Positions 1-64,000 of a stretch of DNA of 64,000 bases are shown here, one piece after another. The notes below the pieces were generated by a model. It searched no databases, was not told the origin of the DNA, and saw nothing but the letters and a program-made list of their open reading frames with translations. Numbering within the stretch: the stretch's first letter is position 1; the number at the start of each line of letters is the position of its first letter. The translations under genes were made by a program, and so were the position numbers. Source of the DNA: Pirellulales bacterium (GTDB taxonomy: Bacteria; Planctomycetota; Planctomycetia; Pirellulales; JAICIG01); contig DATLUO010000039.1 of assembly GCA_035533075.1 (NCBI GenBank), positions 1 through 64,000 of the forward strand, read 5' to 3'.

Positions 1-300
1 CAGGGCCAGGCCCAGAACGAGCTGCCTCAACCAGGGCCTTGTGACGGGCAGGTGGAAGATCACCTTATCGGCGGGCTCGTCGTGCGAGCTAGAAAACGCT
101 TCGTCTAACGCTCGTTGGGCCGTGTCTGCTTGCCGGTAAACGAATTTGCGGCTGACCTGGAAATCTCCGGCCAAGGACGTGATGGGTTGGCTGCCCGCCA
201 AAGCGTCAACCGCAATGCGCTGTCGCTGTTGGGAGGTCAGCGACTTGGCAGGGCAAAACGAGGACTGGGAAAGGAACGATGGCTGGGTAGAATGTTGCAC
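1..300 (-). CDS. Transposase-like protein, 5' part (cut by window edge)
   Basis: An open minus-strand frame runs from a GTG at 298-300 to the left window edge: 100 codons without a stop. A good ribosome-binding site (GGAGG, complement of 309-313) lies 8 nt upstream of the GTG. The visible protein carries a helix-turn-helix-like stretch: SLTSQQRQRIAVDALAG near residues 20-36, then SRKFVYRQADTAQRALDEAF near 50-69, followed by HLPVTRPWLRQLVLGL. This matches my memory of the N-terminus of a transposase family common in planctomycetes, where a DNA-binding HTH comes before the catalytic part. The catalytic region is outside the window, so activity and the insertion-sequence ends cannot be judged. 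It lies directly downstream of the oleA-like gene on the same strand. The HTH reading is fairly firm; the transposase assignment is from recollection. Confidence 0.6.
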   Translation of the reverse strand, partial: MQHSTQPSFLSQSSFCPAKSLTSQQRQRIAVDALAGSQPITSLAGDFQVSRKFVYRQADTAQRALDEAFSSSHDEPADKVIFHLPVTRPWLRQLVLGLAL

Positions 301-461
301 GTCTGTTTCCTCCGTGAACACTGGGTGAATTCAGGACCAGTTTGGGGGAAACAGACACTTTTCGAGAATACCAACTCCAACGTAGGTTGTTACCCTGCTT
401 TGAACCACGCCTATTCTCCACAAGTGTTGTAGATCGGCAGCACGCCACCTGATCTCCCACG

Positions 462-1595
462 TCAAGTGTTTTCAAAAGCGGTGGCTTTCAGGGCGGGCAG
501 CCGCTTGTCCCGGCGCGCCGGGACTCGGTGCGTCCCTACGGGGCAAGTTTGCCAATCGACAGCGAGCATGATGACGTTCAAGCCCGAGCCGATGCCCAGC
601 ATCGCCACCCGGTCACTGGGCGAGAGGTGCCCTTGCTCGATGCCGATGGCCGCCGTGACGGGCACCGCCGCCGAGCCGGTGTTGCCCAGAAACTCGACGG
701 TCGAAAAATCGGCCTGCGGACGCAGTCTCAACGTCTCCAACAACCGCCTGCGGTGCGCCACGCCGACCTGATGGGAGAATACTTTGTCGATATCGTCCAC
801 GTCGCAACCCAGCGCATCGGTGAATCGGGCGAAGGCCTCTTTGGCGGTGGCCACGCCGGCGTGCAGCAATCGCTCGGAGTCGGTCGTCATCCAGGGCTGC
901 ATACCGCCGGCCACCGATTCGTCGCCGCCGCTGTGGCAGAGCGCGTGGTGTTGCGTGTTTGCCCGCACCACCGACGCAGTCAGCCGGTTGTACGTGCGGC
1001 TGATCTGGCGATCGACCAAGAGCACCGCCGCGCTGGCCGAGCCGATGGTGAGCGAGGCCACGGCCAGCTTCATCTGCTCCCGTGTGAGCGACGTGTCGCG
1101 GTTCAGCCTGTCGATCGTGGTCTCCACCAACGGGCGACTGCTTTCGGTGCCGACGACCAGGCCGGCACGAATCTGGCCCAGCTCGATCATGTTGGCCACT
1201 TGAAGCATGCCGTTCAGCATGCCCAGGCAGGCGTTCGACGCATCATAAATCGTGCAATCGGGGCCGAGACCAAGGCCATCGTGGACGCGGCAGGCGGTCG
1301 CCGGCTCCAGGTGGTCGCGGCACACCGAGCCGTGAATCAGGCAGCCAATATCGGCCTTGTCGATGCCGCCGGCTGCGATGGCCCGTTCGGCCGATTGAAT
1401 GCTGACATCGCTAGGCAACGTGCCGGGCGGCCAGAACCGCCGCTCGCGAATGCCGGTCATCAATTCCAGCCGGCCCTCGGGCAGCCGCAGCCGGCGATAG
1501 AGGGGCGCCAGCCGCTCTTCGATTTCGGCGGACGTAACGATCTCGTCGGGCAGCGTGTAGCCGAAAGCTTCGAGGCAAACTCGTTGGTAGCGCAT
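462..1595 (-). CDS. OleA-like thiolase-fold condensing enzyme (KAS III / 3-oxoacyl-ACP synthase III family)
   Basis: Predicted to condense two acyl thioesters. In the OleA family this is the head-to-head Claisen condensation of two fatty acyl-CoAs that starts long-chain olefin synthesis. The 377-residue protein shows Cys123 (in DASNACLGM), His275 (in SHQVGVAH) and Asn305 (in FLGNTGSAAVP), the usual Cys-His-Asn triad. It also has Glu97 in RDHLEPATA, 26 residues before the Cys. That is the spacing I recall for the OleA base Glu117/Cys143, and ordinary FabH lacks this Glu. The C-terminal LGIGSGLN motif also fits OleA. About 29 residues follow the usual end of the fold, and their DNA looks like intergenic repeat sequence. 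No oleB, oleC or oleD is visible; a transposase-like gene lies downstream instead. A plain FabH-like role remains possible. Confidence 0.75.
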   Translation of the reverse strand: MRYQRVCLEAFGYTLPDEIVTSAEIEERLAPLYRRLRLPEGRLELMTGIRERRFWPPGTLPSDVSIQSAERAIAAGGIDKADIGCLIHGSVCRDHLEPATACRVHDGLGLGPDCTIYDASNACLGMLNGMLQVANMIELGQIRAGLVVGTESSRPLVETTIDRLNRDTSLTREQMKLAVASLTIGSASAAVLLVDRQISRTYNRLTASVVRANTQHHALCHSGGDESVAGGMQPWMTTDSERLLHAGVATAKEAFARFTDALGCDVDDIDKVFSHQVGVAHRRRLLETLRLRPQADFSTVEFLGNTGSAAVPVTAAIGIEQGHLSPSDRVAMLGIGSGLNVIMLAVDWQTCPVGTHRVPARRDKRLPALKATAFENT

Positions 1596-1660
1596 GGAGT
1601 GCTCACAGATTGGAAGATGCCTTCAACATAAGACGGCAAACCGCGGTGGTAAAGCGGCGA

Positions 1661-1767
1661 TTCAGGGTTCAGGGTTCAGGGTTCAGGATGAGAGATGAGG
1701 GATGAGGGATGAGAGATGAGTCAGGCATCTGAACCCTGAACCCTGAACCCTGAACCCTGAACCCTGA
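1661..1767. repeat. Heptamer (TTCAGGG)n / GATGAG-rich inverted repeat
   Basis: About four TTCAGGG units (1661-1687) are followed by a GATGAGA/GGATGAG-rich stretch (1688-1720), then about five GAACCCT units (1731-1767). The two outer blocks are inverted copies, so the element can fold into a hairpin. Related blocks recur near 25347, 30290, 30418, 51836 and 53557. It lies just upstream of the oleA-like gene. Confidence 0.9.
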
Positions 1768-2200
1768 GTCCCGGACCCTCCCACTGCTATCACTCCACTG
1801 CTAGCACATTATCTTGGGGTCCCAGCGCGGCACACCCACAAAATAGCCGAATTGCTTGCGTTTTTGAGAGACGGGCTTATAAATCTCCCGTCGCTTGTCG
1901 CGTGGGCAAGCGGGTGGGCAGAGTGTTTTTGTCTCAGGGATTTCGAGGCTACAAGTTCAAACCCAGGTTGCTCCGGCGTAGTGCCCAAGATGGGGACGTG
2001 AGCGTGGCCGCTGGCCGCGTTCACGCCGTGGTGGTGTCAAGGATGACTCGCGAAGCTGAATTCTTCGTCGTCTCTCAATCTTCCGGCTGGCAATCCGTCG
2101 GCCGCGATGCCTCCTCCGCTCGACGGCGCTTCGATGAGCCTCGAAGTCGTTCCGTTCCGTTCCTCTATCAGGACAAGGATCTGTCCAAGGAGTGTGGAAG
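1768..2200. other. Intergenic stretch without a convincing gene
   Basis: About 430 nt between the heptamer repeat and the amidotransferase-like gene. Open frames exist on both strands (for example minus 1809-2024), but none has a good ribosome-binding site or a recognisable protein pattern. The last 15 nt hold the AAGGAG of the next gene (2187-2192). Confidence 0.6.
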
Positions 2201-2950
2201 ATGAAGCAGTCGAAACCGTTGATCGGATTGAACGCAGACTACCGCCCGGCCAAGAAGGATTCTCCGGCCTTCAGCTATCTCTGCGCGGGCTATTATGACT
2301 CGGTGGTGCGGGCGGGCGGTTTGCCGATCGTCATCCCGCCGCTGGTCGAAGATGCCGACGTCGACCGCGTTCTCGACATGCTCGACGCGGTGGTGTTGGT
2401 GGGCGGGGGCGATCTCGATCCGCGTCGCGACGGGTTCATGTTGCACCCTTCGGTGCGGATGCTCGACAACCGCCGCGAAACGTTCGACCGCCGGTTGATG
2501 AAGCACGTTTCCGACCGCCGCATGCCGGTGTTCGGCATCGGCGTGGGCATGCAGTTGCTCAACGTCCACGAGGGCGGAAATCTCTTCTTGCACATCCCCG
2601 AAGACCTGCCGAAAGCCCTGCCGCACCGCGACGCCCTGGATGCCGCCCACCGGCATGCGTTGGAAGTCGTGCCCGGCTCGCTGATGGAGCGGGTGTATGG
2701 CGAGGGTGAAATCCGCGTCAACAGCCTGCACCACATGGCGATTGACGAGGTGGCTCCGGGCTTCGCGGCAACGGCGCGATGTCCGGACGGCGTGGTGGAG
2801 GCGATCGAGAGCACGCAGAGCGAGTGGTTCGCGATCGGCACGCAATTCCATCCCGAAAGCGACTCCGCCAGCGCGCTCGACCTGCGGATCTTCGAGGAGT
2901 TCATCGACGGCATCCGTACACCCAGCGGCGCCATGCGATTGGTGGCTTAA
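2201..2950 (+). CDS. Peptidase C26 / PuuD-like class I amidotransferase protein lacking the catalytic Cys
   Basis: The 249-residue protein matches the gamma-glutamyl-gamma-aminobutyrate hydrolase (PuuD) family of class I glutamine amidotransferase domains. It has VLVGGGDLDP near residue 65, the nucleophile-elbow region at 110-118, and GTQFHPE (His217, Glu219) at the C-terminus. Family members normally read G-I-C-R-G at the elbow; here it is G-I-G-V-G, so Gly114 replaces the nucleophilic Cys and Val115 the Arg. The protein probably cannot hydrolyse amides by the usual mechanism and may bind ligand or act in regulation. The ATG at 2201 is preferred because AAGGAG (2187-2192) lies 8 nt upstream; a GTG at 2192 overlaps that site. 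No clear operon partner. Family assignment is secure; function is unknown. Confidence 0.8.
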   Translation: MKQSKPLIGLNADYRPAKKDSPAFSYLCAGYYDSVVRAGGLPIVIPPLVEDADVDRVLDMLDAVVLVGGGDLDPRRDGFMLHPSVRMLDNRRETFDRRLMKHVSDRRMPVFGIGVGMQLLNVHEGGNLFLHIPEDLPKALPHRDALDAAHRHALEVVPGSLMERVYGEGEIRVNSLHHMAIDEVAPGFAATARCPDGVVEAIESTQSEWFAIGTQFHPESDSASALDLRIFEEFIDGIRTPSGAMRLVA

Positions 2951-3193
2951 GGCCACAAGGGTTTGCCGCCCCCAGACACAAAGACACGAAGGCCCAGGCC
3001 GCCTTCGTGCTCTTTGTGTCGTCGTGCTCCTCTTGCGCGCGTTGCCCAAGCAAACGGGTCCGGCAAAGTTTTACTTCCCCGCGCAGCGGGACGACTTGGA
3101 AACCGGCTTGCCTCGCGGATGTTTCCTGATAAGTTAAACTGCTTCTGCGCGTCGGCCTGCCAGAAAAGCGAAGCTCATGAATGGCCGATGGAC

Positions 3194-3268
3194 GGTGGCT
3201 GTAGCTCAGTTGGTTAGAGCACCAGATTGTGGATCTGGGGGCCGTGGGTTCAAGTCCCATCAGCCACC
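3194..3268 (+). tRNA. tRNA-His (GTG anticodon)
   Basis: A complete cloverleaf can be read. The acceptor stem GTGGCTG (3195-3201) pairs with CAGCCAC (3261-3267). An extra 5' G (3194) faces the discriminator C (3268), the hallmark of tRNA-His. The anticodon loop contains TTGTGGA (anticodon GTG) and the T arm reads GTGGGTTCAAGTCCCAT. The CCA end is not encoded. Confidence 0.95.
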
Positions 3269-3290
3269 CCTTGTAAACTCGTGCTGAGGC

Positions 3291-3327
3291 AAAAAAAGCG
3301 GCCGGGCGGCTTTCGCCGCCCAGCCGC
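3291..3327 (-). terminator. Rho-independent terminator of the hsp20 gene
   Basis: On the minus strand, a GC-rich stem (GCGGC-GGGCGGC against GCCGCCC-GCCGC, each arm interrupted once, with a 4-nt loop) is followed by seven T residues (complement of A at 3291-3297). It starts 24 nt after the hsp20 stop codon and lies between that gene and the convergent tRNA-His. Confidence 0.85.
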
Positions 3328-3350
3328 GTTCCACGGGAAGCTACCTTGCC

Positions 3351-3797
3351 TTACGATTTCACTTCCACTCGCTGTGGTTTTTGCTCCTCCGTCTTGGGCA
3401 CCGAGATCCTCAGCACGCCTTCCTTGTACTCGGCCGCGATCTTCTCCGCAGCCACTTTGCCGGGGATCGGAATCACTCGACGGAACTCACCGTAGGTGCG
3501 CTCGATGCGATGGAAGGTTTTCCCCTTCTCCTCTTTCTCTTCCTTCTTCTCGCCGCTGACCCACAGCTCACCGTTCTTCAACTCGACTTTGAACTCCTCG
3601 GGTTTCATGCCGGGCAGTTCAAGCGCGACTTCGTACCCCGTCTCGGTCTCGGCCAGATTGGCTGCCGGAACGAATCCGACCAGCCACCTGCCCTCCTCGG
3701 GGGCGAAGAACCTGTCCATCAGGTTCTCCATCTCCCTCTCGAACCGAACCAGAGGCCGAGGAAGCCGTTCGACACGTGGAACCAATGTTCCAAACAT
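3351..3797 (-). CDS. Small heat-shock protein (Hsp20 / alpha-crystallin family)
   Basis: ATP-independent holdase chaperone that binds unfolding proteins in the cytoplasm. The 148-residue protein has the usual layout. A short N-terminal arm carries RFEREMENLMDRFF. The alpha-crystallin domain runs from about residue 45 (ANLAETETGYEVALELPGMK) to FRRVIPIP and the G-V-L motif (YKEGVLRISVPK). A short charged tail follows. The ATG at 3797 is preferred over one five codons upstream because AGGAGG sits 6-8 nt before it. A strong terminator follows, so it is probably monocistronic. Upstream is about 640 nt without a gene; no heat-shock operator such as CIRCE was recognised there. Confidence 0.93.
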   Translation of the reverse strand: MFGTLVPRVERLPRPLVRFEREMENLMDRFFAPEEGRWLVGFVPAANLAETETGYEVALELPGMKPEEFKVELKNGELWVSGEKKEEKEEKGKTFHRIERTYGEFRRVIPIPGKVAAEKIAAEYKEGVLRISVPKTEEQKPQRVEVKS

Positions 3798-4436
3798 GAC
3801 ACACCTCCTCAAGAACTGAACCTTGTCAAAGCCTCACCGGCCGGGCCACCGCGGCCCAGCCTCCATTTTTAATACGCCGCCGGCCCGAACGCGGTTGTGG
3901 ATTTTTTCCAAACTTCTTGCCGCCGCGGGCGTACAAAATAGGGAGCGGGGAGGAGGCAGGAAGGGGGCAGGAAGTGGCAAGCTGTCGAGCACAAAGGAGA
4001 CTGATCTTCGCTGACGAACGATATCGGAAGGGAGCCTCGCGAGCGGGGATGTGAGCTTCGACTTTACGTGGCGCCTGCCGAGGGAGGCAGCCAGGCGGCG
4101 CATCCTGCCAGCGGGAAAAACGGCGACTTGCAACGCTTGCGAGGCTCGGGATTGAGGCCGCAGAAGGGCGGCTTTTCGTGGAGGATGGGCTTCCTTGCCC
4201 GTCGCATGGGTGGTGACGGCCTAGGAAGGCCATCCGCCTGGGAAGTTGAACGTGCGTTCGGGCGCGCGGACGTGCTAGACAGCCCGCCCTAAGATGGGCG
4301 CCTGTCAGCAAAGAGCGTAGAAACACGCTTTCTCACGCCGGCACGAAAGCTGCCTCCTAAGCTGGTGCCCGCGATCTTTGAGCAAGTTGCTCTTTACGGC
4401 GACGAGATCGCGACGGCTTTGGCGAAGGAGGCGACC
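3798..4436. other. Intergenic region with an imperfect palindrome (GGCCTAGGAAGGCC family)
   Basis: About 640 nt between divergent hsp20 and the ECF sigma gene. An inverted repeat (arms 4181-4203 and 4214-4237, core CCTAGGAAGGCCATCC) belongs to the family also seen at 14446-14505, 27944-28004 and as a half copy inside the coding region near 53090. A minus-strand frame at 3826-4326 is open but looks like non-coding translation. Confidence 0.7.
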
Positions 4437-5063
4437 ATGGCCACAAATCTTAGTACGACGTCCGATTCCGATCTGCCGGCAGAACCACCGCCGTTGAGCG
4501 ACGAAGCGTTGCTGTTGCGGTATCGCGACCAGCGCGACCAAGACGCGTTCGGTGAATTGGTAGGGCGTTACCAGGAGGAGTTGTTCCATTACTTGTGGCG
4601 ATATTTGCACGATGCCAGCCTGGCCGAAGAAGTCTTTCAGATGGCCTGTTTGCGGCTGGCCCAGCACAGCGACCGCTTTTTGCCCGACCATCGGGTCAAG
4701 CCCTGGTTCTACACCATCGCCACCCACTTGGCGATCGACGCACTTCGTCATGCGGGCCGCCACGCCGCCACCAGTCTCGATGCCGAGCACGGTGACGATG
4801 CTACATTGAGTGAGCTTTTGGTCGGACACGGCGACGATCCCACGGCGCACCTGGAACAGCAAGAGCGGCAAGCGTGGCTGAGACAGGCGATCGCGGAATT
4901 GCCGCCGCACCTGCGCGACGGACTCAACCTCGTCTATTTCGAGGGTCTGAAATATGCCGACGCCGCGCGGCGACTCGGCATCCCGTTGGGTACGCTCAAG
5001 TCTCGGATGCACGAATCGCTGGTCAAGCTGAACGAGGCATGGCAACGGGATGCGAGGGTGTAG
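4437..5063 (+). CDS. ECF-type RNA polymerase sigma factor
   Basis: The 208-residue protein has both ECF sigma regions. Region 2 includes RYRDQRDQDAFGELVGRYQ, the -10 recognition stretch LAEEVFQMACLRLAQH and the PWFYTIATHLAIDALRH helix. Region 4 includes LPPHLRDGLNLVYFEGLKYADAARRLGIPLGTLKSRM, a helix-turn-helix for the -35 box. The linker of about 45 residues is acidic. The ATG at 4437 follows AAGGAGG at good spacing. No anti-sigma gene is adjacent, because the next gene is convergent and encodes a slipin. The trigger and regulon are unknown. Confidence 0.9.
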   Translation: MATNLSTTSDSDLPAEPPPLSDEALLLRYRDQRDQDAFGELVGRYQEELFHYLWRYLHDASLAEEVFQMACLRLAQHSDRFLPDHRVKPWFYTIATHLAIDALRHAGRHAATSLDAEHGDDATLSELLVGHGDDPTAHLEQQERQAWLRQAIAELPPHLRDGLNLVYFEGLKYADAARRLGIPLGTLKSRMHESLVKLNEAWQRDARV

Positions 5064-5080
5064 CCGGCGAGCGTGAGAAA

Positions 5081-5989
5081 TCAGGCGGTTGTAAGCTGGC
5101 CGTTGTGCTCATGGGTACGTGCCAAGGCGTTGATGGCGTCCATCACGTCGATCGGCACGGCCAAGACCACGGTGTTCGACGACGTGGGTCCAAGTCCGTC
5201 GATCGTCTGCAGGGTGCGAAGCTGCATCGCGCCGGGGCTGGCAAACATCGTTTTGGCGGCCAGCGCCAGGTTCGCGGCCGCTTCGCGATCACCCTCGGCC
5301 TTCGTGATCGTGGCCCGCTTCTCGCGCTCGGCCGAGGCCTGCCGCGACATCATCTTCTTCAGCTCTTCGGGCATGTCGATGTCTTGAATGCGGATGCCCG
5401 TCACTTCCAGCCCCCAGCCTTCGATGTCTTTTTCGACGTTGGCCTCGATGGCCTTGCCGATGGCCTCCCGTTCCACGAGGAGTTGATCGAGCGTCATTTG
5501 CCCGATCACGTCGCGCAGCGAGGTTTGAGCATACTGCGAGATGGCATAACGGTAGTCCTGGACCTTGATGATGGCGTCGGCGACGTTATCGACCTTGAAA
5601 AAGAGCACTCCGTTGATCTGCACCGGCACGTTGTCCTTCGTGATCACCTGTTGCGTGGGGATGTCGTTGGCGCGAATACGGGTATCGACTTTGCGCACCT
5701 GATCGACCAGCGGAATGATGCAGAACAGGCCGGGACCACGCACCGCGTGATACTTTCCCAGGCGAAAGACGATGGCTTTTTCCCATTGCGCGGCGAGCTG
5801 AATGCTCGACGACGCGATCACGGCGAGAGGCAGCCAGAGCACGGCGAAGGCGATTGCCAACGACGTACTTTCGGCCGCGATCAGCAGGCCCATCAAAGTC
5901 CCGATGATTAGCAAACCGACGAACGCCAGACTGGAAATGTAGTTGATCACCGCGGACCTCGCTGTATAGGGAAAAGTGTAAGTTTTCAC
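5081..5989 (-). CDS. SPFH/stomatin-like (slipin) membrane protein
   Basis: A membrane-anchored prohibitin-homology protein that likely forms oligomeric membrane microdomains. Two closely spaced hydrophobic segments (about residues 17-60) are followed by the SPFH domain: WEKAIVFRLGKYHAVRGPGLFCIIP, VDTRIRANDIPTQQVITKDNVPV, and the conserved IDMPEELKKMMSRQASAEREKRA helix before a short C-terminal tail. Length is typical of bacterial slipins. Two GTG starts are possible. The one at 5989 has GGAG only 1 nt away. The one at 5950 has GAGG 6 nt upstream and would give a 289-residue protein; I consider the shorter form at least as likely. NfeD, a common partner, is not adjacent. Confidence 0.88.
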   Translation of the reverse strand: MKTYTFPYTARSAVINYISSLAFVGLLIIGTLMGLLIAAESTSLAIAFAVLWLPLAVIASSSIQLAAQWEKAIVFRLGKYHAVRGPGLFCIIPLVDQVRKVDTRIRANDIPTQQVITKDNVPVQINGVLFFKVDNVADAIIKVQDYRYAISQYAQTSLRDVIGQMTLDQLLVEREAIGKAIEANVEKDIEGWGLEVTGIRIQDIDMPEELKKMMSRQASAEREKRATITKAEGDREAAANLALAAKTMFASPGAMQLRTLQTIDGLGPTSSNTVVLAVPIDVMDAINALARTHEHNGQLTTA

Positions 5990-6162
5990 TCTCCTGCACG
6001 ATCAATGCCAGTTTGGTCGATCGCGGCGAAAATCGGTGATTCGCCAGCAAACCTGCCCGCGCGGCGGTTGTTTTATCTAAACCGCATGCGTTTGCCGCCT
6101 TCCGGTCCGTGCCAACTCGCTCGCTGGGAGCGGAACCGCGCGCCTTTCGGCCACGCCGGAGG

Positions 6163-7872
6163 CTAGCCACCGCCCCAAGGGGGAAGCTTGATGGGTTCGA
6201 TGAAAGCAGGCGCGCCGACGGACTTCATGTGCCGTCGATAAAGCTTGCCGCCGCCGGTGGCGAACAGCATATCGAACTGCTTGCCACCGAAGCAGACGCT
6301 GGTCGCGCCGCCGGCGGGCAACGGCAGAATTCCGCGCGAACGGCCGTTGCGATCGAAAATCTGTACGCCCATGTGCGTGGCGACATAGGGACGCCCGTCG
6401 CGGTCCATGCACATATTGCCGGCGCCGCTGTCGACGGCCCAGTCCGGCACGTGCATCCAGTAAAATCGCTGTTTCAATTCGACCGTGCCGTCTTGCTTCA
6501 CGCGGTAACTGTAACCCCAATGAGTGCGGCTTTCCATCACGGCCAACCACAGGCCGTCCGGCGACAAAGCGATGCCCGTCGGATTCTTCAAGCCTTCATC
6601 CAGAAGCGTCTTCGTGCCGTCGGATTTGATCAGCCACACGTTGCCGGCCGCCCCATCCGTGGCGTAGAGGTCGCCCCGATGCGTGGCGGTGAGGCAAGTC
6701 GCCTCGATGTCGTCGACGCACACCGCTTGACCGTCGGCCTGGAAAGCGAAGGCTTTGTCCGCGGGAACGTTCGCGGCGTCAGCGATCTTGCCGTCAAGAT
6801 CGAGCTTGCGGGTCCGCCCGGCCGCAATGTCGTGAAAGAACACCTGGCCCTGTGGATTGGCGGCGAGATGGCTGCAGGCGTCGCAGGCCTCGCTGACGAC
6901 CTCCCAAGTCGAGTTGGGGTCGAGCGTCGCCTTGAGCACGACGTTCTGGGTCTTGGCCGTTTGCGGCGCCAAGGGTTTGTGCCAATCTTTCCAGAGAAAA
7001 CGCATGGCGTCGGGAAAGATCGCCGTCGCGTGCTTGCCGCTGTGCGGGCCGGTTCCCCAAACATGCTGGTGCTCATAGCCGGAAAACTCCAAGGCCCGGT
7101 CGAGCGTCATGTTGCCCATCCACCAGTCGCCGACTTCGGGGCCGCCCATCCACTGGTCGTTTTCGCCGTCCTGCTGGAAGACGCGAATCGGCTTCGGCTC
7201 GGTTTTGCGCACGAGCACGGGATAGCGGTCGCCGCCGCGCATGCCCACGAACGTGCCGATGGCCGAAAACACGCGTCGAAACTGGTCCGGCCGCTCCCAG
7301 GCGAGCGTGAAGGCCGCGATGCCGCCGGTGCTGCCGCCGCCCGTGCAGCGGTCGTTGGGATCGGCCGACAGCCTGATCGGCAGCCCGTCCGGCGTCTGCC
7401 GTTTTTCGACTTCGGGAAAAACTTCATCGACGATCAAGCGGGCCAACGAGTCGTTCAGACCGTCGAACTCGAAGCTGCGATCGAAACGCGGATTCTCCTG
7501 CTTGTTCCGCGACGCAACCGTGCCCGACGAAACGCCGATGGCAATCGTCACGGGCATCTCGCCTTTGTGGATCAGATTGTCGAACACCACCGGAACGCCG
7601 AAGCCCAGCGCATCGAGCCCCACGTACACGCAGGCGGTCTTGTCGCCTTGGTACTGTGCGGGCACATAGACGGTGATATTGCGGCTGGTGCCGGGAAAAA
7701 CCTTCGATTCTTCGAACCGGAACGAAAACGTCTTTCCCTTCGGCACGCCCTGTTGAGGCTTTGAATCGGCTCCCGGTTCGTAGTCGTCGATGCCCGTCTT
7801 CGCCGGCTGCGCGTGGACACGGGCGGCGGTGCAAACGACGAGACAGAGTAGCAGTGTCTGGAAGGCTCTCAT
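6163..7872 (-). CDS. Secreted esterase (alpha/beta hydrolase) fused to an SMP-30/gluconolactonase-like propeller
   Basis: The 569-residue protein starts with a signal peptide (MRAFQTLLLCLVVCTAARVHA), so it acts outside the cytoplasmic membrane. Residues of about 45-300 resemble enterochelin esterase/esterase D hydrolases: RNITVYVPAQY at the start, a nucleophile-elbow-like CTGGGSTGGIAAF, and a His in WGTGPHSGKHA. From about residue 320 a second half shows repeated strands with GIALSPDG, GNMCMDRDGRPYVATHMG and GATSVCFGG. This pattern is typical of SMP-30/gluconolactonase beta-propellers. The combination suggests a sugar- or polyphenol-ester-degrading enzyme, but no substrate can be named. An upstream in-frame extension to 8145 was rejected because it reads through a gene relic before the signal peptide. 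Confidence 0.8.
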   Translation of the reverse strand: MRAFQTLLLCLVVCTAARVHAQPAKTGIDDYEPGADSKPQQGVPKGKTFSFRFEESKVFPGTSRNITVYVPAQYQGDKTACVYVGLDALGFGVPVVFDNLIHKGEMPVTIAIGVSSGTVASRNKQENPRFDRSFEFDGLNDSLARLIVDEVFPEVEKRQTPDGLPIRLSADPNDRCTGGGSTGGIAAFTLAWERPDQFRRVFSAIGTFVGMRGGDRYPVLVRKTEPKPIRVFQQDGENDQWMGGPEVGDWWMGNMTLDRALEFSGYEHQHVWGTGPHSGKHATAIFPDAMRFLWKDWHKPLAPQTAKTQNVVLKATLDPNSTWEVVSEACDACSHLAANPQGQVFFHDIAAGRTRKLDLDGKIADAANVPADKAFAFQADGQAVCVDDIEATCLTATHRGDLYATDGAAGNVWLIKSDGTKTLLDEGLKNPTGIALSPDGLWLAVMESRTHWGYSYRVKQDGTVELKQRFYWMHVPDWAVDSGAGNMCMDRDGRPYVATHMGVQIFDRNGRSRGILPLPAGGATSVCFGGKQFDMLFATGGGKLYRRHMKSVGAPAFIEPIKLPPWGGG

Positions 7873-7920
7873 TTCTGGCGGGACCCGATGTAGATTAATG
7901 TGGTTCCGTCGGTTGATCGA

Positions 7921-8022
7921 ATCGGCTTCGTCCGGCCCGAGTGCGCGTGTGGCGCCGGTGCTGAAAAGCCATTCTACTTTGATCTGTTCCAGAACCAAAA
8001 CCCGTGCGCCAGTGAAGACGTG
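7921..8022 (-). pseudogene. Relic copy of the 3' end of the HEAT-protein gene
   Basis: On the minus strand this stretch encodes KVEWLFSTGATRALGPDEA, matching KVEWFSSTGAARALGPEEA near the C-terminus of the HEAT protein (9014-10582). The flanking HVFTGAR also resembles HYVATAR there. The DNA is similar too: 7915-7997 against 9050-9132, roughly four of five bases by eye in the better half. It has no start codon of its own. Both copies have the same orientation and flank the two genes at 8190-8968. Confidence 0.65.
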
Positions 8023-8189
8023 CGGTTCAGGTCCATCCGCCATCTCACGGCTCCGCCGCCGGCGCCGAAAAAGCGCCGCATCGGCCCGGTTGTGCGAATC
8101 GAACTGCTGCGGATCTGCCCGCGCCACGCGGGACCATGCGGGCAAGACTGATTGACCCGGTACGCGATCCGTGGGAGACTAACGTTGGC

Positions 8190-8465
8190 ATGAAATACGT
8201 CATCGAGATTCCCGGCGAGATCGAGCAGGCCCTGGAAAAGCGGGCGTCCGACACGGGCAGTGATGTGCCGCACCTGATCGAAATGGCTGTCGTCTCGTTC
8301 GTCCGCAACGAACTGCGCGCTTCGCCAGCCGGCCGCCGGCCTGATCCACCACTCGAAACGCTCGAATTCGTTCCGCCCTGTGACCTGCCTCGGACCGCCC
8401 CGCGCTTCGTTCCCATCCAGCAAACTTCGCACCGGACCCCCGACCCGACCGCGGACATGGCATGA
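8190..8465 (+). CDS. Small ribbon-helix-helix-like protein
   Basis: The 91-residue protein begins MKYVIEIPGEIEQALEKRA, a beta strand followed by helices as in CopG/Arc-type ribbon-helix-helix DNA-binding proteins and many antitoxins. The tail after residue 45 is proline-rich and probably disordered. Its stop codon overlaps the start of the next gene (ATGA at 8462-8465), so the two are very likely co-translated. An upstream in-frame ATG at 8136 would add 18 residues without a better ribosome site. It could be an antitoxin or a regulator of its partner; the RHH reading is from pattern only. Confidence 0.6.
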   Translation: MKYVIEIPGEIEQALEKRASDTGSDVPHLIEMAVVSFVRNELRASPAGRRPDPPLETLEFVPPCDLPRTAPRFVPIQQTSHRTPDPTADMA

Positions 8466-8968
8466 TCTACGAGGCTCGTCCACGCGAAGCGCCGCTTGGC
8501 CAAGGCGACATTCTCGAAGTGTGTCCGCTGGTGTATTGGACCGCCGAGAGGGATCAAGGCGGCGAACTGCAATTACGCAGCGCATCATCCAATGAACGCG
8601 TGATCGTGCTCACGCAGGCGTGTGACCTGGCGAACTCCAAAACCTCTAAGGTGCAGATCGCCGTCGTTCATGCCACCGTCAGGCTCGTGCGCGAAGGCAT
8701 TCTCAAAGCGCAGACGATCCGCGATCAGGTGCGGCGGCACCTCGTATTTGGGTGGTACTTTCTGCCAGCCGCGGAGCGTAACCCAGAATCGATCGTCGAC
8801 CTGCACGACATCCATACTGTTCCGCGCGAGCTTCTCGAAGAACAAATCCGACAGGGTCACCGAAACTCGGCGATTTCGACACCGTTCCGCGAACATCTCG
8901 CCCAGCATTTGGCGACGACGTACTCTCGCATTGCCCTGCCCGAACCCTACGAAACGCTACCGGAATAG
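8462..8968 (+). CDS. Conserved protein of unknown function, coupled to the RHH-like gene
   Basis: The 168-residue protein, MIYEARPREAPLGQGDILEVC at its start, has the motif VIVLTQACDLANSKTSKVQIA near residue 48 and ends LATTYSRIALPEPYETLPE. I recall planctomycete hypothetical proteins with the same frame (L-T-Q-x-C-D-L-A-N, then a C-terminal SRIGLPEPY). This suggests a conserved family, but I know no function. No signal peptide or membrane segment is seen. It overlaps the upstream gene by 4 nt (ATGA), a layout typical of toxin-antitoxin or regulator-effector pairs. The Cys-Asp pair in the motif could be catalytic or metal-binding; this is speculation. Confidence 0.7.
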   Translation: MIYEARPREAPLGQGDILEVCPLVYWTAERDQGGELQLRSASSNERVIVLTQACDLANSKTSKVQIAVVHATVRLVREGILKAQTIRDQVRRHLVFGWYFLPAAERNPESIVDLHDIHTVPRELLEEQIRQGHRNSAISTPFREHLAQHLATTYSRIALPEPYETLPE

Positions 8969-9013
8969 ATCGCAGCTGGCGGGACTCCTTCCAGGCGCGC
9001 CGAAAATCGCTCG

Positions 9014-10582
9014 TCACAAGCACCCGCGCAACAGCTTGCGGCCCTTGACGATCAAATAGGCTTCTTCCGGCCCGAGCGCGCGTGCCGCGCCGGTGCTGGA
9101 AAACCACTCGACCTTAAGGCCATCGTCCACCAGTATGCCCGGCTGACCTTGCCGCCGTGCCGTGGCCACGTAATGAATCTGGCCGAAGAAGGCGCCCGCC
9201 TTGACGAGCCGCGGATCGTCGTAGTCCATGCCGACAAGCTCGCCGCGGCGGCGCTGCCAGGCAGCCAAATCCGCGGCGGTCAAGGCGTCGGCCGCCTGTT
9301 CGCGAATCTCGTCGTGCTCGGTGATCCAGCCCGCATAGGCGGCGTAGATGTCTTGCGGCGGCAGGTCGCCCAGGTCGGCCCGAAAAGCGTGGACCACCGG
9401 ACCCGCGATGCCGATGCCCTGCAGCGTCCGCTCCGCCAGGCGATACTCGTAGCGGAAGAGGTAGCAATCGACTTCGTGTTCATAGCCCGGCCAGTGTTGA
9501 CGGCAGGCGTCGACCAGCTCCATGCGTTGCGGCGGAGCGCCGAAATAGGTGGGCAGTGCCAGCCTCACGGCCAGCTCGGCCTCGGCCCGTGCTTCGGGCG
9601 AGCGGTATTGCTGCGGCACCTGCTCGAGCTGCTCGATCTCTTCCAGCGTCGCCAGTGCCCGCAACCGCACCACCGGCTCGGCCGCCATATCGACCAGCAC
9701 CTCGGTGCCGCGCTCGTCGCCCAGCCTGGCCAACGCCGACGCCGCCTCGGTCCGCACCCGCCGGTGCGAGAGCTCGAGCGTCTGGTGCAACTTGCCGGCC
9801 ACACGCGGATCGCCGATCATCGCCAAGGCGTTCATAAGCGCCACGACCAGCCCCGTGCTGTCGCTGACGATCTGATTCAACTCGGCGGGCGAACGGGCAA
9901 ACTCGTCGGGCCGCTCTTCCAGCCGCGCCAGCCGATTGACCATGCCGCCCAAAAGCCCGCTCAGACGCTCAACCCGGCCGGCCGCCGGGTGCCGGCTTAC
10001 GCGGCCGCAGCGCGTCAGGTAATTGGCCAGATCGAGCACCACGGTGGCCAGCATCGGGCCGTGCATGGCGTCGAGCAGACGCGGAAAGAGCGCGTCGGCC
10101 GGATAGGTTTTGTGCTGGAACAACGGCACGAAGGCCAGCAAGACGTCGTTCGTCTCCGACGGCGGGTCGCTGACAACCAGCCCGGCGAACGTCGCCAGCG
10201 CGGGCCGCTGTCCGCTGCCGGCAAGCAGTCGCAAAAGCTGCGGCCTGGCGCGGCTGTCGGCGCCCAAATAGCGGTAAATCTCGGCGGCGCACTTCACGGC
10301 GACCGCGTCGAGCGACTCCGACAGCGCTTTGGCCGGCAAGCCACACCACAGCTTTTCGAGAACGGGCGACCAGAAGCGGTCGGCCGCGAGCGGTTCTGAG
10401 AGCGTGGTCGCCAGGTCATCTCGTCTGGTCAGATCGGCGAGCAAACCGAGCGTCGCCGGCAGATCGGCCGCACTGACGCGCGCAGCGGCCAGCGAGTCGC
10501 AGTAAGCCGACCATCGAGCATCGCTCTGGCTGGCGGCCGCGAACACGTCTGGCAGCAGCAAATCGGGCAGAGAATCAGACAT
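9014..10582 (-). CDS. HEAT-repeat protein of unknown function
   Basis: The 522-residue protein lacks a signal peptide and is almost entirely helical. The middle shows HEAT-like repeats, clearest at LMNALAMIGDPRVAGKLHQTL, VRTEAASALARLGDERGTEVL and VRLRALATLEEIEQ. The C-terminal 100 residues form a separate part with the conserved-looking block HYVATARRQGQPG...KVEWFSSTGAARALGPEEA. That block is duplicated as a relic at 7921-8022. HEAT arrays usually mediate protein-protein contacts, and no enzyme motif is visible. The gene is convergent with the RHH/unknown pair; its stop lies 45 nt from theirs. Confidence 0.75.
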   Translation of the reverse strand: MSDSLPDLLLPDVFAAASQSDARWSAYCDSLAAARVSAADLPATLGLLADLTRRDDLATTLSEPLAADRFWSPVLEKLWCGLPAKALSESLDAVAVKCAAEIYRYLGADSRARPQLLRLLAGSGQRPALATFAGLVVSDPPSETNDVLLAFVPLFQHKTYPADALFPRLLDAMHGPMLATVVLDLANYLTRCGRVSRHPAAGRVERLSGLLGGMVNRLARLEERPDEFARSPAELNQIVSDSTGLVVALMNALAMIGDPRVAGKLHQTLELSHRRVRTEAASALARLGDERGTEVLVDMAAEPVVRLRALATLEEIEQLEQVPQQYRSPEARAEAELAVRLALPTYFGAPPQRMELVDACRQHWPGYEHEVDCYLFRYEYRLAERTLQGIGIAGPVVHAFRADLGDLPPQDIYAAYAGWITEHDEIREQAADALTAADLAAWQRRRGELVGMDYDDPRLVKAGAFFGQIHYVATARRQGQPGILVDDGLKVEWFSSTGAARALGPEEAYLIVKGRKLLRGCL

Positions 10583-10644
10583 AGGGTGCCGGTAACTCGG
10601 TTATACCGGGCGACCGGGCAAAGAGCGAGCGGCGGCGGCAGACC

Positions 10645-11208
10645 TCACGCCGCGGTACGGCGCGGAGTGCCGGCGTTCGCCTGTTGCCGGATTTTATCGT
10701 GCTCCAACAGCATGAATCGCACGGTCGCCGGACCCTCGCCAGGCTGCCCGACATAGACCAAGGTCGCGGCATGCATCAGCCGCGGAAAGTAGAACCAGGC
10801 CCTTTCCAGCGATTCGCCGGCCTGGTCGGCCGAAACGACGATCAAGTCGCACTCGCCGATGCTGTTGGCCGCGCGGGAGAGCGCAGCGAACGGATCGCCC
10901 GGAACGAGGCGGATGCGTACGCCCGTCGGCTGGAGCATGCAGTGGGCGTGTTTCAGCGAAAGCCGGGCGCTGTCGCTTCGCGGAGAGCTTTCAAACAGGT
11001 CGATGCCGGTATAGCAGAGATTCCCGACGCCGCGCGTGCGCCGGACCAGGTCGAGCATTCGCCGTGTACGCAGGCCATCATGCATGCCCAACTCCAAGAT
11101 CCGTTTCACGGGAGCTTTGCGAATCGCCCGGTAGATGACCCTGTCGGCCGAGGGACGGGAAAAATAGGCGAGATGTAGGGCTCGGCAGGAATCGAGCAAC
11201 TTTCCCAT
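10645..11208 (-). CDS. Putative SAM-dependent methyltransferase-fold protein
   Basis: The 187-residue protein has a Rossmann-like motif I, RILELGMHDGLRTRRML (residues ~35-51). An acidic strand end follows (CYTGIDLFES), then IRLVPGDPFAAL and CDLIVVSADQ at the expected places for motifs II-IV of class I methyltransferases. The glycine pattern is degenerate (GMHDG instead of GxGxG) and the C-terminal half is short, so it may bind SAM weakly or not at all. It sits alone between tsaD and the HEAT gene on the same strand. Substrate unknown. Confidence 0.6.
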   Translation of the reverse strand: MGKLLDSCRALHLAYFSRPSADRVIYRAIRKAPVKRILELGMHDGLRTRRMLDLVRRTRGVGNLCYTGIDLFESSPRSDSARLSLKHAHCMLQPTGVRIRLVPGDPFAALSRAANSIGECDLIVVSADQAGESLERAWFYFPRLMHAATLVYVGQPGEGPATVRFMLLEHDKIRQQANAGTPRRTAA

Positions 11209-11300
11209 GGCGTGCTCTCAGGTAGGAATCGTCCCTCACGGGCTCTGTATGTAGGGAGCGCCCCTCACTTGTTATAAGTCGGCAAAGCGAGCCAGCGGAT

Positions 11301-12320
11301 TTAACGACTTCTGAGCAGGCCGGGCTGAGCGTCCAGCTCCAGCGGTTCCAGCAGGCCCGCCTTGAGACGTTCGATGGCAATGGCCCCCATCACGGCGTTG
11401 TCGGTGCATAGCTCAGGCGGAGCCAAGTAGATTCGCAGGCCGTTTTCGGCGGCCGCTTGATCGAGTCGCTGACGCAGCAGGCGGTTTGCCGCCACGCCGC
11501 CGCCTACGCACAGCGTCGTCCAACCAGTGTGCCGCAGGGCGTCGAGCGATTTGCCGACCAGCACATCGACCACCGCCTCTTGAAAGCTGGCGGCCAGATC
11601 GGCGGCCGTTTGCTCGTCGGGCGGCGTCACTTCGGCCCCCTGATCGGCGATCTTATACCGCACCGCTGTCTTCAGCCCGCTGAAGCTGAAAGCCAGCCTC
11701 GCCGGCTCGTGCAAAAAGGTCCGCGGCAAAGTGTAGGCCCGCGGATTGCCGCGTTCGGCCGCCCGCTGAATGGCGGGTCCGCCGGGATAGCCCAGCCCCA
11801 GCATGGCGGCCACCTTGTCGAACGCTTCGCCGGCCGCGTCGTCGATCGTGCCGCCCAGCATTTCGAACTCCAGCGGGCCACCGCAACGGAACAGGTTCGT
11901 GTGCCCGCCGCTGACCACCAGCCCCACGCAAGGAAAAACGCCCTCGCCATAAGCCAGCCGGCAAGCATAGATGTGGGCCTGCACGTGGTTGACGGCGATC
12001 AACGGGATGTCGAGCGCGACGGCCAACGCTTTGGCAGCCGACACGCCCACCAATAGTGAGCCGGCCAGGCCGGGAGTGTTGGCGACGGCCACGGCGCCGA
12101 TATCGGCCAGCGTGACCTGAGCGCGTTTGAGGGCTTCGTCGATCACGGGCAAAATCCGCTCGACATGTGCCCGCGACGCGATTTCGGGCACGACGCCGTG
12201 AAACCGCTCGTGCAGCGCGTCTTGCGATGCCACGGCCGAGCCGAGCACGTCAAGCCGATCGCTGACGACGGCGGCCGCTGTTTCATCACAGGTGGTTTCG
12301 ATGGTCAGAACGAGCGTCAT
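11301..12320 (-). CDS. tsaD: tRNA N6-adenosine threonylcarbamoyltransferase TsaD
   Basis: Transfers the threonylcarbamoyl group to A37 of ANN-decoding tRNAs, together with TsaB and TsaE. The 339-residue protein has the ASKHA nucleotide-binding start VLTIETTCDETAAAVV. The metal-binding histidines are in VPEIASRAHVERI and VNHVQAHIYA. The family signature blocks LVVSGGHTNLF, LGGTIDDAAGEAFDKVA and LAFSFSGLKTAV are present, as is the C-terminal CVGGGVAANRLLRQRL. Length is normal. Its start codon overlaps the stop of the preceding gene (ATGA at 12317-12320), indicating translational coupling to the zinc-finger-like gene. Confidence 0.97.
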   Translation of the reverse strand: MTLVLTIETTCDETAAAVVSDRLDVLGSAVASQDALHERFHGVVPEIASRAHVERILPVIDEALKRAQVTLADIGAVAVANTPGLAGSLLVGVSAAKALAVALDIPLIAVNHVQAHIYACRLAYGEGVFPCVGLVVSGGHTNLFRCGGPLEFEMLGGTIDDAAGEAFDKVAAMLGLGYPGGPAIQRAAERGNPRAYTLPRTFLHEPARLAFSFSGLKTAVRYKIADQGAEVTPPDEQTAADLAASFQEAVVDVLVGKSLDALRHTGWTTLCVGGGVAANRLLRQRLDQAAAENGLRIYLAPPELCTDNAVMGAIAIERLKAGLLEPLELDAQPGLLRSR

Positions 12321-12724
12321 TCGCGGCGCAGATATCCGGCGCTCGATTCAAAGTACTTGCGGCGCCGGCGATGTCCGGCCTCAGCGGCTTCGGCCTGTTG
12401 CCGCTTGAGGTCGTCGTGGTTGGCCTGGCAATAACGGCAACCCGCTTCTTCCAGGTGAAACGCGATATAGGCCGTGTGGTCTTTGGCCAGCACTCCCAAC
12501 AGAAAACTGCCCAGTTCGTTGCGCGTGGGGCACGTCAGCCGGTGGCGTCGCCAGATGTCGCCCAACGAATGCGTGCCGCCGTCGCGTCGGGCGTGGATCG
12601 CTGCCAACCGCCGCGCCAACTCGGTGTCTTGGCGCGCGGCCGCTTCGATGCGCGCCATCTGGTCGCTGGGCAAAGCCTCGTCGAGGTACGATTCCAGCTC
12701 GATGTCGGTAAATGAGGGCGTCAT
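12317..12724 (-). CDS. Zinc-finger-like (anti-sigma type) conserved protein, coupled to tsaD
   Basis: The 135-residue protein begins with an acidic helix (FTDIELESYLDEALPSDQ), as in anti-sigma zinc-finger (ZAS) proteins. It then has the pattern RLTCPTRNELGSFLLGVL followed by FHLEEAGCRYCQAN. The spaced His and CxxC resemble the His-Cys-Cys zinc site of ZAS domains, with an extra Cys upstream. The tail is basic (GHRRRRKYFESS). It has no membrane segment, so it would be a soluble regulator. Co-translation with tsaD through a 4-nt overlap is clear. Whether it controls a sigma factor or only shares the fold is unknown. Confidence 0.75.
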   Translation of the reverse strand: MTPSFTDIELESYLDEALPSDQMARIEAAARQDTELARRLAAIHARRDGGTHSLGDIWRRHRLTCPTRNELGSFLLGVLAKDHTAYIAFHLEEAGCRYCQANHDDLKRQQAEAAEAGHRRRRKYFESSAGYLRRE

Positions 12725-12818
12725 AATGCGAACTCGTTTGCTTCAGATGTGCCTCAATAAGGGTCTGTCCGGTTGTTCAACGATCTGCTTGCTGGGTTGT
12801 TTCAGCCAGCCCTAGATG

Positions 12819-13241
12819 TCATATTTTAACGTGACCATCACCCACGTCTTTATAGTTCGGATCATTGGCCGGCTCAAAGTTCGGCGGAAGCTGATCGTTG
12901 CGACGAACCATCTTGCCGATGTATGTGAAGAGGTTCCCGCTGAGTGTATAAACGCCTTGTTTCCAGTTGTCGGGCAGAACCGGCTCTTGCCCGGTTGCAG
13001 GCTCTACCACGGCCGCCGTCGAGTTCGGCAACTTTCGCAACTTGCAGGAAGTACCGGGAACGGTCACCCCATCGCCTTGAAACGCCGCTATCAGCGCTTG
13101 TTGCTGCTGAGTGCTCAGGCCCAGGTTCTCGAACCCGAGGTCAACATCGCCACGAAGAAACGCGAACTCTGGTGGCGTCTGCTTAAATTCCGCCCAATCG
13201 GCCATTTCCGTCAATCGAAAAGATTCGGCGAACCCACGCAT
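12819..13241 (-). CDS. Hypothetical protein, paralogue of the upstream gene
   Basis: The 140-residue protein starts MRGFAESFRLTEMADWAEF; the ATG at 13241 lies 2 nt after the stop of the upstream gene. It shares a core with that neighbour: FLRGDVDLGFENLGLS, FQGDGVTVPGTSCKLRK, and VEPATGQEPVLPDNWKQGV align with corresponding blocks there. No signal peptide, membrane segment or known motif is visible. The sharing of V-P-G-T-x-x-K-L-R and V-E-P-A suggests a small domain with a conserved binding face. The pair lies downstream of, and overlaps, a sigma factor gene, so it may belong to that regulon. Function unknown. Confidence 0.65.
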   Translation of the reverse strand: MRGFAESFRLTEMADWAEFKQTPPEFAFLRGDVDLGFENLGLSTQQQQALIAAFQGDGVTVPGTSCKLRKLPNSTAAVVEPATGQEPVLPDNWKQGVYTLSGNLFTYIGKMVRRNDQLPPNFEPANDPNYKDVGDGHVKI

Positions 13242-13243
13242 TC

Positions 13244-13723
13244 CTAGCCCTCTTTCAATATGTATCCGTCTGGCTCTTCCTTGTACTGCGACAAATCCAC
13301 GTCCACAGCGGCAACTTTCTTTCCAAGCCATTTGTCGGAACGGACGGTCTGCCGCCAACTTCCGGGCAGCGTAACTTCACCGCCCTTAGCCGGTTCGACG
13401 AACGTAAACATAGACATCACAGAATGGCGAAGTTTGTACAGTGTGCCGGGAACAGCCACTCCTTCACCAGCGAATGCTCTGTAGATTCTGTCTATTTCGC
13501 CTTGCGGCAGCCCCAGTTTATCGAATCCGAGATTGCACAGGTGTCCGCCAAGGAATCGCAGTTCCTTCGGTAGGTCGTCGGAGACCGGAGCGCTGGGCGG
13601 TTTCTTGGACGGATCTTTGATGCGCACAGCCGTTGTCGAAGATCCCCGCAGCAGTAATTGCCTGGTATTTTCCGGAAACTGCTGCAAGCTTGACAGGTAA
13701 TTACGGTCCAAAAAATCAGTCAT
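13244..13723 (-). CDS. Hypothetical protein, first of two tandem paralogues
   Basis: The 159-residue protein has an N-terminal extension (residues 1-50, including ENTRQLLLRGSSTTAVRI) absent from its paralogue. The shared core follows: LRFLGGHLCNLGFDKLGL, FAGEGVAVPGTLYKLR and FVEPAKGGEVTLPGSWRQTV. Its ATG overlaps the last 8 nt of the sigma factor gene, so translation is probably coupled. The second copy follows after 2 nt. I do not recognise the family. The arrangement (sigma factor, then two related small proteins) suggests accessory or target proteins of that regulator, but this is inference. Confidence 0.7.
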   Translation of the reverse strand: MTDFLDRNYLSSLQQFPENTRQLLLRGSSTTAVRIKDPSKKPPSAPVSDDLPKELRFLGGHLCNLGFDKLGLPQGEIDRIYRAFAGEGVAVPGTLYKLRHSVMSMFTFVEPAKGGEVTLPGSWRQTVRSDKWLGKKVAAVDVDLSQYKEEPDGYILKEG

Positions 13724-14378
13724 CTAGGTCATTCCTCGCTTCGTACAACTCAGGAAAGACATCCTCCGGCAGATCCTGCTGCCGTACGGCCGCCCGCAGC
13801 TTGGCCAGGAAGTCGAACTTGTAATTGGCCACCGTCTGCTCGGAGATTCCCAGCTTCGCCGCCGCGTCTTTGTTGGCGACGCCGCGCACGAAGAGCAGCT
13901 CGGTACACTCGATCTTCTCCCAATCGCCGCGCGTCCGCCAATGCGCCAGCAACTGAGTCATGGCCTGCACCAGCGCCGCTTCTTCCAAGTGCCGCCGTTC
14001 GCCGCTGCGCACCAGGCTGCTGGCGGCGCGCTGCGAGCCGGGCACGTCCCATTCTTGCTCGCCGCTGGGGCCGCCGCCGATCAGCGGCAAGGCGGGCCGC
14101 CGACCTTGCCGCCGCAAATGATCGGTCAGTTTGTGGGCCGCGATCGAAAACAGATAGCTCTCCAGCGGCCGGTGGGTATCGTAGTTCGGCAGACTCGTCA
14201 GAAAACCGATGAACGTCTCTTGCACCACGTCTTCGCTCGTGCTGCGGTCGCGGAGCCGCGTTTCGACGAACGCCAGCAGCCGGCCTTCGAAACGGCCGAT
14301 CAACTCATCCCAGGCGTCGTTTTCGCCGGCGCGGATGCGGTCGATCAGAAGTGTGTCGGACTGGCTGACAGGGGGCAT
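13716..14378 (-). CDS. ECF-like sigma-70 family factor
   Basis: The 220-residue protein has region 2 (WDELIGRFEGRLLAFVETRL, then STSEDVVQETFIGFLTSLP and the ESYLFSIAAHKLTDHLRRQ helix). A region 4 helix-turn-helix follows near residues 165-205 (CTELLFVRGVANKDAAAKLG, ISEQTVANYKFDFLAKL). The use of TVANYKFDFLAKLR instead of the usual TVKSRL is typical of a planctomycete ECF subgroup. The ATG at 14378 was chosen because the longer frame upstream runs through a palindromic repeat. The last 8 nt overlap the start of the first tandem paralogue. It follows the kinase/membrane genes on the same strand with a 133-nt gap containing the repeat. Confidence 0.85.
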   Translation of the reverse strand: MPPVSQSDTLLIDRIRAGENDAWDELIGRFEGRLLAFVETRLRDRSTSEDVVQETFIGFLTSLPNYDTHRPLESYLFSIAAHKLTDHLRRQGRRPALPLIGGGPSGEQEWDVPGSQRAASSLVRSGERRHLEEAALVQAMTQLLAHWRTRGDWEKIECTELLFVRGVANKDAAAKLGISEQTVANYKFDFLAKLRAAVRQQDLPEDVFPELYEARNDLDD

Positions 14379-14445
14379 GGAGCGTCTCGTGCCAAAGGTT
14401 GGCAGCGGTCCGCCGGTAGGTCCGAGAAGCTCTTCGAAAACTCCC

Positions 14446-14505
14446 CGTAGGGCGGCCTTCCTAGGCCGTCGCTCGATCCAGACGGCCTGGGAAGGCCGCC
14501 CCACG
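14446..14505. repeat. Palindromic repeat (GGCGGCCTTCCTAGGCCGTC family)
   Basis: Arms 14446-14470 and 14481-14505 are near-perfect inverted copies around a 10-nt loop. The same core occurs at 4181-4237 and 27944-28004, and as a half copy within the AAA ATPase gene near 53090. It sits between the membrane protein and sigma factor genes and could act as an attenuator or RNA stabiliser. Confidence 0.85.
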
Positions 14506-14511
14506 GCGACT

Positions 14512-15480
14512 TTACGACCATCCCCCGCCACGGAGTACTCTCACGACCAACAGGCCGGCGACCGCTGCTAAGGCCAGTATCGCCGCTGTGGCGGTCAGCC
14601 GCAAGCGCCCGGTGTAGTAGCCGCGCGTCAGCGTGTCGAGCTTGAGATAAGCAAACAGGATCGTGAGCAGCCCCAGCAGCGCGCCGCCGCCCGCCGCGGT
14701 GTACGCCAACCGCTCCGACACCATGGCTTGCCGATAACTGCCCTCGATGCGTTGCTTGGCATCGCCGTCGAATTCGAGCAGCTCGTGCAGATAAATCATT
14801 TCGTCGATCGTCGTCTGCCGCCGCTCTTCCCATTCGCCGCGCACGATGTGCTCGTCGATGTACGAATCGGACAGCGCGACGTGGGCGGCCTTTTCTTCGC
14901 CGAGCAGACGCGCGGCGTACGCCCGCACGGCCTTGTGCAAGGCTTCGGGCAACTCATTCTCGCACTCGGTGCGCGAGAGGTAGGGACCGACCGTAATTCG
15001 CGTGCGATAAAGGTTGTCCACGCGGCCCGTTTCGGCGTCCATCCAGGCGGGCCGGGGCGAACCGGACGGCGCCGTGCTGGCACCAGCTAGAGGCGGCGTT
15101 GCGGGTTTTGCGATGTCCGTCTGGATCTCGACGGTGCCGCCTTGGGGCACGTTAAGCCGTTCCGGTCGTGATTCGATTTCAATCGGGATTCGCGGGGCCG
15201 GCGCGATCGGAAGCGGCCCGGTCCGCTCCTGAACTGATTGGACTTGTGGAGGCGGCGGAAGAACAGGCCCGGACCGACGGAACGCGTCTTGGTCGCGGAC
15301 GACGAAAATCGTCAATAACAGAGCGACCATCAACAACAGAGCCGCAATGCCAAACGCCACCGGTGCGACGGGCCGAACCCGCCCGCGCGTGCGACAGGCA
15401 CGTCCGCCAAAACCGCCCGCCACGAACAGCACAAAGAACACGACAATGAATGGGAACCAGGCAACCATCATAGGGTTCAT
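14512..15480 (-). CDS. Membrane protein of unknown function, coupled to the kinase gene
   Basis: The 322-residue protein has two hydrophobic segments near the N-terminus (about residues 5-25 and 40-62) and two near the C-terminus (about 262-285 and 295-318). The 200-residue middle is proline-rich at first (VLPPPPQVQSV, APAPRIPIEI), then helical and charged (ALHKAVRAYAARLLGEEKAAH, GEWEERRQTTIDEMIYLHELL). No catalytic motif is recognised. Its ATG overlaps the stop of the kinase gene (ATGA at 15477-15480), so the two are translated together. It may be a kinase partner or substrate in the membrane; this rests on context only. Confidence 0.7.
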   Translation of the reverse strand: MNPMMVAWFPFIVVFFVLFVAGGFGGRACRTRGRVRPVAPVAFGIAALLLMVALLLTIFVVRDQDAFRRSGPVLPPPPQVQSVQERTGPLPIAPAPRIPIEIESRPERLNVPQGGTVEIQTDIAKPATPPLAGASTAPSGSPRPAWMDAETGRVDNLYRTRITVGPYLSRTECENELPEALHKAVRAYAARLLGEEKAAHVALSDSYIDEHIVRGEWEERRQTTIDEMIYLHELLEFDGDAKQRIEGSYRQAMVSERLAYTAAGGGALLGLLTILFAYLKLDTLTRGYYTGRLRLTATAAILALAAVAGLLVVRVLRGGGWS

Positions 15481-17582
15481 AGCGTCGCCGCCCTCCGTTT
15501 ACCCCGTTCCCAGCTCGCGGACACCTGTACGGCCACCGACATGCTGACCGCCACCATCGTGCCCCAAGGCTGCGGGAACGGCAAAAAGGAATAGAGCAGC
15601 CAGGCCCAGAAGATGGCCACCACCACCGGCCACAGCCGCAGCCGCGAGGGACGCAAGGGATCGGCCTGCTTCCACCAGCGGACCAGCAGCATCAGGAAAG
15701 CGAAGTAGGCCATGTGCCCCACCAGGCTCGGCGCGCCGTTGGAGTCGTAGAACCGGGCGCTGACGTATTCTTCGGTGAACGCCAGCACCGGCGCGGGGTC
15801 TCGCCAGTCGGCCGTCAGCGGCACCAACAAAAAGTCTTTTACTCCCCAGGCCGCCGCGCCCAGGCCGAGGCCCAGCAACATCAGGGTCAATCGCCGCAAA
15901 GTCGAGTCGCCTTCGTGGCCCTCCCAGAGTTTGCTGGGAATGAGCACCAGCCAGGAGCCAAGCGTGCTGACCACCAGCAGCCAGGCGAGTTGCCCCGGCT
16001 GAAGCGTCTTGGCATGCACGACGCTCAAGAAGACGCTCATGGCGGCCGCCACGGCCGTCGATGCCAAGAGCGAACCGGTCAGCTCTTCCACTCGCTGCCG
16101 AGCTGTCTTCGGCGGTGCGACGGACCTGTCAGCAGCCGCTCGGCGATAATTGCGAAATCCGGCATGGGCAGCCGCCTGTCTAGGGACGGCCGGCGCCGCA
16201 GGCGCGACAGGCGCCGCGGGTTGGGCCGGCGCGACCGGTCGCTGAGCAGCGACGGCCGCTGGCTCCGCCGACGGCGTGCGACAGGCCATGACCACGCTGC
16301 GAATGGCGTAATAGCAGGCATAGACCATCAGCAGCGACACGGCCGTCGGAATGATCACGATGCCGTGCATCACCAGGATATATGCCGACGCGAGGATGAT
16401 GGCCACCTTGCCGGGCCCCTGAATGCGACCCGTGTTCCAGGCGGTGGAGAATCGGTCAAAAGCGCTTCGAAAGGCGCGGGCGATCGGCTCTTCGTCGGCG
16501 ACCAGAACGGCGGAGACGATGTCGCTCTTATGGTGCGGGCGTCTCGCCTGCGGAGTGGCAGTGGTGACACCTGCTTCTGGCGCAGAAGAGGGCGGGTTGC
16601 CTCCCTCGTGCGCAGCGGCAGGCGGGACGCCTACGCCACAAGTTGCACCCGCGTCCGAGGCGGTCTTCTTGCCATTGCTCGCTACAAACGTTCCGAGCGG
16701 CCCGGCCGGCAACAGGGCCATCAGTTCGCCCACTGTCTTAATGCGCGTGTCGGGGCTCTTGGTGAGCGTTTTGGCGATGGCCGAACGATACGGTTCTTCC
16801 ACCCCGTCCAGGTTCGGCTCGGCGGTAAGGTGCTTCATCAACACCTCACCCACGCTTTCGCCCTCGAACGGCACGTGCCCGGTGAGCATCTCGTAGAGGA
16901 TGATGCCCAGGGCATAGATGTCGATCTCTTTGCCGTAACGGCCGTTGCCGATCTCCGGCGCCATGTAATGCACGGTGCCGACGCTCTCGGTTTGCCCGCT
17001 GCGGCGACTGGCCGAAATAAACTTCGAGAGGCCATAGTCGCCGATCTTGACGATGCCTTCATCGCTGAAAATGTTGCCCGGCTTGAGGTCGCGGTGGACG
17101 ATGCCGTGATCGTGCAAGTAGGTCACACCGGCGGCAATGCCGTAAAACCAGGCCAACAGCTCTTGGCGAGGCAATCCGTCGGGATGCCGCTCCAAGACGG
17201 CTTCCAGCGAGTCGCCGGCGACGTATTCCATCACCACCCAGCTATCGCCGGTCTCGTCTTGCTTGACATCGAACAGCGACAGCAGGTTGGGGTGTTTGAG
17301 ATTCAAGCACTGCGTGACGCCGCGCAGCTCGACATCGAGATTGCGGCGGATGAGCTTGAGGGCCAGCTCTTTGCCGGCGTCGCTCGTGGCGTAGTAAACT
17401 TCGCCGAAGCCGCCGCGGCCGATGCCGCGCTTGAGCGTGTAGCCGTCGAGTGGCCGCGAACCGCTGGCGTAAGTGAACTTCATCGCCGCGGGCCGCGGGG
17501 CGGCTTCTGGTTCGGCTTGGGTCGCGCGGAGGTTCATGGCATGATCTTCGTCTTCATCCAGGCTAACGGCTGCGAGTTGCAT
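15477..17582 (-). CDS. Membrane-anchored Ser/Thr protein kinase (PknB-like)
   Basis: Hanks-type kinase phosphorylating Ser/Thr residues. The 701-residue protein has the glycine loop GRGGFGEVYYA (residues ~55-65), ATP-binding Lys76 in LALKLI, catalytic HRDLKPGNIF (Asp165), GDYG in place of DFG (Asp182), and APE in YMAPEIGNGRYGKEIDIYALG. The kinase domain ends near residue 310. A linker of repeat-derived sequence follows (16531-16641). The second half has about six membrane segments, including a pair near 395-430 and a cluster from 500 onward. Unusually for PknB-type kinases, no extracellular PASTA domain is present. It lies just downstream of an FHA-domain gene, a natural phosphopeptide-binding partner, and is coupled to a membrane protein gene. 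Confidence 0.92.
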   Translation of the reverse strand: MQLAAVSLDEDEDHAMNLRATQAEPEAAPRPAAMKFTYASGSRPLDGYTLKRGIGRGGFGEVYYATSDAGKELALKLIRRNLDVELRGVTQCLNLKHPNLLSLFDVKQDETGDSWVVMEYVAGDSLEAVLERHPDGLPRQELLAWFYGIAAGVTYLHDHGIVHRDLKPGNIFSDEGIVKIGDYGLSKFISASRRSGQTESVGTVHYMAPEIGNGRYGKEIDIYALGIILYEMLTGHVPFEGESVGEVLMKHLTAEPNLDGVEEPYRSAIAKTLTKSPDTRIKTVGELMALLPAGPLGTFVASNGKKTASDAGATCGVGVPPAAAHEGGNPPSSAPEAGVTTATPQARRPHHKSDIVSAVLVADEEPIARAFRSAFDRFSTAWNTGRIQGPGKVAIILASAYILVMHGIVIIPTAVSLLMVYACYYAIRSVVMACRTPSAEPAAVAAQRPVAPAQPAAPVAPAAPAVPRQAAAHAGFRNYRRAAADRSVAPPKTARQRVEELTGSLLASTAVAAAMSVFLSVVHAKTLQPGQLAWLLVVSTLGSWLVLIPSKLWEGHEGDSTLRRLTLMLLGLGLGAAAWGVKDFLLVPLTADWRDPAPVLAFTEEYVSARFYDSNGAPSLVGHMAYFAFLMLLVRWWKQADPLRPSRLRLWPVVVAIFWAWLLYSFLPFPQPWGTMVAVSMSVAVQVSASWERGKRRAATL
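16531..16641. repeat. Repeat-derived insertion inside the kinase coding region
   Basis: An inverted repeat with arms GGGCGTCTCGCCTGC (16537-16551) and GCAGGCGGGACGCC (16618-16631) lies in frame in the kinase linker. It encodes a low-complexity stretch (GVGVPPAAAHEGG ... TPQARRPHHK) just after the kinase domain. The composition is unlike the flanking helices and strands. Confidence 0.7.
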
Positions 17583-17592
17583 TTGTCCACAC

Positions 17593-18813
17593 TCACCCTA
17601 CCAAGCTTTCGATACTGAGCGAAAAATCTTCGCCCGACACCTGCGATTTCAAGGTCAGCGGGCTGCCATCGACCACTCCCTGGCCATCGACTTGAAATCG
17701 CCCACTGCGTCGGCACAGCAGATCATCACCTTGCCGATAAAGAATCAGCTCTCGCGACCAATCTCCGCAGACCACATGGCTTTGCGTGCCCGGCCCCAAC
17801 ACGCACGACTCGGCCAGCAGCAGCACGGCGTCGGCCGAGGGCTGCGTGCGATGCCGGCTGACGAACTCCAGCCGCGCCGTGGCACTTAACGGGTGCGGCT
17901 GACGAAATCGCAGCTTCACGTTGCCCATCTCGATGGTCATTCCATCGGCCAGTGCCGTCGCCCGGTCGATCGACCGGCCGTCCAACCGCACGGGCCGGCG
18001 TGGCTCGATCAGGTAAGCCTCGCCGTCGCGGCGAAGCTTCGCGTGCCGCCGCGAAAGATCGCCCAGCACGGGAATATCGACCTGGCTCTCCGGCACGGGC
18101 TGACCAATCGTCACCTCAGCTCGCCCGCAGACCAGATAGCCCCCCACACCGTCCACCCAAAGCAGAAAACGGTCCATCGGCCGCCACGCAACGGCCGGCG
18201 GCTTGGGCGGCGTCGGCGAGGGACCGGTATATGTGTTCGTCGATTCATCCATCAAGTGCATTCCGACCGCCGACCAGGCCCGACTGCGTGCCTGCCGGGC
18301 AATCAGGTGATCGGGGCACAGCTCGATCAGCCTCTCGGCGTGACGCAAGACCTCCGCCCAATGTTCGCCGGCCAGCGCGGCGTGCAGGCGATCCGCAAGC
18401 TCGCGGCTTTCCGCTCTCTTAAGACTACACGCTCGAGCGGCGTCGGCCAACGCAGCCACGTGCGGCAACAAAGCGGCTGCCCGTGAATACTCGCACTCAG
18501 CCCGCGTCAGTTCGCCGCGGCGAGCGAACCGCTGCGCCGCGGCAACGTGGCCCGCCGCCTCGCGTAACTTCACGATGGCCGTATCTTCAGCGCGAGTGCG
18601 ATCAAGTTGACCGAGCCGGGCCAGTGCGGCAGCCGGTTCGCCGGCCGCCAGGCACTGCTCGGCTTCATAAACGCGGCGCTTGACGACCTCCGCCAGCAGT
18701 TTTTTGGCGGGACGGAAGTCGCGTAGACCGCTCTGGCAGAGCAGCCGCCCGGCTTCGTCCAGTCGTCCGCCCCGAAAGGCGTCGGTCGCTTCGCGGAGTT
18801 TGAGTCGCCACAT
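17593..18813 (-). CDS. FHA-domain protein with N-terminal helical (TPR-like) region
   Basis: The 406-residue protein has a helical first half (about 1-190) with alanine-rich repeats such as DEAGRLLCQSG and AGEPAAALARLGQLDR, resembling tetratricopeptide hairpins. An FHA domain follows: VTIGQPVPESQVDIPVLGDLSRRHAKLRRDGEAYLIEP, with the Ser-Arg-Arg-His-Ala core that binds phosphothreonine, and a closing strand MGNVKLRFRQPH near residue 300. A third, strand-rich part (ARLEFVSRHRTQPSADAVLLL) may be a second degenerate FHA-like fold. The kinase gene follows after 10 nt, so FHA and kinase very likely work together. The ATG at 18813 is chosen; the frame further upstream reads through a dispersed repeat. 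Confidence 0.82.
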   Translation of the reverse strand: MWRLKLREATDAFRGGRLDEAGRLLCQSGLRDFRPAKKLLAEVVKRRVYEAEQCLAAGEPAAALARLGQLDRTRAEDTAIVKLREAAGHVAAAQRFARRGELTRAECEYSRAAALLPHVAALADAARACSLKRAESRELADRLHAALAGEHWAEVLRHAERLIELCPDHLIARQARSRAWSAVGMHLMDESTNTYTGPSPTPPKPPAVAWRPMDRFLLWVDGVGGYLVCGRAEVTIGQPVPESQVDIPVLGDLSRRHAKLRRDGEAYLIEPRRPVRLDGRSIDRATALADGMTIEMGNVKLRFRQPHPLSATARLEFVSRHRTQPSADAVLLLAESCVLGPGTQSHVVCGDWSRELILYRQGDDLLCRRSGRFQVDGQGVVDGSPLTLKSQVSGEDFSLSIESLVG

Positions 18814-18854
18814 GGGGAAGGTCTTGGAATTGAGGGACGGCGCAAAAAACATCG

Positions 18855-19029
18855 TAGGGTGGGACCAGCGAGCTTGCGAGCGCCGGCCCACCATGTTCAA
18901 GGCGATAGGTGTTAGGACATGATCCTCACACCGCGCCTAATGCCCAACGCCTGAAGCCTGACGCCTGACGCCTGATGACGCCTGACGATGGTGGGCCGGC
19001 GCTCGCAAGCTCGCTGGTCCCACCCTACT
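18855..19029. repeat. Inverted pair of the 39-bp TAGGGTGGGACCAGCGAGC repeat, with GCCTGACGCCTGA spacer
   Basis: One copy (18855-18893) and its inverted copy (18989-19029) enclose a spacer built of CGCCTGA-type units. The same pair recurs at 44380-44531 and 58755-58846. It lies between the coiled-coil protein gene and the FHA gene. Confidence 0.9.
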
Positions 19030-19037
19030 ACCTGCTT

Positions 19038-19838
19038 CTATTGCCGTTCCGCCACCGCGCCGACCGTCTGCGGTCCGCCGAAGTATTCGGCGACCTCATC
19101 GACGATATTCTCCGGGGCCGGCTCGCTGACGGGAATCTCGTCGCGGAACTCGCCCTCGGCGTTGACGAGCTTCTCGGCCACTTCCAGCCGCGTGCGAAGA
19201 TCGGTCACCAGTTCTTTGACGCGCGAAAGCTGCGTGTCGTCGAACTTGTAGTCGCTCGTCGTCTGGGCCGCTTCGACCATTTTCAGGCGTGCTTCGAGCT
19301 GTTCCACGTCGACCTCGAGCTGCCGCCTGGCGGAAAGCATCCCTTCCAGCTTTTGCCGGGCGGCATCCAGGCTTCGCCGCCGGGCCTGGTGCATCTCTTT
19401 CAAGCTGGCCAGCGTGGCGTCGTTCGACTTGTAACGCTCGAAGCGGTTGGCCAGATCGAGCTTCACCTGTTCGGCCGAATAATCGCGGCCGGCATAACGG
19501 TAGCTGACCTTGCTGGCCGACAGATCGTCTTTGAGCTTCATCAGCTCGCCGCGGTCCTTGGCGAGCCGCGTCTCGGCGCCGTCGATCTTCTTTTCGAGTT
19601 GATCGACTTCGACCTCCTCGGTGGCGATGACGTGCATGTTTTTGCGGATGTCGGGCACCAACTCTTTGACCATCCTTCGCGCCCGTTCGATCTCGAATTC
19701 GATCGGCACGTTGTTCTTGACCGAATCTTTGACCCAACACGCCGAGGTGCGGACGTAGCTCACGGCCTCGCGTCCGCCGAACAGCAACACGGCCAGCACG
19801 GTCGCACCGGCACCTCCCCAAACCAATCGTTTCAGCAT
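19038..19838 (-). CDS. Membrane-anchored coiled-coil protein
   Basis: The 266-residue protein has an N-terminal hydrophobic anchor (VWGGAGATVLAVLLFGG). Long charged helices follow with heptad character, clearest at EVEVDQLEKKIDGAETRLAK, ARQKLEGMLSARRQLEVDVE and LKMVEAAQ. The C-terminus ends in a short acidic tail (DEIPVSEPAPENIVDEVAEY). A ribosome site (GGGAGGG) precedes the ATG at 19838. I recall similar planctomycete-only hypothetical proteins. A structural or envelope-tethering role is plausible, but nothing in the sequence identifies a partner. Confidence 0.78.
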   Translation of the reverse strand: MLKRLVWGGAGATVLAVLLFGGREAVSYVRTSACWVKDSVKNNVPIEFEIERARRMVKELVPDIRKNMHVIATEEVEVDQLEKKIDGAETRLAKDRGELMKLKDDLSASKVSYRYAGRDYSAEQVKLDLANRFERYKSNDATLASLKEMHQARRRSLDAARQKLEGMLSARRQLEVDVEQLEARLKMVEAAQTTSDYKFDDTQLSRVKELVTDLRTRLEVAEKLVNAEGEFRDEIPVSEPAPENIVDEVAEYFGGPQTVGAVAERQ

Positions 19839-20176
19839 GATAGAACCCTCCCAAAGCCCGGCGGCAGCGCGTCAGCCGGTTCAGCGGTAAAAAGCATCCG
19901 GCGCCATCCAACATGGTCGCCAACAAGTTCTCTTCGCCGCTTGGCCAAGAATCTTGGGACTCCGGCTCAATTTTTTTCGGCGCCCGGCCGGCTTCGTGAG
20001 AAGTCGGGGCGTCGTCAGCGCCAGAACTCTCACGAGTTCTGCTACGCACACGGAAACTTACCCCACCAATGGGCCAACTGTCGGATTCCGACAGTTGCCA
20101 CGCGGGCGACGACCATTTTCTCGTGCTAAACTTGCCTGAAGGGTAGGCCGGGCAGGCATCCAGGGAGCAAGGCCCC
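19839..20176. other. Divergent intergenic region with an 11-bp perfect palindrome
   Basis: About 340 nt between divergent genes. At 20075-20097 there is a perfect inverted repeat of CAACTGTCGGA with a single central base. Upstream, 20000-20047 contains a GAAGTCGGGGCGTCG ... CTCACGAGTTCTGCTACG block that resembles one at 51439-51474, so it is a dispersed repeat. The palindrome could be an operator or another repeat unit. Confidence 0.6.
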
Positions 20177-20953
20177 ATGAGCGACCAAGCCGAGGGCGAA
20201 CCGCATCTCAAGCACGTCAGCGTTTTTACCGACGGCGCCGCGGTTCCCAACCCCGGCGCCGGCGGCTATGGAGTCGTGCTGCGCTACGGCGAGCACGCCA
20301 AAGAACTTTCGGGCGGATTTCGGCGGACCACCAACAACCGCATGGAACTCATGGCCGCCATCGTGGGTCTGGAGGCGTTGAAGGAAAAATGCCGCGTCAT
20401 GCTGCATAGCGATTCGAAGTACCTCGTCGATGCCATCCGGTTCGGCGCCGCTTTCAAACGCCGCAACGCCGCTTGGGCGGCGAATGTATCGGGCAGCAGG
20501 CGGGTGAAGAACGCCGACCTGTGGGAGCGGTTGCTGGCCGCCTACGATCGCCATGAAGTCGAGTTGGTGTGGGTCAAGGGACATGCCGGCATCGCCGACA
20601 ACGAACGTTGCGACGCCCTGGCGATGTCTGCCTGCCAGCGGCCCGGTCTGCCACCGGACGAGGGTTACATCGAAGACGAGCGAGCGCCGGCCGGCCGTGC
20701 GGCAGAGTCGAATGTGAAGATCGTGACCGAAGGCCAAGCCTGCCGCAAATGCGGCACGCCGGTCGTCAAGCGGACGACTCGCCGACGTGCGAAGGCCACG
20801 CAAACCTATCGGTTCTCATGGTACCTGTTCTGCCCGAAGTGCAAGGCCATGTACATGGTCGAAGAGGCCAAACAGCCCATCGGGGGCGACGAGGCCGGCG
20901 CCGCCGAAGCGGCCCGTCAACCCAATCGGAACGGCCAGTTGTTTCCAACGTGA
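20177..20953 (+). CDS. rnhA: Ribonuclease HI with C-terminal zinc-ribbon extension
   Basis: Cleaves the RNA strand of RNA-DNA hybrids. The 258-residue protein has the catalytic carboxylates Asp19 (FTDGAAVPNPGAGGYG), Glu57 (NNRMEL), Asp79 (SDSKY) and Asp146 (NERCDALA), plus His136 in VKGHAGIADN. The spacing matches E. coli RNase HI (D10, E48, D70, H124, D134). About 110 extra residues follow, including CRKC (Cys189/192) and CPKC (Cys219/222), a four-Cys zinc ribbon separated by a basic stretch (KRTTRRRAKATQT). The ribbon could add nucleic-acid binding. It is divergent from the coiled-coil gene and convergent with hrpB. Confidence 0.93.
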   Translation: MSDQAEGEPHLKHVSVFTDGAAVPNPGAGGYGVVLRYGEHAKELSGGFRRTTNNRMELMAAIVGLEALKEKCRVMLHSDSKYLVDAIRFGAAFKRRNAAWAANVSGSRRVKNADLWERLLAAYDRHEVELVWVKGHAGIADNERCDALAMSACQRPGLPPDEGYIEDERAPAGRAAESNVKIVTEGQACRKCGTPVVKRTTRRRAKATQTYRFSWYLFCPKCKAMYMVEEAKQPIGGDEAGAAEAARQPNRNGQLFPT

Positions 20954-20985
20954 CTTGGACGGCTCGATGAGGTGCAAAAACTTCC

Positions 20986-23508
20986 CTAGCCACCCGGTTT
21001 CCGTACCTTGGGGCTGGCCGCCAAGGGATCTTCCGGCCAGGCATGCTTCGAGTAACGCCGCTTCAGCTCCTTTCGGACGATCGGGTAGGCATTCTTCCAG
21101 AAACTGGCCAGGTCGGCCGTCACTTGCTGCGGCCGCATGTTCGGGGCCAACAGGTGCAGCAGCACCGGCACGCGTCCGCCGGCCACGCGAGGCGTGTCGT
21201 GCAACCCAAACATTTCTTGAATCTTCACGGCCAAAATAGGCGGCTGACCAGGTTCGTATCGCAAAGGCACCATCCGGCCGCTGGGAACGCGCAGCCGCTC
21301 GGGCGCCTCGCGCTGGAGTGCGGCAAGTTGCGGCCCCGTGAGCATCGCTTCCAGCGCCGGCACGACGGGCGCCCGACGCAGTTCTTCGAACGATTGACGC
21401 CCCATCGCCAGCCAGGGGAGCAAGCGACGCAACGGATTGTCGCCCAGATCCGGCAGGTCCAACTCCGGCATCCATTGCCGGAGAAAGCGGATGCGGGCCA
21501 CAAAGCTGCTCGCCTCTTCATCGAGCGACAGCGTCCGCTCAAGCTGTTCGGCGGCGGCCGCGGCCAGCAGGGGCGCGGGATCGACGTCGCCGGGCAGGCT
21601 GGTCATCGCCTCGTCCAGCACCAGGTCGTCCAGCCGCGTGCGCCGCACCGCCACCACCCGCTCGCGGCTCCGATCGAATTCCACATCGACGCTCACGTGT
21701 ACGCTTTCCGCCGGCAGCCAGTCGCGTTCGACCGCCGAAGCAAGCGGAACGAGCGACTCCGACTTGCCGGTTTCGCTCAGGCTGACACACACGAACAGCG
21801 GGGCGTCGCGCACCGCGCTGGCCCGCGACAACCGCACGCCGCGGCCGCCGAGCATCACCGCCCGCGGGCTGTGGGGCTCGCGGCGTCGCGCCAGGCGATC
21901 GGCAAAGGCCGCGAACAGCGAACGCAGCACGACTTCGTCGGCCGGTTCGCCCCGCGAGACGGCTCTGGCCGGCATGTCGGACAGCAGCCGCACGAGTTGT
22001 TTTCTCGATCGCAAAACCGCGCTGGCCGCCGCCGCGTCGAGTTGTCCGACGTCGCTATGGCGTGTACCCGACCGGTCGAACGCCTCGAGGGCGGCCACGC
22101 GGTCGAGAATGTCGGAGGGCGACGTGTGCCGGCTTTCGTCGTGGCGACCGCCGCGGAACGGATCGCGGTCCGAGAGCAAGGCGCAGGCCAGTGCCACGCG
22201 CGGCCCTTGGCCCCGTGCGTGTCCTTCGATCAAAGCACGGGCCAGCCGCGGATGCACCGGCAGACGCGACATTCGGCGGCCCAGCTCGGTGGCGCCGCTT
22301 TGGCCGCACGCGCCCAGCCGCCGCAACAGCCGCAGCGACTGCTCGATCGACGAGGCAGGCGGCACTTCGTACCAGCCAAAATGTTCCAGATCGGTTTCGC
22401 CCCAGCACAGCAATTCGAGCACGGGCCCGGCCAGATCGACACGGGCGATCTCCGGGCTTTCGAAATCGCGCAGGCCGGCCTGCTCGCGCTCGCTCCACAG
22501 CCGCAGGCAGATGCCCGGCGAAGTGCGTCCGGCCCGTCCGCAGCGCTGGTCGGCCGACGCCCGCGAGATGCGCGTCGTCTCCAAGCGGTCGATGCCCAGA
22601 GCCGCATCGGACCGCAACACGCGGGCCAGTCCGGAATCGACGACCGCCGTCACCCCCTCGATGGTCAGGCTGGTCTCGGCCACGTTCGTCGCCAACACGA
22701 TCTTGCGGCGACGGCCCGGTTCCAGCACGGCCTGCTGCTCGTCGAGCGGCAAATCGGCGTAGAGCGGCATCAGGTCCGCGTCGTCGATGCGGCCGCCCCG
22801 CAAAAGCTCCCGCTCGGCCTGGCGGATTTCGGCCACGCCCGGCAGAAAGGCGAGCACGTGGCCGCCGGTTTCGCCGAGCAGTGTCTCCACGCCGCGGGCC
22901 ACGAGCGGCGCTATCGGCCCCTGTGGCGAATGGGGCAGATAGCGCACCTCGACCGGAAACGTTCGCCCCTGGCTGCGGACGATCGGGCAGTCGCCGAGCC
23001 AGGCCGCGATGGGTTCGGGAGCGAGCGTGGCCGACATGACGACGATCTTCAGCTCTGGCCGCACTTCGAGCTGAACGCGGCGGGCCATGGCCAGAGCCAG
23101 GTCGGTATGGACGCTGCGTTCGTGGAACTCGTCGAACACCACAACGCCGATGTCTTCGAGAAACGGGTCGTCGGCCAGCATGCGGACAAAGACGCCGTCG
23201 GTGACGGCCAGGATGCGCGTGGCCCGGCCGGCCTGACGCTCGAACCGCACCTGGTAGCCGATCTCATCGCCGAGTCGCCCGCCGCGCTCGGCGGCGATGC
23301 GTGCGGCGGCGGCGCGTGCCGCCAGTCGCCGCGGCTGAAGCACGACGACCTGCCCGAAAGCGGCCAGGCCCGCGTCCAGGATGGCGGGCGGCACGCGGGT
23401 GGTTTTGCCGGCCCCGGCCGGCGCTTGCAGCACGACCGCCGGCTGTGCGGCCAGCGACGACAGCAGTTCCGCGAGGACAGCGTCGATGGGAAGGGGCGGC
23501 AGCGTCAT
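20986..23508 (-). CDS. hrpB: ATP-dependent helicase HrpB
   Basis: DEAH-box NTPase of unresolved cellular role. The 840-residue protein has Walker A GAGKTTRVPPAIL near residue 33, DEFHERSVHTDLAL (DEFH box), VMSATLAPEPI (motif III), NVAETSLTIEGVTAVVDSG (motif V) and QRCGRAGRTSPG (motif VI). The HA2 region and the HrpB-specific C-terminal domain follow (VPLRYEPGQPPILAVKIQEMFGL, PVLLHLLAPNMRPQQVTADLASFW). Length is typical. The ATG at 23508 fits the family N-terminus (MTLPPLPIDAVLAELLSSL). A small membrane-protein gene lies 10 nt upstream on the same strand and probably shares the transcript. Confidence 0.96.
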   Translation of the reverse strand: MTLPPLPIDAVLAELLSSLAAQPAVVLQAPAGAGKTTRVPPAILDAGLAAFGQVVVLQPRRLAARAAAARIAAERGGRLGDEIGYQVRFERQAGRATRILAVTDGVFVRMLADDPFLEDIGVVVFDEFHERSVHTDLALAMARRVQLEVRPELKIVVMSATLAPEPIAAWLGDCPIVRSQGRTFPVEVRYLPHSPQGPIAPLVARGVETLLGETGGHVLAFLPGVAEIRQAERELLRGGRIDDADLMPLYADLPLDEQQAVLEPGRRRKIVLATNVAETSLTIEGVTAVVDSGLARVLRSDAALGIDRLETTRISRASADQRCGRAGRTSPGICLRLWSEREQAGLRDFESPEIARVDLAGPVLELLCWGETDLEHFGWYEVPPASSIEQSLRLLRRLGACGQSGATELGRRMSRLPVHPRLARALIEGHARGQGPRVALACALLSDRDPFRGGRHDESRHTSPSDILDRVAALEAFDRSGTRHSDVGQLDAAAASAVLRSRKQLVRLLSDMPARAVSRGEPADEVVLRSLFAAFADRLARRREPHSPRAVMLGGRGVRLSRASAVRDAPLFVCVSLSETGKSESLVPLASAVERDWLPAESVHVSVDVEFDRSRERVVAVRRTRLDDLVLDEAMTSLPGDVDPAPLLAAAAAEQLERTLSLDEEASSFVARIRFLRQWMPELDLPDLGDNPLRRLLPWLAMGRQSFEELRRAPVVPALEAMLTGPQLAALQREAPERLRVPSGRMVPLRYEPGQPPILAVKIQEMFGLHDTPRVAGGRVPVLLHLLAPNMRPQQVTADLASFWKNAYPIVRKELKRRYSKHAWPEDPLAASPKVRKPGG

Positions 23509-23518
23509 GTTTGGTCGC

Positions 23519-23701
23519 TTACATCCGCCGGTCGAACCAGTCGGCAAAGTAGACGGCGGCCAAGACAGGTACAAACAGGGCGATGCCGCCCGCCGCTTTC
23601 ATCAGCAACGGCCCTGCCGGCGGCGGGCAGACGTGCAACGCCAGCCCCATGGCCGCGGCCGTCGTCGCCGCCAACAGCGTTTTGAGGCCGAACTGAGCCA
23701 T
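23519..23701 (-). CDS. Small two-helix membrane protein
   Basis: The 60-residue protein starts [20 protein letters not shown] and has two hydrophobic segments (about 5-25 and 35-55), ending [10 protein letters not shown]. The F[10 protein letters not shown] opening is a pattern I associate with many short planctomycete membrane proteins. A GTG two codons upstream (23707) is an alternative start. It ends 10 nt before the hrpB start. Function unknown. Confidence 0.6.
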
Positions 23702-23910
23702 TGCCACAAAGTCCTATGCGCCGAGTTCCTCCCGAGAATATAGTATGTCCCTCAGACCACGATTACCAGAGTGGGGTCCGGCTTGCTTCGCCCGATTATC
23801 TGGCCCTGTCGAAGCGATTTGCAAGATGCTTATGGATAAGTCGGGGTAGGTCAATAGCGGGCTGGCGCGGTAGAATTTGCACGGCGATGGTCTTCGATTG
23901 CGCGGCATTC

Positions 23911-23935
23911 AATCCAAAATCGAAAATCCAAAATC
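23911..23935. repeat. (CCAAAATCGAAAAT)-type AT-rich repeat
   Basis: AATCCAAAATCGAAAATCC-type units lie 18 nt upstream of the ispG start. The same units occur inside the AAA ATPase gene (52174-52209) and between moxR and the DUF58 gene (55763-55820). They stand out as AT-rich islands in GC-rich surroundings. Confidence 0.85.
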
Positions 23936-23952
23936 GGCCTGGGGAATCAGCG

Positions 23953-25086
23953 ATGAATCTTGTCAGAAAACCCACCCGTTCCGTCCGCATCGGCTCGGTG
24001 ACCATTGGCGATAACCGTCCGGTGGCCGTGCAAAGCATGACGGCCACGCACACTCAGGACATCGACGCCACCGTGGCCCAGGTCAACGCCTTGGCCGAGG
24101 CCGGGGCCGACGTGGTCCGCATCGCCGTCGATAGCAGCAAAGACGCCGAGGCGCTGGGCGAAATCCGCAAGCAGACCAACGCCAACCTCTCCGTCGATCT
24201 GCAAGAAAACTACCGGCTGGCAACGCTGGTGGCCCCGCACGTCAACAAGGTCCGCTACAACCCCGGCCACCTCTATCACCACGAGCGTAGCAAGCCCTGG
24301 CAGGAAAAGGTCCGCTTTTTGGCGGGCGTGGCCGCCGACAACGACTGCGCCATTCGCGTGGGCGTCAACTGCGGCTCGGTCGATCCGGCCAAACGCGAGA
24401 AGTACGCGGCCGACGACTCGATCACCCCCATGCTCGAAAGCGCCCTGGAGCACTGCGAGCTTCTCGATTCGATCGGCTTCACGCGCTACTGCGTCTCGCT
24501 GAAAGATTCCGACCCCAGGAAGGTGGTGGAGGTCAACCGCCGCTTCGCCGACGAGCGGCCCGACGTGCCGCTGCACCTGGGCGTGACCGAGGCGGGCATT
24601 CCGCCCGACGGCATCATCAAGACCCGCATCGCCTTCGAGCAGCTCATCAGCCGCGGCATCGGCGACACGATTCGCGTATCGCTCACCGTGCCCAATCCGC
24701 GTAAGCCCGAAGAGATCGCCGCCGGCCGGCAGATTTTGGCCGACATCGCCGCCGGCCGGGTGCGCAGCGTCGTCGATTATGGTCTCTCGACGTTGAACAT
24801 CATCAGTTGCCCGAGTTGTTCGCGGGTCGAGAACGAAGCCTTCGTCGAGTTGGCGCAGCAGGTGAAGGAGATGACGGCCTACGCACGCGAGCACGCCATC
24901 ACGATCGCGGTGATGGGTTGCCGGGTGAACGGACCTGGGGAGACCGACGATGCCGACCTGGGGCTGTGGTGCGGGCCGAACCATGTGAACCTCAAACGCC
25001 GCAGTGAGCAGATCGGCGCGTTTGCCTACGATGCCATTTTGCCCAGGTTGAAGCAGGAGTTGGATGCGTTGATCGCTGCGCAATGA
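23953..25086 (+). CDS. ispG: 4-hydroxy-3-methylbut-2-en-1-yl diphosphate synthase (flavodoxin)
   Basis: Converts MEcPP to HMBPP in the non-mevalonate (MEP) isoprenoid pathway using a [4Fe-4S] cluster. The 377-residue protein opens with [20 protein letters not shown] and [19 protein letters not shown]. It carries the TIM-barrel blocks VRYNPGH and IRVGVNCGS. The cluster ligands are in [12 protein letters not shown] and GCRVNGPGE near the C-terminus. It is the short, two-domain bacterial form. The ATG at 23953 is chosen over a longer in-frame start because the extra 84 codons include a dispersed AT-rich repeat. Confidence 0.97.
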
Positions 25087-25116
25087 GGGATGAGGGATAA
25101 GGGATGAGGGATAAGG
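25084..25116. repeat. GGGATGAG/GGGATAAG repeat
   Basis: Four units of ATGAGGG or ATAAGGG follow the ispG stop codon directly, overlapping its last bases. The same motif is found at 1688-1720 and 51766-51808. Confidence 0.85.
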
Positions 25117-25125
25117 TGTGGCACA

Positions 25126-25350
25126 GTGAAAACGCGAACTCGATCCATCATCGCCGGCATCCTCGCGTGGAGCACCTTTGGGGCCGTCAATGGGTCCGTG
25201 ATCGGGGCATCCATTCACCTCCTCGCCGGCCAAGCTAGGCCGTCGTCTCGCGGAATGCTGCTCGGCGCGCTAGGTGGCGGATTGGCCGGAACACTACTGT
25301 GGCTTCTCGTTGCCGCCCTCAGAAGTCTGCGCCACCAGCCACCACCCTGA
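25126..25350 (+). CDS. Possible small membrane protein
   Basis: A 74-residue frame from a GTG at 25126 (AAGG about 10 nt upstream) encodes two hydrophobic, glycine-rich segments (IIAGILAWSTFGAVNGSVIGASIHLLAG and LLGALGGGLAGTLLWLLVAAL, about residues 8-35 and 44-66). The glycine spacing resembles small two-helix channel or glycine-zipper proteins. It is bounded by repeats on both sides and may be only weakly expressed or not a gene. Confidence 0.45.
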   Translation: MKTRTRSIIAGILAWSTFGAVNGSVIGASIHLLAGQARPSSRGMLLGALGGGLAGTLLWLLVAALRSLRHQPPP

Positions 25351-25388
25351 ATCCCTGCGCGCCGGGAAACCCTGAACCCAGAACCCTT
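25347..25388. repeat. CCCTGAATCCC / GAACCCTGAACCC repeat
   Basis: A block reading TGAATCCCTGCGCGCCGGG followed by AAACCCTGAACCCAGAACCC closely matches the one at 53536-53597. It lies at the end of the small membrane ORF and between convergent genes. Confidence 0.8.
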
Positions 25389-25397
25389 CTCTGAACG

Positions 25398-26024
25398 CTA
25401 TCCCGCCTCATGCATCACCGCCGCCAACTCGGTCAGAATCATAGCGGTGGCGCCCCATATCCGGTGTCGGCCCCATTGGAAATGCGGCACGCTCAACTCG
25501 ATTCCCCGTTGACGCCGCGTGTGGCTGCCGCGCGCCGCCGGATCGAGCAGCCGGGAAAGGGGTACTTCGAGCAACTCGCTTACCTCGTCGGCGCTGGGAC
25601 GGAACCGCGGCCGCGCATCAATGGCCGCCACCCAGGGAGTGACCAGATATTCGCTCACGAAGACGTAAATCGGCGACAGCGGGCCGAGCAGCGACACCTC
25701 GCTCGCTGGCACACCCAGCTCTTCCGCCAACTCGCGCAAGGCAGCCTGTGCGGTCGTCTCACCCGGCTCGCTGGCCCCGCCCGGCAGGCTGATCTGGCCG
25801 GCATGGGCGGTTAACGTCGCCGGACGCACCGTGAGCGGCAGATACCAGTCGCCGGCGTGCGGATAAAGCAGGGCGATCACGGCCGCGTCACGCGCGCGGC
25901 AGGTGGGCGGCCCGAAATGCCGGCCGTAACACAGCGACGGTTCCATTTCGCGTTGCACGGCCTTGCCGGGCAGGGGCGGCCTGGTCAACCGGTCTCGAAT
26001 CGCTTGTAAAAGATCCGCGTTCAT
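25398..26024 (-). CDS. Nudix hydrolase, CoA pyrophosphatase type
   Basis: Likely hydrolyses CoA or acyl-CoA derivatives to phosphopantetheine and adenosine 3',5'-bisphosphate. The 208-residue protein contains the Nudix box GGASEPGETTAQAALRELAEELGV. The family-specific motif before it, TAHAGQISLPGG, matches the CoA-pyrophosphatase (NudL/UPF0035) subgroup, as does YVFVSEYLVTPWVA after it. Length is normal. It is divergent from the signal peptidase gene (start codons about 130 nt apart) and convergent with the small membrane ORF. Confidence 0.9.
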   Translation of the reverse strand: MNADLLQAIRDRLTRPPLPGKAVQREMEPSLCYGRHFGPPTCRARDAAVIALLYPHAGDWYLPLTVRPATLTAHAGQISLPGGASEPGETTAQAALRELAEELGVPASEVSLLGPLSPIYVFVSEYLVTPWVAAIDARPRFRPSADEVSELLEVPLSRLLDPAARGSHTRRQRGIELSVPHFQWGRHRIWGATAMILTELAAVMHEAG

Positions 26025-26151
26025 TCGCCTCCTGCCAAAAGCAGCATTCCGCTACAGTATACTGCGCGCGGCCACGAATGAGGCCATTGCGGTGGCTGGG
26101 GCTTACAATTCAAAGTTCCTGGCCGGGGCGGTTTTCGCTATATTCAGTGGT

Positions 26152-27939
26152 ATGGCAAAGAAGAAACCCGACCCGTCGCGTAAGCCCGATCCAAAACCCG
26201 CCGACGACAAGGCCAAAGCCACCCCGCGCGACAGCCTGCGCGAGACGGTCGAATCGATCGTGATCGCCTTTGTGCTGGCGTTTCTGTTCCGCACCTTCGA
26301 GGCGGAAGCGTTTGTGATTCCCACCGGGTCGATGGCCCCCACGTTGATGGGCCGCCATAAGGACCTGGCTTGTTCCAACTGCGGCTATCACTACCGTGTC
26401 AGCGCCAGCGACGAAGAGCGGCGTGGAGGCGGCGACTGGGCGAGTTCGCTGGAGCGGCAGCGGCACGAGGTCCGCGCATGCACCTGCCCGATTTGCCGAT
26501 ATGAGATGCGGTTTGGCCGCGGCGACCCGGACGAATCGGTGCCGCACCGCTCCTATAAGGGCGATCGGATTCTCGTGGCCAAGTTTCCCTATGAGTTCAG
26601 CGGCCCCAATCGCTGGGACATCGCCGTGTTCAAGAATCCCGGCAGGGCCAAAGAGAACTATATCAAGCGGGTGGTCGGGCTGCCCAACGAGTCGGTCGTC
26701 ATCTGCCACGGCGACGTGCTGACGGCCGGGAATCCCGCGGCCCAGGACCGGCTGCAAGGGGTGATCGACGATCTTCCCTCCGAGCTGAACGCCGAAGTTG
26801 TGGGCTTCTTGCAGCGGGAGAGCGTGTTGGAGATCGAGCGAAAACCGCCCGCCAAGGTCGAGGCCATGCTGCAGGTCGTCCACGATAACAATTATCTGTC
26901 GCCCCGCTTGCCCGCGCGTTGGTATCCCGTTGAGACGAACGCCGACCACTGGGAGCGAATCGACGACGCCAAAGGTTTTCGCTACGACGGCACGGGCGAG
27001 GGCGAAGCGCTGGCCGTGTATCAGCACCTCGTCGCCTCGCCGCAGGACTGGCGCGCTCTGGAGCAAAATCCGCGCATGACGGCCGAAGAGCTGCGGATTC
27101 AGCCGCAGCTTATCTCCGATTTCTACGCCTACAACACCGGGGTCTCCGACAACGATTTCTCCGGGTCCGACACGCGCGGCTCGCGGTGGGTCGGCGATCT
27201 GGCCGTCGAATGCCGCGTGGCGGTCGAAGGCGAGCGGGGCGATCTGCTGTTCGTGCTCGTGGAAGGCGGTTACTTCTTCCGCTGCCGCATCGACGTGGCC
27301 AGCGGCGCGGCCCAACTTTCGATTTCCAGCGACGCCCGCTTCGACGAGCAGGCTGCGGCGCCGCTCGCGGCGCAGACGGCAACGACGGCCATCCGCGGCC
27401 GCGGAACGCACCGCGTTCGTTTTGCGAACGTCGACGACCAGCTCCATCTGTGGGTCGATGGCGCGGTGGTCGCCTCGCTCCCCTTCCGGCCCTTGGAGAA
27501 CGGCCTGCCGACCGAGGACGACCTGAACCCGGTGCAAATCGGCTGCCTCGGGGTGGCCGCCGAATTTCGCGACCTGCGCGTGCTGCGTGACATCTACTAC
27601 GTGGCGAACAGCATCGGGGTATACGAGGACGAGGGGCACGGCCATGAGATACCGCTGCCGCCGGACCAGTGGCCGCCGTTGAACCAGTTGCGGGCGCTCT
27701 ATTTCCCGCTCTCCGCCGACCGCTTTCTGGTGCTGGGCGATAACAGCCCGCGCAGTGCCGACAGCCGCTTATGGGACGGCCGCGACGAGGAAGGCAGGAC
27801 TGAATACTACGTCAAGCGCGATTTGCTGGTCGGCAAGGCGCTTTACATTTACTGGCCGCACGCGCTGCCGTTGCCGGGCTTTCCGAATAGCTGGTTTCCG
27901 TTCATTCCCAACGTGCCCCGGATGGGCTTTGTGCGTTAA
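26152..27939 (+). CDS. lepB: Very large signal peptidase I with inserted zinc ribbon and lectin-like region
   Basis: Cleaves signal peptides at the outer face of the membrane. The 595-residue protein (usual length 180-320) has one N-terminal membrane helix (ESIVIAFVLAFLFRTF), catalytic Ser60 in IPTGSMAPTL, and general-base Lys172 in NYIKRVVGLPNE. The closing GDNSPRSADSRLWDG box lies near the C-terminus, with ALYIYWPH after it. Two insertions are unusual. A Cys4 zinc ribbon lies between Ser and Lys (CSNC at 74-77, CPIC at 112-115). A stretch of about 350 residues between the Lys and the final box includes a strand-rich, LamG-like part (TTAIRGRGTHRVRFANVDDQ, LHLWVDGAVVASLPF). Upstream in-frame codons were excluded. 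Confidence 0.92.
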   Translation: MAKKKPDPSRKPDPKPADDKAKATPRDSLRETVESIVIAFVLAFLFRTFEAEAFVIPTGSMAPTLMGRHKDLACSNCGYHYRVSASDEERRGGGDWASSLERQRHEVRACTCPICRYEMRFGRGDPDESVPHRSYKGDRILVAKFPYEFSGPNRWDIAVFKNPGRAKENYIKRVVGLPNESVVICHGDVLTAGNPAAQDRLQGVIDDLPSELNAEVVGFLQRESVLEIERKPPAKVEAMLQVVHDNNYLSPRLPARWYPVETNADHWERIDDAKGFRYDGTGEGEALAVYQHLVASPQDWRALEQNPRMTAEELRIQPQLISDFYAYNTGVSDNDFSGSDTRGSRWVGDLAVECRVAVEGERGDLLFVLVEGGYFFRCRIDVASGAAQLSISSDARFDEQAAAPLAAQTATTAIRGRGTHRVRFANVDDQLHLWVDGAVVASLPFRPLENGLPTEDDLNPVQIGCLGVAAEFRDLRVLRDIYYVANSIGVYEDEGHGHEIPLPPDQWPPLNQLRALYFPLSADRFLVLGDNSPRSADSRLWDGRDEEGRTEYYVKRDLLVGKALYIYWPHALPLPGFPNSWFPFIPNVPRMGFVR

Positions 27940-27943
27940 AAAG

Positions 27944-28004
27944 GGAGGATGGCCTTCCTAGGCCGTCCCGTTGATCGTGGGACGGCCTAGGAACGCCATC
28001 CTCC
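27944..28004. repeat. 26-bp-arm palindrome (GGAGGATGGCCTTCCTAGGC family)
   Basis: Arms starting at GGAGGATGGC (27944) and ending GCCATCCTCC (28004) are almost perfectly complementary around a short loop. It lies between the signal peptidase stop and the lptB ribosome site, so it may stabilise or terminate the upstream transcript; no T-run follows. Confidence 0.9.
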
Positions 28005-28026
28005 GTGTTACCGTCAAGGAGGACCG

Positions 28027-28794
<768 letters not shown>

Positions 28795-28843
28795 TAAGGG
28801 AGGGTTAATTTCAGCAGGCGACTGCCCCGGAAGCTTGTTATAA

Positions 28844-29242
28844 TTGAAGGATGCCCGACAAGTGGCGGGAATTGCTCTGGGAACGAGTGAGGTTGTACGT
28901 GAGTTAGCGGAAATGCTTTGCGCGGCCCAGACGGGCCGCGTCGAAATGTTTCCGTTTCCGTCACTGACCGGTCCTGACGATGCCCCGTGGCAAGGTATTC
29001 GCCGCGCAATGCAAAATGCCGATGCGATCCATTTCAGCCTCAAGGGATTGGCGAGAGACGATTTCCAAAGATGGCTCAAGAGCGGCTATCTCCGCTACGA
29101 CCCCGGGCTGAACGAGTTTGGCTGGACGAACCGCGAGCTTTACGAAGTACTCACGTCCGAACATCTACTCGCGAAGACGACGTTTTATGGCGAGTCAGGA
29201 GAGATCATCGATGAGCCTACCGACTGGCTGGATTTGTCCTAA
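28844..29242 (+). CDS. Small protein resembling a polymorphic-toxin tip (orphan)
   Basis: A 132-codon frame with the pattern RRAMQNADAIHFSLKGL, DDFQRWLKSGY, GWTNRELYEVLTS and KTTFYGESGEII. I recall C-terminal toxin domains of Rhs/contact-dependent systems with a similar order: a D-x-I-x-F-x-L strand, then an x-T-x-x-E-L helix, then a T-x-F-Y strand. The start is uncertain. TTG at 28844 opens the frame with no good ribosome site, and in-frame ATGs lie near 28910. The gene may be a 5'-truncated fragment. It overlaps the next gene by 32 nt. The surrounding DNA is visibly less GC-rich than lptB. Toxin assignment is speculative. Confidence 0.5.
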   Translation: MKDARQVAGIALGTSEVVRELAEMLCAAQTGRVEMFPFPSLTGPDDAPWQGIRRAMQNADAIHFSLKGLARDDFQRWLKSGYLRYDPGLNEFGWTNRELYEVLTSEHLLAKTTFYGESGEIIDEPTDWLDLS

Positions 29243-29615
29243 TGGCGATCAAGAACTGACTGAATTGAGGGGCCTCCGTGCCGACGTACTTCGCTACTTC
29301 GCCACGCCACATCGGATGCTCGTCATTCGCGTAAAAGAGGTTGCCGGGAGCACCGAGCCACGATTCATTCTATGCACGGGCGTTTTGCGAATGGAGGTGC
29401 CGCCGAGTTGGTTGGTCGAGCGATTGCACTGTTCCAGGGTCGATGAAAATACTCTGCTGCTTGAAGATAGGCAACCATCAATGAGGGTCCAATGCTACGC
29501 TCTCAGAGTGTTCAGCGATGCCGAGTTCAAGCGATGGCTGGGTCCCGATTTTGCGCTGGTCGATCCCTCCGCTGAGGAATTTCATTCGGTTCCGCAACCC
29601 TCGGTCGCGACCTGA
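29211..29615 (+). CDS. Hypothetical protein overlapping the toxin-like gene (possible immunity partner)
   Basis: The 134-residue protein starts at an ATG (29211) with AGGAGAG 8 nt upstream, inside the end of the previous gene in another frame. It reads as an alpha/beta domain: LRADVLRYFATPHRMLVIRV, PRFILCTGVLRMEVPPSW, VQCYALRVFSDAEFKRWLG. No signal peptide or membrane segment. Tight overlap with a toxin-like gene is typical of immunity proteins, but I do not recognise the family. Confidence 0.6.
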   Translation: MSLPTGWICPNGDQELTELRGLRADVLRYFATPHRMLVIRVKEVAGSTEPRFILCTGVLRMEVPPSWLVERLHCSRVDENTLLLEDRQPSMRVQCYALRVFSDAEFKRWLGPDFALVDPSAEEFHSVPQPSVAT

Positions 29616-30026
29616 TTCCGTCGACCGCAGCATGTTGCCTTTGAACGCGCGCTCGCTTCCTCCGCTCGACGACCAGGCTTGCTCGAACGCGAGCATGCTC
29701 TTAAACCCCTGCTCCCCTGACAATGCCGAGGGATGGGCACGTGGTCGATCAGCGCTGTAGATGGCGTCCCATTCGCCGGTGTTCCATGCGTACGACCACA
29801 CATGATATTTCTCTTCGGCCCTATTCCTTGGCGGCCGCTTGGCGAGGCGCTGCTGGCGGCGCTCGATCGTGTCGCCAGCCGCATTGGCGCCGAAGCGATC
29901 AGCATCGGTGACGAGCGCGAAGGCGCAAACGTGCTCGCCGGAGCGACGATCCAGCAGATCCAGGTATGCCTGCCGCGCCTCGTCGCGGATGATCGAGCGA
30001 AAGTCGGCAAACGTCTCCAAGGTCAT
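29478..30026 (-). CDS. DUF4303-like protein, probably 3'-truncated
   Basis: The first ~100 residues fit the DUF4303 pattern: FADFRSIIRDEARQAYLDLL, CAFALVTDADRFGANAAGDT, a basic middle part, then YAWNTGEWDAIYSAD. The remaining ~80 codons do not continue the family pattern and overlap 138 nt of the opposite-strand gene ending at 29615. I infer that the true 3' part is lost and the frame reads into neighbouring DNA. The ribosome site before the ATG at 30026 is weak. DUF4303 proteins are of unknown function, and I think some occur near toxin genes. Confidence 0.45.
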   Translation of the reverse strand: MTLETFADFRSIIRDEARQAYLDLLDRRSGEHVCAFALVTDADRFGANAAGDTIERRQQRLAKRPPRNRAEEKYHVWSYAWNTGEWDAIYSADRPRAHPSALSGEQGFKSMLAFEQAWSSSGGSERAFKGNMLRSTESGRDRGLRNRMKFLSGGIDQRKIGTQPSLELGIAEHSESVALDPH

Positions 30027-30189
30027 CGCTCGTTAGCTTGTGTGGGAGAGCGGCCGGTCGCGAAATTCATTCGGGTCATCGTTCATGTCAGTTCGCAACC
30101 TTGGCCATTGTTTTAGTATATCTTCATTGTCCGTCGGGCGTCAGATTGGTGCCAAGTCTGCCGAAAGCCACCAGCGTCCGCGCGGCAAG
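30027..30189. other. Intergenic stretch between the cassette genes and the distal repeat copy
   Basis: No convincing gene. A plus-strand frame here ends in the duplicated lptB tail (DMPDRDSQDRPHAA) but has no ribosome site and no protein pattern of its own. Confidence 0.5.
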
Positions 30190-30255
30190 CTTCGGCGAAG
30201 GCATGGACATGCCCGACCGCGACAGCCAAGATCGCCCGCATGCGGCGTAGTAAGG
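30190..30255 (+). repeat. 66-bp direct repeat, copy 2
   Basis: Duplicate of the lptB 3' end, 64 of 66 bases identical to 28734-28799; the differences lie at positions 13 and 40 of the repeat. It is not attached to an lptB coding region, so it is the remnant side of the duplication. Confidence 0.95.
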
Positions 30256-30440
30256 CGTCAGGCATCAGGGGCCGGGCGTCAGGGGGCTCGGGGTTCGGGG
30301 TTCAGGAAATTGCAAATTGCGAATTGCGAATTGAAAATTGCCCAACGCCCAACGCCTGACGCCTTTCCAACGGTGGGACGGCGCTCGCCAGCTCGCTGGT
30401 GCCCATCTACGGCCTTCCTGAACCCTGAACCCTGAACCCC
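30256..30440. repeat. Mixed dispersed repeats (GCGTCAGGC, TTCAGGG, TTGCGAA, GGTGGGACGGCGCTCG)
   Basis: Short blocks of several families stand side by side: GCGTCAGGCATCAGG (30256-30290), GGTTCGGGGTTCAGG (30290-30305), AATTGCGAATTGCGAATTG (30310-30337), CCAACGCCTGACGCC (30348-30363), a diverged GGTGGGACGGCGCTCGCC block (30372-30405) and GAACCCTGAACCCTGAACCC (30418-30438). No gene is seen. Confidence 0.85.
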
Positions 30441-32861
30441 CTACGGCTTCGTCACGCGCAATGCAAATCGCAACGTCGGCAACTCGACCGACTGCTCGCC
30501 AAGTTGCAAATGCGGCTTGATCTGTACGATGCGGCGAATTGGGCTGGCCGTCGCGCCTTCGCCGGCTTGGAGCTTCAGCTCAAAACGTTCGACGCCGGGA
30601 GCAATCGTCGTAGACTCCGCGGCGACGCCTTTGGGCAATCCTGTCAACGTCAACTCGATGGCGGTCGCCGCCGAAACGTTGCGGACCACGCTGAACTCCA
30701 CCTTGGCCGCACCGCCCTGCGGCAGGTTGATCTGCTGCGAGGCCAACTCGACCGTGGCCAGGGGCAACACGTTCAGGTCGAGCGGGAAGGTGGCCACTAC
30801 GGGTTCCTTTTTGCCGGCCAGGGGCATCGTGGCCTGCACGAGTACGCGGTGCGGGCCGGGCGTCAGTTCTGTGCCGGCCGTCAATTCGATTTCGGCGGCG
30901 TTTTGTTCGGCGGCGATCTCACCGTTGGCGGACGCCAACCCGCTTGGCAGGTTGACCAGGCTGAGCTGAATCTTGCCCACGTAGCCCTCGCGTCGCTCGG
31001 CGGCGACCCGCAGCTTGACCTTGCCGCCCGGCACCAACCGATCGGCCAGCGAGGCCTGAATCGCCAATTCGGCCCCTTGCCGGCTGACGCCGACGGCCAC
31101 GTCCGAGAGACGGGTTTCCAGCGCGCCATTGACCGGCAACGACGACCAAACGACCGGTTGCGTCGCCAGCCGCTTCATCGCCGGCACATCGGCCTGCGCA
31201 GCCGTGCTGCCGACGATGCGGACCAGCGAGGCACTGCTGACAGCCGCGAAATCGGCCGCCAGGTTGATGGTGGCCTCGTTCTGGCCGGCGGCGATGGTCG
31301 CCGCGCTTGCCCGCACGCCTTCGGGCAGACCTTCGACGCTGATCTCGATCGGGCCGATGTATCCGTTGCGAAACGCCCGGACCACGAGACTGCCGGTGCC
31401 GCCCCGGTCGAGGCTCAGCGAGCCGCTGCCGATGCCCGCGTATGTGGCTTGGACGGGACCATTGCGGCGTCCGGCGGGCGGAGCAGCATTGGCGATGGCC
31501 GGCTGAACGACCAGCTCGAAGTCGGCGGCCGCCGGGCTCAGTTCCAGACGATAGGCGTACTCCGGCCCGCCGTTGCCATAGCGGTCTTCGATCGCGAGGT
31601 AATAGTCTCCCTCCACTGTGGCCGTAAACTCACCCAGCGGGTCGTCGATGGGCGGCGTGGCGATGGCCCGCACGACCGGCGGTTCGCGGGGCACCGGCTG
31701 GCGGTCGTCGAGCGAAAGCAGCTCCTTGCCGCCGGCCTCACTCACGGTGACGAGGGCGTCGAGGGGACTGCCGAGCTGCTGGGCAGCCACGCGCAAGGCC
31801 AGCTTGCCGCCCGCCGCGAGGTGAAAACGAAACACATCACGATCGCCCGGCCGGTCGACGCGGCCATTGACGGTGACGGGCCAATTTACCGGCGCCGCCT
31901 GCGGTGGCTCGTCGTTCGGTTCGTTCTCCAGCACCTCCGGCGCGTCGCCGACGGTGAAAAACGCCGGAGCGGCAAGCACGTCGTCGCCGAACGGGAATTG
32001 CCAGCGCATAAGTTGCCACGACGGGTCGCCCGTCAAATCGACGGTGTGAATGAACGGCTGGTCGAGCGTGCCGCCGCTGAAGGTGACGGGCACCTTCGAC
32101 CCGCGCTGGCCGCCCAGGGGATACATGGCGGTGGCGAAGGCGATCGGCCCGATCCGCAACTGGTAGGTGGCGAAGTCGGCGCCGGCGTAGGTGAGGTCGC
32201 GGAGACGAAGACAGTAGCTGCCCGACTCAGGGAATGTGTAGACCAGGCGGTTGTCGGGGGCGATGTCACGCGGTGCGGCCGACTGCTGCGCCAGCTCGCG
32301 TCCGGCGGAGTCGAAGAGCGTGAGCACCGGCCGCAACGGCGAACCGAGCCGCTGGGCGAGCACGTCGAACACGACTCGCTGGCCGGCCGCCGCGTCGAAG
32401 CGAAACCAATCATGGTCGGCCGCCGCGAGCACGCCGGATACCCCGCAAGGCCAACGCACGGGCGTGGCCTCCGACAGGCTGTTGTTGTCTTCGTGCTCCT
32501 CGGTCTGGGGCCAGGGGTCGATGCGCACCAACTTGGGATTCGACAGGCCGTGCTTGGCCAGAAAGTAGCAGGCGAAAACACCGGGCGGAGCGTCGGCGGC
32601 CACTTCCACGGCCACACGCGCTTGCTTGGCCTCGACGGCGAGAACTTTGGCCAGCTTCACTCCCGGCGGCCCGACAATGCGGTCAAGGTCTTCCAGACGC
32701 TCGCCCATGACGGTCACTTCCACGGTTTGTCCGCGGGCCAAGCCGGTCGGCTGCAAATGATGGATGGCGGGCATATCGTCGCGCAGCCGCTGGGCGACCA
32801 TCTGGGCCCGCGCCGGCGATGCCGCCAGAAGCACCGCGAGAAAGAACGTCCGCCATGCCAT
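30441..32861 (-). CDS. Secreted PPC-domain protein
   Basis: The 806-residue protein has a signal peptide (MAWRTFFLAVLLAASPARAQ) and is strand-rich throughout. It shows an IPT/TIG-like start (LQPTGLARGQTVEVTVMGERL). Two PPC-like domains follow, marked by ENEPND or EHEDNNSLSEATP, DHDWFRFDAAAGQRVVFDV, DRDVFRFHLAAGGKLALRVA and GDYYLAIEDRYGNGG. Later parts are repeated immunoglobulin-like segments (GYIGPIEISVEGLPEGVRA, GYVGKIQLSLVNLPSGLA). PPC domains usually accompany secreted proteases or surface proteins; no catalytic motif is visible here. This is a common planctomycete protein type of unknown role, possibly cell-surface. The upstream 670 nt contain repeats only. Confidence 0.85.
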   Translation of the reverse strand: MAWRTFFLAVLLAASPARAQMVAQRLRDDMPAIHHLQPTGLARGQTVEVTVMGERLEDLDRIVGPPGVKLAKVLAVEAKQARVAVEVAADAPPGVFACYFLAKHGLSNPKLVRIDPWPQTEEHEDNNSLSEATPVRWPCGVSGVLAAADHDWFRFDAAAGQRVVFDVLAQRLGSPLRPVLTLFDSAGRELAQQSAAPRDIAPDNRLVYTFPESGSYCLRLRDLTYAGADFATYQLRIGPIAFATAMYPLGGQRGSKVPVTFSGGTLDQPFIHTVDLTGDPSWQLMRWQFPFGDDVLAAPAFFTVGDAPEVLENEPNDEPPQAAPVNWPVTVNGRVDRPGDRDVFRFHLAAGGKLALRVAAQQLGSPLDALVTVSEAGGKELLSLDDRQPVPREPPVVRAIATPPIDDPLGEFTATVEGDYYLAIEDRYGNGGPEYAYRLELSPAAADFELVVQPAIANAAPPAGRRNGPVQATYAGIGSGSLSLDRGGTGSLVVRAFRNGYIGPIEISVEGLPEGVRASAATIAAGQNEATINLAADFAAVSSASLVRIVGSTAAQADVPAMKRLATQPVVWSSLPVNGALETRLSDVAVGVSRQGAELAIQASLADRLVPGGKVKLRVAAERREGYVGKIQLSLVNLPSGLASANGEIAAEQNAAEIELTAGTELTPGPHRVLVQATMPLAGKKEPVVATFPLDLNVLPLATVELASQQINLPQGGAAKVEFSVVRNVSAATAIELTLTGLPKGVAAESTTIAPGVERFELKLQAGEGATASPIRRIVQIKPHLQLGEQSVELPTLRFALRVTKP

Positions 32862-33533
32862 GCGAAATTCCTAGCGACGCGCTGAAAGAATTGCGATACC
32901 GTGCCGAAACTATACCCCTACTTCGCCGCGGGGGTTTCAGTATTGTACCGTCGCCCGCGCCCTTCCGCTTGCGGAGCAAGCGGGCCACGTAGCCCGCTCG
33001 CTCCGCGAGCGGAACGGCTTTGCACCACCTGCTCAACGTTTTCCGTTCACGAGAGCGTTCCATGGCGTCGGCGCCCTTCCGCTTGCGGAGCAAGCGGGCC
33101 ACTTGGCGCATAAAAAAGCCCTTCGCAGGCGGGGCAGGTACCTGGAAGGGCCGGTAGCCGGAGTTGCCTCCAGCCGCCGCGTAGCATTTTGAGAGCCATC
33201 CCGGTGCTTGTCAAGTGGTGAAAAAACAAAAACATCCGTTTCGGCCAAGCCGCGGCGCATGACCACCGCGCAGCAAAAAAGACGTGGCCGCTGCTGGCTT
33301 TTTTTGACAAGTTGCTGACTTGTCGCCAATTTGCTGACCTGCAAACTTTCGCTTGCATTTTTCAGCTCACGGTCACGTCTTACGGTAACGGACTTTTGGG
33401 CGATTCGTTTCCTTTCGGATTTGAAATCACCCCGCTGAGTTGGAAAGCCTTTCGGTTTTCGGTTCAGCTTAGGTCCGTTACTTAATTGAATAGTAGGCCT
33501 GTCCAGTGACCGAGAATAGCTGGACACATGTCT
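32862..33533. other. Long intergenic region with palindromic repeats
   Basis: About 670 nt without a supported gene. Two copies of CCTTCCGCTTGCGGAGCAAG (near 32963 and 33073) extend into hairpins with CCCGCTCGCTCCGCGAGCGG-like sequence. A perfect 7-bp inverted repeat GACAAGT-TGCTG-ACTTGTC (33306-33324) follows a T7 run. The segment 33200-33500 is visibly richer in A+T than neighbouring genes and may hold the promoter of the PPC-protein gene. A minus-strand frame at 33033-33527 looks non-coding. Confidence 0.6.
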
Positions 33534-34661
33534 CTAACTCGGCAGCAGCTTGCGAAATTCGGCGAACAGATAATCGCTGTCGTGCGGGCCGGCCGAGGCC
33601 TCGGGATGATATTGCACGCTAAAAGCCGGCAGCCCGCGGTGGCGGACGCCTTCAATCGTGTCGTCGTTCAAATTCCGGTGCGTCACCTCCAACTCCGCCG
33701 GCAATGACGACTCATCCACCGCAAAGCCATGGTTCTGGCAGGTAATCTCAACCGCGCCGGTGAGCTGGTTCAAAACAGGCTGGTTCGCTCCCCGATGGCC
33801 GAATTTGAGCTTGAACGTCCGCGCTCCGCAGGCCAGCGACAAAAGTTGATGCCCCAGGCAGATGCCGAAGACGGGCGCCTTGCCCAGCACTCCGCGGATG
33901 GTGTGGATGGCGTAAGTCAGCGGTTCCGGGTCGCCGGGGCCGTTGGAGAGGAAGATGCCGTCGGGCCGCTGGGCCAGCACTTCGTCGGCCGTCGCCGTGC
34001 CGGGCAGCACGGTCACACGGCAGCCCAGCGAACGCAAATGCCGGGCGATGTTCCATTTCATGCCGTAGTCGAGGGCCACCACGTGCGGCAACCGGGCGCT
34101 TTCGGGCGCGACGGTCTCTCCGCTCAGCTTCGACCAGGGGCTCAGCTCTTCGGTCCACGCACGGATGCCTTCGGGCACAACTTCCCGCACCAGGTCGCGG
34201 CCGACCAGTCCGGGACTTGCCTGGGCCTTGGCCACCAGGCTGCGGTCGTCGAGATCGACGGTCGACAGGACGCCTTTCATGACCCCTCGCGTGCGAAGCC
34301 GCCGCACCAAGGCCCGTGTGTCGATGCCGGCCAGCCCCACTACGCCGGCCGCCGCCAGATAATCATGCAAGTTGCCCGAAGCTCGGAAGTTGCTCGTTTG
34401 CCGGCTCAACTCGCGCACTACGAAGCCGGCGAGATGCGGACGCTGGCTCTCGACGTCTTCGCAGTTGACCCCGTAGTTGCCGATTTCGGGATAGGTCATC
34501 GTGACAATTTGCCCGCGATAGCTGGGATCGGTGACGATTTCCTGGTAGCCGGTCATCGACGTGTTGAAGCAGACTTCGCCATCGACTTCGCCGGCGGCGC
34601 CAAAGGAGACGCCGGCGTAAACAGTTCCGTCTTCGAGTGCGAGCTTGGCAGGTTGGGTCAT
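33534..34661 (-). CDS. carA: Carbamoyl-phosphate synthase small subunit (glutaminase)
   Basis: Hydrolyses glutamine and channels ammonia to CarB for pyrimidine and arginine synthesis. The 375-residue protein has the CarA N-domain (LALEDGTVYAGVSFGAAGEV, FNTSMTGYQEIVTDPSY, YPEIGNYGVN). The class I glutaminase domain carries nucleophile Cys in FGICLGHQLLSLA and the His-Glu pair in SVQYHPEASAGPHDS. The ATG at 34661 matches the family N-terminus. carB is not adjacent. The gene is preceded by a 265-nt structured leader. Confidence 0.97.
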   Translation of the reverse strand: MTQPAKLALEDGTVYAGVSFGAAGEVDGEVCFNTSMTGYQEIVTDPSYRGQIVTMTYPEIGNYGVNCEDVESQRPHLAGFVVRELSRQTSNFRASGNLHDYLAAAGVVGLAGIDTRALVRRLRTRGVMKGVLSTVDLDDRSLVAKAQASPGLVGRDLVREVVPEGIRAWTEELSPWSKLSGETVAPESARLPHVVALDYGMKWNIARHLRSLGCRVTVLPGTATADEVLAQRPDGIFLSNGPGDPEPLTYAIHTIRGVLGKAPVFGICLGHQLLSLACGARTFKLKFGHRGANQPVLNQLTGAVEITCQNHGFAVDESSLPAELEVTHRNLNDDTIEGVRHRGLPAFSVQYHPEASAGPHDSDYLFAEFRKLLPS

Positions 34662-34926
34662 GGTTCCGGATCTGCGGGCAGGGCGGCGGTGCTTAAAGTC
34701 GTCCAGTGGAGTTGCCCGATAGCTGTTTACGGCTGTGGGTCTCCGGGCGAAGCAAACCACGGTTTGCCAGTCCGGACAGCCTCTGATGAGGGCCCTTGTA
34801 CCGGCGAACAAGGGCCCTCAGTTTTTTTCTCCGCGCGACAAAAGTATACCCAGCCGGTCGGGCCGGGAAAAGTGGCGGCTTCGGGCCGGTCCCCGTAGCC
34901 CTTTCACTCCGCGAGACCCGTGGTTT
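34662..34926 (-). promoter_or_regulatory. Structured 5' leader of carA
   Basis: The 265 nt before carA contain three features, read on the minus strand. A possible -10 box TATACT lies at 34848-34843. A 13-bp perfect stem follows (TGAGGGCCCTTGT pairing across 34787-34820). Then comes a nested hairpin around GCAAACC/GGTTTGC (34752-34767) closed by TCCGG/CCGGA. Such leaders often mediate attenuation of pyrimidine genes, but I recognise no known PyrR site or riboswitch class. On the plus strand the 13-bp stem is followed by T7 (34822-34828), so it could also act as a terminator in that direction. Confidence 0.55.
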
Positions 34927-36672
34927 CTACTCGCCGGCGCCACGCAACCGAAGCACCGCTTCGATCGCGAGCTTGTCCGGATCGTCGGCCATGCGAAGCA
35001 CAAACCGGTCGAGCTGAGCGAGCAGATCGAGCAAGGCTTGCACGGCGGTTTCCGCTTCGGGGCGGCTGTGTCCTTGGCCGAGCATGTTTTGAGTGATCAA
35101 CAGCTCTTGATTGTCGGCCAAAATGGCGGCCAGCGGCGCGGCCTCGATGGTGAAAGCCGTGTTGTCCTTCAGCGCGGCGGCCGTTCCGCCCGGTTTCAAC
35201 GCATCGACGACCTGCCGCACGATTCCGACCGTCGAGCCAAGCACAAAATGATCGTCGATTCGGGCGCAGGCCGGGCCAAAGTTGTACTGCACGGGAGCCT
35301 TGTCCTTGGCCACCTTCGCGTTGTGCAGATACGCCGACTTGGAGATCGTCGTGCCTCGATACTCTTCGGTCGACAACAGCAACTGCGGCTTGCCCTGCTG
35401 TGCTCCCGTGATATTGACGATGCCGATGATCTTTTGATAGGCCATCAGCAGTTCGGGGGCGAAGTCGTCGGGGTGCTTGAGTTTGAACACCAGGCCGAAG
35501 GCCGGCAGCTTCAAGGCGGGCGTCGGTTTGTCGGCCCCATATTCCTGCCTAGCAACGATCAATTGCACGGGCGCGTCGAGCTCGCCGAGCACCTCCGGAC
35601 CAAAATCGCGGCCGGAGAAGAACAGCCCGAACTGCGTGTCGGCCTGGGCGAACCTGGCAACGACCGTTTCGTCGAACAACTCGTCGCGGGCCAGCCACAG
35701 ACCCGCCAAGTCGCGGAACATGGTGAAGGCGCCGATCGTGCCCGGCGGCATGAGCGCCGTTTCGTCGGCTTGGCGGGCAAAGAACCACGCCCGTGAAGCG
35801 CTCGTGGTCGAAGCCTGACGCGGCAGCTCCGTCCGCAGCCGCAAAGTATCGGCGTCATAGCTGACCGACGACGTCACGTAGGGGGCTTGCTTGATCGCTT
35901 CGATCACGCCGGCCAGCAACAGTTCGATCAGCGGATTGTCGGACCGTTTATTCAGCGCCTGTTGCACGTGGGCGTCTTGACGAAGGGCGGCGAGATTGAG
36001 CCACGACCAGCCGAGGGCCCCGGCAGGCTGCTTCGACCGGCACTGCGCGAACTCGGCGTTGGCGGCCAGATTCTTCGCGGCGGGGTCGCGATAACGGTCG
36101 ATCGCCGACTTCAGAACCTCCGACTTGTTGCTGATGAGGAGTAGGTCGTCGACGACGACGTGCATTGCGTCGCCACCGAAGCTCCAGCCGGTGAAGCCCT
36201 GGTACTCCTTGGATTTGACGGGCGATGGGCGGCCGTTCATTTTGGCGTCGGCCTCGATCAGTTCCGCCAGGGTACCGTTCAACTTGGCCAACAGGCCGGG
36301 ATTGCGGCTGCGGATGGCGATCAAGCCCGATTGGGTCGCCGGATCGAAATTCGCCGAAACGCCCCCGCCCAACAGATCACGCACGGCCGCCTCCCAGGTG
36401 GTTCCCAGCCGCGTTTCCAGCACTCCCACCACGGCCTGGAGCTGCTGATACTGATCGCTCCGCAGGTATTTTTGATAGCCTTCGACGTTTTCCAGCAGCT
36501 TGCGCGTCTTGGACGCCAGAGCGAAATCGAGCAGCGGTCCAGGATTGGCCAGCTCCGCATACCAAACCGCCGTTTCGGGCGCGAGCTTCGCCGCGTCGGT
36601 CGCTTGGCCACGGGCGACGGAATCACACAAACCAACCAGGCAAACCAGCAACAGAGCAAATCGGCGACGCAT
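34927..36672 (-). CDS. Secreted protein of unknown function (DUF3352-like)
   Basis: The 581-residue protein has a signal peptide (MRRRFALLLVCLVGLCDSVARGQ). It is followed by KLAPETAVWYAELANPGPLLDFALASKTRKL, a pattern of planctomycete extracellular proteins that I loosely associate with DUF3352-type domains. Two related halves seem present, each with a helix-strand layout (TQSGLIAIRSRNPGLLAKLNG; PAFGLVFKLKHPDDFAPEL) and a later HVVVDDLLLISNKSEVLKSA / HFVLGSTVGIVRQVVDAL. That internal symmetry suggests a duplicated domain. No enzyme motif is visible. It is divergent from the nucleotidyltransferase pair. Confidence 0.7.
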   Translation of the reverse strand: MRRRFALLLVCLVGLCDSVARGQATDAAKLAPETAVWYAELANPGPLLDFALASKTRKLLENVEGYQKYLRSDQYQQLQAVVGVLETRLGTTWEAAVRDLLGGGVSANFDPATQSGLIAIRSRNPGLLAKLNGTLAELIEADAKMNGRPSPVKSKEYQGFTGWSFGGDAMHVVVDDLLLISNKSEVLKSAIDRYRDPAAKNLAANAEFAQCRSKQPAGALGWSWLNLAALRQDAHVQQALNKRSDNPLIELLLAGVIEAIKQAPYVTSSVSYDADTLRLRTELPRQASTTSASRAWFFARQADETALMPPGTIGAFTMFRDLAGLWLARDELFDETVVARFAQADTQFGLFFSGRDFGPEVLGELDAPVQLIVARQEYGADKPTPALKLPAFGLVFKLKHPDDFAPELLMAYQKIIGIVNITGAQQGKPQLLLSTEEYRGTTISKSAYLHNAKVAKDKAPVQYNFGPACARIDDHFVLGSTVGIVRQVVDALKPGGTAAALKDNTAFTIEAAPLAAILADNQELLITQNMLGQGHSRPEAETAVQALLDLLAQLDRFVLRMADDPDKLAIEAVLRLRGAGE

Positions 36673-36929
36673 TCGGTTCTCCGTGAGAGACGGCGGGCAA
36701 CGGTGCGAAAAAGAGGGCGGTCGTCGGAATGTACCCGGAAGGTGGGCCGTGGGTTTCAAGTTTCTTGCGATCGAGCACGTCGACTATCGAACCCGCTTCC
36801 GTTTCCGTGTCGGTGGCCGCCTTCGACCGCCTCGGCGGCGGCCAGGCCCGTCAACGTCGCCATCGCCGTTGCCTGGAGCCGGACAGGTGCCCTACAATGG
36901 ATCAGTTCAGGTTCATACCAGGACGACCA

Positions 36930-37127
36930 ATGATTGCACACATGCCTCCCGCCGATTACGTGGATCCGGTTATCGAGGTTTACAAGAAGGACGTTGACCG
37001 TTCGTTGCTGCGCGAGAATCTGAAACTCAGCGTCGCGGAGAGGTTCGAAAAGTTCATGCATTTTATGAACTTTGCAGCCGAGCTGCGAGAAGCAGGAGCG
37101 TCGCGCGAGGCTCGGCGCAGCGAATGA
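36930..37127 (+). CDS. Small protein coupled to a nucleotidyltransferase
   Basis: The 65-residue protein has PADYVDPVIEVYKKDVDRSLLRENLKLSVAERF and ends FAAELREAGASREARRSE. The D-V-D-R-S-L-L-R-E-N-L-K-L-S-V-x-E-R motif is one I recall in small proteins that precede nucleotidyltransferase genes in many bacteria. Its stop overlaps the next start (ATGA at 37124-37127). Start choice (36930, or 36942) is uncertain. The pair resembles small toxin-antitoxin-like modules, with this protein as possible partner or antidote. Confidence 0.65.
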   Translation: MIAHMPPADYVDPVIEVYKKDVDRSLLRENLKLSVAERFEKFMHFMNFAAELREAGASREARRSE

Positions 37128-37624
37128 GCCTCACGTTTGAAGCATTGTTGCCCGTCTTGGTGAAGGGCGAGGTGCAATTCATCGTTATCGGTGGAGTGGC
37201 GGGCATCGCGCACGGCGCGGCCCGCGCGACGTACGACGTTGATGTTGTCTATGCACGCGCCCCGGAAAACATCCGGCGTTTGGTGGCCGCCCTCGAATCG
37301 CATCAGCCGTACCTTCGCGGCGTGCCGCCTGGATTGCCGTTCAAATGGGACGAGCCGACCGTGCAGGCGGGACTGAATTTTACGCTGACCACCAAGATCG
37401 GCGACCTTGACTTGCTGGCCGATGTCACTGGCGGCGGCTCGTATGAACAGGTGTTGCCATTTTCCGAGGAGTTGGAAGCGTTCGGCGTAAAGTGCCGTTT
37501 CGTGAGCCTCGAAAAACTCATCCAATTGAAGCGAGCCGCGGGACGCCCGAAGGATTTCGAGGCAATCGCCGAGCTGCAAGCGCTCTTAGAGGAGCGACGG
37601 TCGGGATCTGATGCCACCAGCTAA
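37124..37624 (+). CDS. Nucleotidyltransferase-fold protein (MNT/AbiEii-like)
   Basis: The 166-residue protein has the signature VIGGVAGIAHGAARATYDVDVVYA (GG, then H-G-x-x-R-x-T-x-D-x-D), with the two Asp that bind metal in pol-beta-type nucleotidyltransferases. The third acidic strand is in GDLDLLADV. The C-terminal part VSLEKLIQLKRAAGRPKDFEAIAEL is typical of this family, where it contacts the substrate. Such proteins add AMP or other nucleotides to proteins or RNA. It is translationally coupled to the small upstream gene. Confidence 0.85.
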   Translation: MSLTFEALLPVLVKGEVQFIVIGGVAGIAHGAARATYDVDVVYARAPENIRRLVAALESHQPYLRGVPPGLPFKWDEPTVQAGLNFTLTTKIGDLDLLADVTGGGSYEQVLPFSEELEAFGVKCRFVSLEKLIQLKRAAGRPKDFEAIAELQALLEERRSGSDATS

Positions 37625-37730
37625 GCATCGGCGGTCTTGATACGTCACGCCGCGCTCCGTTCTTTTGAAACTCGCCGCCCTCGCGTCGGGTATCTCTATC
37701 TGAACAGACCTAACTCCGGTGAGATGTGCG

Positions 37731-39122
37731 ATGGCGGCCCAAGCCCACGATGGATCGAATCCCCTGGCAGGCGTCGAACCCGCCTGGGCCTGGGCGCCTT
37801 ATCAGCCCGACGCCAAGACTCCCTGGACGCGCGAATTGGCCAGCCATCTTTATCGCAGGGCGGGCTTCGCCGCCCGTTGGGCCCAGCTCGAAGAGGCGCT
37901 CGCCGTGGGGTGCCAGGCGACCGTCGATCGCTTGCTGTCGGGCGGCCCCGACACAGAAAGCTTTTATCACGAGGCCGCGCGATCGGTCGAGTCGCTGCTG
38001 GGCTCGGGCAATCCACAACAATTAGCGGCCTGGTGGCTCTATGTGCTGGTCCACTCGCCGCACCCGTTGCGCGAGCGGCTCACGCTCTTTTGGCACGGTC
38101 ACTTCGCCACCTCGGCCGCCAAAGTGACCGATCTACGGATGATGTATGCCCAAAACTCGCTGTTCCGCCAGCACTCGCTCGGCCGCTTTGGGGCCATGCT
38201 CGACGACGTTTCCAAAGACCCGGCTATGCTCGTCTGGCTCGATGCGACCACCAATCACAAGGCCCGTCCGAACGAGAACTTTGCCCGCGAGGTGATGGAA
38301 CTCTTCTGCCTGGGTATCGGCAACTACAGCGAGCACGACGTTAAAGAGGCCGCCCGGTCGTTCACGGGCTGGGAATTGAGGCAAGAGAAGTTCCGCTTCA
38401 ACCGCTACCAACACGATGTCGGCCAGAAAACGGTGTTGGGCCAGACCGGCGCCTGGACCGGTGACGACGTGTTGCGAATCCTGCTCGGCCAGCCGGCGAC
38501 GGGCCGCTTTCTGGCGCGCAAGCTGTTTCGATATTTCGTCAGCGAGACCGCAGAGCCGCCCGCCGCCTTGCTTGAGCCTCTGGCCGCGGGGCTGCTCCAG
38601 CGCGATTATGATTTGGGTTGGCTCGTGCGCACCGTGCTTGGCTCGAATTTGTTTTATTCGCCCTATGCCGTGCGGCAGCGGGTCAAAGGGCCGGTGGAAT
38701 TGGCGGTGGGGCTGTTGCGATCGCTGGAGGCGTCGGTCAATACTTACGCGCTGCATGAAGACCTGCAGAAGCTGGGCCAGGGCCTTTTTTTTCCGCCGAA
38801 CGTGAAAGGCTGGGATGGCGGCACTGCCTGGATCAACTCCTCGACGCTCGTCGGACGCGCCAACCTGGTGTGGGCGATTGTGAGCGACGATGGCCGGATG
38901 AAAACTCGCGTCGTTGCGGACCGGCTGGCCGCCCTGGCCGGCGCCCCACAACCGGCGGCGAAGGCGGCGCGATTGGAAGAGTTGTTGTTGGCCTGTCCGC
39001 TGCCGGACGCCGTGCAAGTGCAGCTTGCCTCGATCGCCTCGGCCGGCGACGGCGGCGAGCGACAGCGGCTCGCGAGGCTGATTCACGCCGTCGCCACATT
39101 ACCAGAATATCAATTAGGGTAG
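37731..39122 (+). CDS. DUF1800 family protein
   Basis: The 463-residue protein follows the DUF1800 pattern: HLYRRAGFAARWAQLEEAL near the start, RERLTLFWHGHFATSAAKV, PNENFAREVMELFCLGIGNY, EAARSFTGWEL, and VKGWDGGTAWINSSTLVGRANL. No signal peptide is evident. DUF1800 genes are almost always followed, as here, by a DUF1501 gene; the two are presumed to act together at the cell surface or in export, but their chemistry is unknown. The ATG at 37731 is chosen; another lies four codons upstream. Confidence 0.92.
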   Translation: MAAQAHDGSNPLAGVEPAWAWAPYQPDAKTPWTRELASHLYRRAGFAARWAQLEEALAVGCQATVDRLLSGGPDTESFYHEAARSVESLLGSGNPQQLAAWWLYVLVHSPHPLRERLTLFWHGHFATSAAKVTDLRMMYAQNSLFRQHSLGRFGAMLDDVSKDPAMLVWLDATTNHKARPNENFAREVMELFCLGIGNYSEHDVKEAARSFTGWELRQEKFRFNRYQHDVGQKTVLGQTGAWTGDDVLRILLGQPATGRFLARKLFRYFVSETAEPPAALLEPLAAGLLQRDYDLGWLVRTVLGSNLFYSPYAVRQRVKGPVELAVGLLRSLEASVNTYALHEDLQKLGQGLFFPPNVKGWDGGTAWINSSTLVGRANLVWAIVSDDGRMKTRVVADRLAALAGAPQPAAKAARLEELLLACPLPDAVQVQLASIASAGDGGERQRLARLIHAVATLPEYQLG

Positions 39123-39155
39123 AAACAATACCTTGTCGGCCAGCCGTACTCGGAG

Positions 39156-40391
39156 ATGCAAATGCAAACGCGACGCAAGTTTCTGCAAACCACCCTTGGC
39201 GGCTCGATGCTGTTGTCGACCGGACTCAGCGCACCGGCCTTTCTGGCCCGCGCCGCCCACGCGGCCCAAGGCGCGTCGGGCGAAAAGGTGCTCATCGTCG
39301 TGCAGTTGAGCGGCGGCAACGACGGGCTGAACACCGTCGTGCCTTATGCCGACGAGGCCTACGAAAAAAACCGCATCGTGCTGCGAATACCCAAAGATCA
39401 GGTGCTGAAGATCGATTCGCAGGTGGGGCTGCACCCGCAGATGACCGGCTTCCGCAAGCTGATCGAGAGCGGCCGATTGGCCATCGCGCAGGGCGTCGGC
39501 TACCCAAACCCCGATCGCTCGCACTTTCGCTCGATGGATATCTGGCACACCGCCAGGCCCGAAGTCGAAGACAAGCGCGACGGTTGGCTGGGCCGCTGCC
39601 TCGATTGTTCGGCCGGTGCGGCGGGCGGCGATGTGCCCGCTCTCCATTTGGGCCCCAGCCCCTCGCCCTTGGCGCTGGCCAGCTTGAAAACGGCGGTGCC
39701 CTCCATCGAGTCGCTGGAAAGCTTTCGGCTCAGGGCCGACGGCGGCGCTTTGCCGCTGCCGTCGCTAAGCAAACTGGCCGAGGCGGCCCGGCCCGACGCG
39801 CCCGAGCTTTTGGAGTTGATGCGTCACAGCGCGCTTTACGCTTATGCTTCGAGCCAGGAAGTGCAACAGGTGCTCAAGCAAGAAAAAGAAGCCTCGCCGT
39901 ATCCCGCCTTCGCGTTGGCGCAAAAACTCAAGCAGATTGCGCAACTCATCGACGCCGGCCTGAAAACGCGAATCTATTATGTCTCGCACGACGGCTTCGA
40001 CACGCACGCCAACCAACTCGGCGGGCATGCCGCTCTGCTGGGCGAGCTTTCGGCTTCGGTCTCGGCTTTTGTGGAAGACCTGGCGCAGCGCGGCCAACTC
40101 GACCGCGTGCTCGTGCTGTGCTTCTCCGAATTCGGCCGGCGCGTGCGCGAAAACGCCAGTCAAGGCACCGACCACGGCACCGCCGCGCCGGTGTTTCTGG
40201 CCGGCGCCGGCGTGCAACCGGGCGTGATCGGCTCTCAGCCCAGCTTGACCGATCTGGACGGCGAGGGCGATTTGAAATTCCACACCGACTTCCGCCGCCT
40301 TTACGCCACGCTGCTCGAAAGCTGGCTCCGTTGCTCCAGCGAAGCCGTGCTGGGCAAGAAGTTCGAGCCGCTCGGCATCTTTAAAGCCTGA
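39156..40391 (+). CDS. DUF1501 family protein with Tat-type signal
   Basis: The 411-residue protein begins QTRRKFLQTTLGGSMLLSTG, a twin-arginine signal, so it is probably exported folded. The body matches DUF1501: VLIVVQLSGGNDGLNTVVPY, GLHPQMTGFRKLIESGRLA, VGYPNPDRSHFRSMDIWHTA, YVSHDGFDTHANQ, LCFSEFGRRVRENASQGTDHGTAAP. The Asp/His/Gly pattern resembles the alkaline-phosphatase/sulfatase fold, suggesting a metal-dependent hydrolase. It lies 33 nt after the DUF1800 gene. Confidence 0.94.
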   Translation: MQMQTRRKFLQTTLGGSMLLSTGLSAPAFLARAAHAAQGASGEKVLIVVQLSGGNDGLNTVVPYADEAYEKNRIVLRIPKDQVLKIDSQVGLHPQMTGFRKLIESGRLAIAQGVGYPNPDRSHFRSMDIWHTARPEVEDKRDGWLGRCLDCSAGAAGGDVPALHLGPSPSPLALASLKTAVPSIESLESFRLRADGGALPLPSLSKLAEAARPDAPELLELMRHSALYAYASSQEVQQVLKQEKEASPYPAFALAQKLKQIAQLIDAGLKTRIYYVSHDGFDTHANQLGGHAALLGELSASVSAFVEDLAQRGQLDRVLVLCFSEFGRRVRENASQGTDHGTAAPVFLAGAGVQPGVIGSQPSLTDLDGEGDLKFHTDFRRLYATLLESWLRCSSEAVLGKKFEPLGIFKA

Positions 40392-40402
40392 TATGGCACA
40401 CG

Positions 40403-40750
40403 TTCTCGCCGTCCTTCGCTACTTGGTGCGGCCCATGCATGCTCGAGCTGCCGCACATGGAAGATATCTGGAAAGCCAATCGAGCACGTGATGATTTCGC
40501 TATGCTCGTGGTCGGCCGCGAAGAAACCGACGACTCGGTAACGGAATTCAAGCATAAGCGGAACTACTCCTTTCCCATCGCGGCCGATCCGGAGGGTGCT
40601 GCATATTCGCTGTATGCGAAAGAATTGATTCCGCGAACCTATCTCATCATGCGGGACGGCACGATCTGCTTTGCCAGCACCGGTTTTCAAGAGGACGCTC
40701 TTGCGGCACTCAAGGCGGAACTCGCCAAACAGCTCGGTGCATCGCCCTAG
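40403..40750 (+). pseudogene. 5'-truncated TlpA/thioredoxin-like gene
   Basis: A frame starting only after the DUF1501 stop encodes FATWCGPCMLELPHMEDIW, the thioredoxin active-site CxxC (TGC at 40427 and 40436). It continues with the rest of a TlpA-type fold (DDFAMLVVGREETDD, FPIAADPEGAAYSLYA, IPRTYLIMRDG with the cis-Pro). No ATG, GTG or TTG precedes the active site in this frame, and the usual first strand (VVLVNF before ATWC) is missing. The first ATG (40439) lies inside the motif, after the CxxC. I read this as a relic of a longer secreted thioredoxin whose 5' part was lost, though a short product from 40439 is possible. Confidence 0.7.
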
Positions 40751-40881
40751 CCTGGATGCCCATAGTGCCGTATTCACCTAAAAGTCGGCCCCGCCGATCC
40801 AACGGGCTCGGGGACCCTTGCCGCGCCAACCAAGCAGCCCGGCTAAAGCCGGCTCAAGATTATTGATGATGTTCGTCCACC

Positions 40882-40901
40882 ACCAGCTAAAGCTGGTGGC
40901 A
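40882..40901. repeat. Perfect hairpin CCACCAGC-TAAA-GCTGGTGG
   Basis: An 8-bp perfect inverted repeat with a 4-nt loop, 55 nt downstream of the minus-strand MDR gene. A second small hairpin, CCGGCTAAAGCCGG, lies near 40840. No T-run follows on either strand, so termination is unproven. Confidence 0.7.
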
Positions 40902-40956
40902 AACACGACGGCTCTCGCGGAACAAAACAACTGCGAGCGCCGGCCCGCCCCGCAGC

Positions 40957-41979
40957 TCACTCCCCCACTTCGACCACCGCCTTGATGACGCCGCTTTCGG
41001 GCCGGGCGTACGTCGGAAAGACCACGATCAACTCGTCGAAGGCCGTGCGGTGCGTGATCCACGGGCCGGTGTCGAGCCGGCCCTCCTCGATCAGCCGGAT
41101 GATCCGCGCGAAATCCTTCGACAACGCGTTGCGCGAGCACAACAGCGTTCCCTCGGGACGGTGAAACACGGGATGGCGGAAACGCACCTCGTCGGTCGTG
41201 ATGCCGACGAACACCAGCCGTCCGGCGTGTGTGATCAGGCCGAAGGCGTTCGACATCGACGCGCAATTGCCGGTGGCATCGATCACCACGTCGGGCAAGT
41301 GGCCGTCGGTCAGCTCTCGCAACTGCGGTTCCAGGGCGTCGGACATTTCGAGCGTGTGCTCCACGCCCATCACGCGGCGGCAGAACTCCAGCCGCCCCGC
41401 GTTGACGTCGAGCATGATGATCTTGGCGCCGGAGAGCTTGGCGAACTCCAAGGTGGCCAGCCCGATGGGGCCGGCGCCGATGATCAAGCACGACTCCTCC
41501 GCCTTGAGCGCCGCCCGATCGACCGCGTGGCAACCGATGGCCAAAGTCTCAACCAAGGCAAGCTGCTCGAAGGCCAGTTGCCGCGAGACGTGCAGCTTTC
41601 GGGCGGGCACGAGAAAGCGGGGCCGCAAGCCGCCGTCGCAATGAACGCCGAGCGTCTGGTGCTTCTCGCAGCAGTTGGTGTGGCCGCGCAGGCAGGCATA
41701 GCACTTCTGGCAGTTGATATAAGGCTCGACCGAGCAGCGGTCGCCGGGCTGGACGTTGGTCACGTCGCTCGCCACGGCCAGCACTTCCACACCCAGCTCG
41801 TGGCCGGGAATCCGCGGATAGCTGAAGAACGGCATCTTGCCGAGATAGCCGCCGATGTCGGTGCCGCAGATGCCGACGGTATGCACCTTGACCAACGCTT
41901 CGCCGGGGCCGGGCTTCTCCGGTGCGGGCACGTCGACGCGCTTGAACTGCTTGGGAGCTTCCAACGAGATCGCCTTCAT
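40957..41979 (-). CDS. Zinc-dependent MDR alcohol dehydrogenase
   Basis: NAD(P)-dependent oxidoreductase of the medium-chain family. The 340-residue protein has catalytic zinc ligands Cys38 (GICGTDIGG) and His60-Glu61 (IPGHELGVEV). The four structural-zinc Cys are in NCQKCYACLRGHTNCC (Cys90, 93, 96, 104). The nucleotide site is GAGPIGLATLEFAK followed by LDVNAGRLEF (Asp suggests NAD). It resembles sorbitol/threonine dehydrogenase-type enzymes; the substrate is not predictable. Its ATG at 41979 lies 2 nt after the stop of the GTPase gene, with GAGG upstream, so the two form an operon. Confidence 0.9.
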   Translation of the reverse strand: MKAISLEAPKQFKRVDVPAPEKPGPGEALVKVHTVGICGTDIGGYLGKMPFFSYPRIPGHELGVEVLAVASDVTNVQPGDRCSVEPYINCQKCYACLRGHTNCCEKHQTLGVHCDGGLRPRFLVPARKLHVSRQLAFEQLALVETLAIGCHAVDRAALKAEESCLIIGAGPIGLATLEFAKLSGAKIIMLDVNAGRLEFCRRVMGVEHTLEMSDALEPQLRELTDGHLPDVVIDATGNCASMSNAFGLITHAGRLVFVGITTDEVRFRHPVFHRPEGTLLCSRNALSKDFARIIRLIEEGRLDTGPWITHRTAFDELIVVFPTYARPESGVIKAVVEVGE

Positions 41980-41981
41980 CA

Positions 41982-43088
41982 CTACCTCGACTCGATGGCC
42001 ATGCGGTGCGTCGGCACGGGCCGGCCGGGACGGAAACTTTGCATATTGTTGAGCCGCCAGAGCATTTGATACTGCGCGCCGAGCGCTTGCACGTTGGTCT
42101 GCACAAGCTCGCTCAGCAGCTCGGGGGCGATGGCCACTCGGGCGTTCACCGTCAGCTCCGCGGCGCGTACGGTTGCCCCGGAAGCGAGCGACAGCTCCAC
42201 CTGCGAGTCGGAACTGACCAGGTTCGCGATGGCCGTGGCATCGTCGGACGCGGCCAACACCTTGAGATGGGCCGGCTCCGCCGAAACCCGCCCGCACGCC
42301 CTGGCGATGCGGCCCACAAAGTCGAGGGCCAGCTCGTCCAGCCGAAAGGGTTCATCGCGCTCGACGGTCACCTGGCAGTTCAACCAGCCCAATTCGGCCT
42401 CGCCCGCGGCGTAAATATCGTAATCGACGTCCGGCGTCGGCGAGCGCGACGCCGGGCGCTGGAGTGCCGCGGTCAACGCCTCGAAGCCTTCGCCGCTGCG
42501 AGCGCTGACCGCAAGCAACTCTTTGCCCGGATACCGCTCGCGCACCTGCCCCAGCAACTCCTCGCGGCACTCCGCTTCCAGCCGGTCGATCTTGTTCAGC
42601 ACGATCAGATCGGCCTCTTCGAGCTGCTTCAAAAAAATGTAAGCGGCCTTGGGCGAGAAACCAAGACCGGGCTGATCGGACAGAATCTTGCGTCCATGCT
42701 CGGGCTTCAGCAGCACGGCCAGCGGGGCGATTTCATATTCGTCGCCGTGCAGCGAGCGCAGCGGCTCGATCACCGTGGCCGCCAGGTCGGTGCAGCTTCC
42801 GACCGGCTCGGCGATGATGACGTCGGGCTGTCCGTGGGCGGTCAGCCCCTCGACGGTGGCGACCAGATCGTTGAACTTGCAGCAGAAGCAGGCCCCGGTG
42901 ACTTCTCCCACCTGAAAGCCCTGTGCCCGCAACGATTCGGTGTCGACCAGGCCATACGCCTGATCGTTCGTCACCAGCCCGACGCGCAGACCTTGAGAGG
43001 TCCAATGCCGCGTCAGCCGGGCGATGGCCGTGGTTTTGCCCGCTCCCAGAAAACCACCGACCATTGCAAATCGAATACGTCTCGTCAT
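41982..43088 (-). CDS. G3E-family GTPase (CobW/HypB/UreG type)
   Basis: Probable metal chaperone GTPase. The 368-residue protein has P-loop GGFLGAGKTT (residues 11-20), the CobW-type metal motif GACFCC (Cys67, 69, 70), a Walker B-like DVIIAEPVGS and NKID (in LIVLNKIDRL). The second half lacks the typical CobW C-terminal domain of histidine-rich sequences and instead has two strand-rich parts (WLNCQVTVERDEPFRLDELAL; SQVELSLASGATVRAAEL). It could deliver Zn or Co to a client; the downstream zinc dehydrogenase in the same operon is an obvious candidate, and the cobalamin genes are 1.5 kb away. ATG at 43088 is preferred over 43118. Confidence 0.85.
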   Translation of the reverse strand: MTRRIRFAMVGGFLGAGKTTAIARLTRHWTSQGLRVGLVTNDQAYGLVDTESLRAQGFQVGEVTGACFCCKFNDLVATVEGLTAHGQPDVIIAEPVGSCTDLAATVIEPLRSLHGDEYEIAPLAVLLKPEHGRKILSDQPGLGFSPKAAYIFLKQLEEADLIVLNKIDRLEAECREELLGQVRERYPGKELLAVSARSGEGFEALTAALQRPASRSPTPDVDYDIYAAGEAELGWLNCQVTVERDEPFRLDELALDFVGRIARACGRVSAEPAHLKVLAASDDATAIANLVSSDSQVELSLASGATVRAAELTVNARVAIAPELLSELVQTNVQALGAQYQMLWRLNNMQSFRPGRPVPTHRMAIESR

Positions 43089-43190
43089 CGCCGCCTGCGT
43101 GCTCAATCGGCCTACCATCTACTGTTCGCGTCGCCAGCGTTTTAGACTAGACGATGTTTCCGCCTTACGCTAGGACACCGTTCACTTGCC

Positions 43191-44321
43191 ATGCCTGATT
43201 CCTCCCACGACAGCGGACCTCTCTTCGACGACAGCCCGCTTGTGCCGCCCGGCTGGCCGCCCGACGACCCTGAAGTAACGGAAGCAGTCAACCGGGCAAT
43301 GGCCGACGGAAGCTGGGGCCGTTATCACGGACCTCATCTTCCGCGGCTGGTGGAGGCGCTGGCCGAGTTCTTTGGTCTGCCGCACGTTTATCCCTGCTGC
43401 TCCGGAACCTTCGCGGTCGAGTTGGCGCTGCGGTCGGTGGGGGTTGGGTCAGGCGACGAGGTGATCCTGGCCGGCTATGACTTTCCGGGCAACTTTCGGG
43501 CGATCGAAGCGATCGGCGCGCGGCCCGTGCTGGTCGACGTGCATCCGCTGAATTGGAACCTCGACCCCAGCCGGCTTGCGGCGGCCATCGGCGACCGCAC
43601 GCGGGCCGTGCTGGTGTCGCACCTGCACGGCGGCCTGGTGCCGATGACCGCCGTAGTCGACGTTACCCTGCGGCACGGCCTGGCGGTCGTCGAAGACGTC
43701 TGCCAGGCTCCGGGAGCCGTTGTCGAAGGCCGCCTGGCGGGCACGTGGGGCGACGCGGCGGTGCTTTCGTTCGGAGGAAGCAAGTTGCTGACCGCAGGAC
43801 GCGGCGGCGCCATTTTCTCTCGGCGTGCCGATGTGCAGCAACGGGCCAAGGTGTTTTGCGAGCAGGGCAACCATGCGTTTCCACTTAGTGAGTTGCAGGC
43901 GGCCGTGCTCCTACCGCAGGTGGCGAAGCTGCGCGAGCGCAACGAGCGGCGGCGGGCCGCGGTGCGGCACCTTTTGAGTCGCTTGCGCGATGCGGCATGC
44001 CTGCAACCTCTTGAGAACATCGCCCCTTCGTCCACGCCCGCCTATTACAAGCTTGGTTTTCGCTATGTTCCACCGGGCGGCGGCCGAACACGGGCGGAAC
44101 TCATCGCGGCGGCCCAGGCGGCGGGCGTGGCGATCGACGCCGGCTTTCGCGGGTTCCTGCATCGCAGCGAAAAGCGGTGCCGCATCTCCGGCGAGCTTGT
44201 CGAGTGCCGTCGAGCGGCCGATTCAGCGCTCGTGCTGCACCACCCCCTGCTGCTGGCGCCGCTGGCCGCCCTCGACCGCGTCGCGGATGCACTGCTCCGG
44301 GCGGCGGGCCGAATGGAATGA
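43191..44321 (+). CDS. DegT/DnrJ/EryC1/StrS-type PLP aminotransferase
   Basis: Likely transfers an amino group to a keto-sugar nucleotide or related ketone. The 376-residue protein has the substrate-binding start GRYHGPHLPRLVEALAEFFG and CCSGTFAVELAL (cofactor phosphate region). It also has GDEVILAGYDFPGNFRAIEAIG, VVEDVCQAPGA (Asp169, binds the pyridine N) and Lys198 in VLSFGGSKLLTAGRGG, the Schiff-base Lys. The C-terminal third is somewhat shorter than usual. It is divergent from the GTPase gene, with no adjacent sugar-biosynthesis genes. Confidence 0.9.
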   Translation: MPDSSHDSGPLFDDSPLVPPGWPPDDPEVTEAVNRAMADGSWGRYHGPHLPRLVEALAEFFGLPHVYPCCSGTFAVELALRSVGVGSGDEVILAGYDFPGNFRAIEAIGARPVLVDVHPLNWNLDPSRLAAAIGDRTRAVLVSHLHGGLVPMTAVVDVTLRHGLAVVEDVCQAPGAVVEGRLAGTWGDAAVLSFGGSKLLTAGRGGAIFSRRADVQQRAKVFCEQGNHAFPLSELQAAVLLPQVAKLRERNERRRAAVRHLLSRLRDAACLQPLENIAPSSTPAYYKLGFRYVPPGGGRTRAELIAAAQAAGVAIDAGFRGFLHRSEKRCRISGELVECRRAADSALVLHHPLLLAPLAALDRVADALLRAAGRME

Positions 44322-44379
44322 GCCCTTGACGGAACGCCGCGCAGCGCGCTGACTAAGGGTTCTTGTTTGGTCAGCAAGG

Positions 44380-44531
44380 TAGGGTGGGACCAGCGAGCTT
44401 GCGAGCGCCGGCCCACCATTATTAGGCGTCGGGCGTCAGGCGACAGGCATCAGGTTGTTGGTCCTGACGCCTGAAACCTGACGCCTCAAATCGGTGGGCC
44501 GGCGCTCGCAAGCTCGCTGGTCCCACCCTAC
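44380..44531. repeat. Inverted pair of TAGGGTGGGACCAGCGAGC repeat, with CGTCAGGC spacer
   Basis: Copy at 44380-44418 and inverted copy at 44493-44531 enclose CGTCGGGCGTCAGGCGACAG and CCTGACGCCTGAAACC units. It fills most of the gap between the aminotransferase and cbiG genes; no riboswitch-like structure for cobalamin was recognised here. Confidence 0.9.
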
Positions 44532-44564
44532 CAGGAACGAGAAGATCCGCAGCCGGGAGCAACC

Positions 44565-45593
44565 ATGAAAACTGCCGTCATTGCCATTACCAAGCACGGC
44601 GCGGCCTTGGCGCGCAAGCTCGAAGGCGATCGTTACATCTCGGCCAAGTTCCGCAGCGACGAGCCGGCCCATTACTTCGAGAAGCCGATCAAGGAACTGA
44701 CGGCCGAAATCTGGCCGCAATACGAAGCGCTGGTCTACATCGTGTCGCTGGGGGCGGTCGTCCGCACGATCGCGCCCTTTCTCAAAGACAAGCACGTCGA
44801 TCCGGCCGTGATCGTGGTCGACGACAAGGCCAACTTCGCCATCAGCGTGCTGTCGGGCCACGTCGGCGGCGCCAACGTGCTGACCGAGCAGATCGCCGGC
44901 CGGCTGGCCGCCCAGGCCGTGGTGACCACGGCCAGCGATGTGGGCAAGACCATTCCCGTCGATATCTTGGGCCGCGAGCTGGGGTGGACCACCGAGTTGG
45001 ACCAGAACATCACCAAGGTCAGCGCGGCGGTGGTGAACGAAGAGCCGATCGCCTTCGTGCAGGAGACCGGCGAAACGAACTGGTGGCGCCGCGACACGCC
45101 GCTGCCCAAAAACATCCAGCTTGTTTCGCTCGACGACGCCCGGCGGTTCAAGACGGCGTTGATCGTCACCGACCGGTTGGTGGAGGAGGAGTTTCTTTCC
45201 AAGGCGGTGCTTTATCGTCCCAAGTCGCTGGTGCTGGGCATGGGCTGCGACCGCGGAGTGACCCTCGAGCAGGTCGAAGAGTTCGTCTTTGCGACCCTCC
45301 AGCAACACAGCCTCTCGTTCACATCCGTGCGCAATCTGGCCACGGTCGATTTGAAGCAAGACGAGCCGGCGCTGGTCGAGTTCTGCGCCAAGCACAAGCT
45401 GCCGATGGTCTGCTACGCAAGCGAGCAACTCAAGAAGGTCGCCGCTCCGAACCCATCGGCCACAGTCGAGAAATACGTCGGCACGCCCGGCGTCTGTGAA
45501 CCGGCCGCCTTGCTCAGTTCCGAAGGCGAACTGATTGTGCCGAAGCAAAAAGCGCCGATGCTGACGCTGGCGGTAGCGAGGGTGGGGTTCTAA
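44565..45593 (+). CDS. cbiG: Cobalt-precorrin-5A hydrolase CbiG
   Basis: Opens the delta-lactone of cobalt-precorrin-5A with loss of acetaldehyde in anaerobic cobalamin synthesis. The 342-residue protein has the N-domain VIAITKHGAALARKL, the middle YEALVYIVSLGAVVRTIAPFL and FAISVLSGHVGGANVLTEQIA, ASDVGKTIPVDILG, and the C-domain SLVLGMGCDRGVTLEQVEEF and NLATVDLKQDEPALVEFC. Length is normal. A cobJ-cobI fusion follows after 115 nt. Other cob/cbi genes are not in the window. The upstream region is occupied by a dispersed repeat. Confidence 0.93.
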   Translation: MKTAVIAITKHGAALARKLEGDRYISAKFRSDEPAHYFEKPIKELTAEIWPQYEALVYIVSLGAVVRTIAPFLKDKHVDPAVIVVDDKANFAISVLSGHVGGANVLTEQIAGRLAAQAVVTTASDVGKTIPVDILGRELGWTTELDQNITKVSAAVVNEEPIAFVQETGETNWWRRDTPLPKNIQLVSLDDARRFKTALIVTDRLVEEEFLSKAVLYRPKSLVLGMGCDRGVTLEQVEEFVFATLQQHSLSFTSVRNLATVDLKQDEPALVEFCAKHKLPMVCYASEQLKKVAAPNPSATVEKYVGTPGVCEPAALLSSEGELIVPKQKAPMLTLAVARVGF

Positions 45594-45708
45594 TCGCGGT
45601 GCTTCACAGCTTCTCCAGGTAGGCAAGAGTTCCTCAGCCCCGTTGCCGAAGATTGCCTAAACGGCCCCGGCGCGGTTTAATGCCTCCTTCGCTTTCGCAG
45701 GAGACATC

Positions 45709-47286
45709 ATGCCAGGCAAATTGTTGCTGGTCGGCTTTGGGCCGGGCCAACACGACCATCTCACGTTCCGCGGTCGGGCGGCCATCGAAGAAGCCGAAGT
45801 CGTCATCGGCTACACCACTTACATCAAGCTGGTCAAGTCGCTCTGCGAAGGCAAGCAGGTGATCTACACCGGCATGACCGAAGAACTCAGCCGGGCACGC
45901 AAGGCCATCGACCTGGCCTACGAAGGCCGCCGCGTGGCCCTGATTTCGTCGGGCGACGTCGGCGTGTATGGCATGGCCGGCCCCAGCTTCGAGATTCTCA
46001 AAGAACGCGGCTGGCGGCGGGGCGAGGGAATCGACGTGGAGGTCATCCCCGGCGTGACGGCGGCCAGCTCGTGTGCCAGCGTGCTGGGAGCGCCGTTGAT
46101 GCACGACTTCTGCACCATCAGCCTTTCCGACTTGCTCACGCCCTGGAACTTGATCGTCGAGCGAATCGACGCCGCGGCCAAGGCCGATTTCGTCGTGGCG
46201 CTCTACAACCCCAAGAGCGGCCGCCGCACCAAACAAATCGTCGAGGCCCAGCGGATCCTGCTTCGCTACCGCTCGCCGAGCACGCCCGTGGGCCTGGTGA
46301 AATCGTGCTACCGCGACTTGCAGAAAGTGGTGCTCACCACGCTCGACGACATGCTGAACCACGAGATCGGCATGCTCACCACGGTGATCGTGGGCAACAG
46401 CCGCACGTTCACCTTCGAGGGGCTGATGGTCACGCCCCGCGGCTATCAGACGAAGTACGATCTGGAAAGCGTCGATCATGGCACCGTCGAGATGATGCGG
46501 CGGCAGTTGGCTGAAAAACCGGTGCCCGGCCGGTCGCTCAAGACCTACGGCACGCTGTACGGCATCGGCGTCGGTCCCGGTTATGCGAAGTATCTCACGC
46601 AGCAGGCCCGGCAGGCGATCGAACGGGCGGCCTGTGTCTTTTATCCCCGCGGCAACTCGACCGACGAGAGCCTGGCGTTGAACACCATCGAGTCGTTCAT
46701 GCGCAAGGACGCCCGGATCGAAGAGCTGATGTTTCCGATGACCAAAGACCGAGATTTGCTGGCATATTATTGGAACCTGAACGCCCAGAAGGTGGCCGAC
46801 GTGCTGGCCACCGGTCAGGACGCGGCCTTCATCACGCTGGGCGATTCGACGATGTACAGCACGTTCATCTACGTGGTGAAGACGCTGCGCGAGACGTTGC
46901 CCGACGTGCCGATCGAGACGGTGCCGGGCATCTCCAGCTTTTCGGCGGCGGCGGCGATGATGAACCTGGCGATCGGCGAGGGGACCGAGCGTGTGGCGAT
47001 CGTACCGGTCAACCGCGACGTGTCGAACGTCCGCGACGCCTTGGAAGCTTACGACACGGTGGTGCTGCTCAAGGCCGGCTCGAAGCTCAACCGGCTGGTG
47101 GCGTTGCTGGAAGAAACGGATCTGATCGACCATGCCGTGATGTTCAGCTACATCGGCACCGAAGACGAGCGCGTCGAGACCGACCTGCGCCGCTTCCGCA
47201 ACGAGACGGCCGGCTATATGACGCTGATCATCGTGAAGAAGTCGCGAACGTTTCAGGTTGACGACGAAGATGTTGTACCGTGTTAG
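45709..47286 (+). CDS. Fused precorrin-3B C17-methyltransferase (CobJ/CbiH) and precorrin-2 C20-methyltransferase (CobI/CbiL)
   Basis: Two tetrapyrrole methyltransferases in one 525-residue chain. Residues 1-~255 match CobJ/CbiH: KLLLVGFGPGQHDHLTFR, VVIGYTTYIKLV, ISSGDVGVYGMAGPSFEIL, EVIPGVTAASSCASVLGAPLMHDFC, ALYNPKSGRR. Residues ~268-515 match CobI/CbiL: TLYGIGVGPGYAKYLTQQA, FYPRGNSTDESLAL, ITLGDSTMYSTFIYV, VPGISSFSAAAAMM, YIGTEDERVETDL. Each half is full length. The order in the pathway is CobI before CobJ, the reverse of the fusion order. The downstream Gfo/Idh gene starts 44 nt after the stop. Confidence 0.9.
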   Translation: MPGKLLLVGFGPGQHDHLTFRGRAAIEEAEVVIGYTTYIKLVKSLCEGKQVIYTGMTEELSRARKAIDLAYEGRRVALISSGDVGVYGMAGPSFEILKERGWRRGEGIDVEVIPGVTAASSCASVLGAPLMHDFCTISLSDLLTPWNLIVERIDAAAKADFVVALYNPKSGRRTKQIVEAQRILLRYRSPSTPVGLVKSCYRDLQKVVLTTLDDMLNHEIGMLTTVIVGNSRTFTFEGLMVTPRGYQTKYDLESVDHGTVEMMRRQLAEKPVPGRSLKTYGTLYGIGVGPGYAKYLTQQARQAIERAACVFYPRGNSTDESLALNTIESFMRKDARIEELMFPMTKDRDLLAYYWNLNAQKVADVLATGQDAAFITLGDSTMYSTFIYVVKTLRETLPDVPIETVPGISSFSAAAAMMNLAIGEGTERVAIVPVNRDVSNVRDALEAYDTVVLLKAGSKLNRLVALLEETDLIDHAVMFSYIGTEDERVETDLRRFRNETAGYMTLIIVKKSRTFQVDDEDVVPC

Positions 47287-47330
47287 AAAGAGTGGGTCGT
47301 TCGTTTTGGGGTGTCGAGGTCGCTGGCCGA

Positions 47331-48329
47331 ATGGAATGCCGCAGCAACGAGTCGCTCGCTCATTTGCGCGTGGCCGTGGTCGGCTATGGCTCGATCGGGC
47401 GACGCCACTGCGATAACCTTGCCGAGCTCGGCGTCGGCCGGCGGTTGCTTGTGCGCCGAAACGGCGACGTGAATCCGGCGTTGACCCCGCCCGACGATGC
47501 GGAGGTGGCGCGGTGCGCGCGGGAGGCCATCGATGCCGGCATCGATCTGGCCATCGTCTGCACTCCGACGTCGTCGCACACGAGCACCGCGCGGCAGTAT
47601 CTGGCCGCCGGCATACCGCTGCTGATCGAGAAGCCGCTTTCGCACTGCCTGGCCGACGCCGAACACTTCACGCACGAAACCCGCGCGGCGGGCACCGCGG
47701 TCGGCATGGCCTATTCGATGCGCTACCACCCGGCCTATGTCTTGGCGCGCGATTACGTCCGCCAGAATCGGCTGGGCAGAATCGAACGTGCCCGCTTGTG
47801 GTTCGAAAGTTACTTGCCCGACTGGCACCCCTGGGAAGATTATCGCCAAAGTTATGCGGCACGGGCGGACTTGGGCGGCGGCGTGCTGCCGACTCTCGAC
47901 CACGAAATCGACCTGGCAAATTGGTGCTTCGGGCCGCCGGAAAAGACGTGCGGCGCGTCTCGGCGGAGCGGCGCGCTCGAGATCGACGTGGATGACGCGG
48001 CCGAGATCAGGCTCAACTACGCTACGCACGACGTCGAAATCAGTCTGAGTTTTGGCCGTCGCGAGCGCCGGCGTGGATTTGAGTTTGCCGGCAGCGAGGG
48101 ACGGCTGACGTTCTCTTTCGAGCGGCAGCGACTTGAATTTTGGCCCGCAAAGGGGTCGTTGCCCGAAGTGCTCTGGGAGCGGCCCGATTTCGACGTCAAC
48201 GCGATCTACGTGGCCATGTTGCGCGACGCACTCGATGCGATTGTCGACGGCCGCGAGCCGCCCGTTCCCTTGAGCGCCGGCTTGGACGCGCTCCGCGTCG
48301 TCGATGCCGTGCGACGCGGCGGCAGCTAG
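47331..48329 (+). CDS. Gfo/Idh/MocA-family oxidoreductase
   Basis: NAD(P)-dependent oxidoreductase, usually acting on sugars or inositols. The 332-residue protein has the Rossmann motif VAVVGYGSIGRRHCDNLAEL, CTPTSSHTSTARQYLAAG, the family motif LIEKPLSHCLADAEHF (EKP) and GMAYSMRYHPAYVLARDY. The substrate domain then contains ADLGGGVLPTLDHEIDLANWCFG. The ATG at 47331 is preferred because the frame before it overlaps the cob gene. Substrate unknown; the DegT aminotransferase 3 kb upstream could act in the same sugar pathway. Confidence 0.9.
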   Translation: MECRSNESLAHLRVAVVGYGSIGRRHCDNLAELGVGRRLLVRRNGDVNPALTPPDDAEVARCAREAIDAGIDLAIVCTPTSSHTSTARQYLAAGIPLLIEKPLSHCLADAEHFTHETRAAGTAVGMAYSMRYHPAYVLARDYVRQNRLGRIERARLWFESYLPDWHPWEDYRQSYAARADLGGGVLPTLDHEIDLANWCFGPPEKTCGASRRSGALEIDVDDAAEIRLNYATHDVEISLSFGRRERRRGFEFAGSEGRLTFSFERQRLEFWPAKGSLPEVLWERPDFDVNAIYVAMLRDALDAIVDGREPPVPLSAGLDALRVVDAVRRGGS

Positions 48330-48335
48330 CGGGCC

Positions 48336-48746
48336 CTAGCTGGGCAGATCCAAGAGCTGCCGCTTCTTGTCGACCAGCTTGGCATATTCGGCGCTGGCCC
48401 AGACGGCCGGCATCACGGCCTGCAGCGACGCTCCCTTGGCTGAGTATTGGCCGTAGACCACCAGCATGCCGACGTGCTCGTAGCCCACGCCGCACTGCGA
48501 CAGCAGGTTGCGTTGCAGCAGCGCGTTCTCAATGGTCAACGCCGAGCTGAGATTTTGCACCGGCGGCTTGTCGCCCGACAGCCAGAAGTAATCTTCGTCG
48601 ACCGCCACGTTGCGGCTCTCGGCCAGCTCCCACCGCGGGTCGTATTGCCACGGCGACTGCGCCAATGCCTGTGCCTCGCCCCAGTCGATGGCGTAGGGCG
48701 AATAATAGGTCAGCGGCGCGTAGCCAACCGGCTGGATGCGCAGCAT
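48336..48746 (-). CDS. Hypothetical protein
   Basis: The 136-residue protein starts MLRIQPVGYAPLTYYSPYAI and has an aromatic-rich N-terminal half (WGEAQALAQSPWQYDPRWEL, VDEDYFWLSGD). A more regular alpha/beta C-terminal half follows (LVVYGQYSAKGASLQAVMPA, ASAEYAKLVDKKRQLLDL). No signal peptide or known motif. It ends 6 nt from the convergent oxidoreductase stop. Codon use and length suggest a genuine gene, but the family is not recognised. Confidence 0.6.
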   Translation of the reverse strand: MLRIQPVGYAPLTYYSPYAIDWGEAQALAQSPWQYDPRWELAESRNVAVDEDYFWLSGDKPPVQNLSSALTIENALLQRNLLSQCGVGYEHVGMLVVYGQYSAKGASLQAVMPAVWASAEYAKLVDKKRQLLDLPS

Positions 48747-49297
48747 CGATCATCCTTCGAGCGGATTTGCTGGTTGCGAGATGTGACGGTTGTGCCGCCG
48801 GCCGCGGAGACGATTGCGGGGAGAATTCCCCAACGCGAAGGGCAACCTTCGCCGCGGACGGACTGGGCCTTATTCCAGCCTAGTTCGCGCCCGGCAAGAA
48901 GCAAGCAAAAACAGCGGCGGCTGATGATCGAGAACCACAATCCCGCCGGGCCTTACGCCGCGCGGGCTGGGATTTGCCGTCGGCAAGGAATCAGGCAGCC
49001 GCGGATGTTCCGCGCAAACCTTCGGCCATACCGGTCCGACGGGCACGCTCTGTTGGGCCGATCCTGCCCGTGACGCTGCTGTGCGTGGGCTTGAGCCTGT
49101 GGTGCATTCCTGCCGCTGCCCTGTTCCCTGCCCCTCCTTGCTTCCCGAATTGGCAACCGCTAGCATGCTTCGCTACGCGCTAGAACCTCCTCGGGGCCTT
49201 GTGACATGGCCGCAGATCAGCGCACGCCTGCCGCGCGGTTCGCCGAGGCCGAAAAGTGCCTATATTTTGGTGAAGGGTGCATGTCAAGGGAGTCAAG
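48747..49297. other. Intergenic region before the antitoxin/PIN operon
   Basis: About 550 nt. Frames on both strands are open but none shows a protein-like pattern or ribosome site. The last 40 nt contain AT-rich TATATTTTGG (near 49260), a possible promoter element for the downstream operon, and GGGAG before the ATG at 49298. Confidence 0.5.
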
Positions 49298-49567
49298 ATG
49301 ATCCGACGAGAACCGAGCCGCCGCAAGCGGGACAAACGAGCGGTCAAGAAACCCGGACAAAAGAGATCCGAACAGACGATTAGCGAAACGCTGGCTGAAC
49401 TCGACCGGGTGGAAACCGCTTCACCCAAGGCCAAGCCGCTGATTGATTTGTTCCGAGATTGGCTTACCGACGAGTCGGGTTACGACGAAGAAACCTGGCC
49501 CAAGTTGAAGAATGCCTTGAATCGCGAACGCGCACGCGTCGGCGCTCGGAGGCTTTTCGATGCCTGA
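49298..49567 (+). CDS. Small basic protein upstream of a PIN toxin (putative antitoxin)
   Basis: The 89-residue protein has a very basic N-terminus (REPSRRKRDKRAVKKPGQKR). A helical part follows (ISETLAELDRVETASPKAK, LIDLFRDWLTDE) and then an Arg-rich end. Its stop overlaps the PIN gene start by 8 nt (49560-49567), the usual layout for an antitoxin and its toxin. It matches no antitoxin DNA-binding fold that I recognise; the N-terminal basic region could bind DNA or RNA. Confidence 0.65.
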   Translation: MIRREPSRRKRDKRAVKKPGQKRSEQTISETLAELDRVETASPKAKPLIDLFRDWLTDESGYDEETWPKLKNALNRERARVGARRLFDA

Positions 49568-50000
49568 CGTCGTCCTGCTCGACGCAGGACCGCTGGGCAT
49601 GGCGTCCCACCCTCGCCCCAGCTCGGAAATTCTCGCCTGGATGTCGCGACATTTCGCGGCCGGTGTGGAGTTGCTTGTGCCTGAGATCGCCGATTATGAG
49701 GTTCGCCGCGAGTTGTTGCGGGCAAACCGGCTGCAGGGAGTTAATCGGCTTGATCAGTTGAAAGCGAGGTTGGGATATTTGCCGATTACCACCGACGCCA
49801 TGCTGCGCGCCGCCGAGTTGTGGGCCGACGCGCGGAAACGCGGGAAGCCGACCGCCAGCGATCCGGCATTGGACGCCGACGTGATACTCGCCGCTCAGGC
49901 ACAGTGCATTCTTGGCAAAGACGTTGTGGTGGCCTCGTCGAACCCGAAGCATCTTGGCCGATTTGTTGCGGCCGACTTTTGGCAAAATATCGAGCCGTGA
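49560..50000 (+). CDS. PIN-domain ribonuclease (VapC-like toxin)
   Basis: Predicted single-strand RNA endonuclease. The 146-residue protein has the PIN pattern: first Asp in VVLLDAGPLGMA, Glu/Asp in LVPEIADYEVRRELL, the Asp cluster ASDPALDADVILAAQAQ near residue 99, and a final VVVASSNPKHLGRF (normally T-x-N). Length is typical. It is sandwiched between a putative antitoxin gene and an ankyrin-repeat gene, each coupled by overlapping codons. Confidence 0.85.
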   Translation: MPDVVLLDAGPLGMASHPRPSSEILAWMSRHFAAGVELLVPEIADYEVRRELLRANRLQGVNRLDQLKARLGYLPITTDAMLRAAELWADARKRGKPTASDPALDADVILAAQAQCILGKDVVVASSNPKHLGRFVAADFWQNIEP

Positions 50001-50794
50001 CCCTCGCCCAGTGGAAGAGAGTTAGGGAGTACTCTGCTGATAGGCTACGGGCCTTTTGCCAAGCGCTTGAGCGTTCGGATATTGACTCAATGCGGCGATT
50101 CGCGGCCGAGGTGCCCGACCTCTTTCGCAAGCTTCATGAGCAGCAGTACCCGGACTGGGCCGTGTGCAATGCCGCTCAAGAATCTTCGCCAGAAGCAATT
50201 CGAACGTTGCTCGAGCTTGGAGCCGACATTAACGAGCAAGATTCCAACGGCGACACCGGCCTGTGCTGGGCCGTTATGGAAGGACGGCACGATGCCGCGA
50301 AGGTGCTTCTAGAAGGCGAGGCCGATCCAAATCTCGGTTGTCCGATTTTTCACGTGGCTTGCCAGGACGTGGAAGACCGCATCGGCGTCGCTGCCCTTTT
50401 ATTGGACCACGGAGCCGATATCAACCAGCCGTTTCTTGTCGAAGGGCTGCCGCCGCGAAATGTCTTAAGCGAGGCGATATCGCGAGGTCATGAGGAATTG
50501 GTCGCGTTTCTTAAATCGCGCGGCGCCAAGCTGCCTGAAGGGCCGGCTGGCCGCGGCGAGCCTATAGAGCCAGATTTTGAGCCTGGGGATTATACCACCG
50601 AGATCGTGCGTCATTTCCGAAAACATTATGGCGACCCCCTGCCTGAAGTCGTTTACGAGATTGTCCCATCTTCCGACAGCCCCATCGAGGTGCATTACAT
50701 TCCGCTGACCGCCAAGGGCGATTCCTCGGTCCTCTTCACCAGCGGTTTGGGCCCGGAAAAGGGACCCGGAAAAGGGGATAAGTCCCATTATTAA
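49997..50794 (+). CDS. Ankyrin-repeat protein with truncated SUFU-like C-terminus
   Basis: A GTG at 49997 overlaps the PIN stop (GTGA), so this third gene is co-translated. The 265-residue product has three to four ankyrin-like repeats: EAIRTLLELGADINEQDSNG, LCWAVMEGRHDAAKVLL, VAALLLDHGADINQPF, VLSEAISRGHEELVAFLKSRGAKL. It then has VRHFRKHYGDPLPEVVYEIV and IEVHYIPLTAKGDSSVLFTS, resembling the first half of a SUFU (suppressor of fused) domain. The frame then enters a palindromic repeat cluster (EKGPGKGDKSHY) and stops, so most of that domain is lost. SUFU and ankyrin modules are common in immunity proteins, which fits a toxin-linked context. Confidence 0.75.
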   Translation: MTLAQWKRVREYSADRLRAFCQALERSDIDSMRRFAAEVPDLFRKLHEQQYPDWAVCNAAQESSPEAIRTLLELGADINEQDSNGDTGLCWAVMEGRHDAAKVLLEGEADPNLGCPIFHVACQDVEDRIGVAALLLDHGADINQPFLVEGLPPRNVLSEAISRGHEELVAFLKSRGAKLPEGPAGRGEPIEPDFEPGDYTTEIVRHFRKHYGDPLPEVVYEIVPSSDSPIEVHYIPLTAKGDSSVLFTSGLGPEKGPGKGDKSHY

Positions 50795-51112
50795 AGACCC
50801 GGAAAAGGGGATAAGCCCCATTATTAAATGGGACTTATCCCCTTTTCCGTGCCTTATTAAATGGGACTTATCCCCTTTTCCGGGCCTCCCCTTTTCCGGG
50901 CCCAAGTAAGTCAGAGACGTCATGGCGGCCATTGGCGAGCACCCACCAAAGCGCTAGGCCGCCTTGTTCGCCCCCAGGAATCGGCCCCGGAAAAGGGGAC
51001 CCCGGAAAAGACCCCGGAAAAGGGGATAAGTCCCATTATTAAATGGGACTTATCCCCTTTTCCGGGCCATTAAATGGGACTTATCCCCTTTTCCGGGCTC
51101 TTTTCCGGGCTC
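50750..51112. repeat. Cluster of GGAAAAGGGGATAAGTCCCA palindromic repeats
   Basis: At least seven full or partial copies of a unit reading CCCGGAAAAGGGGATAAGTC, then CCATTATTAAATGG, then the inverse GACTTATCCCCTTTTCCGGG. They run in both orientations, with a ~85-nt unique spacer (50902-50985) in the middle. It directly abuts the interrupted SUFU-like gene on the left and the HigA-like remnant on the right. Confidence 0.95.
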
Positions 51113-51137
51113 GAAGGCGGAACGCGATTACCTGGAG

Positions 51138-51386
51138 GTGCTGACCGACCTGGTGGAAAAGTACGAGGCGGTGGCTTACCCGGCCGAGCCGGCCAGCGAC
51201 GACGAGATGTTGGCCCACCTGCTGGACGCGCGCGGGATGAGTCAAACGGAGCTGGCGGCCAAGGTCGGTATCGCCGGTTCGACGATCTCGGAGGTGCTGC
51301 ACGGAAAACGCAAACTGCGCCGTGAGCATATCGCCCGCCTGGCCGCGTTTTTCGGCGTCTCTCCGGCCGTGTTTGGTTCGAAGTAA
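51138..51386 (+). CDS. HigA-like XRE antitoxin, 5'-truncated
   Basis: The visible protein (82 residues from a GTG at 51138) contains a helix-turn-helix: LLDARGMSQTELAAKVGIAG and STISEVLHGKRKLRREHIARLA. Upstream in the same frame, SKAERDYLEVL (51113-51140) continues the HigA-type pattern, which normally has ~40 more residues before it. The coding pattern begins exactly where the palindromic cluster ends. I infer loss of the 5' part and of any higB toxin. A short HTH protein could still be made, but the GTG has GGAG abutting it rather than at good spacing. Confidence 0.7.
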   Translation: MLTDLVEKYEAVAYPAEPASDDEMLAHLLDARGMSQTELAAKVGIAGSTISEVLHGKRKLRREHIARLAAFFGVSPAVFGSK

Positions 51387-51509
51387 ACTTGCAATCAATT
51401 CTTTCGCGGCCCGCGCCGGGACTGGCCGTAAACCGCGGCGACGCCCCGACTTCTCACGAAGTCGGCTGCGCACCGGTGCGCAATGCGGATTCAGCCGGCT
51501 GCCGACCGC

Positions 51510-51560
51510 GACCACAACCTATTGTGGTCACGTTAGCACCAACCACTACATTTTGTGGTC
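51510..51560. promoter_or_regulatory. Palindromic operator-like sites (GACCACAA-N4-TTGTGGTC)
   Basis: A perfect 8-bp inverted repeat, GACCACAA-CCTA-TTGTGGTC (51510-51529), is followed by a second half-conserved site, ACCAC-N8-GTGGT, ending GTGGTC at 51560. The string CCTATTGT (51518-51525) recurs inverted as ACAATAGG just downstream. Spaced dyads in an otherwise AT-rich stretch suggest a repressor binding region. Confidence 0.6.
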
Positions 51561-51765
51561 TATAAAAGCTTGACAACAATAGGTTCACGGGTACACTTAT
51601 CGCTGGTGGACCGCGAAATGCGTCATCCACGCTTTAACCGCCCAGTCAGGCAGGCGCCTGCCGGTCGCGTCACGCCGTCGAGGGACGCACAGACCAGGAT
51701 CAAGGTCGAATCTTCAGAGCTTTGAGCCGCCCCGCGCAGCAATCGCGGCTCGATGCTGCGCGCCT

Positions 51766-51875
51766 GGATGAGAGATGAGAGATGAGAGATCAGGGATGAG
51801 GGATAGGCCCCCTCTTCCCTCGCTCGTCCTTTCCTGAACCCTGAACCCTGAACCCCGAACCCCGAACCCTCTACC
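51766..51875. repeat. GATGAGA and GAACCCT repeat block
   Basis: ATGAGAG/ATGAGGG units (51766-51808) are followed by GAACCCT/GAACCCC units (51836-51872). This is the same pairing as at 1661-1767, here ending 38 nt before the AAA ATPase start. Confidence 0.85.
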
Positions 51876-51912
51876 CATGATCCCACCCATCCGCTTGGAG
51901 AAAGGCCAACCC

Positions 51913-53493
51913 ATGAGCAACTACCGCAACCCGATTCAACGCTGGCCGGTCCGCGATGGCTACCGCGCCGTCGAACGCGTCTCCGATGTGGCCCTGATGC
52001 CCGCCGACGAAGTGCCCGATTCGCGCGTCGAATGGCTCTGGCCCGGAGTCATTCCCGTCGGGCACGTCACGCTGGTGGCCGGCGAACCGGCCAGCGGCAA
52101 AAGTTTTTGGATGGCCGACCTGGCCGCCCGTGTCAGCTTCGTTCGCCCCTGGCCGTACCGTGGCGATACGGCCGTAATCCAAAATCCAAAATCGAAAATC
52201 GAAAATGGCGCTGTCGTTCTGGTCAACTCCGACGATGCCTTCGCCGAGGTGCAGCAGCCGCGGCTGGCGGCCGCCGACGCGAACCTGACTCACGTGGGGC
52301 TGATGCGGCGCCTGCCGCCCGGCAGCCGGTACTCGCAGACATCTTTGGTCGGCCCGGTCATGAACCGCTTGCAGGCCGTGAAAGAGGCCGTCCAGGAAGC
52401 CGGCGACTGCAAGCTGGTGATCGTCGACGATCTGGCCCGCTTCGTCCGCAACGGGCTGGGCAAAGTGACCCGCGCCGATCTGCTGCTGGCGATCGACGGC
52501 CTGCGATGCATCGCGGGCGAGTGCGACGTGGCCGTGGTCGTCGTCTGGCGGTTGGAGCGGACCGGCCGGACCGCCGCGCGGATGCTGGAAAACCTGTTGC
52601 CCTCGGCGGCGATGGCCTGGCTGGTCGGCAACGACCCCTATCGGCCGCGGCTCCGCTGGGCGGTGGCGCTCCGGTGCCACTTCGGCCCGCTGCCTGGGCC
52701 GATGGCGTTTCATATTGAAGACCACAGCGTCGTTTGGGAGTCGCCGCCCGACACGGTGCCGGCGGATGTGATGGCGGCCTTTGTCCGCAAGAGCGAGCGG
52801 CGGCTGGAGCGCGAGCAGGCGGGCCGCTGGGCGCTGGAACGTCTGGCCGACGGACCGGTGGAAGCCAACACGCTGTTCGACGACGGCGAGGCGTTCGGTT
52901 TCAGCCCGCGGACGCTGCGCCGGGCACTGGGCGATCTCGGCCTCAAACCGAAGAAGCAGGGCAACGACGGGCCGTGGTGCTGGGCGCTCAAGGCAGAAGG
53001 CAAAAGGCAGAAGTCAGAAGAGAGGGAACAGGAGGAGTGCCAGCGTGTCGAGGTTGTTGGCTCGCCGTCTGCGGAGAGCGGTGACGGGACGGCCTGGGAA
53101 GGCCATCCTCCTATGCCGAGCGAAGATGGCCAACTCGCGACAAATGAGGAGGCCGTGCGCGCCGCCACGACCCTCAGCCCGGCCAGCTCCCAGAAGGAGA
53201 GGGAGAACTGCGCGAACAGCCCGGTGACTGCTGCTACGGCGGACGGCACACGGAGTGTGCCTGCTACTTTGGTCGAAGATGGCCAACTCGCGACAAATGA
53301 GGAGGCCGTGCGCGCCGCCACGACCCTCACCCCGTCCCTCTCCGAGCCGGAGAGCGAGGACTACCCGCCCTCGTTGGCCGAGTTCCCCATCACCGATGCC
53401 AGCACGTGCGACAACGACAGAATCACGATCGTCGTGCTGCGCCCCAGTTCGCCCGGCGCGGAGCTGTCGGCCGTGGATGCCGCGCCGCCGTAG
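51913..53493 (+). CDS. RecA-like AAA ATPase (RepA/DnaB-type) with repeat-derived insert and tail
   Basis: The 526-residue protein resembles plasmid- and phage-type RepA helicase/primase-associated ATPases. It has Walker A GEPASGKSF (57-65), VVLVNSDD (a strand ending in acidic residues), LVIVDDLARFVRN (Walker B) and a sensor-like VVVWRLERTGRTAARM. A winged-helix-like region follows (ALERLADGPVEANTLFDD ... SPRTLRRALGDLGLKPKK). Residues 88-99 (IQNPKSKIENG) are encoded by an AT-rich dispersed repeat. From about residue 360 onward the tail is built of repeats, including a 55-bp direct duplication. The ATG at 51913 has GGAGAAAGG upstream. It probably pairs with the following DUF3102-like gene. Confidence 0.75.
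   Translation: MSNYRNPIQRWPVRDGYRAVERVSDVALMPADEVPDSRVEWLWPGVIPVGHVTLVAGEPASGKSFWMADLAARVSFVRPWPYRGDTAVIQNPKSKIENGAVVLVNSDDAFAEVQQPRLAAADANLTHVGLMRRLPPGSRYSQTSLVGPVMNRLQAVKEAVQEAGDCKLVIVDDLARFVRNGLGKVTRADLLLAIDGLRCIAGECDVAVVVVWRLERTGRTAARMLENLLPSAAMAWLVGNDPYRPRLRWAVALRCHFGPLPGPMAFHIEDHSVVWESPPDTVPADVMAAFVRKSERRLEREQAGRWALERLADGPVEANTLFDDGEAFGFSPRTLRRALGDLGLKPKKQGNDGPWCWALKAEGKRQKSEEREQEECQRVEVVGSPSAESGDGTAWEGHPPMPSEDGQLATNEEAVRAATTLSPASSQKERENCANSPVTAATADGTRSVPATLVEDGQLATNEEAVRAATTLTPSLSEPESEDYPPSLAEFPITDASTCDNDRITIVVLRPSSPGAELSAVDAAPP
52174..52209. repeat. AT-rich CCAAAATC repeat inserted in frame in the ATPase gene
   Basis: Units AATCCAAAATCCAAAATCG and AAAATCGAAAATGG fall between codons for GDTAV and AVVLVNSDD. 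They keep the frame and match the units upstream of ispG and in the moxR-DUF58 gap. Confidence 0.9.
53122..53329. repeat. 55-bp direct repeat in the ATPase gene tail (53122-53176 and 53275-53329)
   Basis: Both copies read GAAGATGGCCAACTCGCGAC and continue identically to ...CACGACCCTCA, each translating to DGQLATNEEAVRAATTL. Between them lies an ACGGCACACGGAGTGTGCC palindrome. The tail therefore looks like captured intergenic repeat DNA. Confidence 0.9.
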
Positions 53494-53535
53494 GAGACGG
53501 AGAGAAAGAGAGACGGAGAGACGGCGCTGCAGTCT

Positions 53536-53597
53536 GAATCCCGGCGCGCCGCGAAACCCTGAACCCTGAACCCTGAACCCTGAACCCTGAACCCAAA
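53536..53597. repeat. GAACCCT heptamer block
   Basis: TGAATCCCGGCGCGCCGCG is followed by six GAACCCT units, ending 17 nt before the DUF3102-like start. The leading block matches that at 25347-25388. Confidence 0.9.
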
Positions 53598-53613
53598 GAT
53601 GCAAGGAGATCCC

Positions 53614-54336
53614 ATGCGACAAGAGCTGACTGTTCGACAACAGACTGCGTTGAATGCCAAGCTGGACCGACTCGGCCGGGCGGCGCATTTGGCACATGAG
53701 CGTGCCAAGGTGTGCGCGGCCAAACTGGTCGAAAACGCGGCCCGCGCCGGGCAGGCCCTCTGCAAAGCCCGCGACCTGTGCGACACCGACGACTGGGACG
53801 ATTTCCTGGTCAACAAGTTCAAAGGCTCCGAGCGCACCGCGCAGCGCTACATGTACATCGCCCGGCACTGGACGCTGCTCAAAGCCGTCGCCCCGCCCGA
53901 AGCGCTCACCTCGGTGCGCAAGGCGACGCAGCTTCTCAATACGTTATTGGTCGGCGAACACTTGCCCGACGGCGCCGCAACGCGGCGCCGCAAAAAGCGG
54001 GCAAGCGGCAGGCTGCAACTTCCGGCCCCGCCGGCCGTGCCCGACTCGGCCGCTTCCGCCGCCGCGCCGGCGCCGGACCAGGCCCTAACCGTCGCGGCAG
54101 AAGATGACGAGCAGCGGACGGGACTGCGGCGGATGTACCGAGAGATGCAGCGGACGCTCGACGAGCTGAGCCACGAACTGACGGAGCTGACGCCCCGCCA
54201 TTACCACGTGACGCACGCCATCGAGGCCATCCGTCGCGCGCGTTTTCACTTTTTCCAGGCCGGGCACACGCTGTTTTCCATTTCGGCCTCGGCCGCCGGT
54301 TCGGAGGAAAATTCACAAATGCATGGCCAGCAATAG
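53614..54336 (+). CDS. DUF3102-like protein, possible partner of the AAA ATPase
   Basis: The 240-residue protein has a helical pattern VENAARAGQALCKARDLCD...DWDDFLVNKFKGSERTAQRYMYIARHW. It resembles DUF3102 proteins found on plasmids and phages (a long helix, then a W-x-x-F-L stretch and an S-x-R-T-A-x-R-Y HTH-like part). A Pro/Ala-rich linker (~135-175) leads to a second helical part (LRRMYREMQRTLDELSHELTELTPRHYHVTHAIEAIRRAR). AAGGAG lies 5 nt before the ATG at 53614. Together with the RepA-like ATPase it suggests a remnant of a plasmid or integrative element replication region. Confidence 0.65.
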   Translation: MRQELTVRQQTALNAKLDRLGRAAHLAHERAKVCAAKLVENAARAGQALCKARDLCDTDDWDDFLVNKFKGSERTAQRYMYIARHWTLLKAVAPPEALTSVRKATQLLNTLLVGEHLPDGAATRRRKKRASGRLQLPAPPAVPDSAASAAAPAPDQALTVAAEDDEQRTGLRRMYREMQRTLDELSHELTELTPRHYHVTHAIEAIRRARFHFFQAGHTLFSISASAAGSEENSQMHGQQ

Positions 54337-54384
54337 GTTGCGACGAATCCGTGCGCTGCTTCTTGATTGCTGATGGCGTGTCTG

Positions 54385-54437
54385 CCGCCGCGCGCGGCGG
54401 GACGTAAAAAAACCGCCGCCGCGCGCGGCGGCGGTTT
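54385..54437. repeat. Two GC-only palindromes, the second a 28-bp perfect dyad
   Basis: CCGCCGCGCGCGGCGG (54385-54400) and a perfect dyad AAACCGCCGCCGCG mirrored to TTT (54410-54437), separated by GACGTAAAA. The second is flanked by A- and T-tracts and ACAAAAAC, so it may terminate transcription after the DUF3102-like gene in either direction. Confidence 0.8.
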
Positions 54438-54545
54438 GACAAAAACCAATCCGCCACCGGGCGGCAGTTCAGGCAATATCTCACCAGCGCGCGCCGCATT
54501 TGCTAGAATCGCGTGGTAAAGCGTTTCAATCTTTACGAGCCCCAT

Positions 54546-54626
54546 GTGAACAGAATCCTTTTTCGCCCCAGCGCGTTCTTGGTCGCGCTGTTGACGCTGC
54601 CGCTAGTCTCGCGGGCACGTGCTTGA
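54546..54626 (+). pseudogene. Signal-peptide-only mini-ORF (possible relic of a secreted protein)
   Basis: A GTG at 54546 opens 26 codons, MNRILFRPSAFLVALLTLPL then VSRARA, a textbook signal peptide with an A-R-A cleavage motif. It is followed at once by a stop (TGA 54624-54626). No continuation is apparent in the other frames. It may be the remaining start of a decayed secreted-protein gene, or coincidence. Confidence 0.35.
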
Positions 54627-54742
54627 TTCACGCTCTCTTGTTGCCTAGAGTGATGCGGGGAGCCAGTCAGACATGCCGCCGGAGGTAAGGCCGGCGGTCG
54701 GTTCGATGCTCCAGTGTTTCACCCAAAAGAACACGCAACGCA

Positions 54743-55756
54743 ATGGAACAACCATCTCTCGACCAACTCCATGGCGATGACGTCGCGGCGATCGACGCCC
54801 TGCGCGAGCATTACGCGCGCTTGAAAGCCGAGCTGGGCCGTGTGATCGTCGGTCAGGAACGGGTGATCGAACGGTTGGCGATCTGCCTGTTCGCCCGTGG
54901 ACACGCTTTGCTGATGGGCGTGCCGGGCCTGGCCAAGACGCTGCTCGTCAGCAAGCTGGCCGAGACGCTCTCGCTGCGGTTCAGCCGCATCCAGTTCACG
55001 CCCGACCTGATGCCGATGGACATCACCGGCACCGATATTCTGCAAGACATCATCGGCGGGCGGCGCGAGTTCGAGTTTGTGCATGGGCCGATCTTCGCCA
55101 ACATGGTGCTGGCCGACGAGATCAACCGCGCCCCGCCCAAGACGCAGGCCGCCATGCTGGAAGCGATGCAAGAACACAAGGTCACGGTGCTGGGCAAGAC
55201 GTTCCGGCTCGAGCCGCCCTTCATGGTGCTGGCCACGCAAAACCCGATCGAGCAGGAAGGCACGTATCCGCTGCCCGAAGCTCAGCTCGACCGCTTTATG
55301 TTCTTCATCGAAGTCGATTATCCCGACGAGGTCGAAGAGATCGACATCGCCCGGCGGACCACGGGCGAGGCACTGCCCGATTTGCGGCACGTGCTGAGCG
55401 GCGACGAGATCATCGCCTGCCAGAGCCTGGTGCGGCGCGTGCCGGTGCCCGACCATATCTATGCCTATGCCGCCCGGCTGGTGCGCCGCACGCGGCCGAA
55501 AGACGGGACCGCGCCGGGCTGGCTGAAGCCGTTCGTGGCCTGGGGGGCCGGTCCGCGGGCCGTGCAGTACCTGGTGCTGGGCGCGAAGGCCCGCGCCGCG
55601 CTGTCGGGCAGCTACATGGCGCGGCTGGAAGACGTGCGCGACGTGGCCTTGCCCGTCCTCACCCACCGCGTCATCACCACCTTTGCCGCGCAGTCCGAAG
55701 GCATCGACAGCAGCCAGATCGTGCGGCGGCTGCTGGAAGAGACGGAGGAAACGTGA
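54743..55756 (+). CDS. MoxR-family AAA+ ATPase
   Basis: Chaperone-like ATPase that acts with VWA-domain proteins in maturation of partners. The 337-residue protein has GRVIVGQERVIERLAICL, Walker A GVPGLAKT, FSRIQFTPDLMPMDITGTDIL, Walker B NMVLADEINRAPPKTQAA, sensor LATQNPIEQEGTYPLPEAQLDRFMF, and an Arg-finger-like end. All match MoxR proteins. It heads a three-gene operon: its stop overlaps a GTG that is in frame with the DUF58 gene, and the VWA gene follows. Confidence 0.95.
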   Translation: MEQPSLDQLHGDDVAAIDALREHYARLKAELGRVIVGQERVIERLAICLFARGHALLMGVPGLAKTLLVSKLAETLSLRFSRIQFTPDLMPMDITGTDILQDIIGGRREFEFVHGPIFANMVLADEINRAPPKTQAAMLEAMQEHKVTVLGKTFRLEPPFMVLATQNPIEQEGTYPLPEAQLDRFMFFIEVDYPDEVEEIDIARRTTGEALPDLRHVLSGDEIIACQSLVRRVPVPDHIYAYAARLVRRTRPKDGTAPGWLKPFVAWGAGPRAVQYLVLGAKARAALSGSYMARLEDVRDVALPVLTHRVITTFAAQSEGIDSSQIVRRLLEETEET

Positions 55757-55762
55757 TTCGAT

Positions 55763-55820
55763 TTTGGATTTTGGATTTTGGATTCCCACCAATCCAAAAT
55801 CCAAAATCGAAAATCCAAAA
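55763..55820. repeat. AT-rich (GATTTTGG)n / (CCAAAATC)n inverted repeat
   Basis: TTTTGGATTTTGGATTTTGG then AATCCAAAATCCAAAATCG form an inverted pair between moxR and the DUF58 gene. The frame through it is open and continuous with DUF58 from a GTG at 55753. Confidence 0.9.
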
Positions 55821-55830
55821 TGGTCGTCCC

Positions 55831-56736
55831 ATGCAACATCAATCCCGCCCGTTCCTCGATCCCAAAGTCCTGGCCCGGCTGGCCGGCATTCCGCTCTTCG
55901 CGCGGCAGCCGATGCAGGGCACAGTGTCGGGCAGGCATCAAAGTCCGCACCGCGGCTCCAGCGTCGAGTTCGCCGAGTATCGCGAGTACGTGCCGGGCGA
56001 CGACGTGCGGCGGATCGACTGGCGGGCCTACGGCCGCAGCGACCGCTATTACGTCAAGGAGTTCGAGGCCGACACCAACCTGCGTTGCTGCCTGGTGCTC
56101 GATACCAGCGGCTCGATGGACTTCGGCTCGCGGGGGCAGACGAAGATCGAATACGCGCGGCGGATCGCGGGGGCCTTGAGCTACCTGGCCGTGTTGCAAG
56201 GCGACGCCGTGGGGCTGACGTGCATCGCCGGCGGCGTGGTGCGCAACATCCCGCCGCGCCGCAACCCGGCCCATCTCTCGGCCGTGTACGACGTGCTGGA
56301 GGCGACGCGGCCGCGCGGCACGACGCAGTTGCCCGAAGCGCTGCACGAGCTGGCCGAGACCGTCCGTCAACGGGCGTTGATCGTCGTTCTCTCCGACCTG
56401 TTCGTGGAGCCGGAGCAGTTGCGCGAGTGCTTCGAGCACCTGCGGTTCCGCAAGCACGACGTGGCGGTGTTTCACCTGCTCGATCCGCTGGAGCTCGACT
56501 TCGACTTCCGCCGGCCGATGCGGTTCGTCGATCTGGAAGGCGGCACCTCGATCTTCGCCGAGCCGAACGCCATCGCCGAGCGTTACCTGGCGGCGCTGCG
56601 GATGTACCTCGATCGCCTGAAGCAGATCGTGCTGGAATCGGTCGTCGATTACCACCGCGTCAACCTCAGCGACGACTACGAGCAGGTGCTGGCCCGCTTT
56701 CTTACGCAACGCTCCCGCTGGCGAGGCCGGCCGTGA
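55831..56736 (+). CDS. DUF58 domain protein
   Basis: The 301-residue protein has the DUF58 blocks HRGSSVEFAEYREYVPGDDV, RRIDWRAYGRSDRYYVKEFE and CLVLDTSGSMDFGS. The last is a MIDAS-like D-x-S-G-S, so a VWA-type metal site follows the DUF58 motif. VVLSDLFVEPEQLRECFEHL and HDVAVFHLLDPLELDF complete the fold. The ATG at 55831 is conservative. A GTG at 55753, overlapping the moxR stop, would add 26 repeat-encoded residues (start MIRFWILDFGF). It works with MoxR and the VWA protein. Confidence 0.92.
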   Translation: MQHQSRPFLDPKVLARLAGIPLFARQPMQGTVSGRHQSPHRGSSVEFAEYREYVPGDDVRRIDWRAYGRSDRYYVKEFEADTNLRCCLVLDTSGSMDFGSRGQTKIEYARRIAGALSYLAVLQGDAVGLTCIAGGVVRNIPPRRNPAHLSAVYDVLEATRPRGTTQLPEALHELAETVRQRALIVVLSDLFVEPEQLRECFEHLRFRKHDVAVFHLLDPLELDFDFRRPMRFVDLEGGTSIFAEPNAIAERYLAALRMYLDRLKQIVLESVVDYHRVNLSDDYEQVLARFLTQRSRWRGRP

Positions 56737-58712
56737 TTTTTCTGCATCCGCTGCTGCTGGCCGGGCTGGCGCTCACGGCGTTGCCGGTGCTGATCCATCT
56801 GATCAACCAGTTGCGCTACCGCACCATTCGCTGGGGCGCGATGATGTTTTTGTTGCAGGCCAATCGCATGGCCCGCGGGCTGGCGCGGCTGCGGCAGTGG
56901 CTGGTGCTGTTGATGCGGATGCTGGCCATCGCCTGCCTGGTGTTCGTCATCAGCCGCCCGTTGGCCAGCGGCTGGATGGGTTGGGCCGGCGGACACGCCG
57001 ACACGACGATCATCCTGCTCGACCGTTCGCCCAGCATGGCCGACGCCTCGGCCGGCCGCTCGAAACTGCTGGCCGCGCGCAAGCAGCTTGCCGACGCGCT
57101 CGGCCGGCTCTCGTCGACCCGCTGGGTGCTGATCGAAAGCGCGACGGCCCGGCCCCGCGAGCTGGAGTCGCCCGCGGCGCTGGAACAATTGCCTGAGACG
57201 GGTCCGACCAGCGCCGCGGCCGATCTGCCGGCCATGCTGGAAGCGGCCCGCGATTACCTTGTCGCCAACCAGTCGGGCAGCACGGAGGTCTGGATCTGCT
57301 CCGACCTGCGGGCCAACGACTGGAACGCCGACGACAGCCGTTGGGGCCGATTGCGCAGCTCGTTCGCCGGGCTGCCGCAGCCCGTCGGCTTTCACCTGCT
57401 CGCCTACAGCCAGCCGCCGCGGGGCGACGTGGCCGTGCGCGTGACTTCCGTCCGCCACCGTAAGTTGGGCGACGGCATCGAGCTGTTGGTGTCGTTGCGG
57501 CTATCGACACCTGCGGCCGCCGGCGGGCCGCTCACGGTGCCGGTGCGGTTCGACATCGGCGGCGCGCGATCGACCTTGAGCGTGGAGCTTTCCGGCACGA
57601 GCGTCGAGGTGCGAGATCATCGTATCGTGCTCGACGGCAAGCACCAGCGTGGCTGGGGCCGCGTGTCGGTTCCGGCCGACAGCAACCCCGCCAACAACGA
57701 GTATTACTTTGCTTTCGACGCGACGCAGTCGGCCCACGCGCTGATCGTGTCCGACGAGCGCGAGGTCGCCGAGTCGCTGCGGTTGGCGGCGTCGATCTCT
57801 CCCGATCCGGGCAACCTCTCTTCCGCCGACGTTGTGCCGACCGACCAGATCGACGGTATCGACTGGAGCAAAGCGGCGCTGGTGCTATGGCAGGCGCCGC
57901 TGCCGGCCGGCGAACCGGCCCGGCAGCTTGCGGCGTTGGTCGACCGCGGCGGACAAGTGATCTTCTTTCCGCCGCGACAGGTGACCGATGACTCCGCCTT
58001 CGGCCTGTACTGGAAATCGTGGACTGCGGTGGGCGACGACGCGGTGATCGATCGTTGGCGTAGCGACGAAGACCTATTGGCGAATACGCAAAGCGGCGCG
58101 GCCTTGCCGGTCGGCAAGCTTCGAATTCGCAAGGTGTGCGCGGTGGCCGGCGAGGCGACTCCGCTGGCGGCTTTGCCCGGCGGCGAGACGCTGGTGGCCC
58201 GTGCCGCCACGCCTCGCGGCGGCGTTTACTTCTGGGCCACGACGCCCGCCGCCACCGACTCGAACCTGGCGACTGAAGGCGTTGTGCTGTATGTCGCGGT
58301 GCAGCGGGCATTGGCGGCGGGCGCGGCGGCGCTGGGCACCGCCCGGCAGGTGGCGGCCGGCAGCGGCGATTCCGACATGGCGACCACGTGGCAGCGGCTG
58401 GCCGGCAGCGAGACGGCCTTGTCGAGCGAATATGCCGTGCAGGCCGGCGCGTATGCCGCTGGCGACGTGCTGCTGGCCGTCAATCGGCCGGAACAAGAAG
58501 ATTTGGCCGCGTCGTTGGACGATGCTCGTGTGGCCGGCCTGTTTCAGGGCCTCGATTTTACGCGGATCGACCAAGTGGCTTCCAGCGAGCGATCGCCGGT
58601 GGAAGAGATTTGGCGGTCGTTCTTGATTGCCATGCTGGCCGCGCTGGTGGCCGAGGCCTGGCTCTGTCTTCCGCGCCGCGTGCAAGTGGGCCTCGCTCCA
58701 GTGACGGCGTAG
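56733..58712 (+). CDS. Membrane VWA/BatA-N-terminal protein
   Basis: Its GTG overlaps the DUF58 stop (GTGA at 56733-56736). The 659-residue protein begins with the BatA-like membrane segment FLHPLLLAGLALTALPVLIH, followed by LINQLRYRTIRWGAMMFLLQ and a second helix (LVLLMRMLAIACLVFVIS). A VWA domain follows with DTTIILLDRSPSMADASAG (D-x-S-x-S MIDAS). A long strand-rich periplasmic part (LLVSLRLSTPAAAGGPLTVP, QRGWGRVSVPADSNPANNEY) and a C-terminal helix (FLIAMLAALVAEAWLCL) complete it. Together with MoxR and DUF58 this is the standard three-gene set. Confidence 0.92.
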   Translation: MIFLHPLLLAGLALTALPVLIHLINQLRYRTIRWGAMMFLLQANRMARGLARLRQWLVLLMRMLAIACLVFVISRPLASGWMGWAGGHADTTIILLDRSPSMADASAGRSKLLAARKQLADALGRLSSTRWVLIESATARPRELESPAALEQLPETGPTSAAADLPAMLEAARDYLVANQSGSTEVWICSDLRANDWNADDSRWGRLRSSFAGLPQPVGFHLLAYSQPPRGDVAVRVTSVRHRKLGDGIELLVSLRLSTPAAAGGPLTVPVRFDIGGARSTLSVELSGTSVEVRDHRIVLDGKHQRGWGRVSVPADSNPANNEYYFAFDATQSAHALIVSDEREVAESLRLAASISPDPGNLSSADVVPTDQIDGIDWSKAALVLWQAPLPAGEPARQLAALVDRGGQVIFFPPRQVTDDSAFGLYWKSWTAVGDDAVIDRWRSDEDLLANTQSGAALPVGKLRIRKVCAVAGEATPLAALPGGETLVARAATPRGGVYFWATTPAATDSNLATEGVVLYVAVQRALAAGAAALGTARQVAAGSGDSDMATTWQRLAGSETALSSEYAVQAGAYAAGDVLLAVNRPEQEDLAASLDDARVAGLFQGLDFTRIDQVASSERSPVEEIWRSFLIAMLAALVAEAWLCLPRRVQVGLAPVTA

Positions 58713-58720
58713 ACGGGTGG

Positions 58721-58878
58721 TGTCTTAATAGTGAGTTGGCCGTAGCAATAGCCGTAGGGTGGGACCAGCGAGCTTGCGAGCGCCGGCCCACCACGACTGC
58801 CGAAAATGGTGGGCCGGCGCTCGCAAGCTCGCTGGTCCCACCCTACACCTCGTGACCAACTCACTGTTAAGAGACTAC
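58721..58878. repeat. Long inverted repeat with two TAGGGTGGGACCAGCGAGC copies
   Basis: The inner arms are the 39-bp repeat (58755-58793 and 58807-58846). The outer arms GTCTTAATAGTGAGTTGG (58723-58740) and CCAACTCACTGTTAAGAGAC (58857-58876) are also complementary. The ~155-bp element resembles a MITE-like or foldback unit, of which the other pairs carry only the inner arms. Confidence 0.85.
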
Positions 58879-58931
58879 CCGTAGACAACCGCGTTTGCAT
58901 GGGCGGCGTGGGTGCGCTAGAATTAAATCGT

Positions 58932-59369
58932 ATGTCTACGAGTCAACCGCTTTCCGATCCTGCTCCTCTACCTCTGATCGAATCCGTGCTCGGCGCTTCG
59001 CCGGAGGTCGTGCTCACGCGTCCGACGCAAGACGCCGACGAGCAGATAATCGCGTGGAAGGCCCATGAAGAGCGCCTCGCCGCTTGGACGCCAGCGAGCG
59101 GCGAACCGGACGTCCGAGCTGACGAAGACGGATACGTGCTGCCTGGCCACAAGACGGTTGCGGTGGCACTGCAGATCGCGGCGCGGCTGCGCGAAGCCGG
59201 GGTATGCGCTCCCTTTCGGACCGGGCAAACTGCAAACGGCGGCATCAACTTCGAGTGGAGGAGCGGCAACCGTACACAAAGGCTGACCGTTAACTCTCGC
59301 GGTGAAACGGAACTCGCGAGATTTGAAGACTCCAATCTCATCTTCAGGGAACCCGTCTCCTTAGCCTAG
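58932..59369 (+). CDS. Hypothetical protein
   Basis: The 145-residue protein starts MSTSQPLSDPAPLPL and has a helical N-terminal half (DEQIIAWKAHEERLAAW, KTVAVALQIAARLREAG). A strand-rich end follows: GGINFEWRSGNRTQRLTVN, RGETELARFEDSNLIFREP. The G-G-I-x-F-E-W-R motif followed by E-L-x-x-F-x-x-x-x-L is one I have seen in small planctomycete proteins near toxin-antitoxin loci, but no function is known to me. No signal peptide. Confidence 0.6.
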   Translation: MSTSQPLSDPAPLPLIESVLGASPEVVLTRPTQDADEQIIAWKAHEERLAAWTPASGEPDVRADEDGYVLPGHKTVAVALQIAARLREAGVCAPFRTGQTANGGINFEWRSGNRTQRLTVNSRGETELARFEDSNLIFREPVSLA

Positions 59370-59384
59370 GTGCATCGTCACAGT

Positions 59385-59750
59385 TTACGTGTCGGTGCCA
59401 AACTCGTTCAGCAGTCTGTCGATCCGTGCGTGCAGCTCGCCGCGGGAGACCACGAGATCGCATCCCGCCTGACGGGCGGCGGCCAGCAGGCCCGTGTGGA
59501 CGTGCGGCCCGAATGCGATGACCTTCGCCTGCGGCAGACGCGACCGCAACTCCGGCATCAACTCGCCGATCTTCAGACCCGGCGTCGATAGGTCGATGAT
59601 GACCAGCGCGGGAGCTTCGCCCTCAAGCCTTTCTTCGATTGCGCTGGTGCCCAGGGCGGTGCGCAGCTCGGCGCCGGCGCGACTCGCGGCGCCCGTGACG
59701 GCCGAAACGCACGCCAAATCGGCGGTGATCAACAGGACCGGTGCGGCCAT
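59385..59750 (-). CDS. Receiver-like (CheY-fold) protein
   Basis: The 121-residue protein has the alternating strand/helix order of a response-regulator receiver: VLLITADLACVSAVTGAASR, ALVIIDLSTPGLKIGELMPEL, KVIAFGPHVHTGLLAAARQAG, CDLVVSRGEL. An Asp is present where phosphorylation would occur (IIDLSTPG). However, the acidic pair near the N-terminus is missing (TADLAC) and the late Lys is replaced by Arg, so signalling by phosphorylation is doubtful. Its ATG lies 2 nt from the permease stop. Confidence 0.65.
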   Translation of the reverse strand: MAAPVLLITADLACVSAVTGAASRAGAELRTALGTSAIEERLEGEAPALVIIDLSTPGLKIGELMPELRSRLPQAKVIAFGPHVHTGLLAAARQAGCDLVVSRGELHARIDRLLNEFGTDT

Positions 59751-59751
59751 G

Positions 59752-62691
59752 TCATTCTGGCTCCTTGGGCTGCTGTTGCCCCCTCTCGCTCGTCGCGATG
59801 GGAATGGGAAACGCCAGCCCTTCAATATATTGCAGCGGTTCATAAACGTCTGGATTGTCTGGCGCCAATGGGGCCGCAGCGCCTGGGGGCGCTGGCCCGC
59901 CCATGGGCATGCCCGGCCAGCCGCCGGCGCCCGCGGCAGGCACGGCCATGCCGGCGCCGATTCGCATGCGTCGCTCGTGGATCGGGTCGTCCGGTGAAGT
60001 GCGCCGCAGACGGTCGAGCGTGCCCCGCACGTCCTCGGCCGAAGTCACATGATTACCTGGACTGTAAATCAGAGGCGTGCCGGCGGGCACCGTCGCGACG
60101 TTCTCTGAACGAACAGAGGCTTTGAGCCCCCATCGCAGCCATTCAAAGGGCTGATTGCTGTACGGATCGCCGGGCAGCGGGGCGAAGTACTCACCCAAAT
60201 CGCTCAGTTTCTCCGGAAGTTCGTCATGCCCCAATCGCCACCATTCGGCAGCCAGTGCCAGCAGGGTCGCGCGGCGATAACACAACGTCCAACGCCTCGC
60301 CTCGACGAAACCTTCGGTGGGAAGATATGGGTGAAAGAGAGTTGTCTGGCTAAGGACCTGCGCTCGTGCGAGATCGACCCGGGGCGAGACGACGGCCGGT
60401 GTGACCCGGCCAAGAACCCGACCAAGAAGGACCAGCTCGGCGGCTCCGGCCTCGGTCATATTCAAGGCCGTCTCATATCTCAGTAGTCGCCGGGCTCGGG
60501 TGAATTCCCAGGGCGCCCACCTGAGAACCCATGGATCCGGTCGGGCCTGGATCTGCTCGATCCAACTGAGGTCCGCCTGATATTCTCGCCACAGCACGTC
60601 GGTCAACGGCTCATTCGGCACGTCGCGCCGTTGTAGTTTGCCCACCGCAGCTTTCAGGCGATCCACGGTTTGCCCCTCGCGCGCTCCCCAGCGAGTCAAC
60701 TGCGATAAAGCGGCGCGTTCCATGTCGTCTCCCAAAACCTCGCCGAGGACACCGCTTCGCCGACGTATGAGACGCGCAAAGTTGAGAACGGCGTGGTAGC
60801 GCTTCCAAGCCTTGTCCAGTTCGCCGTTGCCCTCGGCTACTTGGCCGTACCGTATGATCGATTCTGCCGTATTTGCCCAGCCGCTCGCCGCGCTCGGCGT
60901 CGTTTCTCCGGTGGCTGCGTCGGCCGGGAGCCGTAACAGCGCGCTGACGACGGCATCGACGCGTCCGCGATTCTCCTGCAACCACGTCCTCACGTCCGGA
61001 TCGGGCCCCTCATTGCCGGGGTCCGTCAATGCCTGAAGGCCCGCGCCACGCTGTGGCCGCAGTTGCTCGCACGCATTGAGGAACAAGCGAACGGCCTGGA
61101 TGGCTTCCGATCCGGGCGCTGGAGGGCCGTGAACCTCGAAGTTGCCGATCTCCATTTCCGGAATCTCCCACACGCGGTATGCCGGCACCGCGACGAGTAG
61201 TGCCAAGGCGGGAACGACCAGCGCGGCGACCGGCGGCAGCAGCGCGCGAAGGCCGCGGCGTTCGAGAATCCAGCGCGTCGAGCGGAGCCAGGTGGCGGCG
61301 AACAGCCCGGCCGCCAGCGGTGCCACCGACCACCACCAACCGATGGCCAGCACCTGCATCAACGCCGCCCAGGCCAACAGCAGGCCGGCGAGAATGACAC
61401 CGAACACCGCCGCCACCAGGCCGCTACGGCAAAACATCGAGCAGAACTGCCCGGCGCCGAACGCCAGCGACGTCCACACGAAATAGCCGGTCACCCCCGC
61501 GACCCAGTCAACCCGCCACCGGCTGCCCGGCGGCCAGATGTCGACCGCGAACCAGGACAACACGAGCGGTCGGGTCCAAGCGGAGGCGAAGGACTGGGAA
61601 ATTGAAACCAACTCCAGCGGCACGACGAGTAGATGTGCAATGAGCAACACCGTCGCCAGCACGACGGCCGCGCCGCCCCAGAACAACTGGCGGCCGCGCC
61701 ACACGATCCGCGGGGGCACGCCCCGCTCGGCGAAAAAGCGGAATTGCGACCCCTCTTGGTCGCCGAGGAACGTGCAGGACCCAAGCAGTGCGAGCACGAG
61801 CCCGACTGCCGGAATCACCCCTACGCCAACAAGCGGGTCGCCCCACGCGGCCAAGGGCAGCAGCAAACCGAGCGCCAGGAGCACCGCCAACATCCGCCGG
61901 GAGCGCTGCCACTCCTGCCACAACAGTCGCTTCAAAGCTATCTGCCGCAGGCCCTCTTGCCGATGCCGAGCCGCGGCGCTGCGCCGACCGTGCAACCAGG
62001 CCGCGCCAACACGTGCGTCAATCAGCCACACCGCAGCCGTGGCCAGCGGAATGGTCGTGTACAACAGGCCTGGTTCCGGTGGACGCCAACTGGTGAAACC
62101 GAAAAGAAGTGCCATATCGAGGCCGCCAAACGTACCGATGGAGGTGACGAAGAGGCATGCCCCAGCCGCGATGGCGCCCAGCACCGCGGCCATCAAGGGC
62201 CGTGCCGAGCGGAGCGAGAAAAACACCGACCAACCCATCGCTTGCAGCACCATAGCCGCGTAAATCGAGGCCGCTTCAAACGCGCCGCGTAAGGCACATG
62301 GTTCGGTCATGCGCGCGATGGACATGTCGTCGGCCGCCGATGGCAGCCCGCCCAATGCGACGCCGAGCAGCACCACTGTAAGCAGCAGCGTGGCGGCGAG
62401 CGCCACGAACACTTTGCCGGCGAAGAGCCGCATCGACGTGAGCGGCAAGTACCGCAGAAACTCGTGCGTCGATTCCTCGCGTTCCAACGCGAACAGCGTG
62501 GCCCCGGCGCCCAACGCAAAGCAGGGTGGCAAAATGCCTGCCAGGCCAAACAAGCCGGGCAGCCGCTCCCGCGGGTCGGCTGCGAGCAAAAAGATCAGCC
62601 CGTCGCAACCGAGCCCAAAGAGGGCCAGCGCCAGCCAAAACCCGCGCAGCACGCGGTACTCTTTCCACATCAGGCGAAGCATCGCGGTCAT
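59752..62691 (-). CDS. ABC-2-type permease with large C-terminal soluble domain
   Basis: The 979-residue protein starts MTAMLRLMWKEYRVLRGFW and has about twelve membrane helices in two blocks (about 18-230 and 265-480; for example ILPPCFALGAGATLFALEREE, VFVALAATLLLTVVLLGVALG). The C-terminal ~480 residues are soluble and helical (RDVPNEPLTDVLWREYQADLSWIEQ, YETALNMTEAGAAELVLLGR), ending in a Pro/Gly-rich tail (GMPMGGPAPPGAAAPLAPDN). Its ATG overlaps the ATPase stop (ATGA at 62688-62691). It forms an exporter with the ATPase; the substrate is unknown, and the extra domain is unusual for ABC-2 permeases. Confidence 0.82.
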   Translation of the reverse strand: MTAMLRLMWKEYRVLRGFWLALALFGLGCDGLIFLLAADPRERLPGLFGLAGILPPCFALGAGATLFALEREESTHEFLRYLPLTSMRLFAGKVFVALAATLLLTVVLLGVALGGLPSAADDMSIARMTEPCALRGAFEAASIYAAMVLQAMGWSVFFSLRSARPLMAAVLGAIAAGACLFVTSIGTFGGLDMALLFGFTSWRPPEPGLLYTTIPLATAAVWLIDARVGAAWLHGRRSAAARHRQEGLRQIALKRLLWQEWQRSRRMLAVLLALGLLLPLAAWGDPLVGVGVIPAVGLVLALLGSCTFLGDQEGSQFRFFAERGVPPRIVWRGRQLFWGGAAVVLATVLLIAHLLVVPLELVSISQSFASAWTRPLVLSWFAVDIWPPGSRWRVDWVAGVTGYFVWTSLAFGAGQFCSMFCRSGLVAAVFGVILAGLLLAWAALMQVLAIGWWWSVAPLAAGLFAATWLRSTRWILERRGLRALLPPVAALVVPALALLVAVPAYRVWEIPEMEIGNFEVHGPPAPGSEAIQAVRLFLNACEQLRPQRGAGLQALTDPGNEGPDPDVRTWLQENRGRVDAVVSALLRLPADAATGETTPSAASGWANTAESIIRYGQVAEGNGELDKAWKRYHAVLNFARLIRRRSGVLGEVLGDDMERAALSQLTRWGAREGQTVDRLKAAVGKLQRRDVPNEPLTDVLWREYQADLSWIEQIQARPDPWVLRWAPWEFTRARRLLRYETALNMTEAGAAELVLLGRVLGRVTPAVVSPRVDLARAQVLSQTTLFHPYLPTEGFVEARRWTLCYRRATLLALAAEWWRLGHDELPEKLSDLGEYFAPLPGDPYSNQPFEWLRWGLKASVRSENVATVPAGTPLIYSPGNHVTSAEDVRGTLDRLRRTSPDDPIHERRMRIGAGMAVPAAGAGGWPGMPMGGPAPPGAAAPLAPDNPDVYEPLQYIEGLAFPIPIATSERGQQQPKEPE

Positions 62692-63617
62692 GGCACCGGC
62701 ACCTCCTCGACCGCCGCACCGCGTTGCATCGCGGGCGGCGATTGCAAATAAGCCACAAAGATTTCTTCCAACGCCGGAGTGCGGACCTCGACGGCGGCCA
62801 CCGACTCGTGCGTGCGCAACGCTTCGACGTGCTCCTCCGCCAGATAGCGCACCAGCAATTGCCACTGCCGTGTACGATGCCGCCTCCGCAGTAGCTCGCC
62901 GCAAACCGTCGGCGGCGCCGCCGCGCCGTCGGCCAGCGTTACCGTCAACTCGCGGACCTGCTCTTTGAGCGTGTCGAGCCGCTCGACCAACAACAGCTTG
63001 CCGTGGCTGATGATCGCCACAAAATCGGCCACCCGCTCGACCTCGGCAATCTGATGGCTCGACAACAGAACGGTCCGCCCGGCGGCCGCCAGATCGACCA
63101 TGCTTTCCAGAAACTCGCGCCGCACCAGCGTGTCGAGGCCCGAAGTCGGCTCGTCGAGCACGAGCACGCCCGGCTCGTGGGCCAGCGCCAGCGAGAGGGC
63201 GACTTTGGCCCGCATCCCTTTGGAAAGGTCTTTGATCTTTCGCTCGCGCGGCAGCTCGTACTGCTCGACAAGCGACTGATAGCGGGGCAGGTAGGCGGCA
63301 TCGTAAAAGCCGGCCGCGAACCAGCCGATTTCGGCGACCGTCATCCACTCGTACAGCGTCGGCCGTTCGGGCACGTAGCCCACGCGGCGGCGGATGGCCA
63401 GCCCGTCGCGGCGGCTGTCGAGGCCCAGCACCCGCGCCTCGCCGGCCGTCGGCTCTTCCAGCCCCAACAGCAGCTTGATGGCCGTCGTCTTGCCGGCGCC
63501 ATTCTCGCCCAGCAAGGCGAACACCACGCCCGGCGGCACTTCCAGCGAAACATCGGCCAGCGCCGTGTGGCTGCCGAACCGCTTGGTGACCTTCTTCAAC
63601 TGAATGACCGGCTCCAT
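62688..63617 (-). CDS. ABC transporter ATP-binding protein (YtrB/CcmA type)
   Basis: The 309-residue protein has Walker A GENGAGKTTAIKLL, Q-loop VGYVPERPTLYEW, signature DLSKGMRAKVALSLALAHEP, Walker B VLVLDEPTSGLD and the H-loop LLSSHQIAEVERVAD. A C-terminal strand-rich part follows, as in transporters of the CcmA/DrrA group. It lies between a GntR-type regulator (upstream, stop 3 nt away) and the permease (downstream, overlapping). The ATG at 63617 is preferred over a GTG at 63623. Confidence 0.94.
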   Translation of the reverse strand: MEPVIQLKKVTKRFGSHTALADVSLEVPPGVVFALLGENGAGKTTAIKLLLGLEEPTAGEARVLGLDSRRDGLAIRRRVGYVPERPTLYEWMTVAEIGWFAAGFYDAAYLPRYQSLVEQYELPRERKIKDLSKGMRAKVALSLALAHEPGVLVLDEPTSGLDTLVRREFLESMVDLAAAGRTVLLSSHQIAEVERVADFVAIISHGKLLLVERLDTLKEQVRELTVTLADGAAAPPTVCGELLRRRHRTRQWQLLVRYLAEEHVEALRTHESVAAVEVRTPALEEIFVAYLQSPPAMQRGAAVEEVPVP

Positions 63618-63619
63618 AC

Positions 63620-64000
63620 TCACACCTTTTGTTTCTCGCCTCGCTTGGTTGATCGTTTTTCCGCCGCCGACAGCTCCTGCTCGACCAGCGAGCGCAGATC
63701 GTCGATTTCGAGCTGGCTTTGCACGGCCTCGGCCAGCACTTGCCGCAGCCGGGCGCGAATCAGCTCCCTGCGCTGGCCGCGGCAGCGTCGCTCGGCCCCC
63801 TCGGCCACTTCCAGCCCTGTGCCGCGGACCGGCGAGAGCACCGCCTCGCTTTGCAGCTCGCGATAGGCACGGGCCACCGTGTTGGGATTCAGCGCCAGCT
63901 CGCGGGCCAGCTCGCGCACCGAGGGAACGAGCTCGCCTTGGCGCAGCGCGCCGCAGGCCACGGCGAACTTGACCTGCCGCACGATCTGGTCGTAGATGGC
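63620..64000 (-). CDS. GntR-family regulator (YtrA type), cut by window edge
   Basis: The 126 visible codons carry the GntR winged helix: AIYDQIVRQVKFAVACGALR, GELVPSVRELARELALNPNT, VARAYRELQSEAVLSPVRGT. A helical tail follows (RARLRQVLAEAVQSQLEIDD, LRSLVEQELSAAEKRS). The upstream part of the gene lies outside the window. YtrA-type GntR genes usually head and repress ABC-transporter operons, which fits the ATPase and permease downstream. Confidence 0.92.
   Translation of the reverse strand, partial: AIYDQIVRQVKFAVACGALRQGELVPSVRELARELALNPNTVARAYRELQSEAVLSPVRGTGLEVAEGAERRCRGQRRELIRARLRQVLAEAVQSQLEIDDLRSLVEQELSAAEKRSTKRGEKQKV

Follow-up and report, generated by a model that had tools for sequence, protein, structure and literature searches.

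Some integrative elements use the 3' ends of genes as attachment sites. Restriction-modification genes can insert in such a way that the target is duplicated over a long and variable stretch of about 100 bp, and this type of insertion goes back to Nobusato et al. (2000) and Furuta et al. (2010), as summarised in PMC3874152 and PMC3031569. Literature searches on toxin-antitoxin genes together with target duplication turned up mainly the restriction-modification review, which does not prove that an extension to toxin-antitoxin genes is unpublished. Long target duplication is known for restriction-modification genes, and the cases considered here lie around toxin-antitoxin-like cassettes in planctomycetes.

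The DNA analyzed in this study (hereafter, the window) is a stretch of 64,000 nucleotides from a Pirellulales bacterium. A gene for a HEAT-repeat protein of 522 amino acids lies on its minus strand (9014-10582; Pfam HEAT_2, E 5.6e-8), and on the same strand lies a gene with esterase and SGL domains (6163-7872; Pfam SGL, E 3.3e-16; Esterase, E 1.2e-7), the start of which was read from the sequence. A 66-bp segment of the HEAT gene (9050-9115, minus strand) recurs in the same orientation at 7915-7980; this second copy, a relic, lies 42 bp upstream of where the esterase gene starts. The two copies are identical at 55 of 66 positions (83.3%) without gaps; at this 17% divergence neither boundary is readable precisely, and extension of the alignment past 66 bp was not significant on either side (p 0.69 and 0.90). 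The alignment scored 44, and the best of 1000 codon shuffles reached 25.5 (z = 15.7). A blastn search of the whole 8.54-Mb genome located the segment at these two sites only (E 5.8e-13), and the translated relic matched itself and the HEAT tail alone (protein-level E 4e-5). The original prediction had placed the relic at 7921-8022 and its source at 9056-9175. The pairwise alignment and significance check that it proposed bear out a diverged copy and its intact source, but both spans given were too long.

The prediction had also regarded the copied piece as the terminus of the gene, and this does not hold. The repeat ends 36 nt before the gene end, and the tail VKGRKLL (KGRKLL) is present in the intact HEAT gene only. 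The HEAT gene was matched in 28 of 58 relatives, and its orthologues have the tail pattern KGR+LL in common. Thus, the tail encoded at 9014-9049 is native to the gene, and the relic, which is also headless, is without it.

The origin of the relic can be considered from the comparison with the orthologue in G001, the only same-family genome. This orthologue differs at 25 of the 66 sites where both copies agree. Each copy is therefore much nearer to the other than to the same-family orthologue, meaning that the duplication was local and is younger than the split from G001. Seven of the differences between the copies could be polarized with this orthologue; five changes fell to the relic and two to the gene. 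We looked among the relatives for a paralogue still standing upstream of the esterase and found none: their esterase homologues have no HEAT tail upstream, and their HEAT homologues have no esterase downstream. Since the two genes are not linked in the relatives and the copies are closest to each other, there is no support for the relic being a lost ancestral paralogue. The HEAT-esterase junction is kept in none of the relatives, G001 has no syntenic neighbours of the HEAT gene, and no empty site was found at this locus.

The copies are separated by 1069 bp (7981-9049). The left portion of this stretch (7981-8189) is without an assigned gene, and the native HEAT tail occupies the right end (9014-9049). 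An Rfam scan of 7600-9400 gave no match. As predicted, the coordinates place a pair of plus-strand genes (8190-8968) between both copies. The first gene (8190-8465, ATG at 8190) encodes 91 amino acids, and its start and its PPCDLPR...PDP motif are conserved in homologues. An AlphaFold model of moderate confidence gives it a two-helix N-terminus compatible with a ribbon-helix-helix (RHH) and a disordered C-terminus, and it has a weak Arc-like PHROG match (E 0.023). The second gene (8462-8968) encodes 168 amino acids and overlaps the first by 4 bp. Its AlphaFold model, built with 23 homologues, has a mean pLDDT of 92.5 and a MazF/Kid/CcdB fold: the leading VIA-align matches are to MazF (Z 11.8, rmsd 2.4 A, 105 residues aligned), all 50 of the 50 VIA-align matches listed are MazF-, Kid- or CcdB-type toxins, and Foldseek agrees on MazF (E 8.5e-4). 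At the level of sequence, the second gene matched neither a Pfam nor a PADLOC family, no NCBIfam match was credible, and a match to MazF/PemK or CcdB was absent from Pfam (searched with the 23 homologues), NCBIfam, PADLOC and the PDB sequences.

Homologues of the second gene were found at 42 further loci, nearly all of them labelled Planctomycetota, and none were found in the plasmid and phage collections. The genes upstream of these homologues have varied N-termini (FitA-like RHH, HTH_37, weakly ParD-like and unassigned types), and a C-terminal motif of the type SAPFDLPR...LPDP recurs in many of them. On comparison of the family members, swapped N-termini with a recurring C-terminal motif have the look of modular type II antitoxins, the N-termini being apparently interchangeable among planctomycete homologues. 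The original prediction had called the pair an RHH-like gene and an unknown gene. The first gene does seem RHH-like from its model, and the pair as a whole looks like a type II toxin-antitoxin module. Judging from the predicted structure, the putative toxin belongs to a divergent MazF-fold family that is found almost only in Planctomycetota and has no Pfam family. We regard the pair as a candidate new toxin-antitoxin family with interchangeable antitoxins. The family loci include, besides the window, L043 (7052-7561), L044 (7782-8300), L045 (12253-12756) and L228-L269. G001 contains a toxin remnant (L040, G001:C35, 3914-4346), which is frameshifted, without antitoxin, and 81% identical to the toxin of the window; repeats flanking this degraded copy were not convincing.

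The window contains a second repeat of this kind, at the 3' end of lptB. The intact copy (28734-28799, plus strand) and the orphan copy (30190-30255, plus strand) are 97% identical over 66 bp. They enclose about 1.4 kb at lower GC (0.58 vs 0.64); the ORFs in this span score low, and its opposite strand has a match to DUF4303. The two arrangements had been said to have equal topology. The lptB repeat is real, but its cargo is less clearly a gene pair than that at HEAT, and the HEAT locus needs an added deletion, as described below. The window also contains intergenic dispersed inverted repeats around GTAGGGTGGGACCAGCGAGCTTGCGAGCGCCGGCCCACC (18854-19028, 44378-44532 and 58754-58846), several copies of which are nearly identical, and a cluster of palindromic CCGGAAAAGGGGATAAGTCCCATT repeats at 50749-51112.

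The survey of the genome for small gene pairs lying between local repeats, suggested together with the prediction, covered 1.44 Mb of the host genome. Among repeats that were local only, 0.2-5 kb apart and outside single genes, 31 were direct and none was inverted. Several of the 31 were tandem paralogues or repeat-rich genes, and C1 and some further local repeats were set aside as tandem paralogues. Ten non-paralogue cases enclosed less than 1.6 kb with small ORFs only; the cargo included HTH and PIN genes (C50), a DUF4258 gene (C60), a UPF0175-like antitoxin (C29) and vapBC pairs (C56). In the distant control genome G015, the repeat cases inspected were all paralogue pairs.

We then compared toxin-antitoxin loci with control spans, and in both tests the loci were picked independently of their repeats. 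Repeats spanned 5 of 30 PIN-toxin loci of the host genome and 103 of 5423 control spans (p 2.7e-4), and they spanned 4 of 41 homologues of the window's toxin in other genomes and 7 of the 660 control spans taken from those loci (p 0.0025); these p-values are only approximate because neighbouring control spans overlap and the PIN match L166 was not inspected by eye. That is, toxin-antitoxin loci were spanned by repeats about 10-fold more often (10-17%) than control positions (1-2%). The four homologous loci belong to four other planctomycete genomes, and each is flanked by its own local repeat: 127 bp at 87% identity (L246), 304 bp at 91% (L248), 92 bp at 86% (L261) and 210 bp at 81% (L268). 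The three other copies of the toxin in the host genome (C39:92081, C35:19796 and C231:12277) had no convincing flanking repeat, so the association between cassette and repeat is not universal.

The repeats are 66 bp long at HEAT and lptB, and from about 54 to 680 bp at the other loci. The duplicated pieces had been expected to be 3' ends; 5' ends and gene junctions were found among them as well. Apart from one locus whose ends overlap, the insert ends had no common motif over 15 junction pairs; this speaks against a transposon and against an att core common to the loci. No transposase, integrase or other recombinase was recognised among the cargo ORFs.

At G000:C18, two small genes form a cassette between two other genes, flanked by 87-bp copies (49307-49393 and 50340-50426). 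In the same-family genome G001 these other genes are direct neighbours, with the junction in single copy; this is the empty site. Each of the flanking genes is complete, the upstream one through the first copy and the downstream one through the second. In the part belonging to the upstream gene the copies have two differences, one of which abolishes its stop codon in the second copy. By the standard usually applied in such comparisons, C18 qualifies as an insertion with an 87-bp target duplication.

L261, from an Isosphaeraceae metagenome assembly, has the same order as the HEAT locus: the 3' end of a dehydrogenase-like gene, an antitoxin-toxin pair, and a 92-bp relic. Compared with an orthologue (84% protein identity), the relic has eight changes, six of them at first codon positions, and the gene has two, at third positions. 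The orthologue shows that the copies are sisters, so that a diverged donor of the gene end is not needed. We had considered a donor-derived copy and rejected it, both for this reason and because the differences pooled over the compared loci (43 synonymous to 41 non-synonymous) are about those of single-copy decay, for which our own estimate is about 40% synonymous.

Taken comprehensively, we consider it probable that a cassette was inserted at HEAT with a long target duplication, and that the far copy subsequently decayed and was partly deleted. A type II toxin-antitoxin-like cassette would have entered beside the HEAT gene, and the target stretch, including part of the HEAT 3' region, would have been copied, so that the new DNA came to lie between two copies. 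Selection would have preserved the copy that belongs to the gene, whereas the far copy, being useless, would have gathered the substitutions. A strict target duplication puts the native tail beyond the far copy; at HEAT the KGRKLL tail is found towards the cassette and is missing from the relic, and therefore an extra deletion must be assumed. This deletion would have removed the distal part of the far copy, on the side of 7914, and left the 66-bp relic. Erosion of this kind can happen, as seen at C29, where the matching segments are nearer each other in one copy than in the other. The machinery may have been a staggered break followed by fill-in, or some other non-homologous insertion equivalent to it. 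In our reading, the HEAT case represents an older instance of an insertion with long target duplication. The original prediction is partly supported by these results. Its view that a mechanism rather than chance lies behind such repeats agrees with the 31 direct repeats against no inverted one, with the excess in both span tests, and with the empty site at C18; its account of the copied piece was revised as described above.

An explanation that we think unlikely, but worth weighing, is that the relic is a small local copy of a HEAT fragment placed in the intergenic region, with the cassette between the copies by coincidence. Such an event accounts for a tailless internal piece without an extra deletion, and local direct repeats that enclose no cassette do exist in the host genome. 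A coincidence of this kind has to face the difference in frequency, in that repeats span only 1-2% of control positions, and the similar arrangement of four other toxin cassettes of the same family.

It is also conceivable, though we find it improbable, that a circular molecule recombined at the gene end, either site-specifically with a recombinase acting in trans or homologously through a gene end that it carried. The topology of the product is identical. Moreover, at G000:C56 (L132; 11329-13635) three copies of one DNA methyltransferase 3' end are interleaved with two different vapBC-like cassettes, as though a single site had taken two insertions in turn, and this apparent double use keeps recombination through the repeat in play. 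Against such a molecule, the repeats vary in both sequence and length (54 to about 680 bp), the insert ends have no motif, no recombinase was recognised in the cassettes, and the copies are sisters with respect to the orthologue at both L261 and HEAT, making a diverged donor unnecessary.

A tandem duplication of the HEAT end together with the cassette, in which the second cassette was later lost, seems very improbable. Tandem duplications do occur in the host genome, and the C1 and C29 loci may be examples; no trace of a second pair was seen left of the relic, however, and the single-copy empty site at C18 would be left unexplained. Chance similarity, or descent from the C-terminus of an unrelated older paralogue, is hardly credible and is already refuted by the shuffle and E statistics (z 15.7, E 6e-13), by the esterase homologues of relatives, which lack an upstream HEAT tail, and by the copies being nearer to each other than to the orthologue.

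These results suggest that such gene pairs arrive in genomes through duplication of part of the target, and they bear on the spread of small toxin-antitoxin modules when no mobile element is visible. If arrival regularly duplicates the target, the scar could be used to find recent arrivals, to order them in time by the decay of the useless copy, and to guide the search for the machinery. The duplication also explains why the host gene stays unbroken when a cassette arrives within an operon or at the end of a gene, as at C18. It is rather doubtful, though conceivable, that planctomycetes have an active, so far undescribed route by which toxin-antitoxin cassettes are inserted, duplicating about 50 to several hundred bp and perhaps driven by a dedicated enzyme acting in trans, and that repeated use of one site builds arrays such as C56.

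Finally, the locus can be compared with the known systems. The pair resembles MazEF, Kid-Kis and CcdAB in being an overlapping two-gene operon with a toxin of MazF/CcdB fold and a small, putatively DNA-binding antitoxin with a predicted disordered C-terminus. In contrast to those systems, the toxin of the window is longer (168 amino acids) and matches no Pfam model, and the N-terminus of the antitoxin appears swapped among family members (RHH-like, FitA-like RHH, HTH, ParD-like and others) while the C-terminal motif is mostly kept. As with integrative elements at gene 3' ends, the gene end is kept on one side and a second copy lies on the other; unlike with those elements, no integrase and no common core were recognised, and 5' ends and gene junctions are duplicated too. 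The insertions of restriction-modification genes likewise concern small selfish units without a transposase, flanked by long and variable direct repeats of the target and recognised by comparison with a related genome. They differ in that the cargo here is toxin-antitoxin-like, the hosts are Planctomycetota, the HEAT case is without an empty-site comparison, and one genome contains several cases of varying divergence.
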